From Microbacterium sp. RU1D (lineage in GTDB: Bacteria; Actinomycetota; Actinomycetes; Actinomycetales; Microbacteriaceae): 64,000 nucleotides of DNA. This document shows positions 1 through 64,000 of the stretch, piece by piece (position 1 is the stretch's first letter; every line of letters starts with the position of its first letter). A program made the position numbers and the translations under genes. The notes under the pieces are model-generated. The model saw nothing but the letters and a program-made list of their open reading frames with translations. It was not told the DNA's origin and made no database searches. The stretch spans positions 248,001 through 312,000 of the forward strand of contig NZ_FTPQ01000002.1 of assembly GCF_900156435.1 (NCBI RefSeq), read 5' to 3'.

Positions 1-176
1 GGAACCCCCGTCACCGGATCGGGGGTCGAGAAGAACGCGAAGCCGATGAGCCCGGCGCTCGCGACGTCGATCAGCAGGGCCGCGATGCGGCGCCCCGGAC
101 GGGCGATGGAACCGCGACCCTCGCGGGGAAGGCCGAGCCGCTGGCCCGGGTAGTCGTTCTCGGCGGGGACGCTCAC
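1..176 (-). CDS. RDD-family membrane protein, N-terminal part (runs off the window)
   Basis: The reverse strand reads from a GTG at 176 into an N-terminus beginning VSVPAENDYPGQRLGLP, followed by a basic stretch (RPGRRIAALLID) and the start of a hydrophobic helix (AGLIGFAFFS). The R-R-x-A-A-L-x-D pattern opening the first membrane helix is typical of RDD domains, a widespread family of small membrane proteins of unclear function. It is divergent from glnA, and an RDD gene beside glnA is an arrangement I associate with actinobacteria (recalled, not checked). The C-terminus lies outside the window, so length and further helices cannot be judged. The GTG is chosen because the nearby in-frame alternatives hit stops. 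Confidence 0.7.
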   Translation of the reverse strand, partial: MSVPAENDYPGQRLGLPREGRGSIARPGRRIAALLIDVASAGLIGFAFFSTPDPVTGV

Positions 177-309
177 GGCATCCAGCGTAATCGGGCCGCC
201 GTAACATCCCGGAAACATGCGAGATATGACCGGGACACCGGTTCTGGGTAGGGTCGAGGAGGCTGGCCGAGGCCGGCATGATCCCGAATGTTCTACCTCT
301 GGAGTCTTC

Positions 310-1734
310 ATGTTCAAAGATTCGTCCGAGGTGCTGAAGTTCATCCAGGACGAGGACGTCAAGTTCCTCGACATCCGTTTCACGGATCTTCCTGGTGTGC
401 AGCAGCACTTCAACATCCCCGCCTCGACCGTCGACGAGGAGTTCTTCACCGTCGGACAGCTGTTCGATGGCTCGTCGATCCGCGGGTTCGCGAACATCCA
501 CGAGTCGGACATGCAGCTGATCCCCGACGTGACGACCGCGTACGTCGACCAGTTCCGCGAGGCGAAGACCCTGGTCATGGTCTTCGACATCTACAACCCG
601 CGCAACGGTGAGATCTACGGCAAGGACCCGCGTCAGGTCGCCAAGAAGGCCGAGAAGTACCTCGCCTCCACCGGCATCGCCGACACCGCGTTCTTCGCCC
701 CCGAGGCCGAGTTCTACATCTTCGACGACGTGCGTTACGAAGTGAAGCAGAACTCGAGCTTCTACTCGGTCGACTCCGAGGAAGGCGCCTGGAACACCGG
801 CCGCGAGGAAGAGGGCGGGAACCTCGCCAACAAGACCCCCTACAAGGGCGGTTACTTCCCCGTCTCCCCCGTCGACAAGACGGCGGACCTCCGCGACGAC
901 ATCACCCTCAAGCTGATCGAGGCGGGCTTCGCGCTCGAGCGTTCGCACCACGAGGTCGGCACCGGTGGTCAGCAGGAGATCAACTACCGCTTCGACACGA
1001 TGCTGCACGCGGCCGACGACATCCTGAAGTTCAAGTACATCGTCAAGAACACCTGCGAGCAGTGGGGCAAGGTCGCGACCTTCATGCCCAAGCCGCTCTT
1101 CGGTGACAACGGCTCCGGCATGCACACCCACCAGTCGCTGTGGAACGACGGCAAGCCGCTGTTCTACGACGAGACCGGCTACGGCGGACTCTCCGACATC
1201 GCCCGCTGGTACATCGGTGGTCTGCTGGCGCACGCGCCCGCCGTGCTCGCCTTCACCAACCCGACCCTCAACAGCTACCACCGCCTGGTGAAGGGCTTCG
1301 AGGCTCCGGTCAACCTGGTGTACTCGGCGGGTAACCGCTCGGCTGCCATCCGCATCCCGATCACGGGCACCAACCCGAAGGCGAAGCGCATCGAGTTCCG
1401 TGCGCCCGACGCCTCGGGCAACCCGTACCTCGCGTTCGCGGCCCAGCTGATGGCCGGCATCGACGGCATCAAGAACCGCATCGAGCCGCACGAGCCCGTC
1501 GACAAGGACCTCTACGAGCTCCCCGCCGAAGAGGCGCGCAACATCCCGCAGGTTCCGAACTCGCTGCTCGACTCGCTCGAGGCCCTGCGCGCCGACCACG
1601 AGTTCCTCCTCGCGGGCGGCGTGTTCACGCAGGAGCTCATCGACACCTGGATCGAGTACAAGATCGAGAACGAGATCCAGCCGATCGCCCAGCGCCCGCA
1701 CCCGTTCGAGTACGAGCTGTACTTCGGGGTCTGA
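310..1734 (+). CDS. glnA: Glutamine synthetase, type I (adenylylation-regulated)
   Basis: Cytoplasmic dodecameric enzyme that makes glutamine from glutamate, ammonia and ATP, the main ammonium assimilation step. The 474-residue length is normal for type I-beta GlnA. The start [12 protein letters not shown] matches the family; an in-frame ATG 93 bp upstream would add an atypical leader. Visible motifs include the N-terminal [14 protein letters not shown], the metal and ATP region [11 protein letters not shown], and [12 protein letters not shown]. The adenylylation segment near the C-terminus reads DLYELPAEE, and its Tyr is the residue modified by GlnE. GlnE is encoded about 3 kb downstream on the other strand, so covalent regulation is likely. 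A strong hairpin follows the stop. Confidence 0.97.
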
Positions 1735-1797
1735 TCGCCCGCACCGATCCTCGGTGTGACCCGGGCAGGAAGCCCGCGTTCTCCCGCAGAATCCGAC

Positions 1798-1832
1798 GAA
1801 GAGCCCTCCAGGTCCGACCTGGGGGGCTCTTC
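1798..1832 (+). terminator. Rho-independent terminator of glnA
   Basis: A long, nearly perfect hairpin, GAAGAGCCCTCCAGGT then loop CCG then ACCTGGGGGGCTCTTC, followed by GTGTTCC. It lies 64 bp after the glnA stop. The U-tract is weak, as is usual in high-GC actinobacteria. Confidence 0.8.
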
Positions 1833-1904
1833 GTGTTCCCGGCGAACCCGAGGGCCGCGGAGGGACGCAGACGTCGACCACTCGGCGGCGCCACCCGGGA
1901 GCGT

Positions 1905-2237
1905 TCAGCGCCTTTTCGACCCGCTGCCGCTCCTCCCCCAATCCGCGGCCGGTGGTCCGGGGTTGCCCATGGATGCCAGGTGAGCCACGTGTGCTTTGTG
2001 GCAGGCGAGCCGCAAGGTGTGGGCCCATCCGATGACGTCGCCGCGCACGGCGACCCGGTACGCGACCTGCTGCCCGTTCATGACGCGGCGGATCTCGATG
2101 AGGCCGTACTCCCGGTCCTGCGGATCGACCATCCGCCACGTGCCCGTGGGGCCCTCGACAGCGGCCATGATGGGATGCCATGTCTCCACGCGTGCGCCGG
2201 TTCCTTCCTCCGGCCGAGGCATCCCATCATAGAACAC
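1905..2237 (-). CDS. Small uncharacterised protein
   Basis: 110 residues with no family I can name. It is rich in aromatic and charged residues in a globular-looking core (WHPIMAAVEGPTGTWRMVD, then YGLIEIRRV) followed by His/Cys-containing RLACHKAHVAHLAS. There is no signal peptide or membrane helix, so it is probably cytosolic. It lies downstream of a DUF2277 gene on the same strand with a 15-bp gap, so the two may be co-transcribed. Its style resembles another small Trp-rich protein at 10,398-10,688, but I see no clear homology. The start is uncertain: the ATG at 2237 is used, and a second ATG follows five codons later. Confidence 0.6.
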   Translation of the reverse strand: MFYDGMPRPEEGTGARVETWHPIMAAVEGPTGTWRMVDPQDREYGLIEIRRVMNGQQVAYRVAVRGDVIGWAHTLRLACHKAHVAHLASMGNPGPPAADWGRSGSGSKRR

Positions 2238-2252
2238 ATCTTCGAATGTGTG

Positions 2253-2564
2253 TCACCCGGTGCGTGCCGCGCGCTTCTGCTCCTGGAACACGCGGATCGC
2301 CTCGTACCGGTCGGCAGAGCGCGCCTGTCTCTTCGCGGCCTCGACCTCCCGCACCTTCGGCGGCGCCTTCGTGACGAGGTCGTCGAGCAGATGACGCACG
2401 GATGCCGAGATCTCGGCGACGGCGCGATCGAAGACGTCCTGGTTGGCGCGCGACGGCGTCGTCGTGCCCACGATCTTACGGACGAACTGCAGAGCGGCGT
2501 CGTGGCACTCGGCATCCGTCGCCGGCGGCATGAAGTTGTGCAGGGGGACGATGTTGCGGCACAT
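2253..2564 (-). CDS. DUF2277 family protein
   Basis: 103 residues beginning MCRNIVPLHNF and continuing PPATDAECHDAALQFVRKI. This is the diagnostic opening of DUF2277, a small family common in actinobacteria with an N-terminal Met-Cys-Arg-Asn motif. The rest is helical, with a conserved ANQDVFDRAV segment and a basic C-terminal helix (KVREVEAAKRQARSADRY). Function is unknown; the invariant Cys2 hints at metal or redox chemistry, which is inference only. Length is normal for the family. It is followed on the same strand by the uncharacterised gene at 1905-2237. Confidence 0.85.
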   Translation of the reverse strand: MCRNIVPLHNFMPPATDAECHDAALQFVRKIVGTTTPSRANQDVFDRAVAEISASVRHLLDDLVTKAPPKVREVEAAKRQARSADRYEAIRVFQEQKRAARTG

Positions 2565-2603
2565 GCCCGAAAGGCTAGGCGCCTCGCGCGCCGGACGCGA
2601 GGG

Positions 2604-2927
2604 TCATCGCCGTCGACGCCGCGGCACCTCGGGCCAGCGGCGCACGAGACGACCGGCCAGGCTCGCGCCGTAGACGACGAAGAGCACGGCCACCGGACCG
2701 CCGATGCCGACGACGATCACGGCGGGCATGCGGCGGCGGCCGGATCCGAGCGTGTCGGTCCACAGCAGATCGCCCGCCGCGATCCGGGCGAGGGCGGAGA
2801 GGGCGAATGCCGCGATGACCGCCCCCATCACCAGGGCGACGGCGACCATCAGCAGCGCACGCCCGCGCCCGAGACGCAGGAGGCTCGCGTCGAGGTTCTC
2901 GATCCAACGCTTCCGGAGAGAAGTCAC
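2604..2927 (-). CDS. Small two-helix membrane protein
   Basis: 107 residues from a GTG start (VTSLRKRWIENLDASLL). The open frame extends upstream, but that part is Pro/Ala/Arg-rich and looks non-coding. There are two hydrophobic helices, one around LLMVAVALVMGAVIAAFAL and one around AVIVVGIGGPVAVLFVVYG, separated by a basic loop, with a very basic C-terminus (RRWPEVPRRRRR). It is probably a cytoplasmic-membrane protein of unknown role, with no recognisable family. It ends about 40 bp before the DUF2277 start on the same strand and could share its transcript. Confidence 0.55.
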   Translation of the reverse strand: MTSLRKRWIENLDASLLRLGRGRALLMVAVALVMGAVIAAFALSALARIAAGDLLWTDTLGSGRRRMPAVIVVGIGGPVAVLFVVYGASLAGRLVRRWPEVPRRRRR

Positions 2928-3135
2928 GACGGGTTCGCCCGCGCCCGCCGGAGCCGTCGGCGCGGAACGGGCGAGCACCGGTCGGGGAGGCGCGGATCGG
3001 AAAGCTGCGGCACTCCCCCATCGAAGCATGCCGACGGCCCGTCTTCGCCTCGGTCCGTTCCCCCGCCGCGGCTTCCCGGCATCCGCACAGGTGCCTCTCC
3101 GCCGCGATGTCGGTGGGGCACGCCAGGATGGAGGA

Positions 3136-4830
3136 ATGCCGGATTCTCCCTACGTCTCGCGTCCGTGGTCGACGTCGTACGCCGAGGGCGTGCCGCTCGA
3201 GATCGACGCGCCGTCGCAGACGCTCCCCGAGATGCTCGCCGCCAGCGTCAGCGCCTACGGCAAGAAGGTCGCCCTCGAGTTCTTCGGTGCGACCACCACG
3301 TACCGCGACCTGGGCGACGAGGTCGCCCGCGCCGCAGAGGGGCTGCGCCGGCTCGGCGTCCGGGCCGGTGACCGAGTGGCGCTCGTGCTGCCGAACTCAC
3401 CGCAGCACGTGGTCGCGTTCTATGCCGCGCTGCGGCTCGGGGCCATCGTCATCGAGCACAATCCCCTCTACACGCCGCGCGAGCTGCGGCACCAATTCGA
3501 GGACCACGGCGCGCGGTTCGCGATCGTGTGGGACAAGCTGGCCGACACCGTCGCCGAATTTCCCTCCGATCTGGCGCTCGAGCACGTGGTGAGCGTCGAC
3601 ATCACCGAGGCGCTCCCCCTCGGCAAGCGGCTCGCGCTGCGTCTTCCGGTGGCGAAGGCACGGGCGGCCCGCACCCAGCTCACCGCAACGCCCAGGTCGA
3701 AGCGTCCGATCGCGTGGAAGAAGCTGCTGACCCACGGCTCTCTCTCGCGCAAGCACGTCGGGCCCACGCTCGACGACATCGCGCTGCTGCAGTACACCAG
3801 CGGCACCACCGGGAGCCCGAAGGGCGCGGTGCTCACGCACGCGAACCTCCGTGCCAACGCGATGCAGGGGCGCGCCTGGGTGCCCGGTCTGCACGACGGC
3901 GAGGAGACGTTCTACGGGGTGCTCCCCCTCTTCCATGCGTACGGCCTCACGCTGTGCCTGACGTTCGCGATGAGCATCGGCGCGAAGCTCGTGCTCTTCC
4001 CGAAGTACGACCTCGACCTGGTCGTCGCCGCCTCGAAGAAGAGCCCCCCGACCTTCCTCCCCGCCGTGCCGCCCATCTACGACCAGCTCGCGCGGGCGGC
4101 CGCGCGCGGCACGATCGACCTGAAAAGCGTTCGCTTCGCCATCTCGGGGGCGATGAGCCTGCCCGTGGCCACCGTCGACCGGTGGGAGGCGGCGACCGGC
4201 GGTCTGCTCGTCGAGGGGTACGGCATGACCGAGTCGTCGCCGGTGGCCCTGGGCAATCCGATCGGACCCTCGCGCCGCCCCGGCACGGTGGGCGTGCCGT
4301 TCCCCAGCACCGAGATCCGGGTCGTCGATCCCGACGATCCCACCGTCGACCGCCCGCTGGGCGAGCCCGGCGAACTACTGCTTCGCGGTCCGCAGGTGTT
4401 CCAGGGGTACTGGAACCGCCCCTCCGACACGGCGGCCGCCCTGCTCGACGGCGGGTGGCTGCGCACCGGTGACATCGCCTCGGTCTCTCCCGACGGATTC
4501 GTCACCATCGTCGACCGGCTGAAGGAGATCATCATCACGGGCGGCTTCAACGTCTCGCCGAGCGAGGTCGAGGACGTCCTCACCTCGCACCCCGACATCG
4601 CCGGCGCGGCCGTCGTCGCCCTGCCGAAGTCGAGCGGAGGCGAGGACGTCGCCGCGGCGATCGTGCTGCGCGAGGGCGTCGAGGTCGAGCCCGACGCCAT
4701 CCGCGACTTCTGCAAGGCGCGCCTTGCCGCCTACAAGGTGCCGCGCCGCGTGGTCGTGGTCGACGACCTTCCCCGCTCTCTCATCGGCAAGGTGCAGCGC
4801 CGAGAGGTGCGCGAGCGCCTGATGGCGTGA
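3136..4830 (+). CDS. fadD: Long-chain fatty acid-CoA ligase / AMP-binding enzyme
   Basis: 564-residue ANL-superfamily enzyme that activates a carboxylic acid as acyl-AMP and transfers it to CoA. The P-loop-like A3 motif YTSGTTGSPKGAVLTH is near residue 218. A5 reads GYGMTESSP. The hinge region GWLRTGDIASVSPDGFVTI lies near residue 440, followed by DRLKEIIITGGFNVSP. The catalytic Lys region SLIGKVQRREV lies near the C-terminus. The start ATG at 3136 follows a purine-rich GGATGGAGG; the frame is open upstream, but the leader there is low-complexity. It converges on glnE across a 49-bp gap. Substrate length cannot be told from sequence. Confidence 0.9.
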   Translation: MPDSPYVSRPWSTSYAEGVPLEIDAPSQTLPEMLAASVSAYGKKVALEFFGATTTYRDLGDEVARAAEGLRRLGVRAGDRVALVLPNSPQHVVAFYAALRLGAIVIEHNPLYTPRELRHQFEDHGARFAIVWDKLADTVAEFPSDLALEHVVSVDITEALPLGKRLALRLPVAKARAARTQLTATPRSKRPIAWKKLLTHGSLSRKHVGPTLDDIALLQYTSGTTGSPKGAVLTHANLRANAMQGRAWVPGLHDGEETFYGVLPLFHAYGLTLCLTFAMSIGAKLVLFPKYDLDLVVAASKKSPPTFLPAVPPIYDQLARAAARGTIDLKSVRFAISGAMSLPVATVDRWEAATGGLLVEGYGMTESSPVALGNPIGPSRRPGTVGVPFPSTEIRVVDPDDPTVDRPLGEPGELLLRGPQVFQGYWNRPSDTAAALLDGGWLRTGDIASVSPDGFVTIVDRLKEIIITGGFNVSPSEVEDVLTSHPDIAGAAVVALPKSSGGEDVAAAIVLREGVEVEPDAIRDFCKARLAAYKVPRRVVVVDDLPRSLIGKVQRREVRERLMA

Positions 4831-4879
4831 GCGCGCCGGCTGTGATGGATGCCGACGGCCCGGCCGTGACGGCGGGCGC

Positions 4880-7870
4880 TCAGCCGTAGAAGAGCTTGTC
4901 GAACACGCGGCGGGCACGCCGGGTCGCGCCGAGGTAGTCCTCTTCGACCTGCGTGGCGGAGCGGGGCGGGTACTCGAGGATGCGACCGATGCCGTCGAGG
5001 CGCCCCCGGTCGACCGGCAGGATGTCGCTGGTCTGCCCCGACAGCAGTGTGTTCGCGGACCGCAGGCGGGATGCCAGGTGCCACGCGGCCGCGAGCTTGT
5101 CACTCGCATCACGCTCGACGACGCCCGCGACGGTCGCGGCCTCGAGGGCGCCGAGCGTCGAGGTGGTGCGCATGTCGGGAACCGCCCGCGCGTGCTGCAG
5201 CTGCAGCAATTGCACGAGCCACTCGACGTCGCTGAGCGAGCCGGGACCGAGCTTGAGGTGCCGAGCGGGGTCGGCGCCCTGGGGCAGCCGCTCGTTCTCG
5301 ACGCGCGCCTTGATCCGACGGATCTCGCGCAGACCGTTCTGATCGGCCGACACGGGATAGCGCACCTCGTCGGCGAGCTCCAGGAACGAGCGGATGAGCT
5401 TGACGCTGCCCGCGACGCCGCGGGCGCGCAGCAGCGCCTGCGCCTCCCACGACAGCGACCACCGGCGGTAGTACTCCGCGTAGGCCTCGATGGAGCGGGC
5501 CAGCGGTCCGCTGCGTCCCTCCGGGCGCAGCTCGGCATCGAGATCGAGCGGGAGACGGTGGTCCTCGGACTGCTCGCGCAGCCCCGCGACGATCTTCAGA
5601 GCCAGCTGACTCGCCCGCTGCGGATCGACGCCGTTCGCGCGGTAGACGTACATCACGTCGGCATCCGACCCGAAGCCGAGCTCGCGGCCGCCGAAGCGTC
5701 CCATCGCGATGACCGCGAAGTCGAGGTCGTCGTCTTCGAGAGGCACCACGACCCGGCGGACCGCGCGCAGGGTCGCCTGGATCGTCACCTCGGTGATCGT
5801 GGTGAGCGCGTCGGAGAGCTCCTCGAGAGAGACGGTGCCGAGCACGGCCGCCATCGCCACGCGCAGCATCTCGCGGCGGCGCAGCGCCCGCACGGACCGC
5901 ATCGCGTCGTCGATGTTCTGCCAACGCGTCTGGATGGCGCGCGCCTCGTCTTCGAGGGCCTTGCCCGAGCGCGGGCGCAGCAGGGCGTCGTCGTCGAGCC
6001 ACGCCACCGACTCGGGGATCCACTCCATCAACTCGCCGATGTAGCGCGAGCCCGAGAGCACGCGGGTGAGGCTCTCGGCCGCGCCGGCAGAGTCGCGCAG
6101 CATCCGCAGGAACCACGGGGTGTTTCCCAGCCGCTCGCTGATCCGGCGGAACACCAGCAGGCCGTAGTCGGGATCGACGCCGTCGGCGAACCAGCGGATC
6201 ATGATCGGCATGAGGTGCCGCTGGATCGTCGCCTTGCGGCTCAGACCGCTCGTCAGCGCGGCGATGTGGCGCAGGGCGCCGGCCGGATCGCGGAACCCGA
6301 TGGCCGCGAGGCGGTCGCGCGCCTGCTCGGTCGACAGGGTCCGCTCGCCCTCGGGCAGGGCCGCCACGGCCGACAGCAGCGGGCGGTAGAACAGGCGCAC
6401 GTGGATGTCGCGCACCTCGCGCTTGATACCCTCCCACACCGCTTGAACACCGGATGCCGAATCGGCCAGCCGGGACGCGCGAGCGAGCACCCGCAGATCG
6501 TCGTCCTTCTCGGGCACGAGCGCCGTGCGACGGAGCCCCCGCAACTGCAGGCGGTGCTCGAGCAGACGGAGCAGCCGGTAGTCGCGCCCGAAGGCCTCGG
6601 CCTCGCTGCGGCCGATGTAGCCTTCGGCGACGAGGGCGTCGAGCGCCTCCAGCGTGCCGCGCTGGCGGATGCGCTCATCGGTGAGTCCGTGCACGAGCTG
6701 CAGCAGCTGCACGGTGAACTCGACATCACGGATGCCACCGGGCCCGAGCTTGAGCTGTCGGTTGACCTCCGCGGCGGGGATGTGGTCGGTCACGCGCTCG
6801 CGCATGCGTTGCACGCCCTCGACGAAGTTCTCGCGCGCCGCACTGTGCCACACGAGCGGCTGCACCGCGGCGACGTACTCAGCGCCGAGCGAGGCATCGC
6901 CCGCGATCGCGCGCGCCTTCAGCAGCGCCTGGAACTCCCAGCTCTTCGCCCACCGCGCGTAGTACTGCTGGTGCGAGGCGAGGCTGCGTACCAGCGCGCC
7001 CTGCTTGCCCTCGGGGCGCAGGTTCGGGTCGACCTCCCACAGCGGCGGCTCGATCTCGGGTCCGGCGATGCCGCGCATCGTCTGCACTGCCAGGCGCGTG
7101 CCGATGTCGATCGCGAGCGCCTCGCTCACGGCCTCTTCATCGGCCGACCCGCCCACGAAGATGACGTCGACATCGCTGACGTAGTTGAGCTCGCGCGCCC
7201 CGGTCTTGCCCATCGCGATGACGGCGAAGCGGGTCGCCTCCACCTGGGCGCGAGGGAAGGCGCCGGGCCCGACGCCCGCAACCCGCGAGCGAGCGACGCT
7301 GAGCGACGCTTCGAGGGCGGCCCCGGCGAGGTCGGCGAGCGACGACGAGACGACGTCGATCGCGGCCGCGGGGTCGTCCTGGCCGAGGTCGTAGGCGGCG
7401 ATGCGCGCGAGCAGACGCCGGTACCTCACCCGCAGGGCGACCCAGGCGGCATCCGTCGCATCCGACGCGAAGCCGTCGACCTCACCGACGGATGCCAGCA
7501 GCTCGGCGCGCATCGTGGGCTCATCCGGCAGGGTCAGGCCGGCGCCCGAAAGGTGCACGAGCTCGTCGGGATGCCGGAGGTAGAACTCGGCGAAGCCGTC
7601 GGATGCGCCGACGATGTCCCACAGCGCGCGCCAGGCTCCCGCGTCGGCGGCCGCCGCGCGGACCGCGCCGATGTCGCGCCGCGCCACCTGCAGGATGGCC
7701 CGGAGCGCACGGTCGGGATCGGCCACGCGCTGCGCGAGCCGCATGGCTTCCGCCCGGCCCACACCGACCGACTCCTCGAGCTCGCCGAGCAGGGTGTCTG
7801 CCTCGGTGAGCTGCGAGAAGCCGGTGCGGGCGAGGGCGGTGAGCGCGGTGGTGCGATCACCCGAGGTCAT
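4880..7870 (-). CDS. glnE: Bifunctional glutamine synthetase adenylyltransferase/deadenylylase
   Basis: 996 residues, the expected two-headed architecture. The N-terminal (deadenylylating) nucleotidyltransferase carries VIAMGKTGARELNYVSDVD near residue 223. The C-terminal adenylylating domain carries VIAMGRFGGRELGFGSDAD near residue 720. Each is followed by a helical PII-uridylyltransferase-like domain (for example KLGPGGIRDVEF and KLGPGSLSDVEW). It attaches or removes AMP on the conserved Tyr of GlnA in response to nitrogen status. It lies 10 bp downstream of glnA2, so the two form an operon, and near its target glnA. Confidence 0.97.
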   Translation of the reverse strand: MTSGDRTTALTALARTGFSQLTEADTLLGELEESVGVGRAEAMRLAQRVADPDRALRAILQVARRDIGAVRAAAADAGAWRALWDIVGASDGFAEFYLRHPDELVHLSGAGLTLPDEPTMRAELLASVGEVDGFASDATDAAWVALRVRYRRLLARIAAYDLGQDDPAAAIDVVSSSLADLAGAALEASLSVARSRVAGVGPGAFPRAQVEATRFAVIAMGKTGARELNYVSDVDVIFVGGSADEEAVSEALAIDIGTRLAVQTMRGIAGPEIEPPLWEVDPNLRPEGKQGALVRSLASHQQYYARWAKSWEFQALLKARAIAGDASLGAEYVAAVQPLVWHSAARENFVEGVQRMRERVTDHIPAAEVNRQLKLGPGGIRDVEFTVQLLQLVHGLTDERIRQRGTLEALDALVAEGYIGRSEAEAFGRDYRLLRLLEHRLQLRGLRRTALVPEKDDDLRVLARASRLADSASGVQAVWEGIKREVRDIHVRLFYRPLLSAVAALPEGERTLSTEQARDRLAAIGFRDPAGALRHIAALTSGLSRKATIQRHLMPIMIRWFADGVDPDYGLLVFRRISERLGNTPWFLRMLRDSAGAAESLTRVLSGSRYIGELMEWIPESVAWLDDDALLRPRSGKALEDEARAIQTRWQNIDDAMRSVRALRRREMLRVAMAAVLGTVSLEELSDALTTITEVTIQATLRAVRRVVVPLEDDDLDFAVIAMGRFGGRELGFGSDADVMYVYRANGVDPQRASQLALKIVAGLREQSEDHRLPLDLDAELRPEGRSGPLARSIEAYAEYYRRWSLSWEAQALLRARGVAGSVKLIRSFLELADEVRYPVSADQNGLREIRRIKARVENERLPQGADPARHLKLGPGSLSDVEWLVQLLQLQHARAVPDMRTTSTLGALEAATVAGVVERDASDKLAAAWHLASRLRSANTLLSGQTSDILPVDRGRLDGIGRILEYPPRSATQVEEDYLGATRRARRVFDKLFYG

Positions 7871-7880
7871 CGGCGGCCCG

Positions 7881-9227
7881 TCAGAGCGCTTCGAGGTTGC
7901 TCGCCAGCTCGAACGGCGTCACCTGCGCGCGGTACTGGTTCCACTCGCGGCGCTTGTTGAGCAGCACGTACTTGAAGACGGTCTCGCCGAGGGTCTCGGC
8001 GACGAGCTCGGACTCCTCGAGGTACTCGAGGGCGTGGTCGAGGCTCGACGGAAGAGGGGCGTAGCCGAGGGCACGGCGCTCCGTGTCGCTGAGCGACCAC
8101 ACGTTGTCTTCGGCTTCGGCGGGGAGCTCGTACTCCTCCTCGATGCCCTTCAGGCCTGCCGCGAGCATGAGCGCGTACGACAGGTAGGGGTTCGCCGCGG
8201 AGTCGAGGGCGCGGTACTCGACGCGCGTCGACTGGCCCTTGTTCGGCTTGTACAGCGGCACGCGCACGAGCGCCGAGCGGTTGTTGTGACCCCAGCAGAT
8301 GAAGCTCGGTGCCTCGTCGCCGCCCCAGAGGCGCTTGTACGAGTTGACGAACTGGTTGGTGACCGCGGAGATCTCGTTCGCGTGGCGCAGAAGGCCCGCG
8401 ATGAAGTGACGGCCGACCTTCGACAGCTGATACTGCGCGCCCTCCTCGTAGAACGCGTTCATGTCGCCCTCGAACAGCGACAGGTGCGTGTGCATGCCGC
8501 TGCCGGGCTGGCCGCTGATGGGCTTGGGCATGAAGGTGGCGTACACGCCCTGCTCGATCGCGACTTCCTTCACCACCGTGCGGAAGGTCATGATGTTGTC
8601 GGCGGTGGTGAGCGCGTCGGCGTAGCGCAGGTCGATCTCGTTCTGGCCCGGGCCGCCCTCGTGGTGGCTGAACTCGACCGAGATGCCGAGGTCTTCGAGC
8701 ATGCGCACCGAACGCCGGCGGAAGTCATGGGCGGTGCCGCCCGGGACGTTGTCGAAGTATCCGGCGGAGTCGACGGGCTGGGGGCGTCCATCGGCGCCGA
8801 GCTGCGAGGACTTGAGGAGGTAGAACTCGATCTCGGGGTGCGTGTAGAACGTGAACCCCGCGTCGGCGGCCTTCGCGAGCGTGCGCTTGAGCACATGACG
8901 GGGGTCGGCGACCGCGGGCTGTCCGTCGGGCGTGGTGATGTCGCAGAACATGCGCGCCGTCGGGTCGATCTCGCCGCGCCACGGCAGGATCTGGAACGTC
9001 GTGGGGTCGGGGTGCGCGAGCAGGTCGGACTCGTACGAGCGGGTCAGGCCTTCGATCGCCGACCCGTCGAAGCCGAGGCCCTCGGTGAAGGCGCCCTCGA
9101 CCTCGGCGGGCGCGATCGCCACCGACTTGAGCGTGCCGACCACGTCGGTGAACCACAGGCGCACGAACTTGACGCCGCGCTCCTCGATCGTGCGCAGGAC
9201 GAAATCGCGCTGCTTGTCCATCGTCAT
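7881..9227 (-). CDS. glnA2: GlnA2-type glutamine synthetase-family ligase
   Basis: 448 residues. It opens with MDKQRDFVLRTIEERGVKFV, and RLWFTDVVGTLKSVAI aligns with the GS beta-grasp. Active-site motifs FYTHPEIEFYLL, GSGMHTHLS and NRSALVRVP are present. The adenylylation loop is replaced by WSLSDTERRALG, with no Tyr where GlnA has its modified residue, so GlnE should not act on it. In Streptomyces the GlnA2 paralogue is a gamma-glutamylpolyamine synthetase; whether that holds here is inference. It is the first gene of a glnA2-glnE operon. The ATG two codons downstream is an equally good start. Confidence 0.92.
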   Translation of the reverse strand: MTMDKQRDFVLRTIEERGVKFVRLWFTDVVGTLKSVAIAPAEVEGAFTEGLGFDGSAIEGLTRSYESDLLAHPDPTTFQILPWRGEIDPTARMFCDITTPDGQPAVADPRHVLKRTLAKAADAGFTFYTHPEIEFYLLKSSQLGADGRPQPVDSAGYFDNVPGGTAHDFRRRSVRMLEDLGISVEFSHHEGGPGQNEIDLRYADALTTADNIMTFRTVVKEVAIEQGVYATFMPKPISGQPGSGMHTHLSLFEGDMNAFYEEGAQYQLSKVGRHFIAGLLRHANEISAVTNQFVNSYKRLWGGDEAPSFICWGHNNRSALVRVPLYKPNKGQSTRVEYRALDSAANPYLSYALMLAAGLKGIEEEYELPAEAEDNVWSLSDTERRALGYAPLPSSLDHALEYLEESELVAETLGETVFKYVLLNKRREWNQYRAQVTPFELASNLEAL

Positions 9228-9266
9228 CCTTCGTTTCGGGGGCGGTCGGTGCGTCGGAGCCGGAGC

Positions 9267-9449
9267 TCAGTCGTCCTCGGCCTCTTCGTCGGCCCACTGC
9301 TTGGCGCGCTGCTTGAGCAGCTGCGGCGCGTTGGCCGCCTCTTCGGCGGTGTCGAACGGGCCTGCGCGGTCGATCGCGGGCGACTCGTACCCCTTCTCGA
9401 CCGTCCCGGTCTCGAGGTTGTACCAGTACTTCTCGTTGTCGTCGCTCAC
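9267..9449 (-). CDS. Small conserved SPOR-like protein
   Basis: 60-residue acidic protein (KYWYNLETGTVEKG, then GPFDTAEEAANAPQLL). Small actinobacterial proteins with this Tyr/Trp-rich opening and the GPFDTxEEA segment are usually annotated SPOR-like or, wrongly, as methionine aminopeptidase. There is no signal peptide. It sits 39 bp upstream of glnA2 on the same strand and may be co-transcribed. Function is unknown. Confidence 0.75.
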   Translation of the reverse strand: MSDDNEKYWYNLETGTVEKGYESPAIDRAGPFDTAEEAANAPQLLKQRAKQWADEEAEDD

Positions 9450-9546
9450 GATGGCTCCTCACGTGGGTCTGGCGGATCGGCGCGGAACCGCCGGTGCTCT
9501 CCCGATCCTACTGATGCCGACCCCGCGGCTGGATAGGCTGGAGGGC

Positions 9547-10332
9547 ATGGCAACGAATGCGTCTCGTGCGGTCGGAGTGGACATCGGCGGAACCGGCATC
9601 AAGGCGGGGATCGTCGACCTGGATGCCGGGGAGCTCGTCAGCGACCGGGTGAAGGTCGCCACTCCCGCCGGAGCGGAGCCCGCCGACGTGCTGGCCGCCG
9701 TGACGCAGGTGCTCGAGACCCTCGAGGCCCCGGCCGACCTGCCGCTCGGCGTGGCGTTCCCCGCGATCGTGAAGGGCGGACGCACGCTGTCGGCCGCGAA
9801 CGTGTCGAAGTCGTGGATCGGGTTCGAGGCCGAGAAGTTCTTCGAGCAGGGCCTGTCGCGCGACATCCACTTCGCCAACGACGCCGACGTCGCGGGCATC
9901 GCCGAGGTGCGGTACGGCGCGGCGAAGGGCGTCGACGGTCTCGTCATCCTCACTACGCTCGGCACCGGTATCGGGTCGGCCATGATCTACGACGGCGTCC
10001 TCGTCCCCAACAGCGAGCTGGGTCACCTGCAGCGCGCCGGACACAAGAAGGACGCCGAGCACTTCGCCGCGTACTCCGCGATGGAGCGCGAGGAGTTGTC
10101 GTGGGAGAAGTGGGCCGAGCGCCTGCAGTGGTACTACGACTACGTCGAGTTCCTCTTCAGCCCCGACCTCATCGTCGTCGGCGGTGGCGTCTCCAAGCAC
10201 TCCGAGAAGTTCCTGCCGCTTCTGAAGCTGCGGGCCCCGATCCTCCCGGCGAAGCACCGCAACAACGCCGGCATCATCGGAGCCGCATCCCTCGCCGTCC
10301 CGGTGCCCGAGGCGCTGCCCGCCGTCAAGTGA
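9547..10332 (+). CDS. ppgK: Polyphosphate glucokinase
   Basis: 261-residue ROK-superfamily sugar kinase that phosphorylates glucose using polyphosphate (and often ATP). The phosphate-1 loop VGVDIGGTGIKAGIVDL is at the N-terminus. The catalytic Asp lies in FANDADVAGIAEVRYG. LTTLGTGIGSAMIYDG and VPNSELGHLQ are the PpgK-type sugar-binding and phosphate-2 motifs. Length and motifs match actinobacterial PpgK rather than the larger Glk. The start ATG follows GGAGGGC. It is a single gene, divergent from the small SPOR-like gene. Confidence 0.93.
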   Translation: MATNASRAVGVDIGGTGIKAGIVDLDAGELVSDRVKVATPAGAEPADVLAAVTQVLETLEAPADLPLGVAFPAIVKGGRTLSAANVSKSWIGFEAEKFFEQGLSRDIHFANDADVAGIAEVRYGAAKGVDGLVILTTLGTGIGSAMIYDGVLVPNSELGHLQRAGHKKDAEHFAAYSAMEREELSWEKWAERLQWYYDYVEFLFSPDLIVVGGGVSKHSEKFLPLLKLRAPILPAKHRNNAGIIGAASLAVPVPEALPAVK

Positions 10333-10397
10333 GGAGCGGGGCGGGTGGCATCCTGTCGCTCGTCGGGCGAGAGCTCGTCGTCGGCTGCCGCGACTGA

Positions 10398-10688
10398 TCA
10401 CGCGGCGTCGACCCGACGGAGGCTGACGGCGTTGCGCCACACCACGGGCGCCCAATGGCCGCCCTCGCACGGCACCTCGAGCATGACGACGCGGTCGTTG
10501 CCGCCGGTCGCCCAGGATGCTTCACGCGTCGCGGCACGGTTGGGCCACGTCACCCACGCCCATACCGGGCGCTTCTGCGCGAACCACTCGATGGGCCGCG
10601 CTCCCCAAGTCTCGGGCTGCAATGTGCAGGGGGCGATGGATGCCAGTACGCGCGCGACCATCTCGTCGCTGACTCTCGTCGACCCCAT
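10398..10688 (-). CDS. Small Trp-rich uncharacterised protein
   Basis: 96 residues with a compact core containing WGARPIEWFAQKRPVWAWV and ending in APVVWRNAVSLRRV. The alternating Trp and hydrophobic residues suggest a small beta-barrel fold. No domain is recognised and there is no signal peptide. It converges on ppgK. The coding-like composition of this frame and the lack of a better frame support it. Confidence 0.6.
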   Translation of the reverse strand: MGSTRVSDEMVARVLASIAPCTLQPETWGARPIEWFAQKRPVWAWVTWPNRAATREASWATGGNDRVVMLEVPCEGGHWAPVVWRNAVSLRRVDAA

Positions 10689-10862
10689 GCACCGGACCCC
10701 TTCCCCGGCCGTGCTCGAGTGTAGAACATATGTCCGACACTCGCCCGGGCGAGCGTCGAGCGTCTTTACCGAGCAGAGCGACCGGCGTCAAACGGGTGCG
10801 GCGCGGGAGACCGGCCCCTAGCGTCGGACGCATCGATGCACACGACACAGAGGGGGAACATC

Positions 10863-11096
10863 GTGAGCAATGACTACAGCGGCGCCGCCGCGGGGCTCGG
10901 AATCGGCGTACTGATCGTCGGATTCCTCGTCTACATCGCGATCCTGGCGCTCGCGATCTGGGTCGGGTACCTGATCATGCGCACGGCCGTGAAGAACGGC
11001 ATCCTGCGCGCCGACGAGGAAAGGGCTCGTCGCGGCATCGCCGGCGGGGGGATGGCACCTCCGCCCGCCGGCCCCGGCTACAGTCCCGGCGCCTGA
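10863..11096 (+). CDS. Small single-helix membrane protein
   Basis: 77 residues from GTG (VSNDYSGAAAGLGIGVLIVG). The GTG is preferred because AGAGGGGG lies six bases upstream; an upstream ATG would put that purine tract inside the gene. There is one long hydrophobic segment (GVLIVGFLVYIAILALAIWV), a basic cytoplasmic stretch and a Pro/Gly-rich tail. Function is unknown. Confidence 0.65.
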   Translation: MSNDYSGAAAGLGIGVLIVGFLVYIAILALAIWVGYLIMRTAVKNGILRADEERARRGIAGGGMAPPPAGPGYSPGA

Positions 11097-11161
11097 CACG
11101 ACACCAAGGCGGCCCCGTCGCGTTCGCGGAGCGGGCGGGGTCGTCCCGGTGTCGAGGCGCG

Positions 11162-11543
11162 AATGGGCCGGCCTGTACGCCGGGTTCTGTCCGGGGGTCC
11201 CTTCGACGAGCTCGGGGGCCCCGTGGACGGTCATCTCTCTCGGCGACACGTTGCCGTGCCGCTCCAGCGGCCTACCCGGGGACTCGGCGAGCCGCGTCGT
11301 CATCCCCTGTCTGGCCTTGCTCCGGACGAGGTTTACCTCGCGGGTCGTGTCACCACGACCCCGGTGGTCTCTTACACCACCCTTTCACCCTTACCCCGGA
11401 CCTGACGGACCGAGGCGGTCTGCTCTCTGTGGCACTATCTCGCGGATCACTCCGGGTGGGCGTTACCCACCGTCCTGCCCTGTGGAGCCCGGACGTTCCT
11501 CGGCACGGGCGAACCCGTGACGCGACCGTCCAGCCGACCCATT
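11162..11543 (-). ncRNA. rnpB: RNase P RNA, bacterial type A
   Basis: The minus strand carries the hallmark 5' conserved region GAGGAACGTCCGGGCTCC followed by an ACAGGGCAGG-type CR-I, an internal GGTAAGGGTGAAAGGGTGG (P4/J region), the AGAGACCACCGG segment, and the 3' conserved ACAGAACCCGGCGTACAGG close to the end. The ends pair (GGGTCGGCTGG region with GGCCGGCCCA). The product is the catalytic RNA that matures tRNA 5' ends. About 380 nt is normal for actinobacteria. Exact termini are approximate. Confidence 0.95.
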
Positions 11544-11569
11544 CGCACCGTCGAGTCTACGCGGGCCGC

Positions 11570-13267
11570 TCAGCCTTTCTCCGCCGTCTCGCCGATCCGC
11601 AGGTCGAGAGGGAAATCGATGGGAAACGACCCGAACAGCAGCCGACCCGCGGATGCCGCGGACTCCCGCACGGCATCCGCGACCGCATCGGCGTGTTCGA
11701 GGGGCGTGTGCACGACGATCTCGTCGTGGAGGAAGAAGGCCAGGTGCGGAACCCGCGCGAACACCGGACCCGAGGCCGGCGCCGCGCGGGCGGCATCCAC
11801 CGGGCAGAGGCGGGCCAGCCGCGCGCGCAGGTCGGCGAGCCACGCGAGGGCCCACTCGGCGGCGGTGCCCTGCACGACGAAGTTGCGGGTGAAGCGGCCG
11901 CGGTCGCGGGCGGAGCGGCGCGCGCGGGTCTCGTCGGCCCCGGATGCCGCCGCGTCGCTCGCGAGGGACTGCAGGTGCTGCCAGGCGTCTCCGGCGGCGG
12001 GCGAGGTGCGCCCGAGCCAGGTGCGGACCACTCCCCCGTTCTCACCCGTGCGGGCCGCGTCGTCGACGAGCTGCATCGCCCGCGGAAAGGTGCGGCGCAG
12101 GCGTGGCAGCAGGCGGCCGCTCTCGCCCGTGGTGGCGCCGTACATGGCGCCGAGCATCGCGAGTTTCGCCTCGGCGCGGCTGCCGACGGCGCCGCGTTCG
12201 ACGATGCCCGCGTAGAGATCCCGACCGGATGCCGCCTCGGCCAGCGCCGTGTCGCGTGCCATCCCCGCGAGCACGCGTGGTTCCAACTGAGCGACGTCGG
12301 CGGTCACGAGGGTCCAGCCCGGGTCGGCGCGGACCGCGGTGCGGAGCGAGCGCGGTATCTGCAGCGCCCCGCCGCCCGACGACGCCCACCGGCCGGTGAC
12401 GACCCCGGCGGGCACGTAGACGGGGCGGAAGCGGTCGTCGTGCACCCACTCCTGCATCCAGGCCCACCCGTTCGCCGTGTAGAGGCGCATGAGCTTCTTG
12501 TAGGCGATGAGCGGGGCGACGACGGGGTGGTCGTGCTCGGCGAGTTCCCACCGACTCGTGGAGGTCACCTGGAGCCCTGCCCGGTGCAGCGACCGCAGCA
12601 GCCGCGGCTGCGAGTCGAGCGACGCGCTCGGGTCGTCCAGGGCTGCGCGGACGACCGCTGCCGTTCGTTCGATCCTTGCGGGGAGGCCGCCGCCGCGGCG
12701 CTCTCCGAGCTCGCGTTCGAGCATCTCCTCGTGCGCGCGTCTGCTCCAGGGGACTCCCGCCGCGTGCAGCTCCGCCGCGATGAGCGCCCCCGCCGATTCC
12801 GCCGCGCAGAGCAGGCGCAGGGCACCCGGGGCCGTCGACGCGGCGATGGCCGCGAGCTGCCGCCGATACTCCGCGACGGCGTCGTCGAGGGTGTCGGGCA
12901 GGGCGCTGGAGGTGTCGCCGAGGTCGAAGAGCGTGTCGCCCGTCGCGGGGGCGGCGCTGCCGGCATCCCACTCGGGATGGGAGCGGAGCCCGTGATCGTC
13001 GGTCACTGCCGCGGCGTCGCGCAGGATGCCGTGCACCAGGCGCAGGTCCCATGCGCGCGCGACGCGGACCCCGGCCCTCAGCAGGTTGGGGTACACGGTC
13101 GCCGTGTCAGCCCACACCCACCGGACGTCACCGCGCGCCTCGCGCTCCGCGGCGGCGGCGACGAGACCGTCGGCGGCGACATCGACGGATGCCGCGTCGC
13201 CGTCGAGAGGCTGGAGGGCGAAGCGCCCGCGGGCGGTGCGCCCGACGACGACCGTGTCAGACGGCAC
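11570..13267 (-). CDS. PolA-like bifunctional 3'-5' exonuclease/DNA polymerase
   Basis: 565 residues, shorter than DNA polymerase I and without a 5' nuclease domain. Family A motifs are recognisable but divergent: motif A reads VTADVAQLEPRVLAG, motif B RAEAKLAMLGAMYGATTG, motif C FFLHDEIVVHTP. The N-terminal part is a reduced exonuclease-like region (WVWADTATVYPNLLRAGV). Actinobacteria often carry such an accessory gene besides a full polA; its biological role is poorly defined. Its stop is 15 bp from the next gene on the same strand. Catalytic Asp/Glu positions look intact, so activity is plausible. Confidence 0.85.
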   Translation of the reverse strand: MPSDTVVVGRTARGRFALQPLDGDAASVDVAADGLVAAAAEREARGDVRWVWADTATVYPNLLRAGVRVARAWDLRLVHGILRDAAAVTDDHGLRSHPEWDAGSAAPATGDTLFDLGDTSSALPDTLDDAVAEYRRQLAAIAASTAPGALRLLCAAESAGALIAAELHAAGVPWSRRAHEEMLERELGERRGGGLPARIERTAAVVRAALDDPSASLDSQPRLLRSLHRAGLQVTSTSRWELAEHDHPVVAPLIAYKKLMRLYTANGWAWMQEWVHDDRFRPVYVPAGVVTGRWASSGGGALQIPRSLRTAVRADPGWTLVTADVAQLEPRVLAGMARDTALAEAASGRDLYAGIVERGAVGSRAEAKLAMLGAMYGATTGESGRLLPRLRRTFPRAMQLVDDAARTGENGGVVRTWLGRTSPAAGDAWQHLQSLASDAAASGADETRARRSARDRGRFTRNFVVQGTAAEWALAWLADLRARLARLCPVDAARAAPASGPVFARVPHLAFFLHDEIVVHTPLEHADAVADAVRESAASAGRLLFGSFPIDFPLDLRIGETAEKG

Positions 13268-13282
13268 GGGCGCCGGGAGGGA

Positions 13283-14011
13283 TTATCGCGATTCTTCGGT
13301 GCGGACGAGGATCGCGCCGCACTCGGGGCAGAACACGACCTCGTCGGTCTGCGCGCGGCGGACCGCGGCCAGATCGCTGGGCGGGAGCACCATGCGGCAG
13401 GCTTCGCACGCGCCGGCGCGCAGTAGACCCGCGCCGTTGCCGCGCGAAGCGAGACGCTCGTAGAGCCCGAGCAGGTCGGTCGGGACGGAGGCCGCCACGG
13501 CCTCGCGGTCGCGGCGCGCGCCGTCGAGCCGCGTCGTCGCGTCGGACACGGTGGTCTTGGCTTCGGCGCTGAGCTGGGCGCCCTGCGCGTTGGTGTCGGC
13601 GATCAGGGCCTCCTGCTCGGCGACCGCCGCGTCGGCGGCCTCGAGGCGCTCCATGAGCGCGATCTCCATGTCTTCGAGGTCGCCCTTGCGGCGCTTCAGC
13701 GAGACCAGTTCGTTCTCGAAGCCCTGCGCCTGCTTGGGGTTCGACGAAGCCGCGAGGCGCTCGGTGTCGCGCGCAATGCGGGCGTCGACCACGGCGACAT
13801 CGGATTCGAGGCGCTTCAGCTCGGCGGTGATGTCGTCGCGCGCGTTGGCGCGGGTGCCGAGCTCTTGCGACAGCGTCGCCCGCTGGGCGATGAGCTCGCG
13901 CACGCGCTCGGCCTGCGGCGGGTTCGCTGCCACGCGCTCGTCACGACGGATGCGGGCGTCGAGGTCGGCGAGATCGAGCAGTTTGCGCTGGTCGGCGGGA
14001 TCGGCATTCAC
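13283..14011 (-). CDS. Coiled-coil protein with C4 zinc ribbon (CT398-like)
   Basis: 242 residues from a GTG (VNADPADQRKLLDLADLD); an ATG 30 bp upstream is possible but adds an atypical leader. Residues roughly 10-175 form a long coiled coil (repeated heptads such as ELKRLESDVAVVDARIARD and KRRKGDLEDMEIAL). The C-terminus is a zinc ribbon with two Cys pairs, CEACRMVLPP and VFCPECGAILV. This is the CT398-like/zf-RING_7 family, common in actinobacteria next to nucleic-acid genes; its function is unknown. It shares strand and close spacing with the PolA-like gene. Confidence 0.85.
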   Translation of the reverse strand: MNADPADQRKLLDLADLDARIRRDERVAANPPQAERVRELIAQRATLSQELGTRANARDDITAELKRLESDVAVVDARIARDTERLAASSNPKQAQGFENELVSLKRRKGDLEDMEIALMERLEAADAAVAEQEALIADTNAQGAQLSAEAKTTVSDATTRLDGARRDREAVAASVPTDLLGLYERLASRGNGAGLLRAGACEACRMVLPPSDLAAVRRAQTDEVVFCPECGAILVRTEESR

Positions 14012-14240
14012 GGATGCAACGCTACCCCGGGGCTCCGACATCGGCGGCACACGCGTGGTCCGCGCGACGTGCTGACCGGCCCCGCCCGGCGCGAGATCAC
14101 CCGGTACGGCCGAGATGACCCGCGATTCACGGCAGAGCGGGGTCATCTCGGCGCAGACGCGCGATCTCGGCGCCAATCCACCGGTGACGGCGCCGCGGGC
14201 GCGGCCGCTCGGCGGGCCGGCGCTAGACTCGTGGCATCCC

Positions 14241-14316
14241 GGGCCTTTAGCTCAGCTGGTAGAGCGCCACGTTTACACCGTGGATGTCGTCGGTTCGATC
14301 CCGGCAGGGCCCACCA
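14241..14316 (+). tRNA. tRNA-Val (TAC)
   Basis: Full cloverleaf: acceptor GGGCCTT pairs with AGGGCCC, and the D-arm GCTC/GAGC and T-arm CGGTTCGATCCCGG are intact. The anticodon loop TTTACAC between CCACG and CGTGG gives TAC, reading Val. The 3' CCA is encoded at 14314-14316. The convergent DUF1345 gene's stop begins at the next base. Confidence 0.95.
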
Positions 14317-15012
14317 TCAATTCAGGATGTTCACGCTCCGCGCGATCACCAGCGCCAGCAGGATGAACCCCGATACCGCCTGCACCATCATGAACAGCTT
14401 CGCGCGGCTCGACAGCGGCATGACGTCGGTCGGGCTGAAGGCCATGGCGTTGGATGCCGAGAAGTACAGGTAGTCGACGTAGCCGGGCGCCCAGTCCTCG
14501 ACGTCGGACGAGCGCCGACGTACCTCGCTGACGGCATCGCGGTCGCTGTCCTGGGGGAACTGGAAATCGGCCGGCGGCAGCTCCTCGCGGGCGTCGCGGC
14601 GGCGGGCGATGGGGCCGCCCCGATCCATCTCCCAGTACACGACGGCGTATCCGATGACGTTGATCGCCCACACCTGCGCGGCGCCCAGCAGTGTTCCGGC
14701 GCCGTCGCCCTGCCCCTGCAGCAGCTGGTGCACGAGCAGCACGAGCGCGACCTGGTTCGCGAGCAGCAGCACCGCGGTAAAGGCGAGCGCGAACCCGCGC
14801 CCCAGGCGCGAGTCGCGCGTGAGGCGGGAGGGATTCGTCACCACCATCGGGATGGCGCACAGCACTCCCGCGGCCACGACGACGTACCTCAGGATGCCGC
14901 CGGCCTCGGTGGGCAGGAACGCGTACAGCCCCGCCCCCACGGCGAGGGCGATGAGCACCGGCCAGCGGTGCTCGGGCCGCGTGCGGAACGCGGAGGGGTC
15001 CTGCCTGCTCAC
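14317..15012 (-). CDS. DUF1345 family membrane protein
   Basis: 231 residues with about six hydrophobic helices (for example LIALAVGAGLYAFLPT, ILRYVVVAAGVLCAIPMVV, FALAFTAVLLLANQVALVLL, VWAINVIGYAVVYWEMDRGG, AKLFMMVQAVSGFILLALV). The cytoplasmic loop after helix 4 and the YVDYLYFSASNAMAFSPTD signature identify DUF1345, predicted integral membrane proteins of unknown function. Its stop abuts the CCA end of tRNA-Val. Confidence 0.85.
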   Translation of the reverse strand: MSRQDPSAFRTRPEHRWPVLIALAVGAGLYAFLPTEAGGILRYVVVAAGVLCAIPMVVTNPSRLTRDSRLGRGFALAFTAVLLLANQVALVLLVHQLLQGQGDGAGTLLGAAQVWAINVIGYAVVYWEMDRGGPIARRRDAREELPPADFQFPQDSDRDAVSEVRRRSSDVEDWAPGYVDYLYFSASNAMAFSPTDVMPLSSRAKLFMMVQAVSGFILLALVIARSVNILN

Positions 15013-15263
15013 GCGCTCAGGGTAGACCCGTCCCGACCGTGCGCCCGGGGTTCGGCATCCTTCATCGACAGTCCACAGGCGGCGCGCGACTCCTCGACGT
15101 CGAAGCGTCGCGAAGACGAGACGACGGTCGCGGACCCCACGCGCATCCGATGGCGCCCCGACTCGCTAGGCTGGACGCTGGTTGATTGTGCGGAGCGAAC
15201 AAGGGTTGCCGCACTCGTATGGCGATTCTCTGGCATGACCTGCCAGACGACGAAAGGTCTTCC

Positions 15264-17990
15264 GTGACTGTTCACGACCAGGATCCGTATTCGCAGGGGC
15301 CGCAGGACAGCGACCCGGAAGAGACCGGGGAGTGGCAGGAATCCCTGCGACAGCTGGTCCAGGCGAAGGGTCCGGCTCGCGCTCGCGAGATCATGCTGAG
15401 CCTGCTCAAGGGCTCGAAGGAACTGCACCTCAACGTGCCGATGGTTCCCACCACCGACTACATCAACACGATCGCGCAGAAGAACGAGCCCGAATTCCCC
15501 GGTGACGAGGAGCTCGAGCGTCGCTACCGCAAGTGGATCCGCTGGAACGCGGCGGTCACCGTGCACCGCGCGCAGCGCCCCGGCATCGGCGTCGGCGGCC
15601 ACATCTCGACCTACGCGTCGTCGGCGGCGCTGTACGAGGTGGGCTTCAACCACTTCTTCCGCGGCCTCGACGACCCGTCCGGTGGCGACCAGATCTTCAT
15701 CCAGGGGCACGCCTCCCCCGGCGCCTACGCCCGCGCCTTCCTCGAGGGTCGTCTCACCGAGGCGCAGCTCGACGGCTTCCGCCAGGAGAAGTCGGCTGCC
15801 CCGAACGGCATCCCCTCGTACCCCCACCCCCGTCTCATGCCGGAGTTCTGGCAGTTCCCGACGGTGTCGATGGGTCTCGGTCCGATCAACGCCATCTACC
15901 AGGCGATGTCGAACAAGTACCTCGCCAACCGCGGCATCAAGGATGTCGGGGACTCGCAGGTCTGGGCCTACCTGGGCGACGGCGAGATGGACGAGGTCGA
16001 AAGCCGCGGTCAGCTTCAGGTCGCCGCGAACGAGGGCCTCGACAACCTCAACTTCATCATCAACTGCAACCTGCAGCGCCTCGACGGCCCCGTCCGCGGT
16101 AACGGCAAGATCATCCAGGAGCTCGAGAGCTTCTTCCGCGGCGCCGGCTGGAACGTCATCAAGGTCGTCTGGGGCCGGGAGTGGGACGACCTGCTCGCCC
16201 GCGACACCGAGGGTGCCCTGCTCAACCTGATGAACACCACGCCCGACGGCGACTACCAGACGTACAAGGCCGAGAACGGCGCCTACGTCCGCGAGAACTT
16301 CTTCGGTCGCGACCCCCGCGCCCTCGAGCTCGTCGAGGACTACACCGACGAGCAGATCTGGGGCCTCAAGCGCGGTGGCCACGACTACCGCAAGGTCTAC
16401 GCGGCGTTCAAGGCGGCCGCCGAGCACAAGGGCCAGCCGACCGTCATCCTCGCCAAGACCATCAAGGGCTACGGCCTCGGTCCCCACTTCGAGGGCCGCA
16501 ACGCCACGCACCAGATGAAGAAGCTGACGCTGGACGACCTCAAGTCGTTCCGCGACGCGATGGACATCCCCGTCACCGATGCGCAGCTCGAAGAGAACCC
16601 CTATCAGCCGCCGTACTACAACCCCGGCGAGAAGGACGAGACGATCCAGTACATGCTGGAGCGTCGTCGCTCGCTCGGCGGCTTCCTGCCCGAGCGGCGT
16701 ACCACGCACGTGGGTCTGGAACTGCCCGGGGATGCCGCCTACGCGCTGCCCAAGAAGGGGTCCGGCACGCAGGACGTGGCGACGACCATGGCGTTCGTCC
16801 GTCTGCTGAAGGACCTGCTGCGGGTCAAGGGCTTCGGGCACCGCATCGTGCCGATCATCCCCGACGAGGCGCGGACGTTCGGTATGGACGCGTACTTCCC
16901 GACGGCGAAGATCTACAACCCCAAGGGTCAGCACTACACCTCCGTCGACCGCGAACTGCTGCTGGCGTACAAGGAGAGCCCCGAGGGCCAGATCATCCAC
17001 GTCGGCATCAACGAGGCGGGCGCCCTCGCGGCGTTCACCGCGGCCGGCACGGCGTACGCGACCCACGGCGAGCCGCTGATCCCGGTCTACGTCTTCTACT
17101 CGATGTTCGGCTTCCAGCGCACGGGCGATGCCCAGTGGGCCGCCGGCGACCAGATGGCGCGCGGCTTCATCATCGGCGCCACCGCCGGTCGCACCACGCT
17201 GACCGGTGAGGGCCTGCAGCACGCCGACGGCCACTCGCAGCTGCTGGCGTCGACCAACCCGGCGACCGTGTCGTACGACCCGGCCTACGGGTACGAGATC
17301 GCCCACATCGTGCGCAGCGGTATCGAGCGCATGTACGGCGGCGAGCACTCCGACCCGAACGTCATGTACTACATGACCGTCTACAACGAGCCGTACGTGC
17401 AGCCGGCCGAGCCCGAGGGCGTGGACGTGGACGGCATCGTCCGCGGCATCCACCACATCTCCACCGGTGAGGGTGACGGTCCCCGGACCCAGCTGCTCGC
17501 GTCGGGTGTCGGTGTGCCGTGGGCCCTCGAGGCGCAGCGTCTGTTGAAGGACGACTGGGGCGTGAAGGCCGACGTGTGGTCGGTGACCTCGTGGTCGGAG
17601 CTGCGTCGCGACGGTCTCGCCGCCGACGAGCACAACTTCCTGCACCCCGACGAGGAGCCCCGCGTGGCCTACCTCACCGACAAGCTGAAGGAGGCCGAGG
17701 GTCCCGTCGTGGCCGTCAGCGACTGGATGCACGCGGTGCAGGACCAGATCCGCCAGTGGGTTCCGCAGAACTACTGGACCCTGGGCGCCGACGGCTTCGG
17801 CTTCTCGGACACCCGTGCCGCCGCCCGTCGCTTCTTCAAGATCGACGGCCCCTCCCTCGCGGTGCGCGCCCTGCAGGCGCTGGCCGAAGAGGGCAAGGTC
17901 GACCGCGCGGTCGTCGGACAGGCCATCGAGAAGTACCGCCTGCACGACGTCAACGCCGGCACCAGCGGCAACGCGGGCGGCGAGGCCTGA
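15264..17990 (+). CDS. aceE: Pyruvate dehydrogenase E1, homodimeric type
   Basis: 908-residue thiamine-diphosphate enzyme (E1p) that decarboxylates pyruvate and feeds acetyl groups to the E2 of the pyruvate dehydrogenase complex. The start is GTG ([12 protein letters not shown]), six bases after GAAAGG. Motifs: [20 protein letters not shown] near residue 112, the ThDP-binding segment [14 protein letters not shown] running to [11 protein letters not shown], and the transketolase-like region [20 protein letters not shown]. Length matches E. coli AceE. The next gene starts 5 bp after its stop. Acetyl-CoA from this step is the substrate of the fab genes downstream. Confidence 0.97.
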
Positions 17991-17995
17991 GTCAG

Positions 17996-19288
17996 GTGAC
18001 GCCCTCCACGGACGGGTCCGGTTCCGCCTCCACGGGCGGGGCCGGGCCCGACCGCCTTTCCGCATCCGGTGCGGCGGCGGCGCAGGAGAAGGCCGAGACG
18101 CTCACATGGCTCCGGCGCATCTCGGGCGACCTCGCCACGGCCACCATCCAACGCCTCGAAGAGACGCTGCCCTGGTACGCCGAGATGCCGCCCGCGCGGC
18201 GATCCGCCGTGGGGCTGGTCGCCCAGGCGGGCATCACGTCGTTCCTGCAGTGGTTCGAGGAGCCGGCATCCACTCCGGCGATCGCCGCCGACATCTTCGC
18301 CGCCGCCCCCCGCGAGCTGCTCCGCAGCGTGAGCCTGACCCAGACGCTGCAGCTCGTGCGCGTGACCGTCGAGGTCATGGAGGAGCGGGTCGCGGGACGC
18401 AGCGAGAAGGTCCGCGAGGCGATGCTGTCGTATTCGCGCGAGGTGGCCTTCGCCGCGGCCGACGTCTACGCGCGTGCGGCCGAGGCGCGTGGCCTGTGGG
18501 ACGCGCGTCTCGAGGCGCTCGTGGTGGACTCGATCCTCACCGGCGAGGCCGACGACGAACTCCCCAGCCGCATCGCCGCCCTCGGCTGGCACGGGCACGG
18601 CGAGGTCGCGGTGCTCGTGGGCACCACTCCCCCGCAGCTCGACGTGGATCAGGTGCGCCGCACGGCGCGCAAGCTCGGCGTCGACGTGCTGATCGGCGTG
18701 CAGGGGTCGCGCCTGGTGCTCGTCGTGGGCCGCGCCGACCTTCCCGCGCGCGGCGGCGACGAGGTCACCGAGCTGCCCTTCCCCGAGATCGCAAAGCGTC
18801 TCGAGCCGGGCTTCGGGTCGGGGCACCTCGTGCTCGGACCCGCCGTCCCCGCCCTCGTCGACGCCGGGCAGAGCGCCCGGGCGGCGCTGGCGGGATTCGC
18901 CGTCGCGCGCGCGTGGCGCCACGCCCCGCGTCCGGTCGAGGCCGACGACCTGCTGCCGGAACGCGCCCTGGCGGGTGACGCGGTGGCGAAGCAGACGCTC
19001 GTCGACCGCGTATACCGCCCACTCCAGGCGCACAGCGCCGACCTCGTCGCAACGCTCTGGAGCTACCTCGACAACGGCCGTTCGCTCGAGGCCACGGCCC
19101 GCGAGCTCTACGTGCACCCCAACACGGTGCGCTATCGCCTGAAGCGGGTGTCCGAGGTCATCGGATGGGATGCCACGGGCCCCCGCGAGGCGCTGATCCT
19201 GCAGACGGCGCTCATCCTGGGCTCGATCGGCACCGACGCGACGCGCCGTCGCGGCGTCGCCGGGCGGCGCCCGAGCGTGCCGCGCTGA
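17996..19288 (+). CDS. fasR: PucR/CdaR-type transcriptional regulator, FasR-like
   Basis: 430 residues from a GTG immediately after the aceE stop, or slightly shorter if an internal start is used. There is a long uncharacterised N-terminal and middle region (WLRRISGDLATATIQRLEE, then DVLIGVQGSRLVLVVG). The C-terminal helix-turn-helix is GRSLEATARELYVHPNTVRY followed by RLKRVSEVIGW. In Streptomyces the gene in this position before fabDHPF encodes FasR, an activator of fatty-acid synthesis, so that role is inferred from family and position. The 5-bp gap suggests read-through from aceE. Confidence 0.88.
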   Translation: MTPSTDGSGSASTGGAGPDRLSASGAAAAQEKAETLTWLRRISGDLATATIQRLEETLPWYAEMPPARRSAVGLVAQAGITSFLQWFEEPASTPAIAADIFAAAPRELLRSVSLTQTLQLVRVTVEVMEERVAGRSEKVREAMLSYSREVAFAAADVYARAAEARGLWDARLEALVVDSILTGEADDELPSRIAALGWHGHGEVAVLVGTTPPQLDVDQVRRTARKLGVDVLIGVQGSRLVLVVGRADLPARGGDEVTELPFPEIAKRLEPGFGSGHLVLGPAVPALVDAGQSARAALAGFAVARAWRHAPRPVEADDLLPERALAGDAVAKQTLVDRVYRPLQAHSADLVATLWSYLDNGRSLEATARELYVHPNTVRYRLKRVSEVIGWDATGPREALILQTALILGSIGTDATRRRGVAGRRPSVPR

Positions 19289-19323
19289 GGCGCCTCCCGT
19301 CGTCCCTCGCGTGAGCGTCCAGA

Positions 19324-19356
19324 ACACGCCGCGAGGGCTGCGGCTCGGCGGCGTGT
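19324..19356 (+). terminator. Hairpin between the fasR-like gene and fabD
   Basis: Inverted repeat ACACGCCGCGAG with CTCGGCGGCGTGT, 36 bp after the regulator's stop. There is no U-tract, so it may be a terminator or an attenuating structure. The following ~115 bp before fabD is comparatively AT-rich (ATATCTGTGCCGATATCTCC) and probably holds the fab promoter and regulator site. Confidence 0.4.
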
Positions 19357-19471
19357 CCGGGACACTCGACGCCCCTGAGGCGGCCCTGATGCACGGCGCG
19401 CACAAAGACACGCCGCATATCTGTGCCGATATCTCCATAAGAGCACGCCGGATCCTTGGCAGGATGGGACG

Positions 19472-20392
19472 GTGATCATCGCCGTCTTCCCCGGACAGGG
19501 GTCGCAGACCCCCGGTTTCCTCTCGCCGTGGCTCGAGCTCGACGGGGCGCGCGAGCGTCTCGCCGCCTTCTCCGACCAGGCCGGAGTCGACCTCGTCGCC
19601 GCCGGCACCGAATGGGATGCCGACCGCATCCGCGACACCGCGGTCGCCCAGCCGCTCATCGTCGCGGCGTCGCTGCTGTCGTGGACGGCGCTGAACGAGC
19701 GCGCCGGCACGCCCGTCGCGGGTGTCGCGGGACACTCCGTGGGCGAGATCGCCGCGCTGGCGGCATCCGGAGTCCTGAGCGACGCGGACGCGCTGCGCCT
19801 GGTCGGCCTGCGCGGTCGCGCGATGGCCGAAGCGGCCTCGGCGGTCGAGACCGGCATGAGCGCCGTCGTCGGCGGTGACGAGCAGGCCGTGCTCGAACGC
19901 CTCGAGGCACTGGACCTCACCCCCGCCAACTACAACGGCGGCGGTCAGATCGTCGCTGCGGGCGAGCTCCCGGCATTGGCGGAGCTCGCGGGCGAGGCCC
20001 CGCGCGGCACGCGCGTCATCCCGCTGCAGGTCGCTGGCGCCTTCCACACCCGCTTCATGGAGCCCGCCGTCGACACGCTGCGCGCCGCCGCGGCCGACGT
20101 CGAGGTCGCCGACCCGAATCTGACGCTGTGGACCAACTCCGACGGCTCCGTCGTCTCCGACGGTCGTCGCGCGCTCGACCTCGTCGTCGCGCAGGTGGCC
20201 TCGCCCGTGCGCTGGGACCGCTGTATGGCCTCGTTCGCCGCGCACGGCGTCACCGGCATCATCGAACTCTCGCCCGCGGGGGCGCTCACCGGGCTCGCCA
20301 AGCGCGCCCTGCGCGGCACCCCGACCGTGGCGGTCAAGACCCCCGACGACCTCGACGCGGCCGTCTCACTGCTGAAGGAAGACCAGGCATGA
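19472..20392 (+). CDS. fabD: Malonyl-CoA:ACP transacylase
   Basis: 306 residues from GTG. It transfers malonyl from CoA to acyl carrier protein, supplying the type II fatty acid synthase extender. The oxyanion-hole motif VFPGQGSQTPGFL is at the N-terminus. The nucleophile elbow GHSVGEIAALAASG has Ser near residue 90, and the catalytic His is in VAGAFHTRFM. Its stop overlaps the fabH start (ATGA), so the pair is translationally coupled. First gene of fabD-fabH-acpP-fabF. Confidence 0.97.
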   Translation: MIIAVFPGQGSQTPGFLSPWLELDGARERLAAFSDQAGVDLVAAGTEWDADRIRDTAVAQPLIVAASLLSWTALNERAGTPVAGVAGHSVGEIAALAASGVLSDADALRLVGLRGRAMAEAASAVETGMSAVVGGDEQAVLERLEALDLTPANYNGGGQIVAAGELPALAELAGEAPRGTRVIPLQVAGAFHTRFMEPAVDTLRAAAADVEVADPNLTLWTNSDGSVVSDGRRALDLVVAQVASPVRWDRCMASFAAHGVTGIIELSPAGALTGLAKRALRGTPTVAVKTPDDLDAAVSLLKEDQA

Positions 20393-21393
20393 GCACCCCC
20401 ACCCTCCGCCAGACCCAGGGAGCGGCCCACACCCGCATCTACGCCTACGGCGCCGCCCGCGGTGAGAAGGTCGTCCCCAACGACGACCTCGTCGGCCCCA
20501 TCGACTCCAGCGACGAATGGATCCGCCAGCGCACCGGCATCGTGACGCGCGTGCGCGCCAACAAAGAAACGGATGCCATCGACCTGGCCGCCGACGCCGC
20601 GCGCGAGGCCGTCGAGAAGTCCGGCGTCTCCCCCGCCGACATCGACGCCGTGATCGTCGCGACGATCAGCAATCCCAAGCAGACGCCCTCGGCCTCCGCG
20701 ATCGTCGCCGACCGGATCGGCGCGAACCCCGCCGCCGCCTACGATGTCAACGCCGCGTGCGCGGGCTTCGCCTACGGCGTCGGTCAGGCGGACGCGCTCG
20801 TGCGCGCCGGCCTCGCGACGCACGTCGTCGTCGTGGGCGCCGAGAAGCTGAGCGACATCGTCGACCCCACCGACCGCAGCATCTCGTTCCTCCTCGGCGA
20901 CGGCGCCGGTGCCGTGGTCGTCGGACCCAGCGACACCCCCGGCATCGGACCCACCGTCTGGGGCTCCGACGGATCCAAGGCGGATGCCGTGGGCATGAAC
21001 GCCACGCTGAACGAGTTCCGCGACGGCACGGCACCGTGGCCGACCCTCCGCCAGGAGGGCCCCACCGTCTTCCGTTGGGCCGTGTGGGAGATGGTGAAGG
21101 TCGCCCGGCAGGCGATCGAGGCCGCCGGCATCGAGCCCGCCGACCTCGCCGCGTTCGTGCCGCACCAGGCCAACATGCGCATCATCGACGAGTTCGCCAA
21201 GCAGCTGGGCCTGCCCGACACGGTGGTCATCGGCCGCGACATCGAGACCACGGGCAACACGTCGGCGGCATCCATCCCGCTGGCCACGCACCGTCTGCTC
21301 GAGGAGCACCCCGAGCTCAGCGGCGGTCTCGCGCTGCAGATCGGCTTCGGCGCCGGGCTCGTGTTCGGCGCGCAGGTCGTCGTGCTTCCCTGA
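20389..21393 (+). CDS. fabH: Beta-ketoacyl-ACP synthase III
   Basis: 334 residues. It starts fatty-acid chains by condensing an acyl-CoA primer with malonyl-ACP. The thiolase-fold catalytic triad is visible: Cys in DVNAACAGFAYGV, His in VPHQANMRIID, Asn in TTGNTSAASIPLA. Substrate specificity (branched versus straight primers) cannot be read directly, but Microbacteriaceae make mostly iso/anteiso acids. The ATG overlaps the fabD stop by 4 bp. Confidence 0.97.
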   Translation: MSTPTLRQTQGAAHTRIYAYGAARGEKVVPNDDLVGPIDSSDEWIRQRTGIVTRVRANKETDAIDLAADAAREAVEKSGVSPADIDAVIVATISNPKQTPSASAIVADRIGANPAAAYDVNAACAGFAYGVGQADALVRAGLATHVVVVGAEKLSDIVDPTDRSISFLLGDGAGAVVVGPSDTPGIGPTVWGSDGSKADAVGMNATLNEFRDGTAPWPTLRQEGPTVFRWAVWEMVKVARQAIEAAGIEPADLAAFVPHQANMRIIDEFAKQLGLPDTVVIGRDIETTGNTSAASIPLATHRLLEEHPELSGGLALQIGFGAGLVFGAQVVVLP

Positions 21394-21460
21394 CGCGGGA
21401 GCGTCGAACCCTAGACTGATCGGGGCCTGTCAGGCCCGCCCCCAAGAAACAGGAGACATC

Positions 21461-21709
21461 ATGGCATTCACCAACGACGAGGTTCTCGCCGGCCTTGCCG
21501 AGCTCATCACCGACGAGACCGGGATCTCGGCCGACGAGGTCGCCCTCGAGAAGTCGTTCACCGACGACCTCGACATCGACTCCATCTCGATGATGACGAT
21601 CGTCGTCAACGCCGAGGAGAAGTTCGGCGTCACCATCCCCGACGACGAGGTCAAGAACCTCAAGACCGTCGGCGACGCCGTGACGTTCATCACGTCGAAC
21701 CAGTCCTGA
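21461..21709 (+). CDS. acpP: Acyl carrier protein
   Basis: 82-residue acidic four-helix carrier. The phosphopantetheine attachment Ser is in DDLDIDSISMMTIV. It holds growing acyl chains as thioesters for FabD, FabH and FabF. A clear AGGAGA lies 7 bp upstream of the ATG. Its place between fabH and fabF is the standard actinobacterial order. Confidence 0.97.
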   Translation: MAFTNDEVLAGLAELITDETGISADEVALEKSFTDDLDIDSISMMTIVVNAEEKFGVTIPDDEVKNLKTVGDAVTFITSNQS

Positions 21710-21777
21710 CATCTCCCGGTGGGGGCTCCGGCCCCCACCGGTCACGACCTGTCGGCCGCACCAAGGATCCTTCGCTC

Positions 21778-23016
21778 ATGAGCACACCCCGCATCGTCGT
21801 CACCGGCATCGGAGCCACCTCGCCCATCGGCGGAACGGCACCCGAGAGCTGGTCCGCCCTGCTCGCCGGAACCTCCGGCGCCCGATCCCTCGAGCACGAA
21901 TGGGTCGAGCAGTACAACCTGCCCGTCACCTTCGCCGCGGAGGCTCTCGTGCGTCCCGAGACCGTGCTCGAGCGTCCCGTCGCCAAGCGACTCGACCCGT
22001 CGTCGCAACTCGCCATGGTCGCGGCCAAGGAAGCATGGGAAGACGCCGGCAGCCCCGACATCGACCCCGACCGCCTCGGCGTCGACTTCGCCACAGGCAT
22101 CGGCGGCGTCTGGACGCTGCTCGACGCCTGGGACACCCTGCGCGAGAAGGGCCCGCGTCGCGTGATGCCGATGACGGTGCCCATGCTCATGCCCAACGCC
22201 GCGGCGGGCAACCTGTCGCTGCACTTCAACGCGCGCGCCTTCGCGCGCACGGTCGCCTCGGCCTGCGCGTCGAGCACCGAATCGATCGTCAACGCCGTGC
22301 AGCACATCCGCGACGGCCTGGCCGACGTCGTGATCGCCGGCGGCACCGAATCGGCGATCCACCCCATCACCATCGCCTCGTTCGCGTCGATGCAGGCGCT
22401 GTCCAAGCGCAACGACACCCCCGAGACCGCCTCGCGGCCGGCCAGCGTCGACCGTGACGGCTTCGTCATGGGCGAAGGCGCCGGCGTGCTCATTCTCGAG
22501 ACCGAGGAGCACGCGAAGGCCCGCGGCGCGAAGATCTACGCCTCGATCGTGGGCGGCGGCGTCACCGCCGACTCGTACCATATCACCGCCAACGACCCCG
22601 AGGGTCACGGCGCCGCGCGTGCGGTGCACATGGCGCTCGAGATGGCGGGGGCGTCGGTCGACGACGTCACGCACATCAACGCGCACGCCACCTCCACGCC
22701 CGTGGGCGACCCGAACGAGTACAAGGCGCTGCGCTCCGTCTTCGGCGACCGCGTCGACGAGATCCCGGTGTCGGCGACCAAGGCCTCCACCGGCCACCTG
22801 CTCGGCGGTACCGGCGCCCTCGAGGCGATCTTCACCGTGCTGGCGCTGCAGAACCGCGTCGCTCCGCCGACCATCAACCTCACCGAGCAGGACCCCGAGG
22901 TCCCGTTCGCCCTCTCCGGCTCGCCCGTCGAGCTCGGATCGGGCGACCAGCTCGCGATCAGCAATTCTTTCGGCTTCGGCGGACACAACGCCGTCGTCGC
23001 GATCGCGTCGGTCTGA
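21778..23016 (+). CDS. fabF: Beta-ketoacyl-ACP synthase II
   Basis: 412 residues, the elongating condensing enzyme. The active-site Cys is in VASACASSTESIV. The two catalytic His residues lie in HINAHATSTPVGD and KASTGHLLGGTGA, and the Gly-rich C-terminal SNSFGFGGHNAVV is intact. Length is normal. Last gene of the fab operon, directly followed by a strong terminator. Confidence 0.97.
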   Translation: MSTPRIVVTGIGATSPIGGTAPESWSALLAGTSGARSLEHEWVEQYNLPVTFAAEALVRPETVLERPVAKRLDPSSQLAMVAAKEAWEDAGSPDIDPDRLGVDFATGIGGVWTLLDAWDTLREKGPRRVMPMTVPMLMPNAAAGNLSLHFNARAFARTVASACASSTESIVNAVQHIRDGLADVVIAGGTESAIHPITIASFASMQALSKRNDTPETASRPASVDRDGFVMGEGAGVLILETEEHAKARGAKIYASIVGGGVTADSYHITANDPEGHGAARAVHMALEMAGASVDDVTHINAHATSTPVGDPNEYKALRSVFGDRVDEIPVSATKASTGHLLGGTGALEAIFTVLALQNRVAPPTINLTEQDPEVPFALSGSPVELGSGDQLAISNSFGFGGHNAVVAIASV

Positions 23017-23024
23017 CGACACGC

Positions 23025-23081
23025 AGAACGCCCCCTGGCATCCCCCCGACTGCGGTCGGGGATGCCAGGGGGCGTTCTTCT
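23025..23081 (+). terminator. Strong terminator after fabF
   Basis: A very long near-perfect hairpin: AGAACGCCCCCTGGCATCCC in one arm and its complement ending GGGGGCGTTCT in the other, loop TGCG, then TCTCGCT. It ends the fab operon. Both arms contain the chromosome's over-represented word GGATGCC/GGCATCC. Confidence 0.9.
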
Positions 23082-23161
23082 CGCTCCGGGCGGGGATACG
23101 CGGTCCCGGTGCCGGGTGTGGACACCGGCCTCCGGTAGTGGCGCCTCCCCTCCCGGTTGTC

Positions 23162-23665
23162 TCAGCCGACCTTGTGCAGCCAGACGATCTGCTGGTCGTC
23201 CCCCGCGTGGCGGAACGGCTCGAGTTCCTCGTCCCAGGCGGAGCCGAGGGCGACGTCGAGTTCGCGCTGCAGCTCGAAGGGATCGCCCGCGGCGACCTCC
23301 ATGGCGTAGCGGACGCGGTCCTCACCGATGACGACGTTGCCCGACGCGTCGGTCTGGGCGTAGTGGATGCCGAGCCCCGGCGTGTGCATCCAGCGACCGC
23401 CGTCGCTGCGCGGTGTGGGGTCCTCGCTCACCTCGAAGCGCAGGTGCTCCCAGCCGCGGATGGCGCTCGCGAGCGCGGCGCCGGAGCCGACCGGGCCCTC
23501 CCAGTAGAACTCGGCACGACGGCTGCCCATCAGCACGGGCTGATCGGCCCAGTCGAAGTTGACGGCACGGCCGAGGGCGCGTCCTACCGCCCACTCGAGG
23601 TGGGGGCACAACGCGCGGGGCGCGGAGTGGATCAGGATCACTCCGCGCGAAGACGTGATCGCCAT
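23162..23665 (-). CDS. DUF3145 family protein
   Basis: 167 residues starting MAITSSRGVILIHSAPRALC and continuing PHLEWAVGRALG. This opening and the Trp-rich middle (VNFDWADQPVLMGSRRAEFY) identify DUF3145, restricted to actinobacteria and usually beside fatty-acid genes. It is cytosolic by sequence and its function is not known. It converges on fabF; the terminator and ~80 bp separate the two. Confidence 0.88.
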   Translation of the reverse strand: MAITSSRGVILIHSAPRALCPHLEWAVGRALGRAVNFDWADQPVLMGSRRAEFYWEGPVGSGAALASAIRGWEHLRFEVSEDPTPRSDGGRWMHTPGLGIHYAQTDASGNVVIGEDRVRYAMEVAAGDPFELQRELDVALGSAWDEELEPFRHAGDDQQIVWLHKVG

Positions 23666-23804
23666 GGTCTCTCCTTCGTCAGGTACGTCTTCCCCTACGA
23701 CCTGTGATGGAGCACAGCGGCTGTTCGTTTATCCCGGCAATTATCGCCCGTGCATAACGAAACCACAACACTGTGATTCTGCGCGTCGTCGCGCGCGTCG
23801 CCTC

Positions 23805-24686
23805 TCAAGCGAACCAGAGCGCCCAGTACAGCGCGAAGTTGCGGTTGCCGTAGGCCGAGCAGGCGTCGCCCGTGCCCCAGCGGGCGGCGAGGGCGGCCGG
23901 GTTCGGCTGGTACGGCGTGTAGTTGTAGAGCGCCGCGGTCGCTTCGTTGGTGATCGTCACGTCGGAGCCTCCGCACGCCGGGTCGGGGGAATAGGCGATG
24001 TAATGCGTGCCGGGTTGGCGCATGAATTCCGACGCGCTGTAGGACTTCAGGTCGGTGGCTCCCTGGGCGACCTGTCCGGCGAAACCGGCGGCGCCCGTGT
24101 CGCACGCGGCGCCGTCGGGGCAGCGCGCGCCCATCGCGGCCGCGAGCTGTTCGGCTGACGGGGCACGGGCCGTACGACCGGCGACGAGGCTCTGCTCCTT
24201 CTGCAGGATCACCAGGATGACCTTCGCCGAGATGCCGCACGCCCGCTGCACGCGGGCGATGACCTCGGCGGCGGACAGCTCTGCGCCGTCCCACCCCTCG
24301 CAGACGGTCTCGCCCGTGGCATCCGAGACGACCGGCCCCCGGGCGGGCAGCTCCACGCGCAGGTTCGCGAGGCAGGTTTCCGCCGTGCAGGCTCCGACCT
24401 GGTCGTCGAGGAACGCCTGAATTTCCTCGGCGGTGAGAGCGTCGCCGTCGTAGAACGCCGCGTCCTCGATCAGGGTGCCGGGGTCGAACGTCGTGAGATC
24501 GACCGCCTGGCGACGGGTCTCGGCATTCCACGCCGCGTTCCAGGCGCGCGTGAGCGACACCAGCGGCACGAGGGCGGCGATGATGAGGGCCACGAGCACC
24601 ACGGCCGTGACCCCGACCGTGAGTCGGCGTCGACGCAGCACGCGCGCGCGGGCCGCGGAAGGCCGTCGCCTGCGTGTCTTCGCCAC
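23805..24686 (-). CDS. Envelope protein with lysozyme-like QKEQ domain
   Basis: 293 residues from GTG (VAKTRRRRPSAARARVLRRR). After a very basic cytoplasmic tail there is one hydrophobic helix (VGVTAVVLVALIIAALVPLV), then an exported domain. It contains ISAKVILVILQKEQSLV, MGARCPDGAACDTGAAGFAG and ALYNYTPYQPNPAAL. I associate these three motifs with a widespread but uncharacterised actinobacterial extracellular domain that resembles lysozyme-like cell-wall hydrolases. The Glu of QKEQ would be the candidate acid. The five Cys residues after the helix fit an exported protein. The annotation is by motif memory, so activity is an inference. Confidence 0.65.
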   Translation of the reverse strand: MAKTRRRRPSAARARVLRRRRLTVGVTAVVLVALIIAALVPLVSLTRAWNAAWNAETRRQAVDLTTFDPGTLIEDAAFYDGDALTAEEIQAFLDDQVGACTAETCLANLRVELPARGPVVSDATGETVCEGWDGAELSAAEVIARVQRACGISAKVILVILQKEQSLVAGRTARAPSAEQLAAAMGARCPDGAACDTGAAGFAGQVAQGATDLKSYSASEFMRQPGTHYIAYSPDPACGGSDVTITNEATAALYNYTPYQPNPAALAARWGTGDACSAYGNRNFALYWALWFA

Positions 24687-24762
24687 CCCTCGATCGTGCC
24701 GCACCGCGCTGACCGCACGCTGCACGCGAGAGGCGTGGCGCGGCGGTCAGCGCGGTCGCGAC

Positions 24763-25353
24763 TCAGCTGCCGGACGACGCCGGCGGGGTGGGCGCGATCC
24801 CGTCAGCGGGCGGGGTGGGAGCCGCGCCGTCCGTCGGCGGCGCGGGCGGGGTGGGCGCCGTGCCGTCCGCGGGAGGCGCGGGCGGGGTGGGCGCGCTGCC
24901 GTCGGCCGGCGGAGCAGGCTTCTCACCCTCGGCCGACGGACCGTCGGTGCCGGGGCCTGCGTGGCCGGGACCCGCGGGTCCGCCGCCGGGGCCGCACTCG
25001 GCGGGTCCCGCGCCCTCGGGCTCGGCGGGGTCGGCCGGAGCGGCGCCGTCGGTCGGCACCGGCGCGGGAGTGGGTGCGGTGCCGCCGGCGGGGGCTTCGC
25101 TCGGGGTGGAGCCGGCCGTGGGCGCGGAGCCGGGGCCGGTCGGGCCCCCGTCGGCGCTCGGGGCCGACGTCGCGGCGGTGAGCGTCGCACCGCCACCGGT
25201 CTGGGCCGCCAGGGCGGCGCTTCCGCCGGTGAGGCCCGCGGCCACGATCACGGCTCCCGCGATGAGGGCGGGCCGCCGCCAGGAGCGTCGGCGCGGCTCG
25301 GCGGCGTCGTCCAGGCGCGGCAGCGGCTGGGTGGGATTGTCGTCGTTGTTCAT
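24763..25353 (-). CDS. Membrane-anchored Pro/Ala/Gly-rich low-complexity protein
   Basis: 196 residues: a cytoplasmic start (MNNDDNPTQPLPRLDD), a basic patch RRRSWRR, one helix (PALIAGAVIVAAGLTGGSAA), then about 140 exported residues. These are almost only Pro, Ala, Gly, Thr and Ser, with repeated units such as PPADGSAPTPPAP and PPTDGAAPTPPADG. No catalytic domain is seen; it is probably a wall-spanning or surface spacer. It lies 145 bp from, and divergent to, a response regulator/histidine kinase pair, so it is a likely target of that system. Repeat number may vary between strains. Confidence 0.65.
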   Translation of the reverse strand: MNNDDNPTQPLPRLDDAAEPRRRSWRRPALIAGAVIVAAGLTGGSAALAAQTGGGATLTAATSAPSADGGPTGPGSAPTAGSTPSEAPAGGTAPTPAPVPTDGAAPADPAEPEGAGPAECGPGGGPAGPGHAGPGTDGPSAEGEKPAPPADGSAPTPPAPPADGTAPTPPAPPTDGAAPTPPADGIAPTPPASSGS

Positions 25354-25498
25354 GATGTCCTCCTGGGCCGGCGGCGGTCACCGACTCTGAGACCAGACTC
25401 GGAGCCGGGACTGAAGCGAACCTGAAGCCGGTGCCCGCGGGGTGAGCGCATACGCAAGCCATATCCCTCGTTCAGCGGGCGGCCCTATCGTCGGTCGG

Positions 25499-26173
25499 AT
25501 GTCCGCCTCCGCCCGCGTGCTCGTCGTCGACGACGACGAGACCATCCGCGTGTCCGTGCAGACGGCGCTGCGTGCGGAGGGATTCGTGACGGAGGCCGCT
25601 GCGGACGGGTCCGATCTCTCGTCGCGTCTCGAGCGGTTCCGCCCCGATCTGGTGATCCTCGACTGGATGATGCCGGGGCCCAGTGGCATCCGGCTCCTGC
25701 CGCTGGTGCGCGCGACCGGTGACATCCCGGTCATCATGCTGACGGCGCGCGACGAGGTCGACGACCGCCTGCGCGGCTTCGCCGAGGGAGCGGACGATTA
25801 CGTCGTGAAGCCGTTCACGATGGCCGAGCTCGTCGCCCGCGCCGGGGTCGTGCTGCGCCGGCGCGGACGCCTGCCCCAGATGATCGCGATCGGAGACCTG
25901 CTCGTCGATCCGGATGCCGCGACCGCCCACCGCGCGGGAGCGTCGCTCGAGCTGACGGCCACGGAGTTCCGGCTGCTGCAGCTGTTCGCGGAGAGTCGCG
26001 GACGCACGCTGTCGAAGGCGCAGATCCTCACGCAGGTGTGGGGATACGAGGACTACGACCCCAACCTCGTCGAGGTGCACCTCAGCGCCCTGCGGCGGAA
26101 GATGGAGCAGCACGGCCCGCGGCTGATCCACACCGTGCGCGGGCTCGGCTACCGCTTGAGCGCCGCTGCATGA
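25499..26173 (+). CDS. OmpR/PhoB-type response regulator
   Basis: 224 residues. The receiver domain has the acidic pocket VLVVDDDETIRV, the phospho-acceptor Asp in LVILDWMMPGPSG, the Thr in VIMLTARDEVDD and Lys in DYVVKPFTMAEL. The C-terminal winged helix has TATEFRLLQLFAES and ends in IHTVRGLGYRL. The ATG at 25499 begins the receiver directly; the frame is open upstream. Its stop overlaps the start of the kinase gene (ATGA). Confidence 0.93.
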   Translation: MSASARVLVVDDDETIRVSVQTALRAEGFVTEAAADGSDLSSRLERFRPDLVILDWMMPGPSGIRLLPLVRATGDIPVIMLTARDEVDDRLRGFAEGADDYVVKPFTMAELVARAGVVLRRRGRLPQMIAIGDLLVDPDAATAHRAGASLELTATEFRLLQLFAESRGRTLSKAQILTQVWGYEDYDPNLVEVHLSALRRKMEQHGPRLIHTVRGLGYRLSAAA

Positions 26174-27597
26174 GCGCGCCCGTCCTGCGATCGGGATCGC
26201 TCCGCCGCCGCACGATCGTCGCCGTCGTGGCGCTCGTCGCTCTGCTGCTCGTCGTGCAGGCCGTCGTGGTCGACCTCGCGCTCGGCGCGCGCCTGCGCGG
26301 GCAGATCGAGGAACGCCTGCGCGATCGCGCCGCCGCCACCGCGTCGTTGGTCGGCATCGTCGACGACGCCGACCTGGCCGAGCGCCTGTCGGACCAGGGT
26401 CTCGCCGTGCGCATCGACTCCGCCGGCGGCGGGTCCGTCGTGGCCGGCCCGAGCCCCGAGCAGCTGCGCGAGGCTCCGGGCGGACCGGGCGGCGCGGGAG
26501 CCGGGGCGCCGGGCGAGCGTTCGGCACCGCAGCCCTCGCCCTCGAGTGGCGTCGATGTCGTGGCATCCGAGGTGTCGGGCGACGACCAGCTGGTGACACT
26601 CCGCTCGACCCTGAGCGACGGGTCGACCCTGACCCTCACGGCCTCGGCGGTCGGGGTCGGCGAGACCCTCGGCCAGGTGCGGTGGATCATGGCGGTGGCG
26701 TCGGTCGGGGTGCTCGTGCTCGCCGCGGGCGCGGTCACGCTCGTGGTGCGCCGGAGCCTGCGTCCGCTCGATCAGGTGTCGGAGGTGGCGCGGGCGATCG
26801 GGTCGGGAGAACGCGAGCGACGGCTGCACCCGACCCGCACCGACACCGAGATCGGCCGGGTGGCGGCGGCGCTCGACGACATGCTCGACGACGTCGTCGG
26901 GGCGGAAAGCGCGGCCCGCGAGGCCGAGCAGCGGCTCCGGGCCTTCCTGTCGGATGCCGCGCACGAGCTGCGGACACCTGTCGCCGGCATCCGGGCAGCA
27001 GCCGACACCCTCGTCCGCGCCGATCTGGACGGGCCCGAACGCGAGATGCTCGCCGCGCACGTGGCGCGCGAGGCCACGCGCGCCTCGCGCCTCGTCGATG
27101 ATCTCCTGACGATGGCGCGGGTCGATCGCGGGCTCGACCTGCAGCGCGTCGACGTCGATCTGCGTGCGCTGGTGGATGCCGAGGCGCGCCGCGTGCCGCT
27201 CGTGCACCCCTCGGTGCGGTTGCGGACGAGCGTTCCCGACCGGCCGGTGCCGGTGCGCGTGGACGTCGATCGCGTCGCCCAGGTGCTCGCCAACCTGATC
27301 GAGAACGCCGCGCGAGCCACGAACGGGACCGGCGAGATCGACCTCGACCTGCACGTCGACGGATCTGGTGCGTCGATCTCGGTGACCGACGACGGCCGGG
27401 GGGTCCCCGCCGCGGACCGCGAGCGCATCTTCGACCGCCTCGTGCGTCTGGACTCCGCGCGGGCGTCGGCCGCAGGCGTCGGCCTGGGACTGCCGATCGC
27501 CCGCGGGATCGCGCGCGCCCACGGTGGAGACGTGCGGTGCGTCGCGTCGACGCCCGGGGCGCGGTTCGAGGTGGAGCTGCCGCTCACCGCGGGCTGA
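26170..27597 (+). CDS. Sensor histidine kinase
   Basis: 475 residues, membrane-bound partner of the upstream regulator. There are two transmembrane helices (IVAVVALVALLLVVQAVVV near residue 14; MAVASVGVLVLAAGAVTLVV near 175). The ~130-residue external sensor between them ends in a Gly/Pro-rich stretch. Then follow HAMP, the phospho-His box SDAAHELRTPVAG (His near 262), the N box NLIENAARAT, the G1 box VTDDGRGVP and the G2 box GVGLGLPIARG. It overlaps the regulator gene by 4 bp. The signal is unknown; the divergent Pro-rich envelope gene suggests an envelope cue. Confidence 0.93.
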   Translation: MSAPVLRSGSLRRRTIVAVVALVALLLVVQAVVVDLALGARLRGQIEERLRDRAAATASLVGIVDDADLAERLSDQGLAVRIDSAGGGSVVAGPSPEQLREAPGGPGGAGAGAPGERSAPQPSPSSGVDVVASEVSGDDQLVTLRSTLSDGSTLTLTASAVGVGETLGQVRWIMAVASVGVLVLAAGAVTLVVRRSLRPLDQVSEVARAIGSGERERRLHPTRTDTEIGRVAAALDDMLDDVVGAESAAREAEQRLRAFLSDAAHELRTPVAGIRAAADTLVRADLDGPEREMLAAHVAREATRASRLVDDLLTMARVDRGLDLQRVDVDLRALVDAEARRVPLVHPSVRLRTSVPDRPVPVRVDVDRVAQVLANLIENAARATNGTGEIDLDLHVDGSGASISVTDDGRGVPAADRERIFDRLVRLDSARASAAGVGLGLPIARGIARAHGGDVRCVASTPGARFEVELPLTAG

Positions 27598-27692
27598 CAC
27601 GCGCGGCGCTGCGACCGCGCGCACGGCTCCCACTTCCGGGCCGGGCGCACGCGGCATCCGTCCGTGTCATCACCGCACGGCGGCGGCCGCGC

Positions 27693-28031
27693 TCAGGATG
27701 CCGTGCGCCCCACGGGACGTCGGACGGGGGCGGCCTGCGGAGCGATGCCCGCGGCCGTGAGCGTCAGGCCGTCGGCGCCGCTCGCGTCGTGCATCATCTG
27801 ATCGATGAGCTCGCGGTCGATCGCCGGCTCGCGTCCGCCGTAGAACTGCATGACGAGCGCGTTCGAGGCGTGGATCCACAGGCTCGCCTGGCGCACGCCC
27901 TCGTTGACGGGCAACTGGAGCATGAACCCCTCGTTGCGTCGCAGCTTGTTCATGACGACGATGCGGAGGTGAGCGAGGATGCGGTCGTCGATGTCGAACG
28001 ATGCGCGGTCACGGTAGATGAGTCTTCCCAC
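27693..28031 (-). CDS. DUF7882 family small protein (often mislabelled ATP-dependent DNA ligase)
   Basis: 112 residues from GTG (VGRLIYRDRASFDIDDRILA), chosen because AAAGGAC lies just upstream. The pattern RLIY...DIDDRILAHLRIVVMNKLRR, then LWIHASNALVMQFYGG, matches a small Microbacteriaceae family frequently annotated as DNA ligase although no ligase motif exists. It has no KxDG motif, signal peptide or membrane helix. Function is unknown. It converges on the histidine kinase. Confidence 0.8.
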   Translation of the reverse strand: MGRLIYRDRASFDIDDRILAHLRIVVMNKLRRNEGFMLQLPVNEGVRQASLWIHASNALVMQFYGGREPAIDRELIDQMMHDASGADGLTLTAAGIAPQAAPVRRPVGRTAS

Positions 28032-28150
28032 GACGGGTCCTTTTCTGGCGCGCTGAAGCGTACCGGTAGAGCACGGGCGGGACCACGCCGGGAAGCGAGG
28101 CAATGCGGGGATCTCCAGTATCCCATTTGTCGCGCCGCACGGACACTGTG

Positions 28151-28168
28151 CGAGCGATATATCGCTCG
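28151..28168. promoter_or_regulatory. 18-bp perfect palindrome, candidate operator
   Basis: CGAGCGATATATCGCTCG is a perfect palindrome in the 324-bp intergenic region between the divergent DUF7882 gene and the CNNM pair. It is AT-rich at its centre in a ~70% GC background and has the size of a dimeric-regulator site. The rest of the region holds only a small GC hairpin (CCCCCTC...GAGGGGG, about 28,325-28,347) just before the CNNM start. Confidence 0.45.
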
Positions 28169-28355
28169 TCGGGTGTGTCGCATCTTCCCGCCCGAGGCGA
28201 ATGCCCAGATTCCTCGCCGACAGGGTCGGTACATTCGAAAGCGATCTGCGATCACCCGACCCACGAGAGAGAAAACCCGTGAGCCATCACCGCACCTCCA
28301 CCGACCAGGAGGGCCGATCTTCGAGCCCCCTCTTCCGCGGAGGGGGTGAGATCTG

Positions 28356-29753
28356 ATGCTGGCTGCGGCCCTGACGCTTCTGTTGGGGATCATCGTGACC
28401 CTGGCGATCATCGTCGCCTGCGGATTCTTCGTCGCGCAGGAGTTCGCGTACATGTCCGTCGACCGCGCGAAGCTGACCGCACGGGCCGAGAAGGGCGACG
28501 CGCAGGCGAAGCGCGTGCTGGCGATCACCAAGCGGACCTCGTTCATGCTGTCGGGCGCGCAGCTCGGCATCACCGTGACCGGCCTGCTGATCGGCTATGT
28601 CGCGGAGCCGCTGATCGGCCAATCGATCGGGACGCTGCTGGGCGGCGTCGGCGTCGACCCGACCGTGTCGGTGCTGATCGGGACGGTCGGAGCCCTGCTG
28701 CTCGCGACCGTGGTCACGATGATCTTCGGCGAGCTGTATCCGAAGAACCTGGCGATCGCGAACCCGGAGCCCCTCGCCCGCGCCCTCGCCGTGCCGACGC
28801 GCATCTACCTGCTGCTGTTCGGCTGGCTCATCACGGTCTTCGACGTCGCCGCCAACACGCTCCTGCGTCTCCTGCGCATCGAGCCCCTCGAGGACGTCGA
28901 CGAGAGCGCCACCGCGCGCGACCTCGAGGCGATCATCGAGGAATCGCGGCAGAGCGGCGACCTCCCCGACGACCTGTCGATCATCATCGACCGCATTCTC
29001 GACTTCCCCCAGCGCGACGTCGAGCACGCGATGGTGCCGCGTTCGCAGGTCGGGTCGGTGACTCCCGACACCACCGTCGGCGCGGTGCGCGCGCTCATGG
29101 CCACCGGTCACACGCGCTACCCCGTGATCGGCGACGAGGACTCCCCCGTCGGCGTCGTCGAGCTCATCGACATCCTGCGCGAGAATCCCGCGGATGCCGC
29201 TCCGGTGGCATCCGTCATGCGGACCGCCGTCGTGATCCCCACCTCGATGCTGCTGCCGGTGGCGTTGGACCGCATGCGGCGCACCCGCAACGAGCTCGCA
29301 TGCGTCGTGGACGAGTACGGCAACTTCGACGGCATCCTGACCATCGAGGACCTGACCGAGGAGGTCATCGGCGAGCTCTCCGACGAGCACGACGCCGAGG
29401 TGGCTGAAGTGGCCGCGGTCGGCGACGACGCGTGGAGCGTGCCCGGCGACCTGCACCTCGACGAGCTCGAACGACTCATCGGGTACGACCTCGCGGACAG
29501 CGACGTCGAGACCGTCGCCGGCCTCGTCATCGAGACGCACGGCGACCTCCCGCCCGTCGGTGGCGTGGTGCGGGTCGACCTGCCGGAGCGCACCTCCGAG
29601 ACCGTGCAGGGGCTCGACTACGAGCGCTGGCTCGCGGTCGAGGTCGTCGAGGTCGACCGTCACGTGCCCTCGCAGCTGCGGGTGCAGCTGCACGAAGTGG
29701 ATCGCGATGCCGCCGCGGACGACCCGACCCGCGATGAGGAGGTGGCCCGATGA
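28356..29753 (+). CDS. CNNM/CorC-type membrane protein with CBS pair (hemolysin family)
   Basis: 465 residues. The DUF21/CNNM membrane domain comprises helices around LLLGIIVTLAIIVACGFFVA, FMLSGAQLGITVTGLLIGY and VLIGTVGALLLATVVTMIFG. It is followed by a CBS pair (MVPRSQVGSVTPDTTVGAVR, RYPVIGDEDSPVGVVELID) and a C-terminal CorC_HlyC domain (VPGDLHLDELERLIGY). This family is linked to magnesium and cobalt efflux or resistance. Its stop overlaps the start of a second CNNM gene (ATGA), so they probably form a heteromeric pair. Confidence 0.88.
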   Translation: MLAAALTLLLGIIVTLAIIVACGFFVAQEFAYMSVDRAKLTARAEKGDAQAKRVLAITKRTSFMLSGAQLGITVTGLLIGYVAEPLIGQSIGTLLGGVGVDPTVSVLIGTVGALLLATVVTMIFGELYPKNLAIANPEPLARALAVPTRIYLLLFGWLITVFDVAANTLLRLLRIEPLEDVDESATARDLEAIIEESRQSGDLPDDLSIIIDRILDFPQRDVEHAMVPRSQVGSVTPDTTVGAVRALMATGHTRYPVIGDEDSPVGVVELIDILRENPADAAPVASVMRTAVVIPTSMLLPVALDRMRRTRNELACVVDEYGNFDGILTIEDLTEEVIGELSDEHDAEVAEVAAVGDDAWSVPGDLHLDELERLIGYDLADSDVETVAGLVIETHGDLPPVGGVVRVDLPERTSETVQGLDYERWLAVEVVEVDRHVPSQLRVQLHEVDRDAAADDPTRDEEVAR

Positions 29754-30775
29754 ACGGCTGGACCGTCGCGCTGATCACCACGGCGCTCATCATCGCGAGC
29801 GCGTTCTTCGTCATCGTCGAGTTCGCGCTACTCGCCGCCCGCCGTCACCGCCTGGAGGAGGAGGCCGCCACGAGCGCCTCCGCCCGCGCGGCCCTGCGCG
29901 GTGTCAACGAGCTCACCGTCATGCTCGCGTTCGCGCAGCTCGGCATCACGGCCTGCACGTTCCTGCTCGGTGCGATCACCAAGCCGGCGATCGACTACGC
30001 CCTGGCGCCGGTCTTCGAAGCGTGGGGTCTGCCGTACGTGCTCGCCGACGTCATCGCCTTCATGCTCGCGCTCATCGTGGTGACCTTCCTGCACCTGGTC
30101 ATCGGCGAGATGGCGCCGAAGTCGTGGGCGATCGCGCATCCCGAGACCGCGGCGAAGGCCACCGGCATCCTGGCCCGCGCGCTCACCTGGCCCTTGCGCC
30201 CGTTCCTGCTGTGGATCAACCACCTCGCCAACCGGCTGGTGAGGGCGTCGGGCGTCGAGCCCGTCGACAAGGCGGCCGCCGGTGGTCAGGATGCCGACAC
30301 GATCCGCGAACTCGTCGCGCACTCGCGTCAGGCCGGCACCCTCGAGCAGCAGTACTCCGAGCCCATCGCCCAGGCGATCGCGCTCGGCACGCTCACGGTC
30401 GGCGACATCGTGCGCACCGACCGCTCTCCGACGGCCGTCCCGGCCGATGCCACGGTCGCCGACATCCAGCGGGTGGCCGCGTCGTCGACCCACCTGCGCA
30501 TCCTGGTCGGCTCGGGCTCGTCGTCGCGGGTCGCGCACGTGCGCGACACGCTCGCCGTCGCCCCCGAGACGCCGGCGCTCGCGATCGCGCGCGACCCGCT
30601 GGTGCTCGACCTCGGCGCCTCCGCCTACGACGCACTGGCCCGCATGCGACGCGGACGGGTGCAGCTGGCCACGGTGGTCGAGGGCGAGACGCTCGTCGGC
30701 GTCGTCACACTCGACGACCTGCTGCGCGAGATCCTGCCCGGCCCGGGCGAGGTCGTGGAGGTGGCCGCGCGCTGA
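29750..30775 (+). CDS. Second CNNM/CBS membrane protein, lacking the CorC domain
   Basis: 341 residues, same DUF21 core (VALITTALIIASAFFVIVEF, MLAFAQLGITACTFLLGAIT, FLHLVIGEMAPKSWAI) followed by a shorter, more divergent CBS pair and no CorC_HlyC domain. It is translationally coupled to the upstream full-length paralogue. The two-gene arrangement with one longer and one shorter member is common in actinobacteria and suggests a heterodimer in the cytoplasmic membrane. The 193 bp downstream contain only short GC-rich inverted repeats. Confidence 0.88.
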   Translation: MNGWTVALITTALIIASAFFVIVEFALLAARRHRLEEEAATSASARAALRGVNELTVMLAFAQLGITACTFLLGAITKPAIDYALAPVFEAWGLPYVLADVIAFMLALIVVTFLHLVIGEMAPKSWAIAHPETAAKATGILARALTWPLRPFLLWINHLANRLVRASGVEPVDKAAAGGQDADTIRELVAHSRQAGTLEQQYSEPIAQAIALGTLTVGDIVRTDRSPTAVPADATVADIQRVAASSTHLRILVGSGSSSRVAHVRDTLAVAPETPALAIARDPLVLDLGASAYDALARMRRGRVQLATVVEGETLVGVVTLDDLLREILPGPGEVVEVAAR

Positions 30776-30968
30776 CCGGGCTCGGGGCGGAATCCTCCGT
30801 TCGGGGCGTATATTCCGCGCCCCGAGGCGAGGATCTCGCCCCGAACCGGTCGGGGAGGCGGACGCCGGAGCGCGACCGCCCGCGCCGGGCTGTCAAGCCG
30901 TCCGACGGGCTGAAGAACGCGGCGTACCGTCGCTCGCGTTCACCCCTCCTCTCTCCGCTAGGACACTC

Positions 30969-31787
30969 ATGAGCAAGATCTGGCTCATCACCGGCGCATC
31001 CAAGGGCTTCGGCCGCGAGTGGGCCGAAGCCGCCCTCGAGCGCGGCGACAGCGTCGCCGGAACCGCGCGCGACCTCGACGACGTCCAAGAGCTCGTCGAC
31101 GCCTACCCCGATACCTTCCTGCCCCTGCAGCTGGACGTGACCGACCACGCCGCGGACACGGCCGCCGTCCGGAAGGCGCGCGAGAAGTTCGGGCGTCTCG
31201 ACGTCGTCATCAACAACGCCGGCTTCGGGCACTTCGGCATGGTGGAGGAACTCACCGAGGACGAAGTGCGCGCGCAGCTCGAGACCAACTTCTTCGGCGC
31301 GCTGTGGGTCACCCAGGCGGCCCTTCCGATCATGCGGGAGCAGGGCTCGGGCCACATCATCCAGGTCTCGAGCATCGGCGGCATCAGCGCGTTCCCGACC
31401 GTAGGCGTCTACCACGCGTCGAAGTGGGCGCTGGAAGGCCTCTCGCAGTCCCTCGCGCAGGAGGTCGCCGGATTCGGCATCCACGTGACCCTCGTCGAGC
31501 CGGGCGGGTACTCCACGGATTGGTCGGGTCCGTCGGCGAAGCGCAGCGAGGAGATCGACGCATACGCCCAGGTGCGCGAGCAGGCGGCGAAGCGCCCGTC
31601 CGCGGCCGACCCCGGCAAGCCCGAGGCCACCCGCTCCGCCATCCTGAAGGTGGTGGATGCCGAGAACCCGCCGCTGCGCATCTTCTTCGGCAAGGCGCCC
31701 CTCGGCATCGCCGAGCGCGACTACGAGTCGCGACTGCAGACCTGGCGGGAGTGGCAGCCGGTGTCAGAGGAGGCGCACGGCTCTTGA
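30969..31787 (+). CDS. Short-chain dehydrogenase/reductase
   Basis: 272-residue classical SDR. The nucleotide-binding motif is WLITGASKGFGREWAEAALE, with NNAGFGHFGMVEE after the fourth strand. The catalytic Ser is in IIQVSSIGGISAF and the Tyr-x-x-x-Lys is YHASKWALEGLS. Asp after the second strand (LDVTD) and Arg in ARDLDD suggest NADP(H). The substrate is unknown. A strong hairpin follows. Confidence 0.9.
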   Translation: MSKIWLITGASKGFGREWAEAALERGDSVAGTARDLDDVQELVDAYPDTFLPLQLDVTDHAADTAAVRKAREKFGRLDVVINNAGFGHFGMVEELTEDEVRAQLETNFFGALWVTQAALPIMREQGSGHIIQVSSIGGISAFPTVGVYHASKWALEGLSQSLAQEVAGFGIHVTLVEPGGYSTDWSGPSAKRSEEIDAYAQVREQAAKRPSAADPGKPEATRSAILKVVDAENPPLRIFFGKAPLGIAERDYESRLQTWREWQPVSEEAHGS

Positions 31788-31797
31788 GCACATCGCC

Positions 31798-31833
31798 CCG
31801 GTCGGGGTGCGCCACGCGGTGTGCCCCGACCGG
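31798..31833 (+). terminator. Hairpin after the SDR gene
   Basis: Ten-base-pair perfect stem CCGGTCGGGG / CCCCGACCGG with a GC-rich loop, 11 bp after the stop. No U-tract. The following ~180 bp before the next gene's stop show nothing recognisable. Confidence 0.55.
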
Positions 31834-32016
31834 CGGTCTGCGGCCACGGCCAGGCCGCTCGATGCGCGACTGCGCTGACCGACTCGGTGGCGGCGCTGTG
31901 CCGCGCGGGCCGGCCTCCCCCTGCGTTGACATCGCGGCTGGAAGCCGTCTTCGTCCACAACGCGCGGTCCCGGTCGCCGCCGAGACGCCAAACTCCCGGC
32001 ATCCCGCCGCCCTCCT

Positions 32017-32913
32017 TCAGCGGAGGTAGGCATCGACGAGGAGCGGACCCCGGATGCCGCGGAAGACGTCGATCAGGCGGTCGACCGCCGCGCGGTTCCA
32101 CGAGGCGAGGCGCAGGTCGTGCGGTCCGAGCGGCTCGAGCGCGCCCGTGCGCAGCCGAACGATCTCCCACCCCGCCGAGCGGAGGGCCCGGTCCTTGCGT
32201 CGGTCGGCGATCTCGCGCTTTCCGACGTGCTCGAGGCCGTGGCGGCCGATCGAGTCGTACTCGACGGCGATACGCAACTCGGGGAAGGCAAGGTCAGGCC
32301 ATACCTCCAGGTGGTCGAAGAACGGTCGCGCCACACGGACCGCGTTCCATCCCTCGCTCAGGGCCAGCCGCTCGCGCAGGTCGGCGCGCACGCGGCCCTC
32401 GACGGCGGAGGCCGGCTTCGGCGCGCAGACGGAGACGAACGCCTCCCCTACAGCCACCGCGGGCGTCTTGCCGCAGAGGCGCTGCGGACGCGGGGCACGC
32501 CGTGCCCGCAAGACGGCGTTCGCGGTGACCGCGGGCTGCATCACGGCATCCCGCATGGGCAGCGCCACCGTGCGCGTCGGGAGGGCCTTCTCGCTGCACT
32601 CGGGGCACCACGCGCTGCGTCGCCGCTCGCGACCCGGGCGCAGGCGCTGCTCACCCGGTGTCGCGGCGAAACGATGCCCCGTATCGCACTGCCAGAGCAG
32701 CAGCACGTCAGCGGCGGGAGGGATCTGACTCAGCGCGATGCCGTCGTTGAGGTCGGGATGGTACTGCCGCACGAGAGCCGGGAAGGCGGCCCACGCCTCG
32801 CGATACGCGCCCACGGGGTAGGGCACGTCGAGGCCCTTCGACCACTGCCTGCGGGCCCACCAGGCTTGCACTCTCTCCGGCACGCGCCCGACGGTAGCGC
32901 TGACCTCCGACAT
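32017..32913 (-). CDS. Zinc-ribbon plus PD-(D/E)xK-like nuclease domain protein
   Basis: 298 residues starting MSEVSATVGRVPERVQAWWA. The N-terminal part has a Trp-rich opening and a zinc ribbon with CDTGHRFAATPGEQRL and later CPECSEKALP, resembling the probable zinc-ribbon (DUF4379-type) fold. The C-terminal part looks like a Vsr/DUF559-type nuclease: WPDLAFPELRIAVEYDSIGR gives the Asp and Glu positions, HVGKREIADRRKDRALRSAG the Lys/His helix, and WEIVRLR the last strand. Single gene beside tRNA-Met. Role unknown: DNA repair, defence or a domesticated homing-type enzyme are all possible. The start is the first ATG after a non-coding-like extension. Confidence 0.7.
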   Translation of the reverse strand: MSEVSATVGRVPERVQAWWARRQWSKGLDVPYPVGAYREAWAAFPALVRQYHPDLNDGIALSQIPPAADVLLLWQCDTGHRFAATPGEQRLRPGRERRRSAWCPECSEKALPTRTVALPMRDAVMQPAVTANAVLRARRAPRPQRLCGKTPAVAVGEAFVSVCAPKPASAVEGRVRADLRERLALSEGWNAVRVARPFFDHLEVWPDLAFPELRIAVEYDSIGRHGLEHVGKREIADRRKDRALRSAGWEIVRLRTGALEPLGPHDLRLASWNRAAVDRLIDVFRGIRGPLLVDAYLR

Positions 32914-33024
32914 CGACGGAAGGGCCGGAGTGGTGATCGCCGGCGGCGTGCGCCTCGGCGTCGAACTCGTGCGTCGGCACACTCCGGCGAGGGGCGGGAC
33001 CTCCGCGCGTCCGGACGGGAAGAG

Positions 33025-33098
33025 TAGGGCGGGTGGGACTTGAACCCACGATCGTCGGGTTATGAGCCCGCTGCCTTGACCAGCTTGGCCACCGCCCC
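33025..33098 (-). tRNA. tRNA-Met (CAT)
   Basis: Minus-strand cloverleaf: acceptor GGGGCGG pairs with CCGCCCT (first pair G-U), the T-arm GTGGGTTCAAGTCCCAC is intact, and the anticodon loop CTCATAA between CGGG and CCCG gives CAT. Initiator features (CGCGGGG start, GGG/CCC stem) are absent, so it is an elongator Met, or less likely the Ile2 tRNA with modified C34. CCA is not encoded. Confidence 0.88.
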
Positions 33099-33182
33099 CA
33101 GCGATGACGAGCCTACCGGCATCCGGATGCCGATCCCGAAAGCCGTCGTCCCGGGGCGACCGATGGCACCGGTAACGCGGCC

Positions 33183-34148
33183 CTAGCCGCCGGAACCCAC
33201 CGGCCGCAGTCGCGGGACCCAGCACCGCGCGGCGCGCGCATACGCGCGGTAGTCGTCGCCGAAGACCCGGGCGAGGTCGGCCTCCTCGTGGGGGCGGATC
33301 GCATAGTTCCAGACGAGCGAGCCGGCGAGGGCGTAGACGACCACCATCCACGACGACATCAGCAGCCCGACGCCCGCGCCCTGCGCGATCCCCGCGAGGG
33401 CCATCGGGTTGCGGACGAAGCGGTACGGTCCCGCGATCACCAGACGGTTCGGCATGGCCGAGGGCAGCGGGGTGCCGTCGCCCTCGACCGTCATCGCCGC
33501 GGCCGACCAGAGGCCCAGGGCGCTGGCGGCGACGACGACGGCGACCCCCGCGACGACGACGCCGTCGGGCACCGGCAGCATGAGCCGCCATCGCTCCTCC
33601 AAGGCGCGGATGATGAGGGGGAACACGACCAGGAACAGGCCCCAGAACACCACGATCTGCGCGGCGGTCGCGATCATGTGGGCTACGGGCGTCGCGCGCG
33701 GGCGGGCGCGGCGGAACCTGAACGGGCCGACCAGCAGCACCGCGGTCGGGATGTGCCCGAACGCGAGCAGGAGCCACGCCCCCGCCGACGCGACGCTCGC
33801 CGCGATCATGAGGATCACGCCGACGCCGGCGAGGGTTGTCACGGTCGCGTACAGCCCGAGCAGGGCGGTCACCAGCAGCGTCCACGCGGTCGCCGCTGCC
33901 GCCGCCCATCGTGATCCGCGGCCCGGGAGCACAGCCGCGAGAGCGGATGCCACGACGAACAGCGGGATGTCGAACACGGCCGCGACGACCGGGTCGAGCG
34001 CGCCGAGCGTCGTCTCGCGCACGACCGGGACCGTGAACACCGACACCCACCACCCCGCACCGGTGACCGCCTGCAGAGCGAAGTACACGCGACCGATGGT
34101 CTCCGCCGCCATCCGACGCGACACGCCGGAGTGACCCTCGACGCTCAT
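33183..34148 (-). CDS. Membrane protein with isoprenylcysteine/phospholipid methyltransferase-like C-terminus
   Basis: 321 residues with about eight hydrophobic helices. The last ~90 residues carry the ICMT/PEMT-like signature: AGPYRFVRNPMALAGIAQGA, then RPHEEADLARVFGDDYRAYA and a final WVPRL. This matches integral membrane methyltransferases whose SAM site lies between the last helices. The N-terminal half is an extra hydrophobic region of unknown role. Substrate unknown. It is 11 bp downstream of a DMT transporter gene on the same strand, suggesting an operon. Confidence 0.75.
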   Translation of the reverse strand: MSVEGHSGVSRRMAAETIGRVYFALQAVTGAGWWVSVFTVPVVRETTLGALDPVVAAVFDIPLFVVASALAAVLPGRGSRWAAAAATAWTLLVTALLGLYATVTTLAGVGVILMIAASVASAGAWLLLAFGHIPTAVLLVGPFRFRRARPRATPVAHMIATAAQIVVFWGLFLVVFPLIIRALEERWRLMLPVPDGVVVAGVAVVVAASALGLWSAAAMTVEGDGTPLPSAMPNRLVIAGPYRFVRNPMALAGIAQGAGVGLLMSSWMVVVYALAGSLVWNYAIRPHEEADLARVFGDDYRAYARAARCWVPRLRPVGSGG

Positions 34149-34159
34149 CCGCGCGCTCG

Positions 34160-35122
34160 TCAGTGCACGCGCGGCTTCGCGGGCTTGGTGTCGCCGGCGA
34201 TCTGCGGGTGGTGCTTGGTGAGCTGGATGACGCCCCAGGTGGCGATCGCTCCGGCGATGACGAACCCGATCAGCGCCCACGCGGGGGCCGTCGAGGCCTC
34301 ACCCAGCACGAGCAGACCGATGAGCACCGCGACGATCGGGTCGATGACCGTGAGGCCCGCGATGACGAGGTCGGGCGGGCCGACCGAGTAGGCGGTCTGC
34401 ACGAAGTACGCGCCGACGGCCACGGCGGCGAGCAGGGCCACCAGGCACAGCAGCGTCAACCACTCGAAGTTGCCGGCCTGGGCGCGGCTGATGACGACCT
34501 TCGCCAGCGTCGCGACGAAGCCGTAGATCACGCCCGCGGCCATGATGTAGAACAGCGCCTGCGCCCGGCGGCGCACGAGCACCCAGAACACGCCGAAGAC
34601 GATGACGACCACGGCGAGGATGCCGAGGATGATCAGCAGTTCGCGCTCGGTGATCACGTGCTCGGTGGCGAAGAACGCGGCGATGGTCACGAAGATGAAG
34701 ATGCCGCCGACGCACAGCGCGATCGCGAAGAGGGACTGCTTCGTCGGCTTGTGGCGCGACACGCGCGCGTTCAGCACCGTCGTGATCACGAGGGCGATCG
34801 CACCCAGGGGCTGCACGAGGATGAGCGGCGCGACCGAGAGGGCGGAGAGCTGGCACACGATCGCGAGGCCCAGCATGAGCGTCCCGGCCACCCACGACGG
34901 ACGCGTGAGCAGCGAGGTGAGCTGCTTTCGCGAGAGGCCACCGGTGGTCTTGCCCGACAGGCGCTCCACCTTCTGCACGCCGCGGTGCTGGTACTGCGCC
35001 CCGAACGACATGAACACCGCTCCCAGCAGGGCGAGCGGGATGCCGAGCAGGATGCGCGGGTCGCGGAAGACGCCGACGAGCTGGTCGATTCCGTCGCTGA
35101 GGGTGGCATCGAGCGGGATCAC
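34160..35122 (-). CDS. DMT-superfamily (EamA-like) transporter
   Basis: 320 residues, about ten hydrophobic segments arranged as two repeats (for example ILLGIPLALLGAVFMSFGAQ, LIIVQ-type APLILVQPLGAIALVITTVL, GGIFIFVTIAAFFA, VIDPIVAVLIGLLVLG, WALIGFVIAGAIATWGVI). The repeat-ending patterns around PLGAIALV and DPIVAVL are typical of drug/metabolite transporters. Substrate unknown. First gene of a probable two-gene unit with the methyltransferase-like gene, divergent from def. Confidence 0.85.
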   Translation of the reverse strand: MIPLDATLSDGIDQLVGVFRDPRILLGIPLALLGAVFMSFGAQYQHRGVQKVERLSGKTTGGLSRKQLTSLLTRPSWVAGTLMLGLAIVCQLSALSVAPLILVQPLGAIALVITTVLNARVSRHKPTKQSLFAIALCVGGIFIFVTIAAFFATEHVITERELLIILGILAVVVIVFGVFWVLVRRRAQALFYIMAAGVIYGFVATLAKVVISRAQAGNFEWLTLLCLVALLAAVAVGAYFVQTAYSVGPPDLVIAGLTVIDPIVAVLIGLLVLGEASTAPAWALIGFVIAGAIATWGVIQLTKHHPQIAGDTKPAKPRVH

Positions 35123-35163
35123 CCCTCGACGATAGCCGCCCGCCCGCTGGATAGGCTGGTGAC

Positions 35164-35730
35164 GTGGCCGTACTCCCGATCCGCATCATGGGCGATCCCG
35201 TGCTGCACGCTCCCGCCGCCCGCGTCGACGAGATCACCGATGAGGTGCGTCAGCTCGTCGCCGACATGTTCGAGACGATGGATGCCGCTCCCGGCGTCGG
35301 TCTCGCCGCCCCTCAGGTGGGCGTGGGGCTGCGCATCTTCACCTACACGTACGAGGACGACGAGGGCCAGCCGTGGCGCGGCGTCGTCATCAACCCCGAG
35401 TTGTGGATTCACCCGCTCGAGCCCGGCTACCCCGACCCCGACGACGAGAGCGAGGGGTGCCTGTCGTTCCCCGGCGAGCGCTTCCCGCTGCGGCGTTCCG
35501 AGGCGGCGCTGCTCACGGGCACCGATCTCGACGGGCACGCGGTGCGCATCGAGGTCACCGGGTGGCGTGCACGCATCCTGCAGCACGAGTTCGATCACCT
35601 CGACGGCATCCTGTACGTCGATCGCCTGGACGACGAGGATGCGCGCGTTGTCGCCAAGATCGCGAAGAAGCGGAAGTGGGGCAAGCCGGGCGCCTCGTGG
35701 ATGCCGGGCGTCGACGACATCGACGCCTGA
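35164..35730 (+). CDS. def: Peptide deformylase
   Basis: 188-residue Fe/Zn metallohydrolase that removes the N-formyl group from nascent proteins. All three motifs are present: GVGLAAPQVG, EGCLSFPGERF (metal-binding Cys), and QHEFDHLDGILYVD (two metal His and the catalytic Glu). GTG start, as no better upstream site exists. A short Lys-rich extension follows the core. Confidence 0.95.
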   Translation: MAVLPIRIMGDPVLHAPAARVDEITDEVRQLVADMFETMDAAPGVGLAAPQVGVGLRIFTYTYEDDEGQPWRGVVINPELWIHPLEPGYPDPDDESEGCLSFPGERFPLRRSEAALLTGTDLDGHAVRIEVTGWRARILQHEFDHLDGILYVDRLDDEDARVVAKIAKKRKWGKPGASWMPGVDDIDA

Positions 35731-35766
35731 CCCTCTCCGTGACGGTGCCCGCCGGCATCCGGATGA

Positions 35767-37071
35767 TCAGGACTCGATGATGTTCGGGGCGAACCGGCAG
35801 TAGTAGTCGGTGATGGGACCGTCGGATTCGCGGATGCCGACCCCGTAGGCCTCGTCGTCGACGACCCACGAGCCCAGCACGGGGTGGTTGCTCCCCCGCG
35901 CGCCGGGGAAATCGGGCAGTTCGTGATACTGCTGCCAGACGCGCTCGCGTCCCGCGCCCTCGCGGCGGTACTCCTGGCCGTTCGAGGTGACGCTCCCGTC
36001 GGCGCGATGCACCCGGATGCCGTCGCCCTCGCGCCCGAAGACGGGTTTGACGACGAAGTCGGTCATGCCGTTCGGCCCGTCGGCATAGGCCGGCAGCAGG
36101 TTGGGGTGGCCGGGGAAGAGGCGCCAGAGGGCGACGAGGAGGAGCTTGTTGGAGAGGAACATCTTCCAGGCCGGTTCGTACCAGCGCCCGAACAGGCCCC
36201 GGCCCGCGATGAGCAGGGCGCCGAACTCCTGGTCTCCGACGACCCTGTCCTCGCCCGAGACGAGATCCTCCCACGGGTAGAGCTTGAAGAGGTTCCGGAT
36301 GACGGGGTACTGCGTTCCGGGTTCGTCGCCGGGGAGGGCGGCGACGCTGCGGGACGAACCCCACGGCTCGGGCGCACCGACGAACTGCCGGGCGCCGTGG
36401 TGCCAGCCGATGTCCTTCATCTCGATCCCGGTGTGCTCCCACCCGGCTTCGCCCGCGAGGTCGCGCATGTAGGCGACGGTGTCCCAGTCCTCGCCGTAGG
36501 TGTCGGCATCCGAGTGGGCGACGAACAGCCGGCCGCCCTCCCCCTCGTTCAGCGACCGGTGCAGCAGGGTGCGCCAGCGCGCGACCAGGGCTTCGTGCAG
36601 TCCGTTCCACTGGTCGGTGTCGGCGGGCAGTGCTCCGGTGCGGATGCGGTCCTGCAGCCAGAACCACTGCGTCACCGAGGCCTCGATCAGCCCGGTGGGG
36701 GTGTCGGCGTTGTACTCGAGCATCTTCGCCGGCGAGCCGTCGCCCGCGTAGGCGAGGTCGAAGCGCGCGTAGACGTCGGGTTCGTCCTGCTCGAGCGACC
36801 ACTGGGCGAACTCGAACGCCTTGGGGTCCAGGCCGAGGTGCCCCATCTCGCCCGTGGCGAGGTAGCGCGCGGCCTCGCGGCTCATGCGGTGCAGTTCCTC
36901 GGTCTCGCGCTCGAGCTGTTCCACCTCGGGCAGGGTGAAGACGTAGGCGGCACCGTCGTTCCAGTACTCCACCGCGGTGCCGTCGTCGCGGAGTGTGCGC
37001 GAGTAGATCAACCCCGACTGCTTGACGGTGCGCTCCCAGTCGGGCCGCGGGTCGAGCTCGATGCGGCGCAT
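35767..37071 (-). CDS. Glutathionylspermidine synthase-family ATP-grasp ligase (YgiC-like)
   Basis: 434 residues with the family's signature regions: WNDGAAYVFTLPEVEQLE, RFDLAYAGDGSPAKMLEYNA (ATP-grasp core), NADTPTGLIEASVTQWFW, and NGMTDFVVKPVFGREGDGIR (Lys and Gly-rich loop). Family members ligate peptides to polyamines or remain uncharacterised (YgiC, YjfC); spermidine conjugation is not established here. Its start overlaps the stop of a lipoprotein gene (ATGA). E. coli shows the same pairing, lipoprotein YgiB with YgiC. Confidence 0.88.
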   Translation of the reverse strand: MRRIELDPRPDWERTVKQSGLIYSRTLRDDGTAVEYWNDGAAYVFTLPEVEQLERETEELHRMSREAARYLATGEMGHLGLDPKAFEFAQWSLEQDEPDVYARFDLAYAGDGSPAKMLEYNADTPTGLIEASVTQWFWLQDRIRTGALPADTDQWNGLHEALVARWRTLLHRSLNEGEGGRLFVAHSDADTYGEDWDTVAYMRDLAGEAGWEHTGIEMKDIGWHHGARQFVGAPEPWGSSRSVAALPGDEPGTQYPVIRNLFKLYPWEDLVSGEDRVVGDQEFGALLIAGRGLFGRWYEPAWKMFLSNKLLLVALWRLFPGHPNLLPAYADGPNGMTDFVVKPVFGREGDGIRVHRADGSVTSNGQEYRREGAGRERVWQQYHELPDFPGARGSNHPVLGSWVVDDEAYGVGIRESDGPITDYYCRFAPNIIES

Positions 37072-37445
37072 CAGCCGCCGTGGCTTCCGTCGGAGCCGGA
37101 GCCGCCGAACCCGCCCCGCGAAACGCTCGCGCCGTCGCCGGAGATGCCCCGCGCGGCCGTCTTGCCCGAGGGCAGGTTGTCGACGCCGCCGGTGGCCGGC
37201 TGGCCCACCGCGGGAACCGTGCGCGAGGCGGAGCCGATCGGGAGGTAGTACCAGTGCGCGCTCCCGCCGTGGTTGTTGCAGTCGTCGTCGGGCAGGCGCT
37301 TCTCGGTGGCGTTGTCGCGGCAGATCTGCGCGTAGTCCTCCGACACGTTCGTGCCCTGCCCGCACCCTGTCAGAGTCGCGGCGAGGGCGGCCACCACGCC
37401 GACGGTCACGGTGCGCGAGGCGCGGCGGCGCGCGGGGGCTTGCAT
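37071..37445 (-). CDS. Small lipoprotein paired with the YgiC-like ligase
   Basis: 124 residues: a basic N-terminus (MQAPARRRASRTVTV), a hydrophobic segment VGVVAALAATLTGC ending in a lipobox-like LTGC, then a soluble part with paired Cys residues (YAQICRDNATEKRLPDDDCN) and a Ser/Gly-rich tail (GGFGGSGSDGSHGG). It is probably lipid-anchored on the outer face of the membrane. It overlaps the next gene by one ATGA codon pair. Likely an envelope partner of the ligase, as inferred for YgiB. Confidence 0.78.
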   Translation of the reverse strand: MQAPARRRASRTVTVGVVAALAATLTGCGQGTNVSEDYAQICRDNATEKRLPDDDCNNHGGSAHWYYLPIGSASRTVPAVGQPATGGVDNLPSGKTAARGISGDGASVSRGGFGGSGSDGSHGG

Positions 37446-37530
37446 CGGGGGGTCTCCTCGGGGATGCCGGATCGGGCGGGTCTTCGGCGATGCTCTCACA
37501 CCCGGGAGACGCCCGGGTCGTGCCGCGACG

Positions 37531-38475
37531 TCACCGGCCGAAGGCGTGAAGACCGAGGTCGTCGCTGAGAGCCGCGCTGGCCCGGTGGCCCCGGACGCTG
37601 GTCCCCTGTGCGTCGAGAGGCGGACTGACGACCGCGGCGCCCAGACCCCCGCGCGCGGCGAGGACGATCCCGCCCGACACGCTCGACTTGGCCGGAACGC
37701 CGACCTCTCGCATCCATCGTCCTGATCCGTCGTACATCCCGCAGGTCGCCATGACCGACACGACGTCGCGCGCGACGCGCTCGGGGATCACGCGGACGCC
37801 GGTGCGCGGGTTGACCCCGCCTCCCGCCAGCGTCGCGCCCATGACGGCGAGGGTCTCGGCATCCACCAGGGTCGCGCAGGCCCGCGCGTAGACGGCGACG
37901 GCGTCGTCGGCCGACGCGTGCATCACGCCCTCGGCGCGCAGAAGATGCGCGAGGGCGTGGTTGCGGTCGCCGAGCAGGCGCTCGTGATGGGCGACGTCGT
38001 CGTCGACGTCGAGGTCGCGCCCGGCGAACGCCGACAGTCCGGCGGTGATCCGCTCCATGCGCCCCTCCGGGCCCGCGCCGTCGACGAGGGATGCCGTGAG
38101 GATCGCGCCCGCGTTGACCATGGGGTTCGGGGGACGACCCGTGCCGCTCTCGAGGATGAGGGCGTCGAAGGACTCCCCCGTCGGTTCGATGCCGACGCGG
38201 TCGAGGGCTCCGCCGTCGGTGTCGAGCAGGGCGAGGGCGAACAGGAACGGCTTCACCGCGGACTGCACGCTGATGCGGACGTCGGCCTCTGCGCTGCGGA
38301 CGACGCTGCCGTCGGGGAGGGCAAGCGCGATGGCGCACAGGTCGGGATCGGCGCCGGCGAGGGCGGGGATGCTGTCGTCCACTCGCCCGTCCCGGTGGGG
38401 ACGCAGGCGTTCGCGCAGCGCATCGACGTCGTAACGGGAAGGGTCCGGAGAAGATGGTGCGGCAAGGGTGGTCAC
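37531..38475 (-). CDS. glsA: Glutaminase
   Basis: 314 residues from GTG (VTTLAAPSSPDPSRYDVD). It hydrolyses glutamine to glutamate and ammonia; beta-lactamase-fold glutaminase. Catalytic S-x-x-K is in ISVQSAVKPFLFALAL, then NPMVNAGAILTASLV, and YARACATLVDAETLAVMGAT is also typical. The frame is open for another ~2.4 kb upstream, but that is a shadow of the acyltransferase gene. Confidence 0.93.
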   Translation of the reverse strand: MTTLAAPSSPDPSRYDVDALRERLRPHRDGRVDDSIPALAGADPDLCAIALALPDGSVVRSAEADVRISVQSAVKPFLFALALLDTDGGALDRVGIEPTGESFDALILESGTGRPPNPMVNAGAILTASLVDGAGPEGRMERITAGLSAFAGRDLDVDDDVAHHERLLGDRNHALAHLLRAEGVMHASADDAVAVYARACATLVDAETLAVMGATLAGGGVNPRTGVRVIPERVARDVVSVMATCGMYDGSGRWMREVGVPAKSSVSGGIVLAARGGLGAAVVSPPLDAQGTSVRGHRASAALSDDLGLHAFGR

Positions 38476-38531
38476 TCCCCCACCCTTGCAGCCGTCCGCG
38501 GCCGTGCGCCCGCCGTTGCGCTTTCCGGCGG

Positions 38532-41036
38532 TCAGTACAGACCCCGGGCCGCCAGCTCGCCCCGCAGGATCGGGGTCAGGCGTTCGGCGAACGCCGGTGT
38601 CACGTGCGTCTCGTCGTAGCGGACGGGGGTGTCGCCGGCGAATGCCGGGCAGACCCCCTGCCAGCACGTGAACGACAGCGCGCTGATCGCGGCATCCCCC
38701 GTGGAGGCGGCCTGCGCCTCGCTCGCGGCTTCCATCCCGGTCCAGACGTCGTCCACGGCGGAGAGGCAGGCCCCCGGCCCCGTGACCGGCGAGAAGCAGC
38801 GGCCGAGATCCGCGCCGTGCGGCGGAGGCGCCAGGTAGACCGTGCGTCCGGGCGGAGCCCAGCCGGCGACCTCCCGGGCGGTGGCGGATGCCAGCTCCGC
38901 GGCGTCCAGATCGACGCCGTCGACCGTGCGGGCGAGGGTGAACGCGTTCGACACCACGAGCAGATCCGCGGGGTCCGACGCCACCATCGCCCCGACCTCG
39001 CCCTTGCGCGCGCCGCAGCCGGCCGTGACAGACGGATCGCGACTCTCGATGAGGACGTCGGTGAAGCGGCATCCGTACATTCCGACGGTCGTCACCCGCC
39101 ACGCCCCACCGCTCTCCTCCGCGAGACGCGCGAACGCGGGCGCGTAGGCCATCGCGCTGGAGTCGCCGACGAGGTACAGGTGGTGCGCGGCGCCGGCGTC
39201 GCCCCACGTGCAGCCGCCGAGGCCGGGGGTGCGATCGGGGGTGAAGCAGTCGTGGGCGCGGTTCGCCGCCGACGAGTCGCGCATGGCCTCGTCCAGGGAG
39301 GGATGCAGCGCGGGCCAGCTGCCCGCCGTGGTGGCCGCCGCCAGATCGCTCTGCAGGGTCGCGAGGGCGTCGCCGGCGGTGGTGCCGACGTCGGCGGGGG
39401 CGGAAGCGGCGACGGGCACGCCCGGCAGCGTCGGTGCGCCATAGGTCGCGAACATCGTCAGCACCGTCGCGCCGGCGCCGATGACGAGGGTGGCGGCGGC
39501 CAGCCCCACGCGCGGGGCGAAACGAGCGCGCCACGACGACCAGGCGTCGGCTGCGGTCGGCGGTTCGGCGGCGGTGGAGGGTCCGGCAGCGGTCGGGGTC
39601 TCGGCAGCGGTGGGGGTTCTGGCGGCGGGCGGGGTCTCGGAAGCCGTGGGGAGCGCTGTGGGGTGGGTCGGGACGGATGCCGCGGGCTCGGGCTCCACGG
39701 TGGTACCGGGACGCGTCACGGTGCCCGGGTGTGCCGCAGCGAGGGGTTCCGCCGCGACGGACGCGAAGAGGGGCTCGGTCGCCGGCGTGGCCGTCGCGGG
39801 TGCGGGCGGGCGTGCGCCCGGATAGTACCGCTGGCCGGGCACCCACCCCGCGGGGCGCGACGCGAGGGCTCCGGCGCGGGGAACGGACGCGGCGGGCGGA
39901 GCAGGCGCGGCGGGGGCCGCGAGCTCGGGCGACGACGCCGGGGCCGGTTCGGTGACGCGTCGGTCGCGCGGCCAGGGCAGTCGGTGCAGCGGCTGCTCGA
40001 CGCCGAGGAAGGTCGCCACCGCGAGCACGACGATCACGAGCGCGGTGATGGCGAGAGCCGCCGGCCCCGGCGGCAGCACGACGGCGGCGAACACGATCAC
40101 GGGCAGATGCCAGAGGTACAGCGAGTACGACACGTCGCCGATCGCCACCGAGAGGGGGTTTGTCAGCACGAACAGGTGACGGTGCCGCGGGTCGCCGGCC
40201 ACCCCACCCGCGATCACCAGGGCGGCCCCGGCCACGGGCAGCGCAGCCCACGGCGCGGGGAAGGGTGCGGCAGGGTCCACCACGAAGAACGCCGCGACGA
40301 TGATCGCCACTCCGATCCAGGCCGCGGCACCCCCGACCGGCACCGGGATGCGCGAGAGAAGCCCCGCACTCGCCGCGAGCACCGCGCCCACGGCGAGCTC
40401 CCCGACCCGCGTGAGCGTCGAGAAGTACGCCAGTGACGGGTCGACCGGCGTCAGCGCCACCGCGGCGGCACCGGATGCCACGACCACCGTGAGGGCGAGG
40501 ACGGCGACGATCGCGCGGGCTCCACGTCCGCGTCGCATCGCCGCCGGCAGCAGGCCCACCGCGAGCAGCACGAGCAGGGGCCAGACGAGGGAGAACTGCT
40601 CTTCGACGGACAGTGACCAGAAGTGCTGCAGCGGCGAGACGTCGCCGGTGGCGAAGTAGTCGCGGCCCTCGAGGCCGAAGCGCCAGTTCGACGCAAGCCC
40701 CGCCGCCGCCAGGGCGTCGCCGACGGTCCGGTCGGCCCGGGTGGCCGAGAAGAGCGCGTAGCCGGCGGCGGTGACGGTGCCGAGGACGAGCAGGGCGGCG
40801 GGCATCAGGCGCTTGAGGCGGCGCGCGAGGAATGTCGTTAGTCGCACGGTGCCCTCGGCCCGCAGGTCGGCGAGGAGGATGCCGGTCACGAGGAACCCCG
40901 ACAGCACGAAGAAGACGTCGACGCCGACGAAACCCCCGCGGGGCCACCCGGTGAGATGGGTCGCGACGACGGCCAGGACGGCCACCGCGCGCAGCCCCTG
41001 CAGGTCACGGCGGACGCGCGATACCCGAACGGTCAC
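38532..41036 (-). CDS. AT3 acyltransferase with C-terminal SGNH domain (OafA/YrhL-like)
   Basis: 834 residues from GTG (VTVRVSRVRRDLQGLRAVAV). The AT3 membrane domain (roughly 5-345) has AVVATHLTGWPRGGFVGVDV with the conserved His, FFVLSGFLVTGILL, and SVEEQFSLVWPLLVLL. Next come a ~150-residue Ala/Pro/Thr linker with repeated TPTAAETPTAA units, an eleventh helix (AAATLVIGAGATVLTMFATY), and an exported SGNH esterase-like domain with HLYLVGDSSAMAYAP near residue 623 and DETHVTPAFAE near the end. Such fusions O-acylate cell-surface sugars. Target unknown. Confidence 0.9.
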   Translation of the reverse strand: MTVRVSRVRRDLQGLRAVAVLAVVATHLTGWPRGGFVGVDVFFVLSGFLVTGILLADLRAEGTVRLTTFLARRLKRLMPAALLVLGTVTAAGYALFSATRADRTVGDALAAAGLASNWRFGLEGRDYFATGDVSPLQHFWSLSVEEQFSLVWPLLVLLAVGLLPAAMRRGRGARAIVAVLALTVVVASGAAAVALTPVDPSLAYFSTLTRVGELAVGAVLAASAGLLSRIPVPVGGAAAWIGVAIIVAAFFVVDPAAPFPAPWAALPVAGAALVIAGGVAGDPRHRHLFVLTNPLSVAIGDVSYSLYLWHLPVIVFAAVVLPPGPAALAITALVIVVLAVATFLGVEQPLHRLPWPRDRRVTEPAPASSPELAAPAAPAPPAASVPRAGALASRPAGWVPGQRYYPGARPPAPATATPATEPLFASVAAEPLAAAHPGTVTRPGTTVEPEPAASVPTHPTALPTASETPPAARTPTAAETPTAAGPSTAAEPPTAADAWSSWRARFAPRVGLAAATLVIGAGATVLTMFATYGAPTLPGVPVAASAPADVGTTAGDALATLQSDLAAATTAGSWPALHPSLDEAMRDSSAANRAHDCFTPDRTPGLGGCTWGDAGAAHHLYLVGDSSAMAYAPAFARLAEESGGAWRVTTVGMYGCRFTDVLIESRDPSVTAGCGARKGEVGAMVASDPADLLVVSNAFTLARTVDGVDLDAAELASATAREVAGWAPPGRTVYLAPPPHGADLGRCFSPVTGPGACLSAVDDVWTGMEAASEAQAASTGDAAISALSFTCWQGVCPAFAGDTPVRYDETHVTPAFAERLTPILRGELAARGLY

Positions 41037-41265
41037 GGAGGGTCCCTTCCGGCCGAGGCGAACGGCCGGGAAGAGCTTAGTGGAACCGCTCCCACCCCGA
41101 TCGCCGACAGCGGCTCGATCAGAGCGGGCGCCCATTATGCGCGCGGCGACCATCCCTCGCTACCCCCGCCGCCCGTGCACGGGTGCGCCGTAACGTTCCG
41201 CGTGGCGGGTGTCGCCCGACTCCCGTTCGCCGCTCGCCCTCGCGGCACTCCCTGTGAAGGATCCG

Positions 41266-42969
41266 ATGAGCCACGCTCCCGATCTGTCGATGCCCCACGC
41301 CGGCGACATCCTCGGCGGGCGTTACGTGCTGGTGGAGCGCATCGGCGCCGGCGGCATGGGTCGTGTTTTCCGCGCGCGCGACGAAGTGCTGCGGCGCGAC
41401 GTGGCGATCAAGATCTTCTTCACCGACCGCAGCGACGAGGCCGAGTCGCTGCGACGGATGGCGGAGGCGCGCGCTCTGGCCGCCCTGGCCCACCCGTCGC
41501 TCGTCACGCTGTACGACGCGCGGCTCGACACCGACGATCACGTCTACCTCGTGATGGAGCTCATCGACGGCCCCTCCCTGCAGCGGCGCATCGAGCAGGG
41601 CGCGCTGGCGACCTCCGAGGTCGCCGCCATCATGGCCGACCTCGCCGCCGCCCTCGCCGTCGTGCACGGGGCCGGCATCGTTCACCGCGACATCAAGCCC
41701 TCGAACGTCTTGCTGCGGCCGGTGCGCGGGACCGAGCGGGGATTCGAGGCGGTTCTGGCCGACTTCGGCGTCGCCCACCTCGTGGATGCCACGCGTCTGA
41801 CGACGCCCGGCACCGTGATCGGCACGGCCGCCTATCTCGCGCCCGAGCAGGTGCGGGGCGAGCCGCCGCAGCCGGCATCGGACGTCTATGCGCTCGGGCT
41901 CCTGGCGATCGAGGCCCTGACCCGACTGCACCCGTTCGGCGGCGGCTCGGTGCAGGAGACCCTCCTCGCCCGGCTCGCCCGTCAGCCCGACGTCCCCTCG
42001 ACCCTCGGCTACGAGTGGAGATCGCTTCTTTCCGCGATGACGGCGCACGAGCCGTCGGCCCGGCCGAGCGCTTCCGAGGTCGCCGAGCGGGCCGCGGCCC
42101 TCGCGACGGGTGGCGAACCGCTCGCCGCCGATACCGGACCGCTGACGGTCGCGGACAGCACCGGATGGGCCGACCTCGGCCTCGAGGGCCTCGGAGCGGA
42201 TGCCGATGCCCCGACCGCCCGGATGGACGCGCCCGGGCCGGTGGTCCCCGTCGGCGTGCCGACGGCGCCGGTGGCGGCGGCCGCCGCATCCGGTGGCACG
42301 GAGGTCACGTCAGCACAACGCGCTCCCCTCGCGACATCACCCTCTCGGACACCCGACGCCGCAACGCTCGCCACGGTCGAGGCCGGAGAGGCCTTGCCTG
42401 CGGCCTCGGCGCTGGACACGACGCTCCTCGCCGCCGACGCGGCGGCACGGACGACCGCACGGCGTCCTCCGAATCCGCGTCGACGCCGACGGGCGTGGGC
42501 GGGGGTCGGGACGGCCGCGGCCGTCGTCGTCGCCGGGCACCTCGTGGCCTTCTCGTTCGCGGGAGCGGGCGGCACCCCGTCGACCGGGGGCGCCCCCTCC
42601 CCGACGCCGTCGCTGATGGCGGAGACCACGGTGCCGTCTCCCGCGGCGACCGTTCCAGACGCCGTCGTCGAACCGGTCGCCGACACGAGCACCGGCGACG
42701 TCTCGGACGACCAGGCCCCGACTGAGCCGTCGCCCGTGGAGCAGCCCCCCGTCGAGATCGTGCCGCTCGAGCCCGCGCCCGCCGACCCGCCGGCGTCCGT
42801 CCCGGAGTCCGGGCCGCACACCGGTCCGGGAGCGGATGCCGGCGGCGGGCCCGGATCGGGCCGCGGCAACGCGAACGGCGGGGACAACGCCAACGGCAAT
42901 GCGAGCGGCAACGGCAACGGCAAGGCGAACGGCGCGAGCACCGGGAACGGCGGCCCCGGTGCGCGCTGA
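41266..42969 (+). CDS. Membrane Ser/Thr protein kinase with low-complexity extracellular tail
   Basis: 567 residues. Hanks-type kinase: Gly loop IGAGGMGRVFRARDE, Lys in VAIKIFF, HRD in IVHRDIKPSNVLL, DFG in LADFGVAHL, and YLAPEQVRGEPP. After the kinase comes an Ala/Pro-rich juxtamembrane region, one helix near residue 411 (VGTAAAVVVAGHLVAFSFAG), and an external tail without PASTA repeats that is Pro/Glu-rich then Gly/Asn-rich (GNASGNGNGKANGAS). ATG 41266 has a GTGAAGGA upstream. The tail may contact the wall rather than bind muropeptides. Confidence 0.9.
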   Translation: MSHAPDLSMPHAGDILGGRYVLVERIGAGGMGRVFRARDEVLRRDVAIKIFFTDRSDEAESLRRMAEARALAALAHPSLVTLYDARLDTDDHVYLVMELIDGPSLQRRIEQGALATSEVAAIMADLAAALAVVHGAGIVHRDIKPSNVLLRPVRGTERGFEAVLADFGVAHLVDATRLTTPGTVIGTAAYLAPEQVRGEPPQPASDVYALGLLAIEALTRLHPFGGGSVQETLLARLARQPDVPSTLGYEWRSLLSAMTAHEPSARPSASEVAERAAALATGGEPLAADTGPLTVADSTGWADLGLEGLGADADAPTARMDAPGPVVPVGVPTAPVAAAAASGGTEVTSAQRAPLATSPSRTPDAATLATVEAGEALPAASALDTTLLAADAAARTTARRPPNPRRRRRAWAGVGTAAAVVVAGHLVAFSFAGAGGTPSTGGAPSPTPSLMAETTVPSPAATVPDAVVEPVADTSTGDVSDDQAPTEPSPVEQPPVEIVPLEPAPADPPASVPESGPHTGPGADAGGGPGSGRGNANGGDNANGNASGNGNGKANGASTGNGGPGAR

Positions 42970-43053
42970 CACGACGGGCGCGTGAGGCGGGTCGCAGACC
43001 CGGCGGGTGTCAACGGTCGTGACCAGAACCGGTGAGCCTGGTCCGCTGCTCGT

Positions 43054-43197
43054 ATGAGTGATTCCGACCGCCTCCCCGTGCCCGACCCCGCCGCGCAGAA
43101 GACCGACCGCGACGACACCTCGATCGTCCCCGACATGGAGGCCGATCCGGTTGAGGAGGAGGCCCGCCGCACGGAGGGGCTGGACGACCCGGCCTGA
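43054..43197 (+). CDS. Small acidic protein
   Basis: 47 residues, MSDSDRLPVPDPAAQKTDRD onward to TEGLDDPA; very acidic (about 14 Asp/Glu), no hydrophobic core, probably disordered. It has coding-like third-position GC and a clean stop. Similar tiny acidic proteins are common in Microbacteriaceae, but I cannot name a family. Confidence 0.5.
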   Translation: MSDSDRLPVPDPAAQKTDRDDTSIVPDMEADPVEEEARRTEGLDDPA

Positions 43198-43331
43198 CCG
43201 GGGCGTCATCGACCGCGGGGCCCGCAAGCCTTTCGCGACGCCGGGTCCTCGCGTGCTCGCACCCGGGACGGGGCGATCGCAACCCCTCGCGCCACTGCGT
43301 GACGCGCGCTTGACTGAACGGCGGGGGGAAC

Positions 43332-44384
43332 ATGACGCCGAAGAGAGCCGCGATCGTCGTCGCGCTGGCCGCAATACCCGTGCTGGTGACATCCGTCGTC
43401 TTCCTCCCCGCCGGTGGCGTCGTGAGTCTGCTGGCGGCCGTGGGCCTCGCCCTCAGCCTCGCGGGCATCGGCCTCGCGCTGCTCTGGGCGACTCGCTCGT
43501 CGTGGGCGCCCGAGCCCGCCCCCGCGGCGCGCACCTTCGATCGCGCGGCGGCGCAACGTCGAACTCGGCGGGGGCTGCAGGTGGAGGGGTGGATCGGCGT
43601 CATCGGGGGTCTCGGCCTCCTGGCGCTCGTCCTCGGGCTCGACGACGACGAGCGCAGCGCCGTGCGCTTCGGCGCCCTCGCGGTGGGCCTGCTGATCCTC
43701 GGTGCGGTGAGCATCGTGGTGGCCCGTGCCACCGGACGCGCGAAAGGGGAACAGGATGCCGTCTCCGACGACGAGCCCGTCCCCTCGGGGTGGATCCTCG
43801 TGTCGCGGCGCGACCGCGGCTCGCTGCTCGTCTTCGCGCTCCCGGGACTGTTCGCCGTGCTGTGGGGCGCGTGGCAGTTCGTGCCGTTTTTCCTGCTGTC
43901 TCTGCGGGAGGGACCGACGCTCCTGGCGGCGACGCTGGGGCTCGCCGGGGTCGCCGTCGTGGGGGCCGGCGCGGTGTGGGCGGTGCGTTTGATCCCCGAC
44001 GTATGGGTGGATGCGCACGCCGCCCGCGTGCGGGTCGGTGCGCACACGGCGTCGGCCGGCGCCCTCACGGCGGCGCGGGTCAGCGCGACCGCGATGATGA
44101 CGGGCGGCTCGAGGTCGCTGTTCCTCATCCTGGAGGGACCGGGGAAGCTGCGCGTCCCCCTGCTGCTGCGCCGACGCGGCGAGCTGGCGATGACCCCTGC
44201 GCAGCGACGGGCCGCCGTCGCGCTGGTGGAGGCTGCGGCGATCGAGCTGCCCCGGGCGAAGGAGGATCCGCGCGGGAAGTTCTCGCGCACGCTCTACCCG
44301 ACGCACCTCGACGCGGCGCAGGCGCGCGAGATCGTGGCGCGCCCGCCGCGATCGGACCAAGACCTGCCGGTCACCGTGGGATGA
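43332..44384 (+). CDS. Multi-helix membrane protein, uncharacterised
   Basis: 350 residues with about six hydrophobic helices in pairs (AAIVVALAAIPVLVTSVVFL; LLAAVGLALSLAGIGLALLW; GWIGVIGGLGLLALVLGL; FGALAVGLLILGAVSIVVA; LLVFALPGLFAVLWGAWQFV; LLAATLGLAGVAVVGAGAVW). A ~120-residue cytoplasmic C-terminus, probably a small folded domain (RLIPDVWVDAHAARVRVGAH), follows. No family recognised. Last chromosomal gene before the prophage; GGCGGGGGGAAC precedes the ATG. Confidence 0.65.
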   Translation: MTPKRAAIVVALAAIPVLVTSVVFLPAGGVVSLLAAVGLALSLAGIGLALLWATRSSWAPEPAPAARTFDRAAAQRRTRRGLQVEGWIGVIGGLGLLALVLGLDDDERSAVRFGALAVGLLILGAVSIVVARATGRAKGEQDAVSDDEPVPSGWILVSRRDRGSLLVFALPGLFAVLWGAWQFVPFFLLSLREGPTLLAATLGLAGVAVVGAGAVWAVRLIPDVWVDAHAARVRVGAHTASAGALTAARVSATAMMTGGSRSLFLILEGPGKLRVPLLLRRRGELAMTPAQRRAAVALVEAAAIELPRAKEDPRGKFSRTLYPTHLDAAQAREIVARPPRSDQDLPVTVG

Positions 44385-44390
44385 GACGAC

Positions 44391-44418
44391 GAAGGCCCGA
44401 CGCGGACGTCGGGCCTTC
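44391..44418. terminator. Hairpin left of attL; original tRNA-Asn terminator displaced by integration
   Basis: Perfect 12-bp stem GAAGGCCCGACG / CGTCGGGCCTTC, loop CGGA. It lies 5 bp upstream of the left copy of the tRNA-Asn 3' half, so before integration it would have followed the tRNA gene (minus strand). It also serves the + strand gene ending at 44,384. Confidence 0.7.
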
Positions 44419-44422
44419 TGTG

Positions 44423-44460
44423 GCTCCCCGGCTTGGACTCGAACCAAGAACCTATCGGTT
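44423..44460. repeat. attL core: left copy of the 38-bp direct repeat
   Basis: Identical over 38 bp to 62,142-62,179. It starts GCTCCCCGGCTTGGACTC and ends ACCTATCGGTT. It is the 3' half of tRNA-Asn (minus strand) up to the anticodon, without the 5' half, so no tRNA can be made here. To its right (44,461-44,498) lies phage sequence that would complete the viral form of the repressor gene. Confidence 0.95.
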
Positions 44461-44546
44461 TGCAGCCCATCGTGGTCCTCAAACGCCGCGCGGCCTAGGC
44501 CGTTCTGGCGCTGAGTATTAGCCGAGAAGTAACCGGAGTATCGAAC

Positions 44547-45422
44547 ATGCGTTCTACGGTAAACGTCCCCGCAGGGTTGCGGGTCGTATCGGGGGGAACG
44601 ATGATTCCGGGGAATCAGGAGCTGGTCACGGCGTTCGAGCGGTGGCTCTTAGGGACGGACCGCATGGACGGGACGATTGCCCTGCGCATGCGACACGTCG
44701 TGGACCTCGCGTGCCGCGTGGAGCTGACCACCGCGACGGAAGACGAGCTGCACGACATCTTGGCCGACCGCCGCGGCCTCGCCGCCGAGACCCGAAAATC
44801 GATGCTGGCGTCTTGGCGGGTCTACTTCGGATGGGCGCTTCGCCGCGGCCACCGCCGCGACGACCCGACCGTCGAGATGAAGTCCATTCGCGTGCCCGTC
44901 CGTGTTCCGCGGGTGGCGGCAGACGGTGACATCGAGCTTGCTCTGTCACGCGCTAGTGACCTACATCGGGCCATGGTGATGCTCCCCCGGTATGCCGGCC
45001 TCCGCCTGGAGGAAATTGCCCGCTCGCACAGTGACCACCGCGATGGGGACATGCTCCGCGTTCTCGGCAAGGGCAACAAGGAGCGCGTCGTCGGGCTGAA
45101 CGAGCCGCTTCTCGCTGCTCTGCGCACCCTGGAGCGCGACCACAGCGGCTACTACTTCCCGGGCCTCCGCGGCGAGCACATGCACAAGATGAGCGTCAAC
45201 AAGATCATCACGCGCATCACCGGCTGGAACCCGCACAGCCTCCGTCACGCATGCGCTACACAGGCCTATCGGGAGACTGGAGACCTGCGTGCGGTGCAGG
45301 ACATGTTGGGCCACGCTTCGCTAGCCACGACGCAGCGCTACCTGCACCTGGACGCCGATATCCGCCGCCGCGTAGCCGCAGCGACCATCATTAGGCGAGA
45401 GCGGTCTAAGCTCGCGGCGTGA
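44547..45422 (+). CDS. int: Tyrosine-family phage integrase ending in Leu-Ala-Ala
   Basis: 291 residues. SAM-like N-terminal DNA-binding domain (about 24-105) and catalytic domain with Arg153 in AGLRLEEIARS, the beta-strand Lys in GKGNKER (175-178), His230/Arg233 in HSLRHACAT, His256 in LGHASLATT and nucleophile Tyr265 in QRYLHL. It inserts and excises the prophage at tRNA-Asn. The C-terminus RRERSKLAA ends in LAA, the residues that make ssrA tags ClpXP substrates, so Int may be unstable. CGGAG precedes the ATG. The next gene overlaps it (GTGA). In the circular phage it would lie about 50 bp downstream of the repressor on the same strand. Confidence 0.96.
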   Translation: MRSTVNVPAGLRVVSGGTMIPGNQELVTAFERWLLGTDRMDGTIALRMRHVVDLACRVELTTATEDELHDILADRRGLAAETRKSMLASWRVYFGWALRRGHRRDDPTVEMKSIRVPVRVPRVAADGDIELALSRASDLHRAMVMLPRYAGLRLEEIARSHSDHRDGDMLRVLGKGNKERVVGLNEPLLAALRTLERDHSGYYFPGLRGEHMHKMSVNKIITRITGWNPHSLRHACATQAYRETGDLRAVQDMLGHASLATTQRYLHLDADIRRRVAAATIIRRERSKLAA

Positions 45423-45622
45423 CACACGCCCAGAAGCTTCGCATCATGGCGACGACGCTCACCGCCATCATCTTCGCCATCGTCCTGTGGATCGTCGTGC
45501 AGCTCGCAATAGGCGCGAACGCCACAGCGGCCAAGGAGGAGCGCGACGACTGGTGCTTGGCGAACGGCGTCAGCACTTTCGAGTGCGACGCGACATACGA
45601 GTCCCGGGAGGGTGTCCGGTAA
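45419..45622 (+). CDS. Small single-span membrane protein coupled to int
   Basis: 67 residues from GTG overlapping the integrase stop. One helix (MATTLTAIIFAIVLWIVVQL) follows a short basic start, then a ~35-residue tail with two Cys (DDWCLANGVSTFECDATYE) that could form a disulfide if exported. No homolog recognised. Expressed with int, so it is a lysogeny-side gene; superinfection exclusion is a guess. Confidence 0.7.
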   Translation: MTHAQKLRIMATTLTAIIFAIVLWIVVQLAIGANATAAKEERDDWCLANGVSTFECDATYESREGVR

Positions 45623-45639
45623 TCGCCTGACACCCTCCC
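45606..45639. terminator. Bidirectional terminator between int unit and late operon
   Basis: Perfect 11-bp stem GGGAGGGTGTC / GACACCCTCCC, loop 12 nt, lying between and slightly overlapping the converging 3' ends of the small membrane gene (+) and the holin-like gene (-). Confidence 0.75.
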
Positions 45640-45644
45640 GTCGC

Positions 45645-45983
45645 TCAGTCCTTCGGAGGGAGCTGACGCAGGAGTTCCGCCTTCTCGGCGTGGAGGCGCT
45701 GGTTGTCCTCCTGGAGCTTGGAGAGGGTGCCGTTGGTCTGCTTCTGCACGGTGCCGACCTGGGCGGACACCTTGTTCACTCCGTAGACGATGGTGAGCAC
45801 GGTGACCATGAAGCCGAGGAACTGGAGTGCCTGGGCGGTGTAGGTCGCGGAGGCGTCCGGGCGGATGATGTGGATGAGGATGGCCCCGCCCAGCCCGACG
45901 AGCAGGAGGGCACCGACGACGACGAGCACGACGGTGCTGGATACGGCGGGGCGGTCGGCGGGGTGGTTCTGCTGGTCGGTCAT
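45645..45983 (-). CDS. Holin-like protein
   Basis: 112 residues (MTDQQNHPADRPAVSSTVVL), start chosen for AAAGGA upstream; a GTG 45 bp earlier overlaps the endolysin stop and is an alternative. Two hydrophobic helices (VVLVVVGALLLVGLGGAIL; ALQFLGFMVTVLTIVYGV) followed by a coiled coil (GTLSKLQEDNQRLHAEKAEL). Size, two-helix topology, charged coiled tail and position directly after the endolysin fit a phage holin forming membrane holes at lysis. No family signature is decisive. Confidence 0.7.
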   Translation of the reverse strand: MTDQQNHPADRPAVSSTVVLVVVGALLLVGLGGAILIHIIRPDASATYTAQALQFLGFMVTVLTIVYGVNKVSAQVGTVQKQTNGTLSKLQEDNQRLHAEKAELLRQLPPKD

Positions 45984-46024
45984 GGCGTCCTTTTCTGCGC
46001 GGCGTGCGCGGCGGGTGGTGAGGC

Positions 46025-46735
46025 TCACGGGATGACCGTGATTTCGGTCATGCCGTCGAGGACCTGCGGGGCCTGGTTGAGGGCTTCGCGGAGTCCGAGG
46101 TTGCGGCGGAAGATGAGCTGGTCACCGTTCCAGAGGCGGGCCTTGGTGTTGGCGTCGAGGTTGACGGCCCAGTAGACCTGGTTGTCGGTGCCGTCCATCG
46201 CGGGGACGCTGACGGTGATGCTCTTGTCAGGGTTCTCCTTGTCGGTGATGCGGAGGGCGTCCACGAACGCCTGTCGGATCTCTTCGGGTGATGCCATGTC
46301 CAGCCATTCCTTTGCTTCGGTGATGGCCTCCCCGGTGGGGAGGTTGTGGTCGTACCGGTGGTTGTCGCGCCACCAGAAGTACTCGAGGTGCCAGCGCTCC
46401 TTCAGCTCGCCATCGCGGTAGACGGTCCAGTACCATCCGTGGTCGTTCCAGATGGCGATTTGCCAGGCAAGGGTGTCGTCGGTGTCCACGGCGTAGCCGA
46501 CGCAGTGGATGGACTGGTCTGCAGGGAGGGCAATGGGTGCCCACGGCCCGCCGCGGAGGTAGGCGAGGTAGCGGGCGTAGTTGGCGTTGGCTTGCTCGGG
46601 TGAGCGCCAGGCCTCGTTGATGTCGGCGGCGCGCCCGAAGGCGGAGTCCACGCGGCGGAGCGAGGCGGCGGGGTCGGGGGCGAGTCTGCCGCGACCGTGG
46701 CCGATGTCTACGGCGTCGGCGTATGCGAGGACCAT
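46025..46735 (-). CDS. Endolysin, M15-like peptidase with unknown C-terminal region
   Basis: 236 residues. The N-terminal half has the Zn-peptidase M15 (VanY-like) pattern: ADINEAWRSPEQANANYARY, the His/Asp motif SIHCVGYAVDTDD near residue 75, and the final His in ERWHLEYFWW near 113. It should cleave a peptide bond in cell-wall stems. The C-terminal ~110 residues (from EAKEWLDMASPEEIRQAFVD) resemble no wall-binding repeat I know. It lies between tailspike and holin, the lysis cassette. Confidence 0.82.
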   Translation of the reverse strand: MVLAYADAVDIGHGRGRLAPDPAASLRRVDSAFGRAADINEAWRSPEQANANYARYLAYLRGGPWAPIALPADQSIHCVGYAVDTDDTLAWQIAIWNDHGWYWTVYRDGELKERWHLEYFWWRDNHRYDHNLPTGEAITEAKEWLDMASPEEIRQAFVDALRITDKENPDKSITVSVPAMDGTDNQVYWAVNLDANTKARLWNGDQLIFRRNLGLREALNQAPQVLDGMTEITVIP

Positions 46736-46744
46736 GGCTGTCTC

Positions 46745-49129
46745 CTACTTCTCGACCCGGACGCGCATGCCGATGGTGCCGAGGCTCTTGGCGCTGCCGG
46801 TGTTGTTGGTGAGGACGACGGTGACCTTGCCGCTGGCGGACACGTAGGCGCTCGGGGTGACGCCGCTGAGCGCGCTCGTGGGCGCGGCGGTGGCGTAGTC
46901 CCCGAGAGACGCTCCGGCCAGGTCGATGGTGAGCGAGGTGGCGGCACCGTTGGCGAGGGTGGGGACGTCCCAGTTGGCGGAGCCGCGGAGGGTGACGCTC
47001 CCACCACGGAGGCGCACAACGGAACTGACAGCCCCGTCGCCCGACTGCGCAGCCATGGAATCGGACGTGTCGAGAGCGCCGCATCCGTCCGTGCGGAAGG
47101 TGGTGGCGGGCATGGGGTTGGCGATGCGCAGGATGCTCGGCACCGACCACGCCCCGACGCGGCATTTCAGGTTCTCCACAACGAGGACGGGGATGTCTCC
47201 GCCCTTGATGCGGATGTTGTAGGCCTGGTTGGGAGAGTCCGCGATGTCGTTCAGACCGCCGCGGATGATGACCTCTTTCATGCCGGTCGGCCCGCCCTCG
47301 AAGCTTGCGTAGGCGTCGTTGGTACCGCGGACGGTGACGTTGTTGGCTTCGATGCGTCCGGTTCGGAAGCGCAGTCCGGCTTGCTTGTTCGGCGCGAGTG
47401 CTCCGGTGAGGTTGGGGACGCGCCGGAACGTGATGTCCAGGTTGGTCATGACGTGGCGGGCGTAGCCCTTGCTCTCGTCGGTGCTGCCGTCCTCGACGGC
47501 CTCCACACCGAATTGCAGGATGCGCCGCATAACGATGTCGCGCATGTGCGTGATGGCACGGAGCGCCGGGAACGGCGATGCGAAGTAGGTGGAGATGTCG
47601 CGGATGCCGACCACCACGTCTTCGATGACACCGTTTTCGATGACGGTGGCGAAGCTGCGGTTCTGGATGCCGGTGGGCCGCGCCTGGGAGCGCCCGCCCG
47701 ACATCGATCCCGAGACGTAGAAGTCGTGGAATCGGATGTACATGGACCCGCCGTGGGTGTCCATGGCCGCGTCGGTGCAGTTGTAGAACGTGCCGGTTAC
47801 GTCGATCTTCGCGGCGACGCCCGCGACGGCGTACCGATACTCCACCGCTTCGTCCGACTGTTGCGACGGCGCGATGGAAGTGGCGTTGATGTTGGTGGAG
47901 AAGCCGTGCCGGCCGTTGTGGAAGTCGAGCGAGATCGACCAGTAGCAGGTGGCGGCGTAGGCCTCGAAACCGTACCCCCACGCCGCGCGAATGTCTTCGG
48001 CGTAGCCGGGAAGCTTGTCGATCTTGATGCGGGCTCGACCGGCCACACAGGAGTACGCCCGCACGCCCTGCCGCCACGACGACGCAACGTGCACGTCGAT
48101 GTCGGCTCCGGCGATGGTGGTCAGTTCCATCGCGGGGGCGCGCGAGGCCCCCGGCTGGTCGGAGTCCACGTCATCGGAGGCAACGAACGTCACGCCAAGC
48201 ACACGGAACGGAATGTCGCGGTACTTGTGGACGCGAACGTTGGTCTTCAGGCCCTCGGGGTACATCATGAGCGCGACAGCCACGACCTTGGAGGTCACGG
48301 TCCCTCGCTGCACGCCGCCCTGCATGAGCGGTTCGCCGTCGAGGAAGACGCCCTTGACGTTGTTGAGCATGAGGAGCCGGTTGGTGGCCACCGTCTCGCC
48401 GTACTCCTTGCGGTTGGACGCGACGTAGGCCGTCGCGCCCGAGGTCGCGCCGGTCACCACGTCATCGGCGGCCACGGAGCCTCCGGTGAGAGCGGCGCGC
48501 ATGGCAATACCCGCGACCTGAGACGGCTCGGATACCCAAGTGCTCTTGCCGGTGCCGAGGTAGTCGCCCGCGTAGGCGTCGTCGGAAGTGGTCTTCAGCC
48601 AATCGCCCTGATTGGGGGTGAGGTTGCGGAGCACGCTGTCCGCCACGGTCAGGGTGTTGTAGGCCTGCCACTTGGCGTCTTCACCCGACTCAGAGAAGCC
48701 GCCCCCTTCGAGGATGAGGGAGCCGATGCCGTTGACGACCTGCCCGCGGGGACCGCCCAGGAGGGTGTGTTTTGCGCGGATGGGGATGGTGCCGGGGGCG
48801 TGGACCCATTCGGCACCGTCCCCGATGATGTTGACGGGGACGTTGGTCAGGTCGAGGGAGCCGCGGATGCGACCTTCGATCTTGACGGCCTTGTTGTTCG
48901 CCGCGGCCCACTCCGCCATGGCTTGCAGGGGCGCGGTGTCATCGGCCTGGCCGTCGTTGACAGCATTGAAGTCGCGCGGGGTGACGTAGTCCTGCCGTCG
49001 CATGGCGACTTTGTCGGGGGCGAGTCGTCCGTCGAGGTCACCATTGAGGACGCCGAAGGCGGTGAGGAACTTGGCGGCCCAGCCGGTGTCCGATCGGTCA
49101 CCGACTTTGGGGAGGTCGAGCTTAGGCAT
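46745..49129 (-). CDS. Tailspike / receptor-binding protein with pectate-lyase-like beta-helix
   Basis: 794 residues, the largest phage gene. The N-terminal ~45 residues are probably the virion-attachment part. TPRDFNAVNDGQADDTAPLQ near residue 50 is the start signature of phage pectate-lyase-superfamily tailspikes. The following ~550 residues are rich in short beta repeats (for example RMDIVMRR-like and NVTVRGTNDAYASF segments), and the C-terminal ~100 residues form a Thr/Ser/Gly beta domain ending in GTIGMRVRVEK. It probably binds, and perhaps cleaves, a cell-surface polysaccharide. Its start overlaps the upstream gene by 8 bp. Confidence 0.85.
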   Translation of the reverse strand: MPKLDLPKVGDRSDTGWAAKFLTAFGVLNGDLDGRLAPDKVAMRRQDYVTPRDFNAVNDGQADDTAPLQAMAEWAAANNKAVKIEGRIRGSLDLTNVPVNIIGDGAEWVHAPGTIPIRAKHTLLGGPRGQVVNGIGSLILEGGGFSESGEDAKWQAYNTLTVADSVLRNLTPNQGDWLKTTSDDAYAGDYLGTGKSTWVSEPSQVAGIAMRAALTGGSVAADDVVTGATSGATAYVASNRKEYGETVATNRLLMLNNVKGVFLDGEPLMQGGVQRGTVTSKVVAVALMMYPEGLKTNVRVHKYRDIPFRVLGVTFVASDDVDSDQPGASRAPAMELTTIAGADIDVHVASSWRQGVRAYSCVAGRARIKIDKLPGYAEDIRAAWGYGFEAYAATCYWSISLDFHNGRHGFSTNINATSIAPSQQSDEAVEYRYAVAGVAAKIDVTGTFYNCTDAAMDTHGGSMYIRFHDFYVSGSMSGGRSQARPTGIQNRSFATVIENGVIEDVVVGIRDISTYFASPFPALRAITHMRDIVMRRILQFGVEAVEDGSTDESKGYARHVMTNLDITFRRVPNLTGALAPNKQAGLRFRTGRIEANNVTVRGTNDAYASFEGGPTGMKEVIIRGGLNDIADSPNQAYNIRIKGGDIPVLVVENLKCRVGAWSVPSILRIANPMPATTFRTDGCGALDTSDSMAAQSGDGAVSSVVRLRGGSVTLRGSANWDVPTLANGAATSLTIDLAGASLGDYATAAPTSALSGVTPSAYVSASGKVTVVLTNNTGSAKSLGTIGMRVRVEK

Positions 49130-49496
49130 GTCCGGTTCCGCCTTCCGCGGTCGTGGTGTTGGTGGCGGCGATGCCCGCGCGCTGTTCGAGGGCGTAGAGC
49201 CGGGAGAAGACTTCGGTGAGCTGGGCTTGCAGGTTCGCGTTGGTCAGTCGAACGTCTTCGGTGAGGGCGAGGTGTCCAATGTCGGTGATGTCCACGCGCG
49301 CTACGAGGTGGGCGCGGGCGGGATCCCAGTAGATGCCGATGACGTGGGACTCTTCGCTGACGTTGCGCACGGCTTTGCGGCGCTCCGCGGCGATGTAGTC
49401 ACGGGTGCGGTTGATCTCCTGGTATCCCGCGCGGCGGTCGTCGCTGGAGAGGACCACGTCCATTCCGGCGGCTTGTGCGGCGTCTCCGATTGCCAT
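49122..49496 (-). CDS. Minor tail-associated protein
   Basis: 124 residues (MAIGDAAQAAGMDVVLSSDD). A mid-domain (EESHVIGIYWDPARAHLVAR) is followed by a helical, possibly trimeric coiled-coil region (LTNANLQAQLTEVFSRLYAL). Its position between the minor tail protein and tailspike suggests a tail-tip connector or tailspike adaptor. No family recognised. Confidence 0.65.
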   Translation of the reverse strand: MAIGDAAQAAGMDVVLSSDDRRAGYQEINRTRDYIAAERRKAVRNVSEESHVIGIYWDPARAHLVARVDITDIGHLALTEDVRLTNANLQAQLTEVFSRLYALEQRAGIAATNTTTAEGGTGHA

Positions 49497-49497
49497 G

Positions 49498-50712
49498 TCA
49501 GGCCTCCTCTTCGGTCCAGGACGCCCCGACTGGGGAGTCCGACCATGCTTGACCCGCGGGCAGGAACAGCCAGGCCGTGGCGCGGGTGTCGATGGTGCGG
49601 GTGGTGACGGTCATTTCGTCGCGGTCTAGGTCGAACTCGACGCGTCCGGTCTTGCCGGTTTGGGTGGGCATGCCGTCCAGGGTGAGGACGACGGGCATTT
49701 CGGCGTGGGCGCGCCAGTCCGCGACGGTGGACGCCGTGCCCTCACGTCCGCGTCGCTGCGCGCGGCGGACGGCGTAGGAGCTGAAGCCGCGTCCCGGGTA
49801 TGGGGTGTCCTTTTCGAAGGTGCGGGCGCGGCGGTAGGGGGTCTTCATGGCGAAGGCGTCGGTGCGGGTCTGCTCTACGCCGTCGCGGTCTTTCCAGGTG
49901 TAGACGGTGACCGCGGCGTCGAACCAGTCGTCGTCGGCCCGGTTGATCTTCTCCGAGCCGGTGAGTGCGTTGCGGCCTTGCTCGATGGGCAGCGAGCCGC
50001 CCGTGACGTATGAGCCGTCGCGGAGGGTCCACCCGCGCAGCTCGTCGCATACGAGCCGGAGGCCACCGGCTTGTACGAGGGGGCGGAGGAAGTCCATGGC
50101 GGATTGGCCGGGTTGGATGACGAGGGCTTCGAGGTCGTAGTCCGTGTCGGTGAAGCTCCAGTCGGCGTCCGTGATGTTGGTGAGAGCGGCTCCCGGGATG
50201 ACGAGGTTGAGGACGTAGTTGCAGATTGCGCGGACGCTGTGGCGCAGGTCCAGGGGCCGGCGGTCTTCGGTGAAGGCCTTCCAGTCGTCCAGGAGGGCTT
50301 CGTCGCTGGCGAGGCGGAGCGTCACGGTGCCATCAGCGTGGTCGGCGTCACGCTCGCGGAGCGCGAGGTTGAAACGGCGAACGTGCGTATAGGTGTCGGT
50401 GGTGACGTTGGCGGTGAAGATGACGCGGACGTTCGTGCGGGGGTCGATGTTGGCCAGGGCTGCCTCATCGGTCTGCCATTGGCGGATGACGTTCTTGCCG
50501 CCGAAGGTGCCGTCACCGTAGGTGTCTTCTCCGAGGCCGGGGGCGAAGGGGTCGTCCCACAGAGAGTCCGCCCACTGGCCGGGGAACGCGAGATGCAGCT
50601 CGCCTTCGACGTGGGGCGAACGAGAGTCGTCCAAGCTGAGCGAGCCGCCCGTGACCAGGAGGGGCTGTCCATCGTCGAGCGCGGCGGTGTAGATGTGCTG
50701 GGAGGTGGTCAC
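49498..50712 (-). CDS. Minor tail protein (tail tip / baseplate hub-like)
   Basis: 404 residues from GTG overlapping the upstream stop. Beta-rich, Asp/Thr-rich sequence (VTTSQHIYTAALDDGQPLLV; HVEGELHLAFPGQWADSLWD) with a central region (VIQPGQSAMDFLRPLVQAGG) resembling hub domains of actinophage minor tail proteins, which follow the tape measure and distal tail protein in gene order. Probably forms the tail tip. Confidence 0.75.
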   Translation of the reverse strand: MTTSQHIYTAALDDGQPLLVTGGSLSLDDSRSPHVEGELHLAFPGQWADSLWDDPFAPGLGEDTYGDGTFGGKNVIRQWQTDEAALANIDPRTNVRVIFTANVTTDTYTHVRRFNLALRERDADHADGTVTLRLASDEALLDDWKAFTEDRRPLDLRHSVRAICNYVLNLVIPGAALTNITDADWSFTDTDYDLEALVIQPGQSAMDFLRPLVQAGGLRLVCDELRGWTLRDGSYVTGGSLPIEQGRNALTGSEKINRADDDWFDAAVTVYTWKDRDGVEQTRTDAFAMKTPYRRARTFEKDTPYPGRGFSSYAVRRAQRRGREGTASTVADWRAHAEMPVVLTLDGMPTQTGKTGRVEFDLDRDEMTVTTRTIDTRATAWLFLPAGQAWSDSPVGASWTEEEA

Positions 50713-51059
50713 GACACCTCCTCGAATTGCACGGTGAGGCACCACCGGCCAGACCCGTCGAGCGGGTAGCTGAGACCGGCGACGATGAACTCCATTTCGA
50801 TGGAGGTCCGCTCAGGGTGCAGGAGCGTCCACACCGTTGGCGTCGAGAGCGTGCGGCGTGCGGTGGCGGCTTCGGCCTCGCTCGTGAAGTCGAGGGTGAA
50901 GCTACCCTCGCGCGCCCCGAGGGGACGGAGGGTGATCTCCGGGTCTTGGCGGCTCAGGACTCGGTGCGTGAGGGGGCCGTCCTCCTGATCCGCGGTGTAG
51001 TCCGACAGGCCGATTGACGGCAGGACCGAGAGGGGGCCGTTGGTGATGTTCACTGCCAT
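50709..51059 (-). CDS. Distal-tail-like minor tail protein
   Basis: 116 residues (MAVNITNGPLSVLPSIGLSD). Beta-rich with REGSFTLDFTSEAEAATARR and a closing WCLTVQFEEVS. It sits between tape measure and tail tip and overlaps both neighbours (GTGA and 10 bp), the place of the distal tail protein in siphophages. Unusually short for that family, so the call rests on context. Confidence 0.6.
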   Translation of the reverse strand: MAVNITNGPLSVLPSIGLSDYTADQEDGPLTHRVLSRQDPEITLRPLGAREGSFTLDFTSEAEAATARRTLSTPTVWTLLHPERTSIEMEFIVAGLSYPLDGSGRWCLTVQFEEVS

Positions 51060-52645
51060 GCGGCACCGACCTTTCGTCCTTCGACATTGACGGTGACGGT
51101 TCGACCGTTGAGCTGGTCCACGGTGCGCCGTGCGGACGACGTGTCGGCATCGATGGTGATGGTTCGGCGAGTGGGCAGCGCGTCCAGCTCGGAGCGGTCT
51201 ACCTTGACCTTGACGACCACCTCGCGCTGGCGGGTCAGCTCCTTCATGGCGGCTTCGGCGGGTGCGCCGTCCACCTTCGGCGTGACCTTGGCGGCGGGGT
51301 TGAAGCTGTCATCGAATGCGACGGTCGCTTCCGATCCGGCTTCGCCGCCGCCGCCGTCACCGAGGGCGGCGCGGATGCGGGCCTTGCCCTCGTCGCCCGC
51401 GGAGGCGTAAGACGCAGCGATGGTGGCACGGGCGTCTTCCGGGAGGGACAGGAGGTTGGACCATTCGTCGGGGGTAAGCTGCATGGCTTGAAGGTTGGCG
51501 CGGTAGGCGTCGGCCTGGGCGCGGGTCTCTTCGACGTAGGTCAGCCACCGGTCCAAGTCGAACGCGGCATCGTCGGCGGTGGCCTTCTCGTAGGCCTTGT
51601 CGCGCATCGAGTCATATGCGCCCGCGGCGGACTGACGGACGCTCTCCGTCGCGGCGTTGACGCGCTCCGCCTGATCCTCCGCAGCATCCGCCTGGGCCTG
51701 AGCCGCGGCGACGCCTGTCTCCGAGACCGTTCGGTTCAGCTCGTCGGCCATCTCAGTGGCCTTGATGACCTGTTCCAGCTCGTTCTTGTAGCCGTTGAGC
51801 GACTGGTACTGCTCATCCCACACGGGCGTCCAGTCGGACATGGCGTCCAACTCTTCGTTGACGCGGGCAAGCATCTCCCGGGCCTGGTCGAGGTCACCGC
51901 CGCCGAGTGCGTCGATGAGCTGCGAGACAGGTCGGTTGACGGCGGAGGCGCTGCCCTTCAGGTCGTCCAGGACCGTTCCGAAGTCGGCCCACTGGTCGAT
52001 CATCGACTGGAGCGCGCCGTTGGCCTTCGACTCTTTGCTCAGAGTCTCGAAGAGCTGGTCCACCTTGTCTTGGAGGGGCAGCTCTCCCCCGTTTTCGTAG
52101 AGCTGGGCGGCCAGCTCGGCGGCGGCCTCGCGGGCGTCGTTGAGCTTGTCCTGGGCGGCTTCGGCGTTGGCGAGGGCGGTGCCGAGGACGGCGGCGAGGG
52201 CGATGCCCGCTGCGGCTCCGACCGGCCCGAAGCCGGAGAGGGCGTTGGCCAGGGTCTCCTGGACAAAGTCGGCCACGTCCTCGAAGCCACCGCCGAAGGA
52301 TGCCGCGGCCTCGCGGCCCGATGAGTTCGCTTCGTCCTTGGCTTCGGTGAAGCCTTCCTTGACCTTCCGGGTGCTGTCGGCGGACTCTTCCTTGACCTTG
52401 CGGTAGGCACCCTTCCAGCTCCGCTCGATGGCGTCGGCGGTCTCGCGGGTCTCGTCTTTCAGCTTCTCCGTCTGGCGCTGAGCGTCCTTCAGCTCCGCTT
52501 CGAGCTGGCGGGGTCCCTTGGCGTCCGCGAGGTCTTCGAGGGCCTTCTCAGCGTCCTTCAGCGGCTCGATGACGCCGGAAGACATGCCCTTCTCGAAGGC
52601 TCCGGTGTCCGCGCCGATGGGGATTTCGATGGCTTTGCGTGCCAT
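51050..52645 (-). CDS. Short tape measure protein
   Basis: 531 residues (MARKAIEIPIGADTGAFEKG). Mostly helical with heptads (KDAQRQTEKLKDETRETADA), one hydrophobic segment (VGAAAGIALAAVLGTALANA), long Ala/Glu/Gln-rich helices, and a beta-like C-terminus (TRRTITIDADTSSARRTVDQ). By size and position it is the tail-length ruler. At ~0.15 nm per residue it implies a tail of roughly 80 nm, short for a siphophage. Confidence 0.88.
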   Translation of the reverse strand: MARKAIEIPIGADTGAFEKGMSSGVIEPLKDAEKALEDLADAKGPRQLEAELKDAQRQTEKLKDETRETADAIERSWKGAYRKVKEESADSTRKVKEGFTEAKDEANSSGREAAASFGGGFEDVADFVQETLANALSGFGPVGAAAGIALAAVLGTALANAEAAQDKLNDAREAAAELAAQLYENGGELPLQDKVDQLFETLSKESKANGALQSMIDQWADFGTVLDDLKGSASAVNRPVSQLIDALGGGDLDQAREMLARVNEELDAMSDWTPVWDEQYQSLNGYKNELEQVIKATEMADELNRTVSETGVAAAQAQADAAEDQAERVNAATESVRQSAAGAYDSMRDKAYEKATADDAAFDLDRWLTYVEETRAQADAYRANLQAMQLTPDEWSNLLSLPEDARATIAASYASAGDEGKARIRAALGDGGGGEAGSEATVAFDDSFNPAAKVTPKVDGAPAEAAMKELTRQREVVVKVKVDRSELDALPTRRTITIDADTSSARRTVDQLNGRTVTVNVEGRKVGAAWQ

Positions 52646-52647
52646 GG

Positions 52648-53136
52648 TCAGGCCCTCTCGATCTTCTCGGCGGTGGTGCGGTAGGCGGTCTGCACCCACA
52701 GGGATGCGATGCGGGCAATGACGGCCTTGGCGGCGGGGTAGACGGTGTTTCCCGCGCGGCGACGGGGGCCGAACGCGGTTCCCGCGCGGCGGGTGTAGCG
52801 GGTGCCCTTGCGGCTGGTGGTCTCGATGGGAGCGGCGGAACGCATTCCGAACTCCGTGGCGGTGATGATGTCGCCCACGGGGGTCCCAGAGGACAGGGCG
52901 CCAGCGGCTCCGGCTTTGAGGGTGACGTTGCGGGCGGTGACGCTGACGGTGCCGGAGCTGGCCACAGCTCCCTGGAGCTTGGTCTCGACGTTCTGGTTCA
53001 ACTCGTCACGCCACATCTCCGTGGCCGGCCCTTTCGTGCGGGTGCTGATCTCGCGCTTCACGTCGGACGGGAGGCCCCGCATGACCGTGGCGAGCACGGC
53101 CAGCGGGGACCCGTCGATGAGGAGCGAGATGCGCAC
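52648..53136 (-). CDS. Phage tail assembly/completion protein
   Basis: 162 residues from GTG (VRISLLIDGSPLAVLATVMR), one base past the upstream stop. The middle (LKAGAAGALSSGTPVGDIIT) and a basic C-terminus (TRYTRRAGTAFGPRRRAGN) resemble small actinophage proteins between tail tube and tape measure, whose chaperone genes are usually frameshifted; I see no clear slippery site here. Role inferred from position. Confidence 0.55.
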   Translation of the reverse strand: MRISLLIDGSPLAVLATVMRGLPSDVKREISTRTKGPATEMWRDELNQNVETKLQGAVASSGTVSVTARNVTLKAGAAGALSSGTPVGDIITATEFGMRSAAPIETTSRKGTRYTRRAGTAFGPRRRAGNTVYPAAKAVIARIASLWVQTAYRTTAEKIERA

Positions 53137-53137
53137 G

Positions 53138-53545
53138 TTAGGCGGCGGCAGCGTCGATGACCGGCTGACCGTTGCACTGGAGCGTGACGGTGCTCTTGGC
53201 CAGCGCGCCACCGGCTCCGCCGATCATGCCGGGGACGATGACGACCTTGACGGTGAAGCTCTTGCCTCCGTTGTTGGGGGTGTACTTGACGGTCTTGACC
53301 TGACCCGCCCACGCGATGAGCTGGAGCGAGAGGGACTTGGCGGTCGTCAGGTCCTGGAGGTTGCTGAGCGCGAGCGCCCAGACCGGCACGCCCGCGACGT
53401 GGACGGTCTCGCCGCTCACGAGGGTGACGGGGGTGACAGGGGTCGTGGGGGTGAGGGTGCAGGAATCGACGGCGGACGTGTAGTCGTCCGCCTCGAATGC
53501 AACCTTGCCCGCGGGGAAGAATGCGACGGTGGCGATATCGGCCAT
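53138..53545 (-). CDS. Major tail (tube) protein
   Basis: 135 residues (MADIATVAFFPAGKVAFEAD). Small beta-rich protein with TLTPTTPVTPVTLVSGETVH and TVKYTPNNGGKSFTVKVVIV. Size, composition and place directly before the tape-measure cluster are those of a tail-tube subunit. No decisive motif exists for these proteins. Confidence 0.72.
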   Translation of the reverse strand: MADIATVAFFPAGKVAFEADDYTSAVDSCTLTPTTPVTPVTLVSGETVHVAGVPVWALALSNLQDLTTAKSLSLQLIAWAGQVKTVKYTPNNGGKSFTVKVVIVPGMIGGAGGALAKSTVTLQCNGQPVIDAAAA

Positions 53546-53548
53546 GAC

Positions 53549-53923
53549 TTACTCCTGGTGTGCGTTGACGGGAATCTGAATGACGACGAGCCACCCGAGG
53601 TAGTCGCCGTACTTTTTCTTGTCGGCTCCGGCCCACGCCACGAGGGGCGAGGCGTCGAGAGCGCGGACGAATGGGCGGATGGCTTCGTCCAAGGCGTCTT
53701 CCGCCTTGGCGTAGTCGGTGTGATCGGACAGGAGCACCACATCGAAGCTGTCGATCATGGCTCCCGCGGGCATCCCCTCGTGGGTGATGCTCGTGAAGCT
53801 GATGAAGACGGATGGGGCGCTCAGGGTGCCGATGCTCTCGACGGTCTGGGCGGTCACGCGACCACGCCAGGTTTCGGGGAGCATCGGCGTGATGAGGTCA
53901 GCCGCGCGCTGCCTAGCCGACAT
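53549..53923 (-). CDS. Tail terminator / head-tail joining protein
   Basis: 124 residues (MSARQRAADLITPMLPETWR). It has VFISFTSITHEGMPAGAMID then a hydrophobic strand (SFDVVLLSDHTDYAKAEDAL), the alternating helix-strand pattern of small tail terminators. It overlaps the upstream connector by 11 bp. Function by position. Confidence 0.6.
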   Translation of the reverse strand: MSARQRAADLITPMLPETWRGRVTAQTVESIGTLSAPSVFISFTSITHEGMPAGAMIDSFDVVLLSDHTDYAKAEDALDEAIRPFVRALDASPLVAWAGADKKKYGDYLGWLVVIQIPVNAHQE

Positions 53924-54257
53924 CGGGCTTGCCGTCCTCGGGGCGGATGATGGTGCGCACGGTCTTGTCCATGGGGCGGGGAGTGAAGACGTACTCGCCT
54001 TCACCGACCGTGCCCGCGCTCGTGACCTGACCCGCGGCCCAGAGGGTGCGGGCCTGCATGAGCTGGGCGAGGACATAGCGCGAGGGGTACTCGTCGTCGC
54101 TGGGAAGCTCGGGAGCGTAGGCGATGACCTGGGCCTTGGCGGTGTCGAGGATCATGTCGAGAACTTCGAGGTTCTCGATGGGCGCGTCTTTCCACGCTGC
54201 CCGAAGCCGCTGCACGGTGGCAGGGTCCTCCGCGTCCACGACGTACCAGGTGTACAT
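53913..54257 (-). CDS. Head-tail connector (gp6-like)
   Basis: 114 residues (MYTWYVVDAEDPATVQRLRA). Helical with LEVLDMILDTAKAQVIAYAP and YVLAQLMQARTLWAAGQVTS, the style of gp6-type DNA-packaging connectors that follow the major capsid gene. Eighteen base pairs downstream of the capsid gene. Confidence 0.72.
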   Translation of the reverse strand: MYTWYVVDAEDPATVQRLRAAWKDAPIENLEVLDMILDTAKAQVIAYAPELPSDDEYPSRYVLAQLMQARTLWAAGQVTSAGTVGEGEYVFTPRPMDKTVRTIIRPEDGKPDVG

Positions 54258-54275
54258 GGCCTACACTCCCGGGTC

Positions 54276-56039
54276 TCAGGCGGGGGTGCCGACGAACGCG
54301 AAGGACTCCTCGCGGACGTTCATGGTTTCGAGGTAGCCGACGTTGGCGCGGTCCACTCCGCCGCGGGCGATGTCGATGGCGTCGAAGGAGATGGGCGTGG
54401 TGCCGTGCTCGCGGAACTCGATGCCACCCTTGGCTCCCGCGATGGTCTGCGGGTCGGTGGCCTTGGTGCCGGGGAAGAACGCCTGGGGGGCCTTCTTGAC
54501 GATGACCTTGCCGCTGCCCGCGGTGATGCTGGCCTCTCCGGTGCCGACGCCGACCGACAGCTCCACGTACTCGGGGAGCAGGTCCTTGGGCGTGTAGATG
54601 AGCTGCTTCCAGGACGTGGGGTTGACGACGGCGAACGTGGGGGTGTCGTCGGCGTCGGTGACCACCTCGATGGCCTGGATGAGCTGCACCGCGGCCGGGT
54701 AGTAGGCGAGGTTGGCCGGAGTGCCGGCGGGCAGGGAGTCGGGCGCGATGCGGCGCGACAGGGCGGCACCCGCGCCGCGGGAGGCGATGGCGAACAGGTC
54801 GCGGAGGGCGTCCTGGTCGGTGACGCGGGCGTAGCTGTCGGCCACGAGCTTGAACAGCTCCTCGAGCACGTCGGCTCCGCCTTCGAGGTCGAACCACTCG
54901 CGGGCGATGTCGGCGGCCCAGCCGTACTTGCGCAGGGACGACTTGCGGGTGTCGGTGCTCGCGCCACCTGTGGGCATGTCGGCCTTGTTGCCCTGCCAGG
55001 TCTGCACGAGCTCGCCGTCCGCGGTCATCGTGTAGCCCTTGCGCCCACCGAGCTGGATGCCGCCGAAGACGTGCGTTCCGAGGTCGATGTACTTGCGCTG
55101 GTAGCGGCGACCCTGCCAGAGCTTGCCGACCCACGCGGGCTGGAGCACGCCGGAGTCGGCGGTCGTGAGGCCACCGGGCGCGTTGTAGGTGATGTCGGCC
55201 AGCGCGGCGAGGAGCGTGACGGCATCCTCGACGGCACCGGGTTCGCGGTTCTTGATGGCCGCGATGGAGGCGAAGACGGTGCCGAGGTCGATGTCTTCGG
55301 CCTTCATCTTGCCGTCCTTGGCCCGCGGCGCGGAGCCGAGGAAGGTGGCCGGGACGGTGATCAGAGTCGGCTCGGGGGTGGCGGTGGCGTTCAACGTGGT
55401 CTCCTTGTCGGGTTCGTTCTCGGTGTCGGTGTCGGTGTCCTCCGGGGCGTCGGAGTCGTCGAGCTTGGTGAGCTTGGTCGTGGTGGTGGTCTCTTCGATG
55501 CGCTGCCACTTGACGCCGCTGTCGTCGGTGAACTGCGTGACGTAGCGGCTGTCGCGGGAGGCGTTCGGGTCTTCCCACTCCGAGGACGAGGGAGTGTCTT
55601 CGGCAGCGAGGAGCGTTGCGCCCTCGAAGGCGGGACGCTCCACCTGGGCGGCGGCGAAGAGGACACCACCGGGAAGTGCTTTGCCTGCGCGAATGCGGAC
55701 GTTGGCGACTTCGGCGGAGAGGTGCTTGCGCTTACCGCTCTTGCCGTCCGCGTAGGCCTGGCGTCCTGCCGGGGTGTCGGCGTACTTGAACGTCGCGAAG
55801 GTGCCTTCCGGCTGTTCCCAGGCGTTGGTGAAGCCGCCGATGACGTTCTCCCGCTTGTGCTCCTCGTTGAGGGACATGCCGGTGAAGTCGGTGGGGATCA
55901 CCACGTCACCCTGGGCGAAGGTGAACATGCCGAGGTTGGAGCGACACTGCACCCCGTACGGGATGAGCAGGCCGGTGGCGGTCATGTCCGCGTCGGAGAA
56001 CTCCAGGGTTCCGGCGTCGATGATGACGGGTTCGATCAT
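54276..56039 (-). CDS. Prohead protease-major capsid protein fusion
   Basis: 587 residues in one frame. Residues ~1-145 are the capsid maturation serine protease: His61 in SLNEEHKRENVIGG and Ser108 in KRKHLSAEVANVRI. Residues ~146-245 are an acidic, Thr-rich linker (DTDTDTENEPDKETT) that could act as scaffold (delta) domain. From ~245 the HK97-type major capsid protein follows (for example ILQAIEVVTDADDTP-like helix, SWKQLIYTPKDLLPEYVELS, and ETMNVREESFAFVGTPA at the end). Most phages split protease and capsid; here one protein should self-cleave during assembly. Starts 4 bp after the portal stop. Confidence 0.9.
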   Translation of the reverse strand: MIEPVIIDAGTLEFSDADMTATGLLIPYGVQCRSNLGMFTFAQGDVVIPTDFTGMSLNEEHKRENVIGGFTNAWEQPEGTFATFKYADTPAGRQAYADGKSGKRKHLSAEVANVRIRAGKALPGGVLFAAAQVERPAFEGATLLAAEDTPSSSEWEDPNASRDSRYVTQFTDDSGVKWQRIEETTTTTKLTKLDDSDAPEDTDTDTENEPDKETTLNATATPEPTLITVPATFLGSAPRAKDGKMKAEDIDLGTVFASIAAIKNREPGAVEDAVTLLAALADITYNAPGGLTTADSGVLQPAWVGKLWQGRRYQRKYIDLGTHVFGGIQLGGRKGYTMTADGELVQTWQGNKADMPTGGASTDTRKSSLRKYGWAADIAREWFDLEGGADVLEELFKLVADSYARVTDQDALRDLFAIASRGAGAALSRRIAPDSLPAGTPANLAYYPAAVQLIQAIEVVTDADDTPTFAVVNPTSWKQLIYTPKDLLPEYVELSVGVGTGEASITAGSGKVIVKKAPQAFFPGTKATDPQTIAGAKGGIEFREHGTTPISFDAIDIARGGVDRANVGYLETMNVREESFAFVGTPA

Positions 56040-56042
56040 GGG

Positions 56043-57116
56043 TCAGTCCTCGCTGGTCTGGGGTGTGGTCGGCTGGGGAACGGAGAGATAGCGGGAGGCG
56101 TCCACGCGGATGGACTCGCCGGAGGGGCACACGTCGTCCAGCGAAAGGCGGTCTTCAATGGCGGAGGCGTACTTGTCCAGGCCGAAATCCCACAGCTCGT
56201 TGCGGTCGGCTCCGTCTTTGACGCCGGAGTACTTGATGTCGGTGCCGCCACCTTGGCGGGAGCCTTCGAGCAGTGAGGCGGGGATTCCCGCGTGGTTCGC
56301 GATGTCGAGTCGGACGCCATTGCGTGCGGACTCGAAGAGGTCGGTCTCGACACCGCCGGAGTAGTTCGGCTTGGCGTACTCGGGGCGGAGGGAAACTGCG
56401 CCGTTCTTGGCCTGGCGGTTCTTGATGTAGGTGCGGCGGAAGGTCTCGCGCTCCTCCTTGCCCCAGGCGTTCCAGTACTCCTTGGACAGCTCGATGTCCG
56501 TAGCGGGGATGGGGTTTTCCACGCGGTCCACGTAGGCGGCTTCGATGGCGCGCGCGCCGTGCATCGAGGTGCGGGCGTCCACGAGCATTCCGGAGGAGCC
56601 GTAGCCCAGGGGGATGGCGACGATGCGGTGCGTGTAGCGGGCGGGGACGAGACCCGCCTTTTGGTCGTTGACCCTGACGGAGCCGTCTTCGGCCACTTCC
56701 CACCACCCGTACGGGAGATGGAGCGCGTCCGTGATGGTCTGGCCGTCGAGCTGGAAGCCGATGGCGGCCCAGCCGTTCATGAACAGGTCGGAGGCGACGC
56801 CCCAGCGGAGGGCGCGCGGTCCGACGCCGCTGCGGGAGTTGACAAGCCATCTCGGTTGTGCGGCGACTTCGGCGTCACCGTTGTACTGTCGCCACGGGGT
56901 GCGGGCGAGGATCGAGCAGATGATGTCGTGGGAGCGCTTGACGGCGGGGATGCGGAGCGCGGTCTCGCGGGTGAGCGCGACGGTCTCTTCGTGCTCGGGG
57001 TAGAGGTCATCGACCAGGATTTTCTCCAGGGAGTCCTGGGATGCGAACGGGGTCACGAGCGGCAGTGCCGCCCGTGACCCGTACGTCTTCTCGATGTTCC
57101 GCCCGAAGATGCCCAC
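56043..57116 (-). CDS. Portal protein
   Basis: 357 residues (MGIFGRNIEKTYGSRAALPL). Portal-type motifs: RIPAVKRSHDIICSILARTP near the N-terminus, LPYGWWEVAEDGSVRVNDQ, and GIPASLLEGSRQGGGTDIKY. It forms the dodecameric DNA channel at one capsid vertex. At 357 residues it is shorter than most HK97 portals but keeps the clip and crown landmarks, consistent with the compact genome. Confidence 0.88.
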   Translation of the reverse strand: MGIFGRNIEKTYGSRAALPLVTPFASQDSLEKILVDDLYPEHEETVALTRETALRIPAVKRSHDIICSILARTPWRQYNGDAEVAAQPRWLVNSRSGVGPRALRWGVASDLFMNGWAAIGFQLDGQTITDALHLPYGWWEVAEDGSVRVNDQKAGLVPARYTHRIVAIPLGYGSSGMLVDARTSMHGARAIEAAYVDRVENPIPATDIELSKEYWNAWGKEERETFRRTYIKNRQAKNGAVSLRPEYAKPNYSGGVETDLFESARNGVRLDIANHAGIPASLLEGSRQGGGTDIKYSGVKDGADRNELWDFGLDKYASAIEDRLSLDDVCPSGESIRVDASRYLSVPQPTTPQTSED

Positions 57117-57140
57117 ATCTCAGAGCGTCGTGGCCGTCTT

Positions 57141-57344
57141 CTAAATCGGACGAACGCCTTGGGTGGCGGCGTAGGCGTGCGCGGCCCTCTTGGCTTGGTG
57201 CTGGCCGGGGTGGACGCGTTGCTCGTGGTCCACTGCGCACACCCATCCCTCTTCGACGTCGAAGCGGAACGCGGACCAGTGGGGGCATTCGTCGCAGACG
57301 ATGACGACGCCGGTCACCTTGGACTTGTCGAGGCGGAGGGTCAT
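57141..57344 (-). CDS. Small Cys/His-rich phage protein
   Basis: 67 residues (MTLRLDKSKVTGVVIVCDEC). CDECPHW, later WVCAVDHEQRVHPGQ and a basic C-terminus; two Cys plus Cys/His could bind zinc. Similar small proteins occur between terminase and portal in actinophages. Role unknown. Confidence 0.68.
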   Translation of the reverse strand: MTLRLDKSKVTGVVIVCDECPHWSAFRFDVEEGWVCAVDHEQRVHPGQHQAKRAAHAYAATQGVRPI

Positions 57345-57356
57345 GGTGGAGTCTCC

Positions 57357-58976
57357 TCAGAAGCTGTCGTCGGGCGACTGGATGGCGGGCATGTCTTCGA
57401 GCCAGTGCAGCGCGAGCGCGGCGGCTTCGAGGGGGGTCACGTCGAAATCGGGGTCATCCTTCGGCGCGCCGAAGCGCCACGTCCCGTAGTTGCCAAAAGA
57501 CTGACGGGTGGCGCGGGCGGCGGCAGCGTCCAGCTTCTCGTGACCGAAGACGACGACGGTGCCGGTGGTGATGGCCTTGAACAATGCGACCGCGGAGCGC
57601 GGAATGTCGGCGGCGACGCTGCCGCGCAGGAGCGGGACGGGGTTGGCGAGGATGACTTCCTTCTCCACCACGTCCTCCGTGTAGCCGCGCTTGTCGTAGC
57701 CGAGGACGAGACCGGGACGCTTGCGGAGCTTGTCGATTACTTCGCGGGCCAGGCCAGGTGTCCCCTCCTGCCAGTGCCAGAGGGCGATGGCTCGGCGGCG
57801 TGGGCGCTCGCGGCCCCCGTCCAACTCGTAGGCCTCGTCCACGAGGTCCGTCGTCGGCTCCTCGTACTCCCAGGCGACGGCGAGGGAGGCGGTGAGTCCG
57901 AGGTGGTGGACCTTCAGGGCAACGCTGAGGTGCCGCGGCAGCTCAGCGGGGAAGCCGTGCTGCGCGCGGCGAGCGGCCCAGAGGGCGGGAGGGATGAGCG
58001 TGTCAGCCGCGCCCTCAAAACCGAACTGTCCGCCGTACTCGATGAGGAAGTCGTCGAGCTTGACCTTGTGGAAGGAGCGCTTGACGGCTTCGACGGGGGT
58101 GGTGAAGCTGACGCCCGTGTGTGTGTTCTCGATCCATTCGCGCATGCGACCGCCCGTGGCCCCGGTGAGGGGGTGGGGCATGTCCGGCTCCCACGACACG
58201 AGCTGCTCGCGCTCGGTGGTCTCGGGGATGCCGTGCCAAAGGACGTTGGCGTCGGGGTCGTGAAGCGAGCGCCAGAGGAGGTTGCCTGTGCGCCACTTGG
58301 CGCCGGTCCCGGCGAGTACGAATTGCGCGCCCTCCTTGGTGTCCATGGTCGGGATGACGGCGCGCTCCACGTCCTCGCCTTGCTCGATGTCGGCCTCCGC
58401 CGCTTCATCGCCAAAGGCGAAGTCGAATCCGCCGGAGCGGAAGCCCTCGCCGTTGGGGGTGTAGACGTTGAGGAAGGATCCGGTGTCGCGGAACTCCAGG
58501 TGCTCGGTGCCCTTGCCGACGTTGATCTTGATGGGGCTGACGCGCTCGTCGGGGTATACGCGGCGCAGGTGCGCCACGATGTCCTTGCGGAACCGCTCCC
58601 CCGCCTTGGCTCCGGTGGTGAACATGGTCCACCCGACCTGGTAGTCCTCGCGGTGGTAGCACCGTCCGAGCATGACGGCCTGGACGGCGGTCGTCTTGGT
58701 GGAGCGTCGGGCCTCGTCGATGGCGTTCATGAACACGCCCGCGGCGAGGAGGTCGGCCACCATGAGCTGCGCGGGCGACGGCCCCATGCCCCCGTCCCCC
58801 GCGCGCGACCGCTTGTCGAGGCGGAGCAGCCGCGCCCCTTCGATGAATTCGCCGCGTGATTGCTCGGTGGTGACGAGGGTGGGCGAGCTGATGAGGTGCA
58901 GCGGGTCGAGGCGGGAGCGCCATTCGAGCCAGTTGGCTTCGGACCACAGATCGGTGAGGAGCGGAGTGCGGGTCAT
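57357..58976 (-). CDS. Terminase large subunit
   Basis: 539 residues from ATG (MTRTPLLTDLWSEANWLEWR). The motor domain has a deviant Walker A (ARRSTKTT, 89-96), a Walker B FDFAFGDEAA (184-192, Asp-Glu pair), and the downstream PTMDTKEGAQFVLAGTGAKW coupling region. The nuclease half follows (HLSVALKVHHLGLTASLAVA, then LVDEAYELDGGRER), with weaker metal-binding motifs. It packages DNA into the prohead. No small terminase gene is visible next to it. Confidence 0.88.
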   Translation of the reverse strand: MTRTPLLTDLWSEANWLEWRSRLDPLHLISSPTLVTTEQSRGEFIEGARLLRLDKRSRAGDGGMGPSPAQLMVADLLAAGVFMNAIDEARRSTKTTAVQAVMLGRCYHREDYQVGWTMFTTGAKAGERFRKDIVAHLRRVYPDERVSPIKINVGKGTEHLEFRDTGSFLNVYTPNGEGFRSGGFDFAFGDEAAEADIEQGEDVERAVIPTMDTKEGAQFVLAGTGAKWRTGNLLWRSLHDPDANVLWHGIPETTEREQLVSWEPDMPHPLTGATGGRMREWIENTHTGVSFTTPVEAVKRSFHKVKLDDFLIEYGGQFGFEGAADTLIPPALWAARRAQHGFPAELPRHLSVALKVHHLGLTASLAVAWEYEEPTTDLVDEAYELDGGRERPRRRAIALWHWQEGTPGLAREVIDKLRKRPGLVLGYDKRGYTEDVVEKEVILANPVPLLRGSVAADIPRSAVALFKAITTGTVVVFGHEKLDAAAARATRQSFGNYGTWRFGAPKDDPDFDVTPLEAAALALHWLEDMPAIQSPDDSF

Positions 58977-59055
58977 GGTGTCTCCCAGGTCAGGGGGGGA
59001 AAGTGCTGTTGGAGCCGTAGGCGGGGGTGCGACCGCGCGACCAAAAAAACGCGGG

Positions 59056-59397
59056 TCACCACGGCGCGAGGCCGGATCGGTCGGGGCCGGATCGGCCGGC
59101 AGCTCGTGTCGGACGGTGCGGGCGAGGGCGGCGCGCGCGGTCGCGAGTGTTGGTGATAGCCGCGCCCCTCCGTCCCCCCTCGCTGCGGTTGCAGGGCACG
59201 CACTCGGGAGCGAGGTTGCTGCGCGAGTGTCCGCCGTTCGGGTCGAGGTGACCCACGTCGAAGCGCTGGCCCGGTTCGATGGGGCAGCCTCGTCGCCAGC
59301 AGCGGACCTCGTTGCCGTAGGCCCAGTCGCGTCGGACCTGCGCGCGCACGATGCGGGCGTTGGCCAGGAACTCGGGGTCGGTGTGCTTGTCACTCAT
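59056..59397 (-). CDS. HNH endonuclease
   Basis: 113 residues (MSDKHTDPEFLANARIVRAQ). Zn-binding and catalytic motif: CWRRGCPIEPG, FDVGHLDPNGGHSRSNLAPE, and CVPCNRSEGG, i.e. the H-N-H array with two CxxC-like pairs. HNH enzymes of this kind sit beside large terminase in many phages and assist cos cleavage. The tail after the domain is Arg/Pro-rich. Confidence 0.85.
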   Translation of the reverse strand: MSDKHTDPEFLANARIVRAQVRRDWAYGNEVRCWRRGCPIEPGQRFDVGHLDPNGGHSRSNLAPECVPCNRSEGGRRGAAITNTRDRARRPRPHRPTRAAGRSGPDRSGLAPW

Positions 59398-59656
59398 GGG
59401 TGGTCCACCCGGTCCAGGTCCATGCGCACTCCTTCTCTCTTCTCTTTCCTGTGTGTGTATGGGTAAGGAGATAGGTGGACCGCCTGGACCACCCCTTGTC
59501 CTGACTGGCATTCCGCCTGGACCACCTGCCTGGACCGGCTGGACCGCGGGGCTGGACCACCCCGGGATTCCTCCCGGAGGGTCGGTTTTTCTGGGGTGCG
59601 GGGTGCGGTGGTCCGGGCGTGCGGTCCACCCGTCACGCCGTGCGCCTGGCCCATGG
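59398..59656. other. 259-bp non-coding region of the prophage
   Basis: No convincing gene lies between the HNH and helicase genes. The region holds five direct CTGGACC copies, one inverted copy, a pyrimidine-rich run (CCTTCTCTCTTCTCTTTCC, about 59,430-59,449) and a short hairpin with T-run near 59,570-59,590. It is the best candidate for the phage origin or cos site. Confidence 0.6.
59411..59558. repeat. Iterated CTGGACC repeats
   Basis: CTGGACC occurs at 59,484, 59,517, 59,530, 59,539 and 59,552, most followed by A/G-C-C or GC; its inverse GGTCCAG lies at 59,411. Spacings are 33, 13, 9 and 13 bp. They lie between the helicase and HNH genes. Confidence 0.75.
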
Positions 59657-60955
59657 TCATGCGTCCTGGAGGCGCAGCATGACGCTGATGCCGACGTAAT
59701 GCCACGTGCGTGCGGTGCCGACGCGGGGGCGGGTGCGGGTAATGCCGAGCTGCTTCAGGCGGAGGCCGAAGGGACCGGAAGCCATGGGTGAGTAGCCGTT
59801 GCGTCGGCACCACCCGGCGTAGACGCGGTACACGTCGGCGCAGGGTGCGTCCTGGTCTGGCCCCTGGAAGACGTTCTCGTCTTCATCCAGCCACAGCATG
59901 AAGGGGTCGGCGGCGTCGTGCATGCGCTCGGTGGCCTCTTCGGCGGCGGCGGGTGGTGCGAACTTGCCGCGGTTCATGAGGCGGCGCAGGCCGTCCATGG
60001 CGAGGTTGAAGACGCCGGAGATGTCGTCCAAGAGGAGCTGCTCATCGAAGGCCTGGCCGGTGTCCACCCGCTGCTTGAAGTCGATGACGAGCCAGCGCCG
60101 TCGCCAGCCAACCGAGTTGTCCGAGGTGCGGAAGTGCTCGTTGTTGGCGAACAGGGGCACGGCGTAGGGCACGAACTCGAAGGAGTGCCCGAACTTGCGG
60201 GAGGCGTTGATGGAGTCCCCGCCCGTGATCTCTTTGAGGATCTGAGGGTCCGACAGGAACTTGCTCGATAGGTCGCCAGAGATGTTGGCCACCATGCCGT
60301 AGAGCGAGGCAGTGGCGAAGCGGTCGTCCACGAGCTGGTGCATGGACACGGAGGAGTAGTTGCCGCGCCCGAGCATGGCCCGCAGGAGGCGGAGGAGCGT
60401 GCCTTTTCCGTTTCCGCCCTCGCCGTGCAGGACGATGGCCTTCTGGAACGGGTTGCCGGTCATGAGCATGTAGCCGAGGACCTCCCAGACGTGGCGTTGC
60501 AGCTCGGGATCGTCGGGGAAGACCTGATCCAGCCACGCCATGAACGAGTGCGGGACGGCTCCGCGGTCGTGCTCGATGGGGAGCTTGGTGGTTGCTCCGA
60601 GGCCGGGTGAGTGCTCTTGGAGGGTGTCGTCGGCCCACCAGTAGATGCCGTTCTCCAGGACGATGTAGTCGAGGTATCCGCGGGGCAGCTCGGGGAGGCC
60701 GATGGTGGGCAGGTCGATGTTGAGCAGGTGGGCCATGGTCTGTCCGCACACGCTCGCGGAGTAGCGTGCGCCGAGGGCTTTTGCGGTGCGCTTGGTGACG
60801 ACATCGGAGTCCCGGACGTAGATGCCGTTGCGGTACTCGTACATGTCGCCGTCGAGGCCGCGGCCTAGGGCTGTCGGCGTGAACGCCACGTGATCCGCGA
60901 TCAGCGTGGCGTCCAGGCGATTGGTGTCCGGGTCGATGAACTGGCTGACGCTCAC
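59657..60955 (-). CDS. SF3 helicase (D5_N/P4-type) replication protein
   Basis: 432 residues from GTG. Residues 1-130 look like the D5_N region. The SF3 ATPase has Walker A HGEGGNGKGTLL (about 177-188), Walker B VANISGDLSSKF, and sensor region ANNEHFRTSDNSVGWRRRW. The C-terminal ~110 residues (YRVYAGWCRRNGYSPMASGP) resemble the helix-turn-helix end of phage/plasmid primases. No N-terminal primase (AEP/prim-pol) is present, so the phage appears to rely on host priming. Only replication gene in the element. Confidence 0.88.
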   Translation of the reverse strand: MSVSQFIDPDTNRLDATLIADHVAFTPTALGRGLDGDMYEYRNGIYVRDSDVVTKRTAKALGARYSASVCGQTMAHLLNIDLPTIGLPELPRGYLDYIVLENGIYWWADDTLQEHSPGLGATTKLPIEHDRGAVPHSFMAWLDQVFPDDPELQRHVWEVLGYMLMTGNPFQKAIVLHGEGGNGKGTLLRLLRAMLGRGNYSSVSMHQLVDDRFATASLYGMVANISGDLSSKFLSDPQILKEITGGDSINASRKFGHSFEFVPYAVPLFANNEHFRTSDNSVGWRRRWLVIDFKQRVDTGQAFDEQLLLDDISGVFNLAMDGLRRLMNRGKFAPPAAAEEATERMHDAADPFMLWLDEDENVFQGPDQDAPCADVYRVYAGWCRRNGYSPMASGPFGLRLKQLGITRTRPRVGTARTWHYVGISVMLRLQDA

Positions 60956-61071
60956 TTGCGCGTCCTACGTTCGCGCCGACGTGGCGCGGTCCAGACGATG
61001 GCCAAGTATGCCCAGAGCATTCCCGCGATTGGCAGACCAATCTGCCAGGGCATGGCGTCGGGATTAAGCAT
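60952..61071 (-). CDS. Tiny membrane peptide
   Basis: 39 residues (MLNPDAMPWQIGLPIAGMLW) with one helix and a very basic end (RRRERRTRK). Its stop overlaps the helicase start (GTGA) and its own start overlaps the upstream gene, so tight coupling supports it as a real gene. Function unknown. Confidence 0.6.
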   Translation of the reverse strand: MLNPDAMPWQIGLPIAGMLWAYLAIVWTAPRRRERRTRK

Positions 61072-61312
61072 CGGTCGGCCCTTCCAAGACGTGGCGGAGA
61101 AGGTGCATGTAGCCCTGAGCGTCGGGGCCATCCGTGAGGAGGAGCGCGACGCCGCCGAGCGCGCGGCGCGCATCTTCGATGTAGACGAGGGCGACCTCTT
61201 CGTCGTGCCGGCCAATGGCGGAAGCGGCCATGTTGACGCAGTGAAGGGCGGCTTGCAGCTCGTGCCACCGTGCGGTCTCGATGGTGGGTGCGGGCGTGGG
61301 GTCGGCCATCAT
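61064..61312 (-). CDS. Small early phage protein
   Basis: 82 residues (MMADPTPAPTIETARWHELQ). A helical protein with ALHCVNMAASAIGRHDEEVA and LLLTDGPDAQGYMHLLRHVL. Overlaps both neighbours (ATGA at the upstream stop). No family recognised; part of the early operon. Confidence 0.65.
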   Translation of the reverse strand: MMADPTPAPTIETARWHELQAALHCVNMAASAIGRHDEEVALVYIEDARRALGGVALLLTDGPDAQGYMHLLRHVLEGPTDA

Positions 61313-61587
61313 GAGTCCTTCCGGGCGTCGATCCATGACGCAGACGGGTCGGGAGGATCAGCCGGTCCGATACCCCCTGCCGAGTAGGCCGCGACTCCTT
61401 CGCGCGCTGCATCTGAGCGCAGCTCCCGGAATTCAGCGGGTGAGTTGTTCGCGCGGGCGTACCAGTAGTCGGCGTCCGACTCGGCGCGGGCGAGGGCGGG
61501 CGACAGTACGGCCCATGCGGCGCGGAAGCCGCGCGCCCACGCGCGTCCGTCGTCGGCCTGGCCGCGCGGGTGGGCAATGGCGCTCAC
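61309..61587 (-). CDS. Small early phage protein
   Basis: 92 residues from GTG overlapping the excisionase stop (VSAIAHPRGQADDGRAWARG). Helical middle (AVLSPALARAESDADYWYAR), acidic/Pro-rich end. The frame is open far upstream, but only this part is coupled and coding-like. Unknown function. Confidence 0.6.
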   Translation of the reverse strand: MSAIAHPRGQADDGRAWARGFRAAWAVLSPALARAESDADYWYARANNSPAEFRELRSDAAREGVAAYSAGGIGPADPPDPSASWIDARKDS

Positions 61588-61787
61588 TGCGCAGGCTCCC
61601 ACGGCTCGTTGGCGAGGATGGCCTCCACCTGAGCTGGGTTGAACAGGAACGCGCCGCGCGGCCCGGGCAGACGCTTCACGGGAGTCAGCCGCCCGTCCTG
61701 CACCATGCGCGTGACGGTCTTCACTGACTTGTCGAGCGCTTCGGCCACCTCCGCCGAAGTCATGGCCTGAGAATACGGATTGGACAT
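61584..61787 (-). CDS. Excisionase/Cro-like helix-turn-helix protein
   Basis: 67 residues (MSNPYSQAMTSAEVAEALDK). A MerR/excisionase-type winged helix: TSAEVAEALDKSVKTVTRMV followed by GRLTPVKRLPGPRGAFLFNP. It is the first gene of the lytic strand, divergent from the repressor by 85 bp, so it may be both recombination directionality factor and early regulator. No Shine-Dalgarno precedes the ATG; a leaderless transcript is likely. Confidence 0.82.
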   Translation of the reverse strand: MSNPYSQAMTSAEVAEALDKSVKTVTRMVQDGRLTPVKRLPGPRGAFLFNPAQVEAILANEPWEPAQ

Positions 61788-61872
61788 GCGACAAAGCATG
61801 CGTGTTGCTTTGGCGTATGTCAAACGATGACCCACTTGCGGCGTGTCTCGGCAATGTCCTATCGTTTGACGC
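61788..61872. promoter_or_regulatory. Genetic-switch intergenic region with two divergent promoters
   Basis: Lytic promoter (minus): perfect -35 TTGACA (61,823-61,818), 17-bp spacer, weak -10 CATGCT (61,800-61,795), predicted start within a base or two of the excisionase ATG. Repressor promoter (plus): -35 TTGCGG (61,836-61,841), 18-bp spacer, -10 TATCGT (61,860-61,865), predicted start at the repressor ATG. Both genes would be leaderless or nearly so. Confidence 0.6.
61819..61870. promoter_or_regulatory. Inverted operator arms of the phage switch
   Basis: GTCAAACGAT (61,819-61,828) and its perfect inverse ATCGTTTGAC (61,861-61,870), separated by 32 bp. One arm covers the -35 of the lytic promoter and the other the -10 of the repressor promoter, as expected for repressor/Cro binding. 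Confidence 0.7.
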
Positions 61873-62181
61873 ATGAGCACCGTCTTTGACGCGCGTCGCC
61901 GTCCGACCTTCGATCTGCGCCACCGGCTTGTCCTGGCTCGGGAGGTGGCCGAGATGGAGCAAGCCCAGGTCGCGGAGGCGCTGGGCGTGTCTCGGCAGAC
62001 TGTGAGCAACTACGAGCGCGGCTTCACGCAGCCCCGACGAGCGACCGTGCTCGCGTGGGCGATGGCAACCGGCGTGGACACCGAGTGGCTGGAGCGGGGA
62101 ACGGAAAACCCCCGCCCGGATAACCCGGGCGGGGGTTCGTTGCTCCCCGGCTTGGACTCGAACCAAGAACCTATCGGTTAA
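61873..62181 (+). CDS. rep: Phage repressor whose 3' end spans the attachment site
   Basis: 102 residues in the prophage. XRE-type HTH: AREVAEMEQAQVAEALGVSR then QTVSNYERGFTQPRRATVLA (about 22-61), followed by a short linker and PGLDSNQEPIG, which is encoded by the antisense of tRNA-Asn. The stop TAA uses the anticodon bases (62,179-62,181). In the excised circle the frame would continue past the core into 44,461-44,498 and add LQPIVVLKRRAA, ending Arg-Ala-Ala (114 residues). Integration would therefore trim a possible degradation tag, as in integration-dependent immunity. Probably leaderless. Confidence 0.88.
   Translation: MSTVFDARRRPTFDLRHRLVLAREVAEMEQAQVAEALGVSRQTVSNYERGFTQPRRATVLAWAMATGVDTEWLERGTENPRPDNPGGGSLLPGLDSNQEPIG
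62107..62137 (-). terminator. tRNA-Asn terminator embedded in the repressor gene
   Basis: Perfect 13-bp stem AACCCCCGCCCGG with its complement, five-base loop; on the minus strand it follows the tRNA 3' end by 5 bp and is followed by TTTTCC. The phage thus supplies both the tRNA 3' half and its terminator, within the coding region of rep. Confidence 0.8.
62142..62179. repeat. attR core: right copy of the 38-bp direct repeat
   Basis: Identical to 44,423-44,460. It forms the 3' half of the functional tRNA-Asn (discriminator, acceptor 3' strand, T-arm, variable loop, 3' side of the anticodon stem) and ends one base before the anticodon. Confidence 0.95.
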
Positions 62182-62215
62182 CAGCCGATTGCTCTGCCAA
62201 TTGAGCTACCGAGGA
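62143..62215 (-). tRNA. tRNA-Asn (GTT), integration target
   Basis: Intact minus-strand cloverleaf: acceptor TCCTCGG/CCGGGGA (one T-G), D-arm GCTC/GAGC, anticodon stem ATCGG/CCGAT with loop CTGTTAA (anticodon GTT), T-arm CTTGG/CCAAG, discriminator G; CCA not encoded. The 5' half is chromosomal and the 3' half belongs to the prophage end, so function is preserved. Confidence 0.95.
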
Positions 62216-62277
62216 TCATGCTCACCTCGCGGCGGGCAACCCCACGATACTAACAGCACGCGGGGGCGGCGGAAAAA

Positions 62278-63051
62278 TCAGCGCGCCGAAATCCGTCGCT
62301 CGGGCGTGCCGTCGGGGGTCCACTGGAGGGTCCGATCGCCGTGGCCCAGCGCGACCGCGTGTCCGGCATGCAGGACGAGGACGTCGGCATCCAGGTCGCG
62401 CGGGGCGTCGGCGTCGTTCGTGACGATGAGCGACGCCATGCCCCGCTCGTCGCGGCGGCGCGTGATCGACGCGCGCGCCGCGGCGCGCACCTCCACATCG
62501 AGGTTGGCGTACAGGTCGTCGGCGACGAACAGGCGCGGCTCGAGCACGAGGGCACGGGCCAGCGCGACGCGCTGCCGCATCCCGGCGCTCAACTCGTACG
62601 GATACTTCGGAGCGGTGCCCAGCGGCAGCTCCATCTCGTCGAGCAGCGTCGCCACGCGCACCGCGAGGGCTCGCGTGTTGACCCGGCGGTCGCGGCTCGT
62701 GATGGGTTCGGCGATGACGTCCTGCACGGTGAGCCGCGACGGCAGCCCCGCACCGGCGCCTTGGGGCAGGTATCCGGTGTGGAAGACCCACTCGCGGCGC
62801 GCACGCCCGGGGCGCCGCGCCGAGATCCCGTGGATGCGGGCGTCTCCCCCGACCACGGTCAGGCCGTCGTCGGGGTGGCCCGCCAGCAGCGAGACGAGCG
62901 AGGTCTTGCCCGCCCCCGTCGCGCCACGCACCACGAGCGTGCCCCCGGCGGCGAGGGTCACGGTGATCCCGTCGATGACGCGCACGCCGTTGCGCGCGAG
63001 CGAGAGGTCGTCGGTGCGGAGGGCGACGTCTGTGTCGAGAGACCGGGCCAT
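62278..63051 (-). CDS. ABC transporter ATP-binding protein
   Basis: 257 residues from ATG (MARSLDTDVALRTDDLSLAR). Walker A VRGATGAGKTSLVSL, signature YELSAGMRQRVALARAL, Walker B with Asp instead of the usual Glu (LFVADDLYANLD), and the H-loop region LIVTNDADAP has Asn where most have His. No permease gene is adjacent. It follows dnaG on the same strand by 112 bp. The altered catalytic Glu and H-loop may mean slow hydrolysis or a non-transport role. Confidence 0.85.
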   Translation of the reverse strand: MARSLDTDVALRTDDLSLARNGVRVIDGITVTLAAGGTLVVRGATGAGKTSLVSLLAGHPDDGLTVVGGDARIHGISARRPGRARREWVFHTGYLPQGAGAGLPSRLTVQDVIAEPITSRDRRVNTRALAVRVATLLDEMELPLGTAPKYPYELSAGMRQRVALARALVLEPRLFVADDLYANLDVEVRAAARASITRRRDERGMASLIVTNDADAPRDLDADVLVLHAGHAVALGHGDRTLQWTPDGTPERRISAR

Positions 63052-63163
63052 TTCCTCATCCTCCCCGACGATCCGCCTCGCTGTCGCGGGGCTTCCTCGC
63101 GACACGCCGGTGCGGTAGCCGGTGCGTCGGCCGCGACTGCTCGGGCGGATCCCGGTCGGGACG

Positions 63164-64000
63164 TCAGCCGACGACGAGGCGCTGGCGGTCGGCATCCAGC
63201 TCGCGAAGGCGCAGGCGCAGACGGCGCCCCTCCTCGGACTCCGCCGGCACGCGCTGGATCCCGCGCAGCAACTCGTCCTTCTCGCGCTGCAGCTCGCGCA
63301 CCAGCAGGCCGCGCGCGAGGTCGTTCGCCGAGGCCACGGCTCCCTCCTCGGTGCGCGCCGGGAACTCCGCCGTCAGCAGCTCCGCTGCCAGAGACCGGAA
63401 CGGCTCCCGAACCGCCTCGACGGCCGTCACCGCCCAGCCGGGCTGCGACAGATCGGTGGATGCCAGGGAACTGCGCACCGCTTCCAGAGCCGGGTGGCCG
63501 AACGGCGTCTGCAGCGCGCGCAAGAACAGGTCGGGCTCGATACGGTGCCCGTACTGCAGGAACGCCATCATGGCGCCGCGCTCGAGGGCGACGTCGCGGG
63601 TGTGCGGAAGCGAGGCCATCGTGACGGAGACGGCGACGGGCGCCGGTTCGGCGCCGCGCTGGGCGTCGCGTTTCTCGGCGCGGTCGGCGCCGCGTGCGGC
63701 GCGCTCCACGGCCGCCTGCACCTCGGGGATGTCGAGGCCGAGGCGACGGGCGAGTACGCGCACGTAGCCGGGACGCAGCGCCGGGTCACGGATGTCGGCG
63801 ACGATCGGCGCGGCGGCGTTCAGGGCGCCGGCGCGGCCCTCGACGCTGGACAGGTTGAAGTCCTTCAGGCGCTGATCGATGACGAACTCGAACATGGGCG
63901 CCTTGGTCTCCATGAGCGAGCGGACCGCGCCGTCGCCGCGCTGCAGACGCAGGTCGCACGGGTCGAGGCCCTCGGGAGCCACGGCGACGTACGTCTGTGC
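63164..64000 (-). CDS. dnaG: DNA primase, C-terminal part (runs off the window)
   Basis: About 278 residues in frame to the window edge, reading TYVAVAPEGLDPCDLRLQRG, the end of the TOPRIM/catalytic core, then the helicase-binding helical domain (LEAVRSSLASTDLSQPGWAV and following) and a final coiled region (EGRRLRLRLRELDADRQRLV). It synthesises RNA primers at the replication fork. The N-terminal zinc and RNA-polymerase domains lie outside. Confidence 0.92.
   Translation of the reverse strand, partial: AQTYVAVAPEGLDPCDLRLQRGDGAVRSLMETKAPMFEFVIDQRLKDFNLSSVEGRAGALNAAAPIVADIRDPALRPGYVRVLARRLGLDIPEVQAAVERAARGADRAEKRDAQRGAEPAPVAVSVTMASLPHTRDVALERGAMMAFLQYGHRIEPDLFLRALQTPFGHPALEAVRSSLASTDLSQPGWAVTAVEAVREPFRSLAAELLTAEFPARTEEGAVASANDLARGLLVRELQREKDELLRGIQRVPAESEEGRRLRLRLRELDADRQRLVVG

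Follow-up and report, generated by a model that had tools for sequence, protein, structure and literature searches.

The prophage and its repressor gene

The window, i.e. the whole 64,000-nucleotide stretch of Microbacterium sp. RU1D DNA that was analyzed, contains a prophage of 17.7 kb (17,719 bp from core start to core start) with a 38-bp attachment core at either end (Table 1). Its large open reading frames are open, including those with matches to capsid, portal, terminase, primase, integrase, and repressor, the portal and terminase matches being weak. When the capsid profile was compared with 297 genomes of the order, 7 genomes matched, the window's own counted. The core at attR is the 3′ half of tRNA-Asn(GTT), and the genome contains no further full-length match to the sequence of the tRNA-Asn at this site. 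The prophage boundaries are supported by uninterrupted tRNA-Asn sites in two loci of the same genus, L148 and L151. In these natural empty sites, sequence resembling the left flank runs straight into an intact tRNA-Asn (77% over 288 bp and 75% over 346 bp, respectively), and both alignments take in the core. The encoded 3′ end of the tRNA-Asn changes from GCCA (attB side, 44419-44425) to GCAA after integration (62142-62215). After rebuilding, the tRNA-Asn has therefore lost its encoded CCA and would depend on CCA addition. In three genomes of the genus (G415, G451, and G418) the tRNA-Asn core is present in a second, partial copy at about 4, 9, and 16 kb from the tRNA, respectively, and other elements may possibly use the same tRNA-Asn site.

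The repressor gene rep lies at the right end of the prophage. Its best-matched family was phrog_2328 (transcriptional repressor), which aligned with residues 2-101. The reading frame enters the core at codon 90 and is open across it, which places attP inside rep. The stop codon of the prophage form is TAA (62179-62181), where the core provides the T and the tRNA-Asn anticodon, in its host part, the AA. An earlier, sequence-only reading of this DNA, according to which the repressor frame enters the core and stops at the tRNA anticodon after 102 residues, is thereby confirmed. Excision was reconstructed in silico by joining 62179 to 44461. At this junction the frame stayed open for 12 further codons, LQPIVVLKRRAA, resulting in a protein of 114 residues with the C terminus VVLKRRAA. 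The expected run of 12 codons to Arg-Ala-Ala was thus recovered, and integration shortens the repressor from 114 to 102 residues, as had been proposed. Both forms have an identical helix-turn-helix domain, and the difference between them lies solely past the core. In an AlphaFold model of the 102-residue form, five helices were found in residues 15-75 and 57 of the 102 residues had a pLDDT of at least 90; the pLDDT was below 50 at residues 84-99, and the tail is predicted to be disordered.

An excisionase/MerR-like helix-turn-helix gene is divergent from rep. The gap between the two genes contains an exact inverted 10-bp pair, GTCAAACGAT and ATCGTTTGAC, as candidate repressor operators; no other exact copies of either are found in the window. 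Copies with one mismatch were rejected as further operators, as their number in the window (3 versus a chance mean of 1.9) was not above chance. A sigma-70 consensus scan of positions 61500-62300 gave no promoter.

In the reconstructed circular phage, rep, attP, and int are in tandem on one strand with a gap of 48 nt between rep and int, as the sequence-only reading had anticipated. The C terminus of the integrase, RERSKLAA, is an ssrA-like end by sequence. A further trait of the BPs/Brujita type is that it has neither a recombination directionality factor nor arm-type sites; in this respect, Pfam detected the catalytic domain alone in Int, and the prophage also carries the excisionase-like HTH_17 gene. 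Genes annotated as excise or excisionase occur in the related phages SallySpecial, Emperor, EricDab, Bipper, and Doggs, together with a putative one in Brujita. The int stop codon is overlapped by an open reading frame for 67 residues (45419-45622) with a probable membrane segment, which may be translated together with int; family searches with it gave no match above the cut-off.

Table 1. Features of the prophage ends in window coordinates
Feature	Position	Strand	Basis
12-bp hairpin beside attL, host side; possible native tRNA-Asn terminator, parted from the tRNA by integration	44391..44418	-	z -4.9
att core, left copy (attL)	44423..44460	.	38 bp identical to 62142-62179
rep viral-form 3′ end, 12 extra residues ending KRRAA	44461..44498	+	reconstructed, 62179 joined to 44461; stop TAG 44496-44498
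int, tyrosine integrase, 291 aa, ends RSKLAA	44547..45422	+	Pfam Phage_integrase 1e-23
Excisionase/MerR-like HTH gene, divergent from rep	61584..61787	-	HTH_17 3e-7; PHROG excisionase families
Exact inverted 10-bp pair, candidate repressor operators	61819..61870 (61819-61828, 61861-61870)	.	sequence
rep, prophage (truncated) form, 102 aa, HTH_3 repressor	61873..62181	+	Pfam HTH_3 2e-12; phrog_2328
13-bp hairpin in rep, 4 nt before core; possible terminator of rebuilt tRNA-Asn	62107..62137	-	z about -5
att core, right copy (attR), inside rep	62142..62179	.	38 bp; begins in rep codon 90
tRNA-Asn(GTT), attB target, rebuilt at attR	62142..62215	-	ARAGORN

Related loci and the ends of the viral proteins

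A search with rep in 398 genomes of the family gave matches at 1e-8 in 21 genomes, the window's own included, and the related set comprised 21 other loci in 20 genomes. As in the window's prophage, rep stops inside an antisense tRNA in 15 of the 21 loci, with the stop starting at most 6 nt from the anticodon, which is more than would be expected by chance. rep runs beyond its tRNA in L012, no tRNA is present at rep in L020, and four loci have no tRNA in the stretch. The tRNA targets of the related loci are tRNA-Arg, -Asn, -Thr, and -Lys. Six of the 21 loci are located at contig ends, and the core was searched for in the other 15. Thirteen of them have at rep a direct repeat 35 bp or longer, and rep stops at the end of the core in 12 of these 13. 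The repeats are spaced by 8.2-17.7 kb (n = 13), with 12 of the 13 at 14.8 kb or more. No such repeat was found in G052 and G271. In G033 and G343 the direct repeats measure 82 and 84 bp and cover the core together with a hairpin in front of it. G343 has two upstream copies, one further at 22.6 kb; the sequence suggests that elements at one tRNA lie in tandem or have been replaced.

Apart from the prophage itself, the nearest IMG/VR phages by capsid (79-90%) are L063, L064, and L074. They have a different repressor, the frame of which likewise ends in tRNA sequence. The repressor is therefore exchangeable, with an attachment site retained at its end. In L063, L064, L074, L068, and gp20 of Microbacterium phage PensacolaC28 (L027), the tRNA half in the repressor gene has the same orientation as rep; that of the window has the opposite one.

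For the C-terminal ends, 32 systems were compiled, 15 of them direct and 17 reconstructed. L069 and L094 were counted as direct for the repressor, though int is located at the opposite contig end. Omitted were G033, where the rep frame continues past the 82-bp repeat; Doggs, L077, L079, L125, L129, and L141, where no tRNA core was found in rep; and L052, L058, L066, L068, L095, L124, L139, and L063/L064/L074, where a second core copy was not found. All members of the second group except L141 end in AA, including the repressor-like reading frames of L077, L079, L125, and L129, which thus have a tag-like end but no attP found in rep. Among the 32 viral repressors, 17 end in AA, 3 in AS, 6 in a single Ala, and 6 otherwise; the integrase ends in AA in 18 of the 32 systems. 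Both proteins end in AA in 15 systems, the repressor alone in 2, the integrase alone in 3, and neither in 12, in a count that ignores relatedness. A final Ala-Ala was found in 3 of 107 other coding sequences of five small phages, in 7 of 358 open reading frames of the window (at least 60 aa, six frames), and in 4 of 111 prophage open reading frames, int included.

For the 17 reconstructed viral repressors, the ends were AA (5), AS (1), a single Ala (6), and others (5; e.g. VSV, IDRD, and AVRS). Of seven reconstructed systems at tRNA-Arg(ACG), G161 alone has AA on either protein. The ends of repressor and integrase are RVAS and RALR in G185, which also uses tRNA-Asn, and LVK and LAD in L078, which was seen directly. 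Because AA occurs on just 5 of the 17 reconstructed repressors, and in G161 alone at tRNA-Arg(ACG), the conserved feature, as judged from the compared sequences, is the truncation at the core and not a classical tag. By its C-terminal residues, the window's prophage falls in the tagged subset. Its repressor end, RRAA, is not the canonical LAA, which counts against the reading as a tag.

Known systems and the proposed switch

The sequence-only reading had assigned the locus to the arrangement of mycobacteriophage BPs and its relatives, in which, reportedly from work by Broussard et al. in 2013, the viral repressor carries a destabilizing C-terminal tag. Those features of this arrangement that are visible at the DNA level are present, and the KLAA end of the integrase, which had gone unmentioned, is found in addition. 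The order rep-attP-int was also recovered in a search of phage genomes, with the core inside rep and int directly downstream. It is present in the complete genomes of the Gordonia phages SallySpecial, Emperor, EricDab, Coeur, Wizard, and Jeanie and of the Curtobacterium phage Barebow, as well as in two IMG/VR contigs. In L093 rep ends in RIAA, and the int match starts 50 nt on and ends in VMAA; the arrangement in L078 is the same. Phages of Gordonia with this gene order were among the best matches to rep and to int in the phage collection. The highest identity to rep among the first matches listed was that of an 81-residue protein without the core from Arthrobacter phage Cole.

Integration-dependent immunity is described for mycobacteriophage clusters G, N, and P in PMC9262239. 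As in BPs and Brujita, attP lies in rep, attB is a host tRNA, the stop comes from host sequence beside the core, and rep and int are in tandem; the C-terminal tags on the viral repressor and the integrase are also shared, those of the prophage by sequence (PMC9262239 and PMC4557955). For BPs, it is stated that both forms of the repressor bind DNA alike and that the long form is inactive through degradation (PMC4557955). The prophage differs in its host family, in its use of tRNA-Asn, in RRAA instead of LAA, and in its size, 17.7 kb versus 41.7 kb (Liefie record) and 47.1 kb (Brujita record). Closer in size are the small Gordonia phages (Jeanie of cluster CW, SallySpecial, Emperor, EricDab, and Coeur) with genomes of 15.9-17.1 kb; Gordonia phages with integration-dependent immunity, including those of cluster CW with its atypically small genomes, are reported in PMC5559632. 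rep has a tRNA-like core and an AA end in 5/5 of these small phages and int an AA end in 4/5 (Jeanie, AVA), and all except Jeanie have a capsid-protease protein related to that of the window. However, the hosts are Gordonia, the tRNA sequences are other ones, and the best identities were 25-29% for the capsid and 39% for Int. As for nucleotide similarity to cluster CW, blastn at 1e-5 with the prophage segment 52500-60300 matched no Gordonia record.

Two Bifidobacterium prophages of ~18 kb with integration-dependent immunity, Bb423phi2 and 689b-1, also have the repressor at attR, the integrase at attL, and a tRNA as target (PMC6109161, also for the following). Their viral repressor is longer by 18 residues with an ssrA-like tag, according to an in silico reconstruction; the hosts are Bifidobacterium and the target is tRNA-Met. 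Induction of Bb423phi2 gave no excision. Barebow (PQ868957; 18,292 bp) has a Microbacteriaceae host, a capsid-protease fusion, and a hairpin before the core in common with the prophage. Its 133-residue repressor contains a tRNA-Arg-type core and ends in RRAS, and int follows 64 nt downstream and ends in AIAS. In contrast to the prophage, both proteins thus end in AS and not AA, and the listed annotation does not mention an integration-dependent system. PensacolaC28 (PP978844; 16.7 kb), with a capsid 31% identical over 99% and a repressor-like gene with tRNA-like sequence, alone among the phage records showed nucleotide similarity to the segment 52500-60300 (68% over 13%). It differs in that the orientation of the tRNA half with respect to rep is opposite to that in the prophage and the integrase is annotated as two open reading frames (13009-13885).

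The sequence makes it likely that the attP-in-rep arrangement acts as a switch for integration-dependent immunity of the BPs/Brujita type. Integration strips the last twelve residues of the repressor, likely a self-destruct tag, and immunity would therefore depend on integration. In the viral form, the RAA end of the repressor and the KLAA end of the integrase would make both proteins targets of a host protease, ClpXP for example. The free phage would then contain little active repressor, as the tagged form would be degraded. An integrase lasting long enough would bring about integration, by which the tag would be lost and a stable short repressor obtained. The latter would bind the operators in the gap between rep and xis and shut off the leftward lytic genes.

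The overlap could instead be a by-product of integration at a tRNA site beside the repressor, with the working part of the protein ending at about residue 76, both forms equally stable and active, and the alteration confined to a silent tail. Such a view would fit the folded domain, which ends at about residue 75 in the model, and the phage matches listed, which stop at residues 76-80; the Cole repressor is short and has no core, and the viral repressor lacks an AA end in many relatives. Against it, AA on the viral repressor and on the integrase tend to co-occur in the 32 systems (relatedness ignored) and the ending is uncommon in the other phage coding sequences. Moreover, the Gordonia relatives with AA on both proteins are members of a class described with this system (PMC5559632). 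We regard the by-product view as unlikely and favor the immunity switch.

It is highly improbable that rep is some other helix-turn-helix regulator at the prophage end while immunity is set elsewhere. A second helix-turn-helix gene does exist (61584-61787), but it is the excisionase-like gene from which rep diverges, with the inverted candidate operators between the two. In addition, the Gordonia and Mycobacterium phage relatives of rep are annotated as immunity repressor, and the best family is a transcriptional repressor. Even less credible is a decayed prophage with the junction as a relic: the nearest capsid relatives have a different repressor module, but the large reading frames of the prophage are open and the two cores are identical over all 38 bp.

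The immunity switch as such is already known, and what is new here is the host family, Microbacteriaceae, for which no description was found. The sequence-only reading knew of none in a Microbacteriaceae phage this small. With regard to the family this still stands, since no Microbacteriaceae phage was found credited with the system in the accessible portions of the literature on integration-dependent immunity, and attP is absent from the main texts of PMC7302621 (Microbacterium phages) and PMC9862828 (Curtobacterium prophages). With regard to size it does not, as the small Gordonia cluster CW phages and the ~18-kb Bifidobacterium prophages are in print (PMC5559632 and PMC6109161) and Barebow has been deposited. 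Isolated Microbacterium phages are mostly lytic, according to PMC7302621. A lysis-lysogeny switch without the separate integration and immunity controls of lambda would be extended to tiny temperate Microbacteriaceae phages. Because fifteen loci of the family and an isolated phage have a common layout, they allow a comparison of the switch between different tRNA targets and different tag sequences, and because some lineages have no recognizable AA tag, the requirement for the tag is directly testable.

The hairpin before the core

The stem of the hairpin in rep is followed by TTTT on the tRNA strand, and the hairpin folds better than 466 of 466 background windows. Once the phage is integrated, the tRNA promoter is directed leftward, through rep and into the lytic strand, with the original terminator left behind at a distance of 17.7 kb. 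For this reason a terminator at the hairpin is plausible; located within the rep coding sequence, it would end transcription of the rebuilt tRNA. A consensus terminator scan of 61500-62300 gave one site (61785-61800) and did not list the hairpin, which has a short T-tail. Both this result and the relatives without a hairpin lower the probability of the terminator reading.

In 29 systems, the 50 nt preceding the core were given a rank among windows taken from the respective phage or prophage; they were within the strongest 5% in 24 of them, the exceptions being G127, EricDab, L078, L117, and L095. Three extra systems missed by the motif gave 2/3 (L093 fails), and five extra phages with 55-nt windows gave 3/5 (Liefie and Jebeks fail), so that the hairpin is within the strongest 5% in 29 of all 37 ranked systems. 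Because of the exceptions named, the hairpin was not accepted as diagnostic of the class. Among the small Gordonia phages it is within the strongest 5% in 4/5 (EricDab, 6.2%). Liefie (Gclasvirinae) has no strong hairpin before the core, as an equally good fold is reached by 80% of its windows, and Brujita, which was folded but not ranked, has no strong stem adjoining it. The distance between hairpin and core is 4-8 nt in 20 of the 29 systems. The T-richer flank is on the tRNA strand in 23/29 and on the rep strand in 3/29.

In the broadest reading of these features, on which our judgment is evenly balanced, the 75 bp from 62107 to 62181 would be triple coded, for the repressor tail, the 3′ half of the host tRNA, and a tRNA terminator on the opposite strand. 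One recombination would then remove the tag, rebuild the tRNA with its anticodon as the rep stop, and swap in a phage-borne terminator, which would spare rep and the lytic genes antisense transcription from the tRNA promoter. Such a built-in terminator, provided that it is real, accounts for the placing of the repressor head-on against a transcribed tRNA gene. It may be the part that is new, as no report was found in the literature on terminators in such repressor genes. The tRNA half of PensacolaC28, although turned the other way, likewise has a T-tailed hairpin behind its 3′ end; this hairpin ranks at 5.8%, just outside the strongest 5%.
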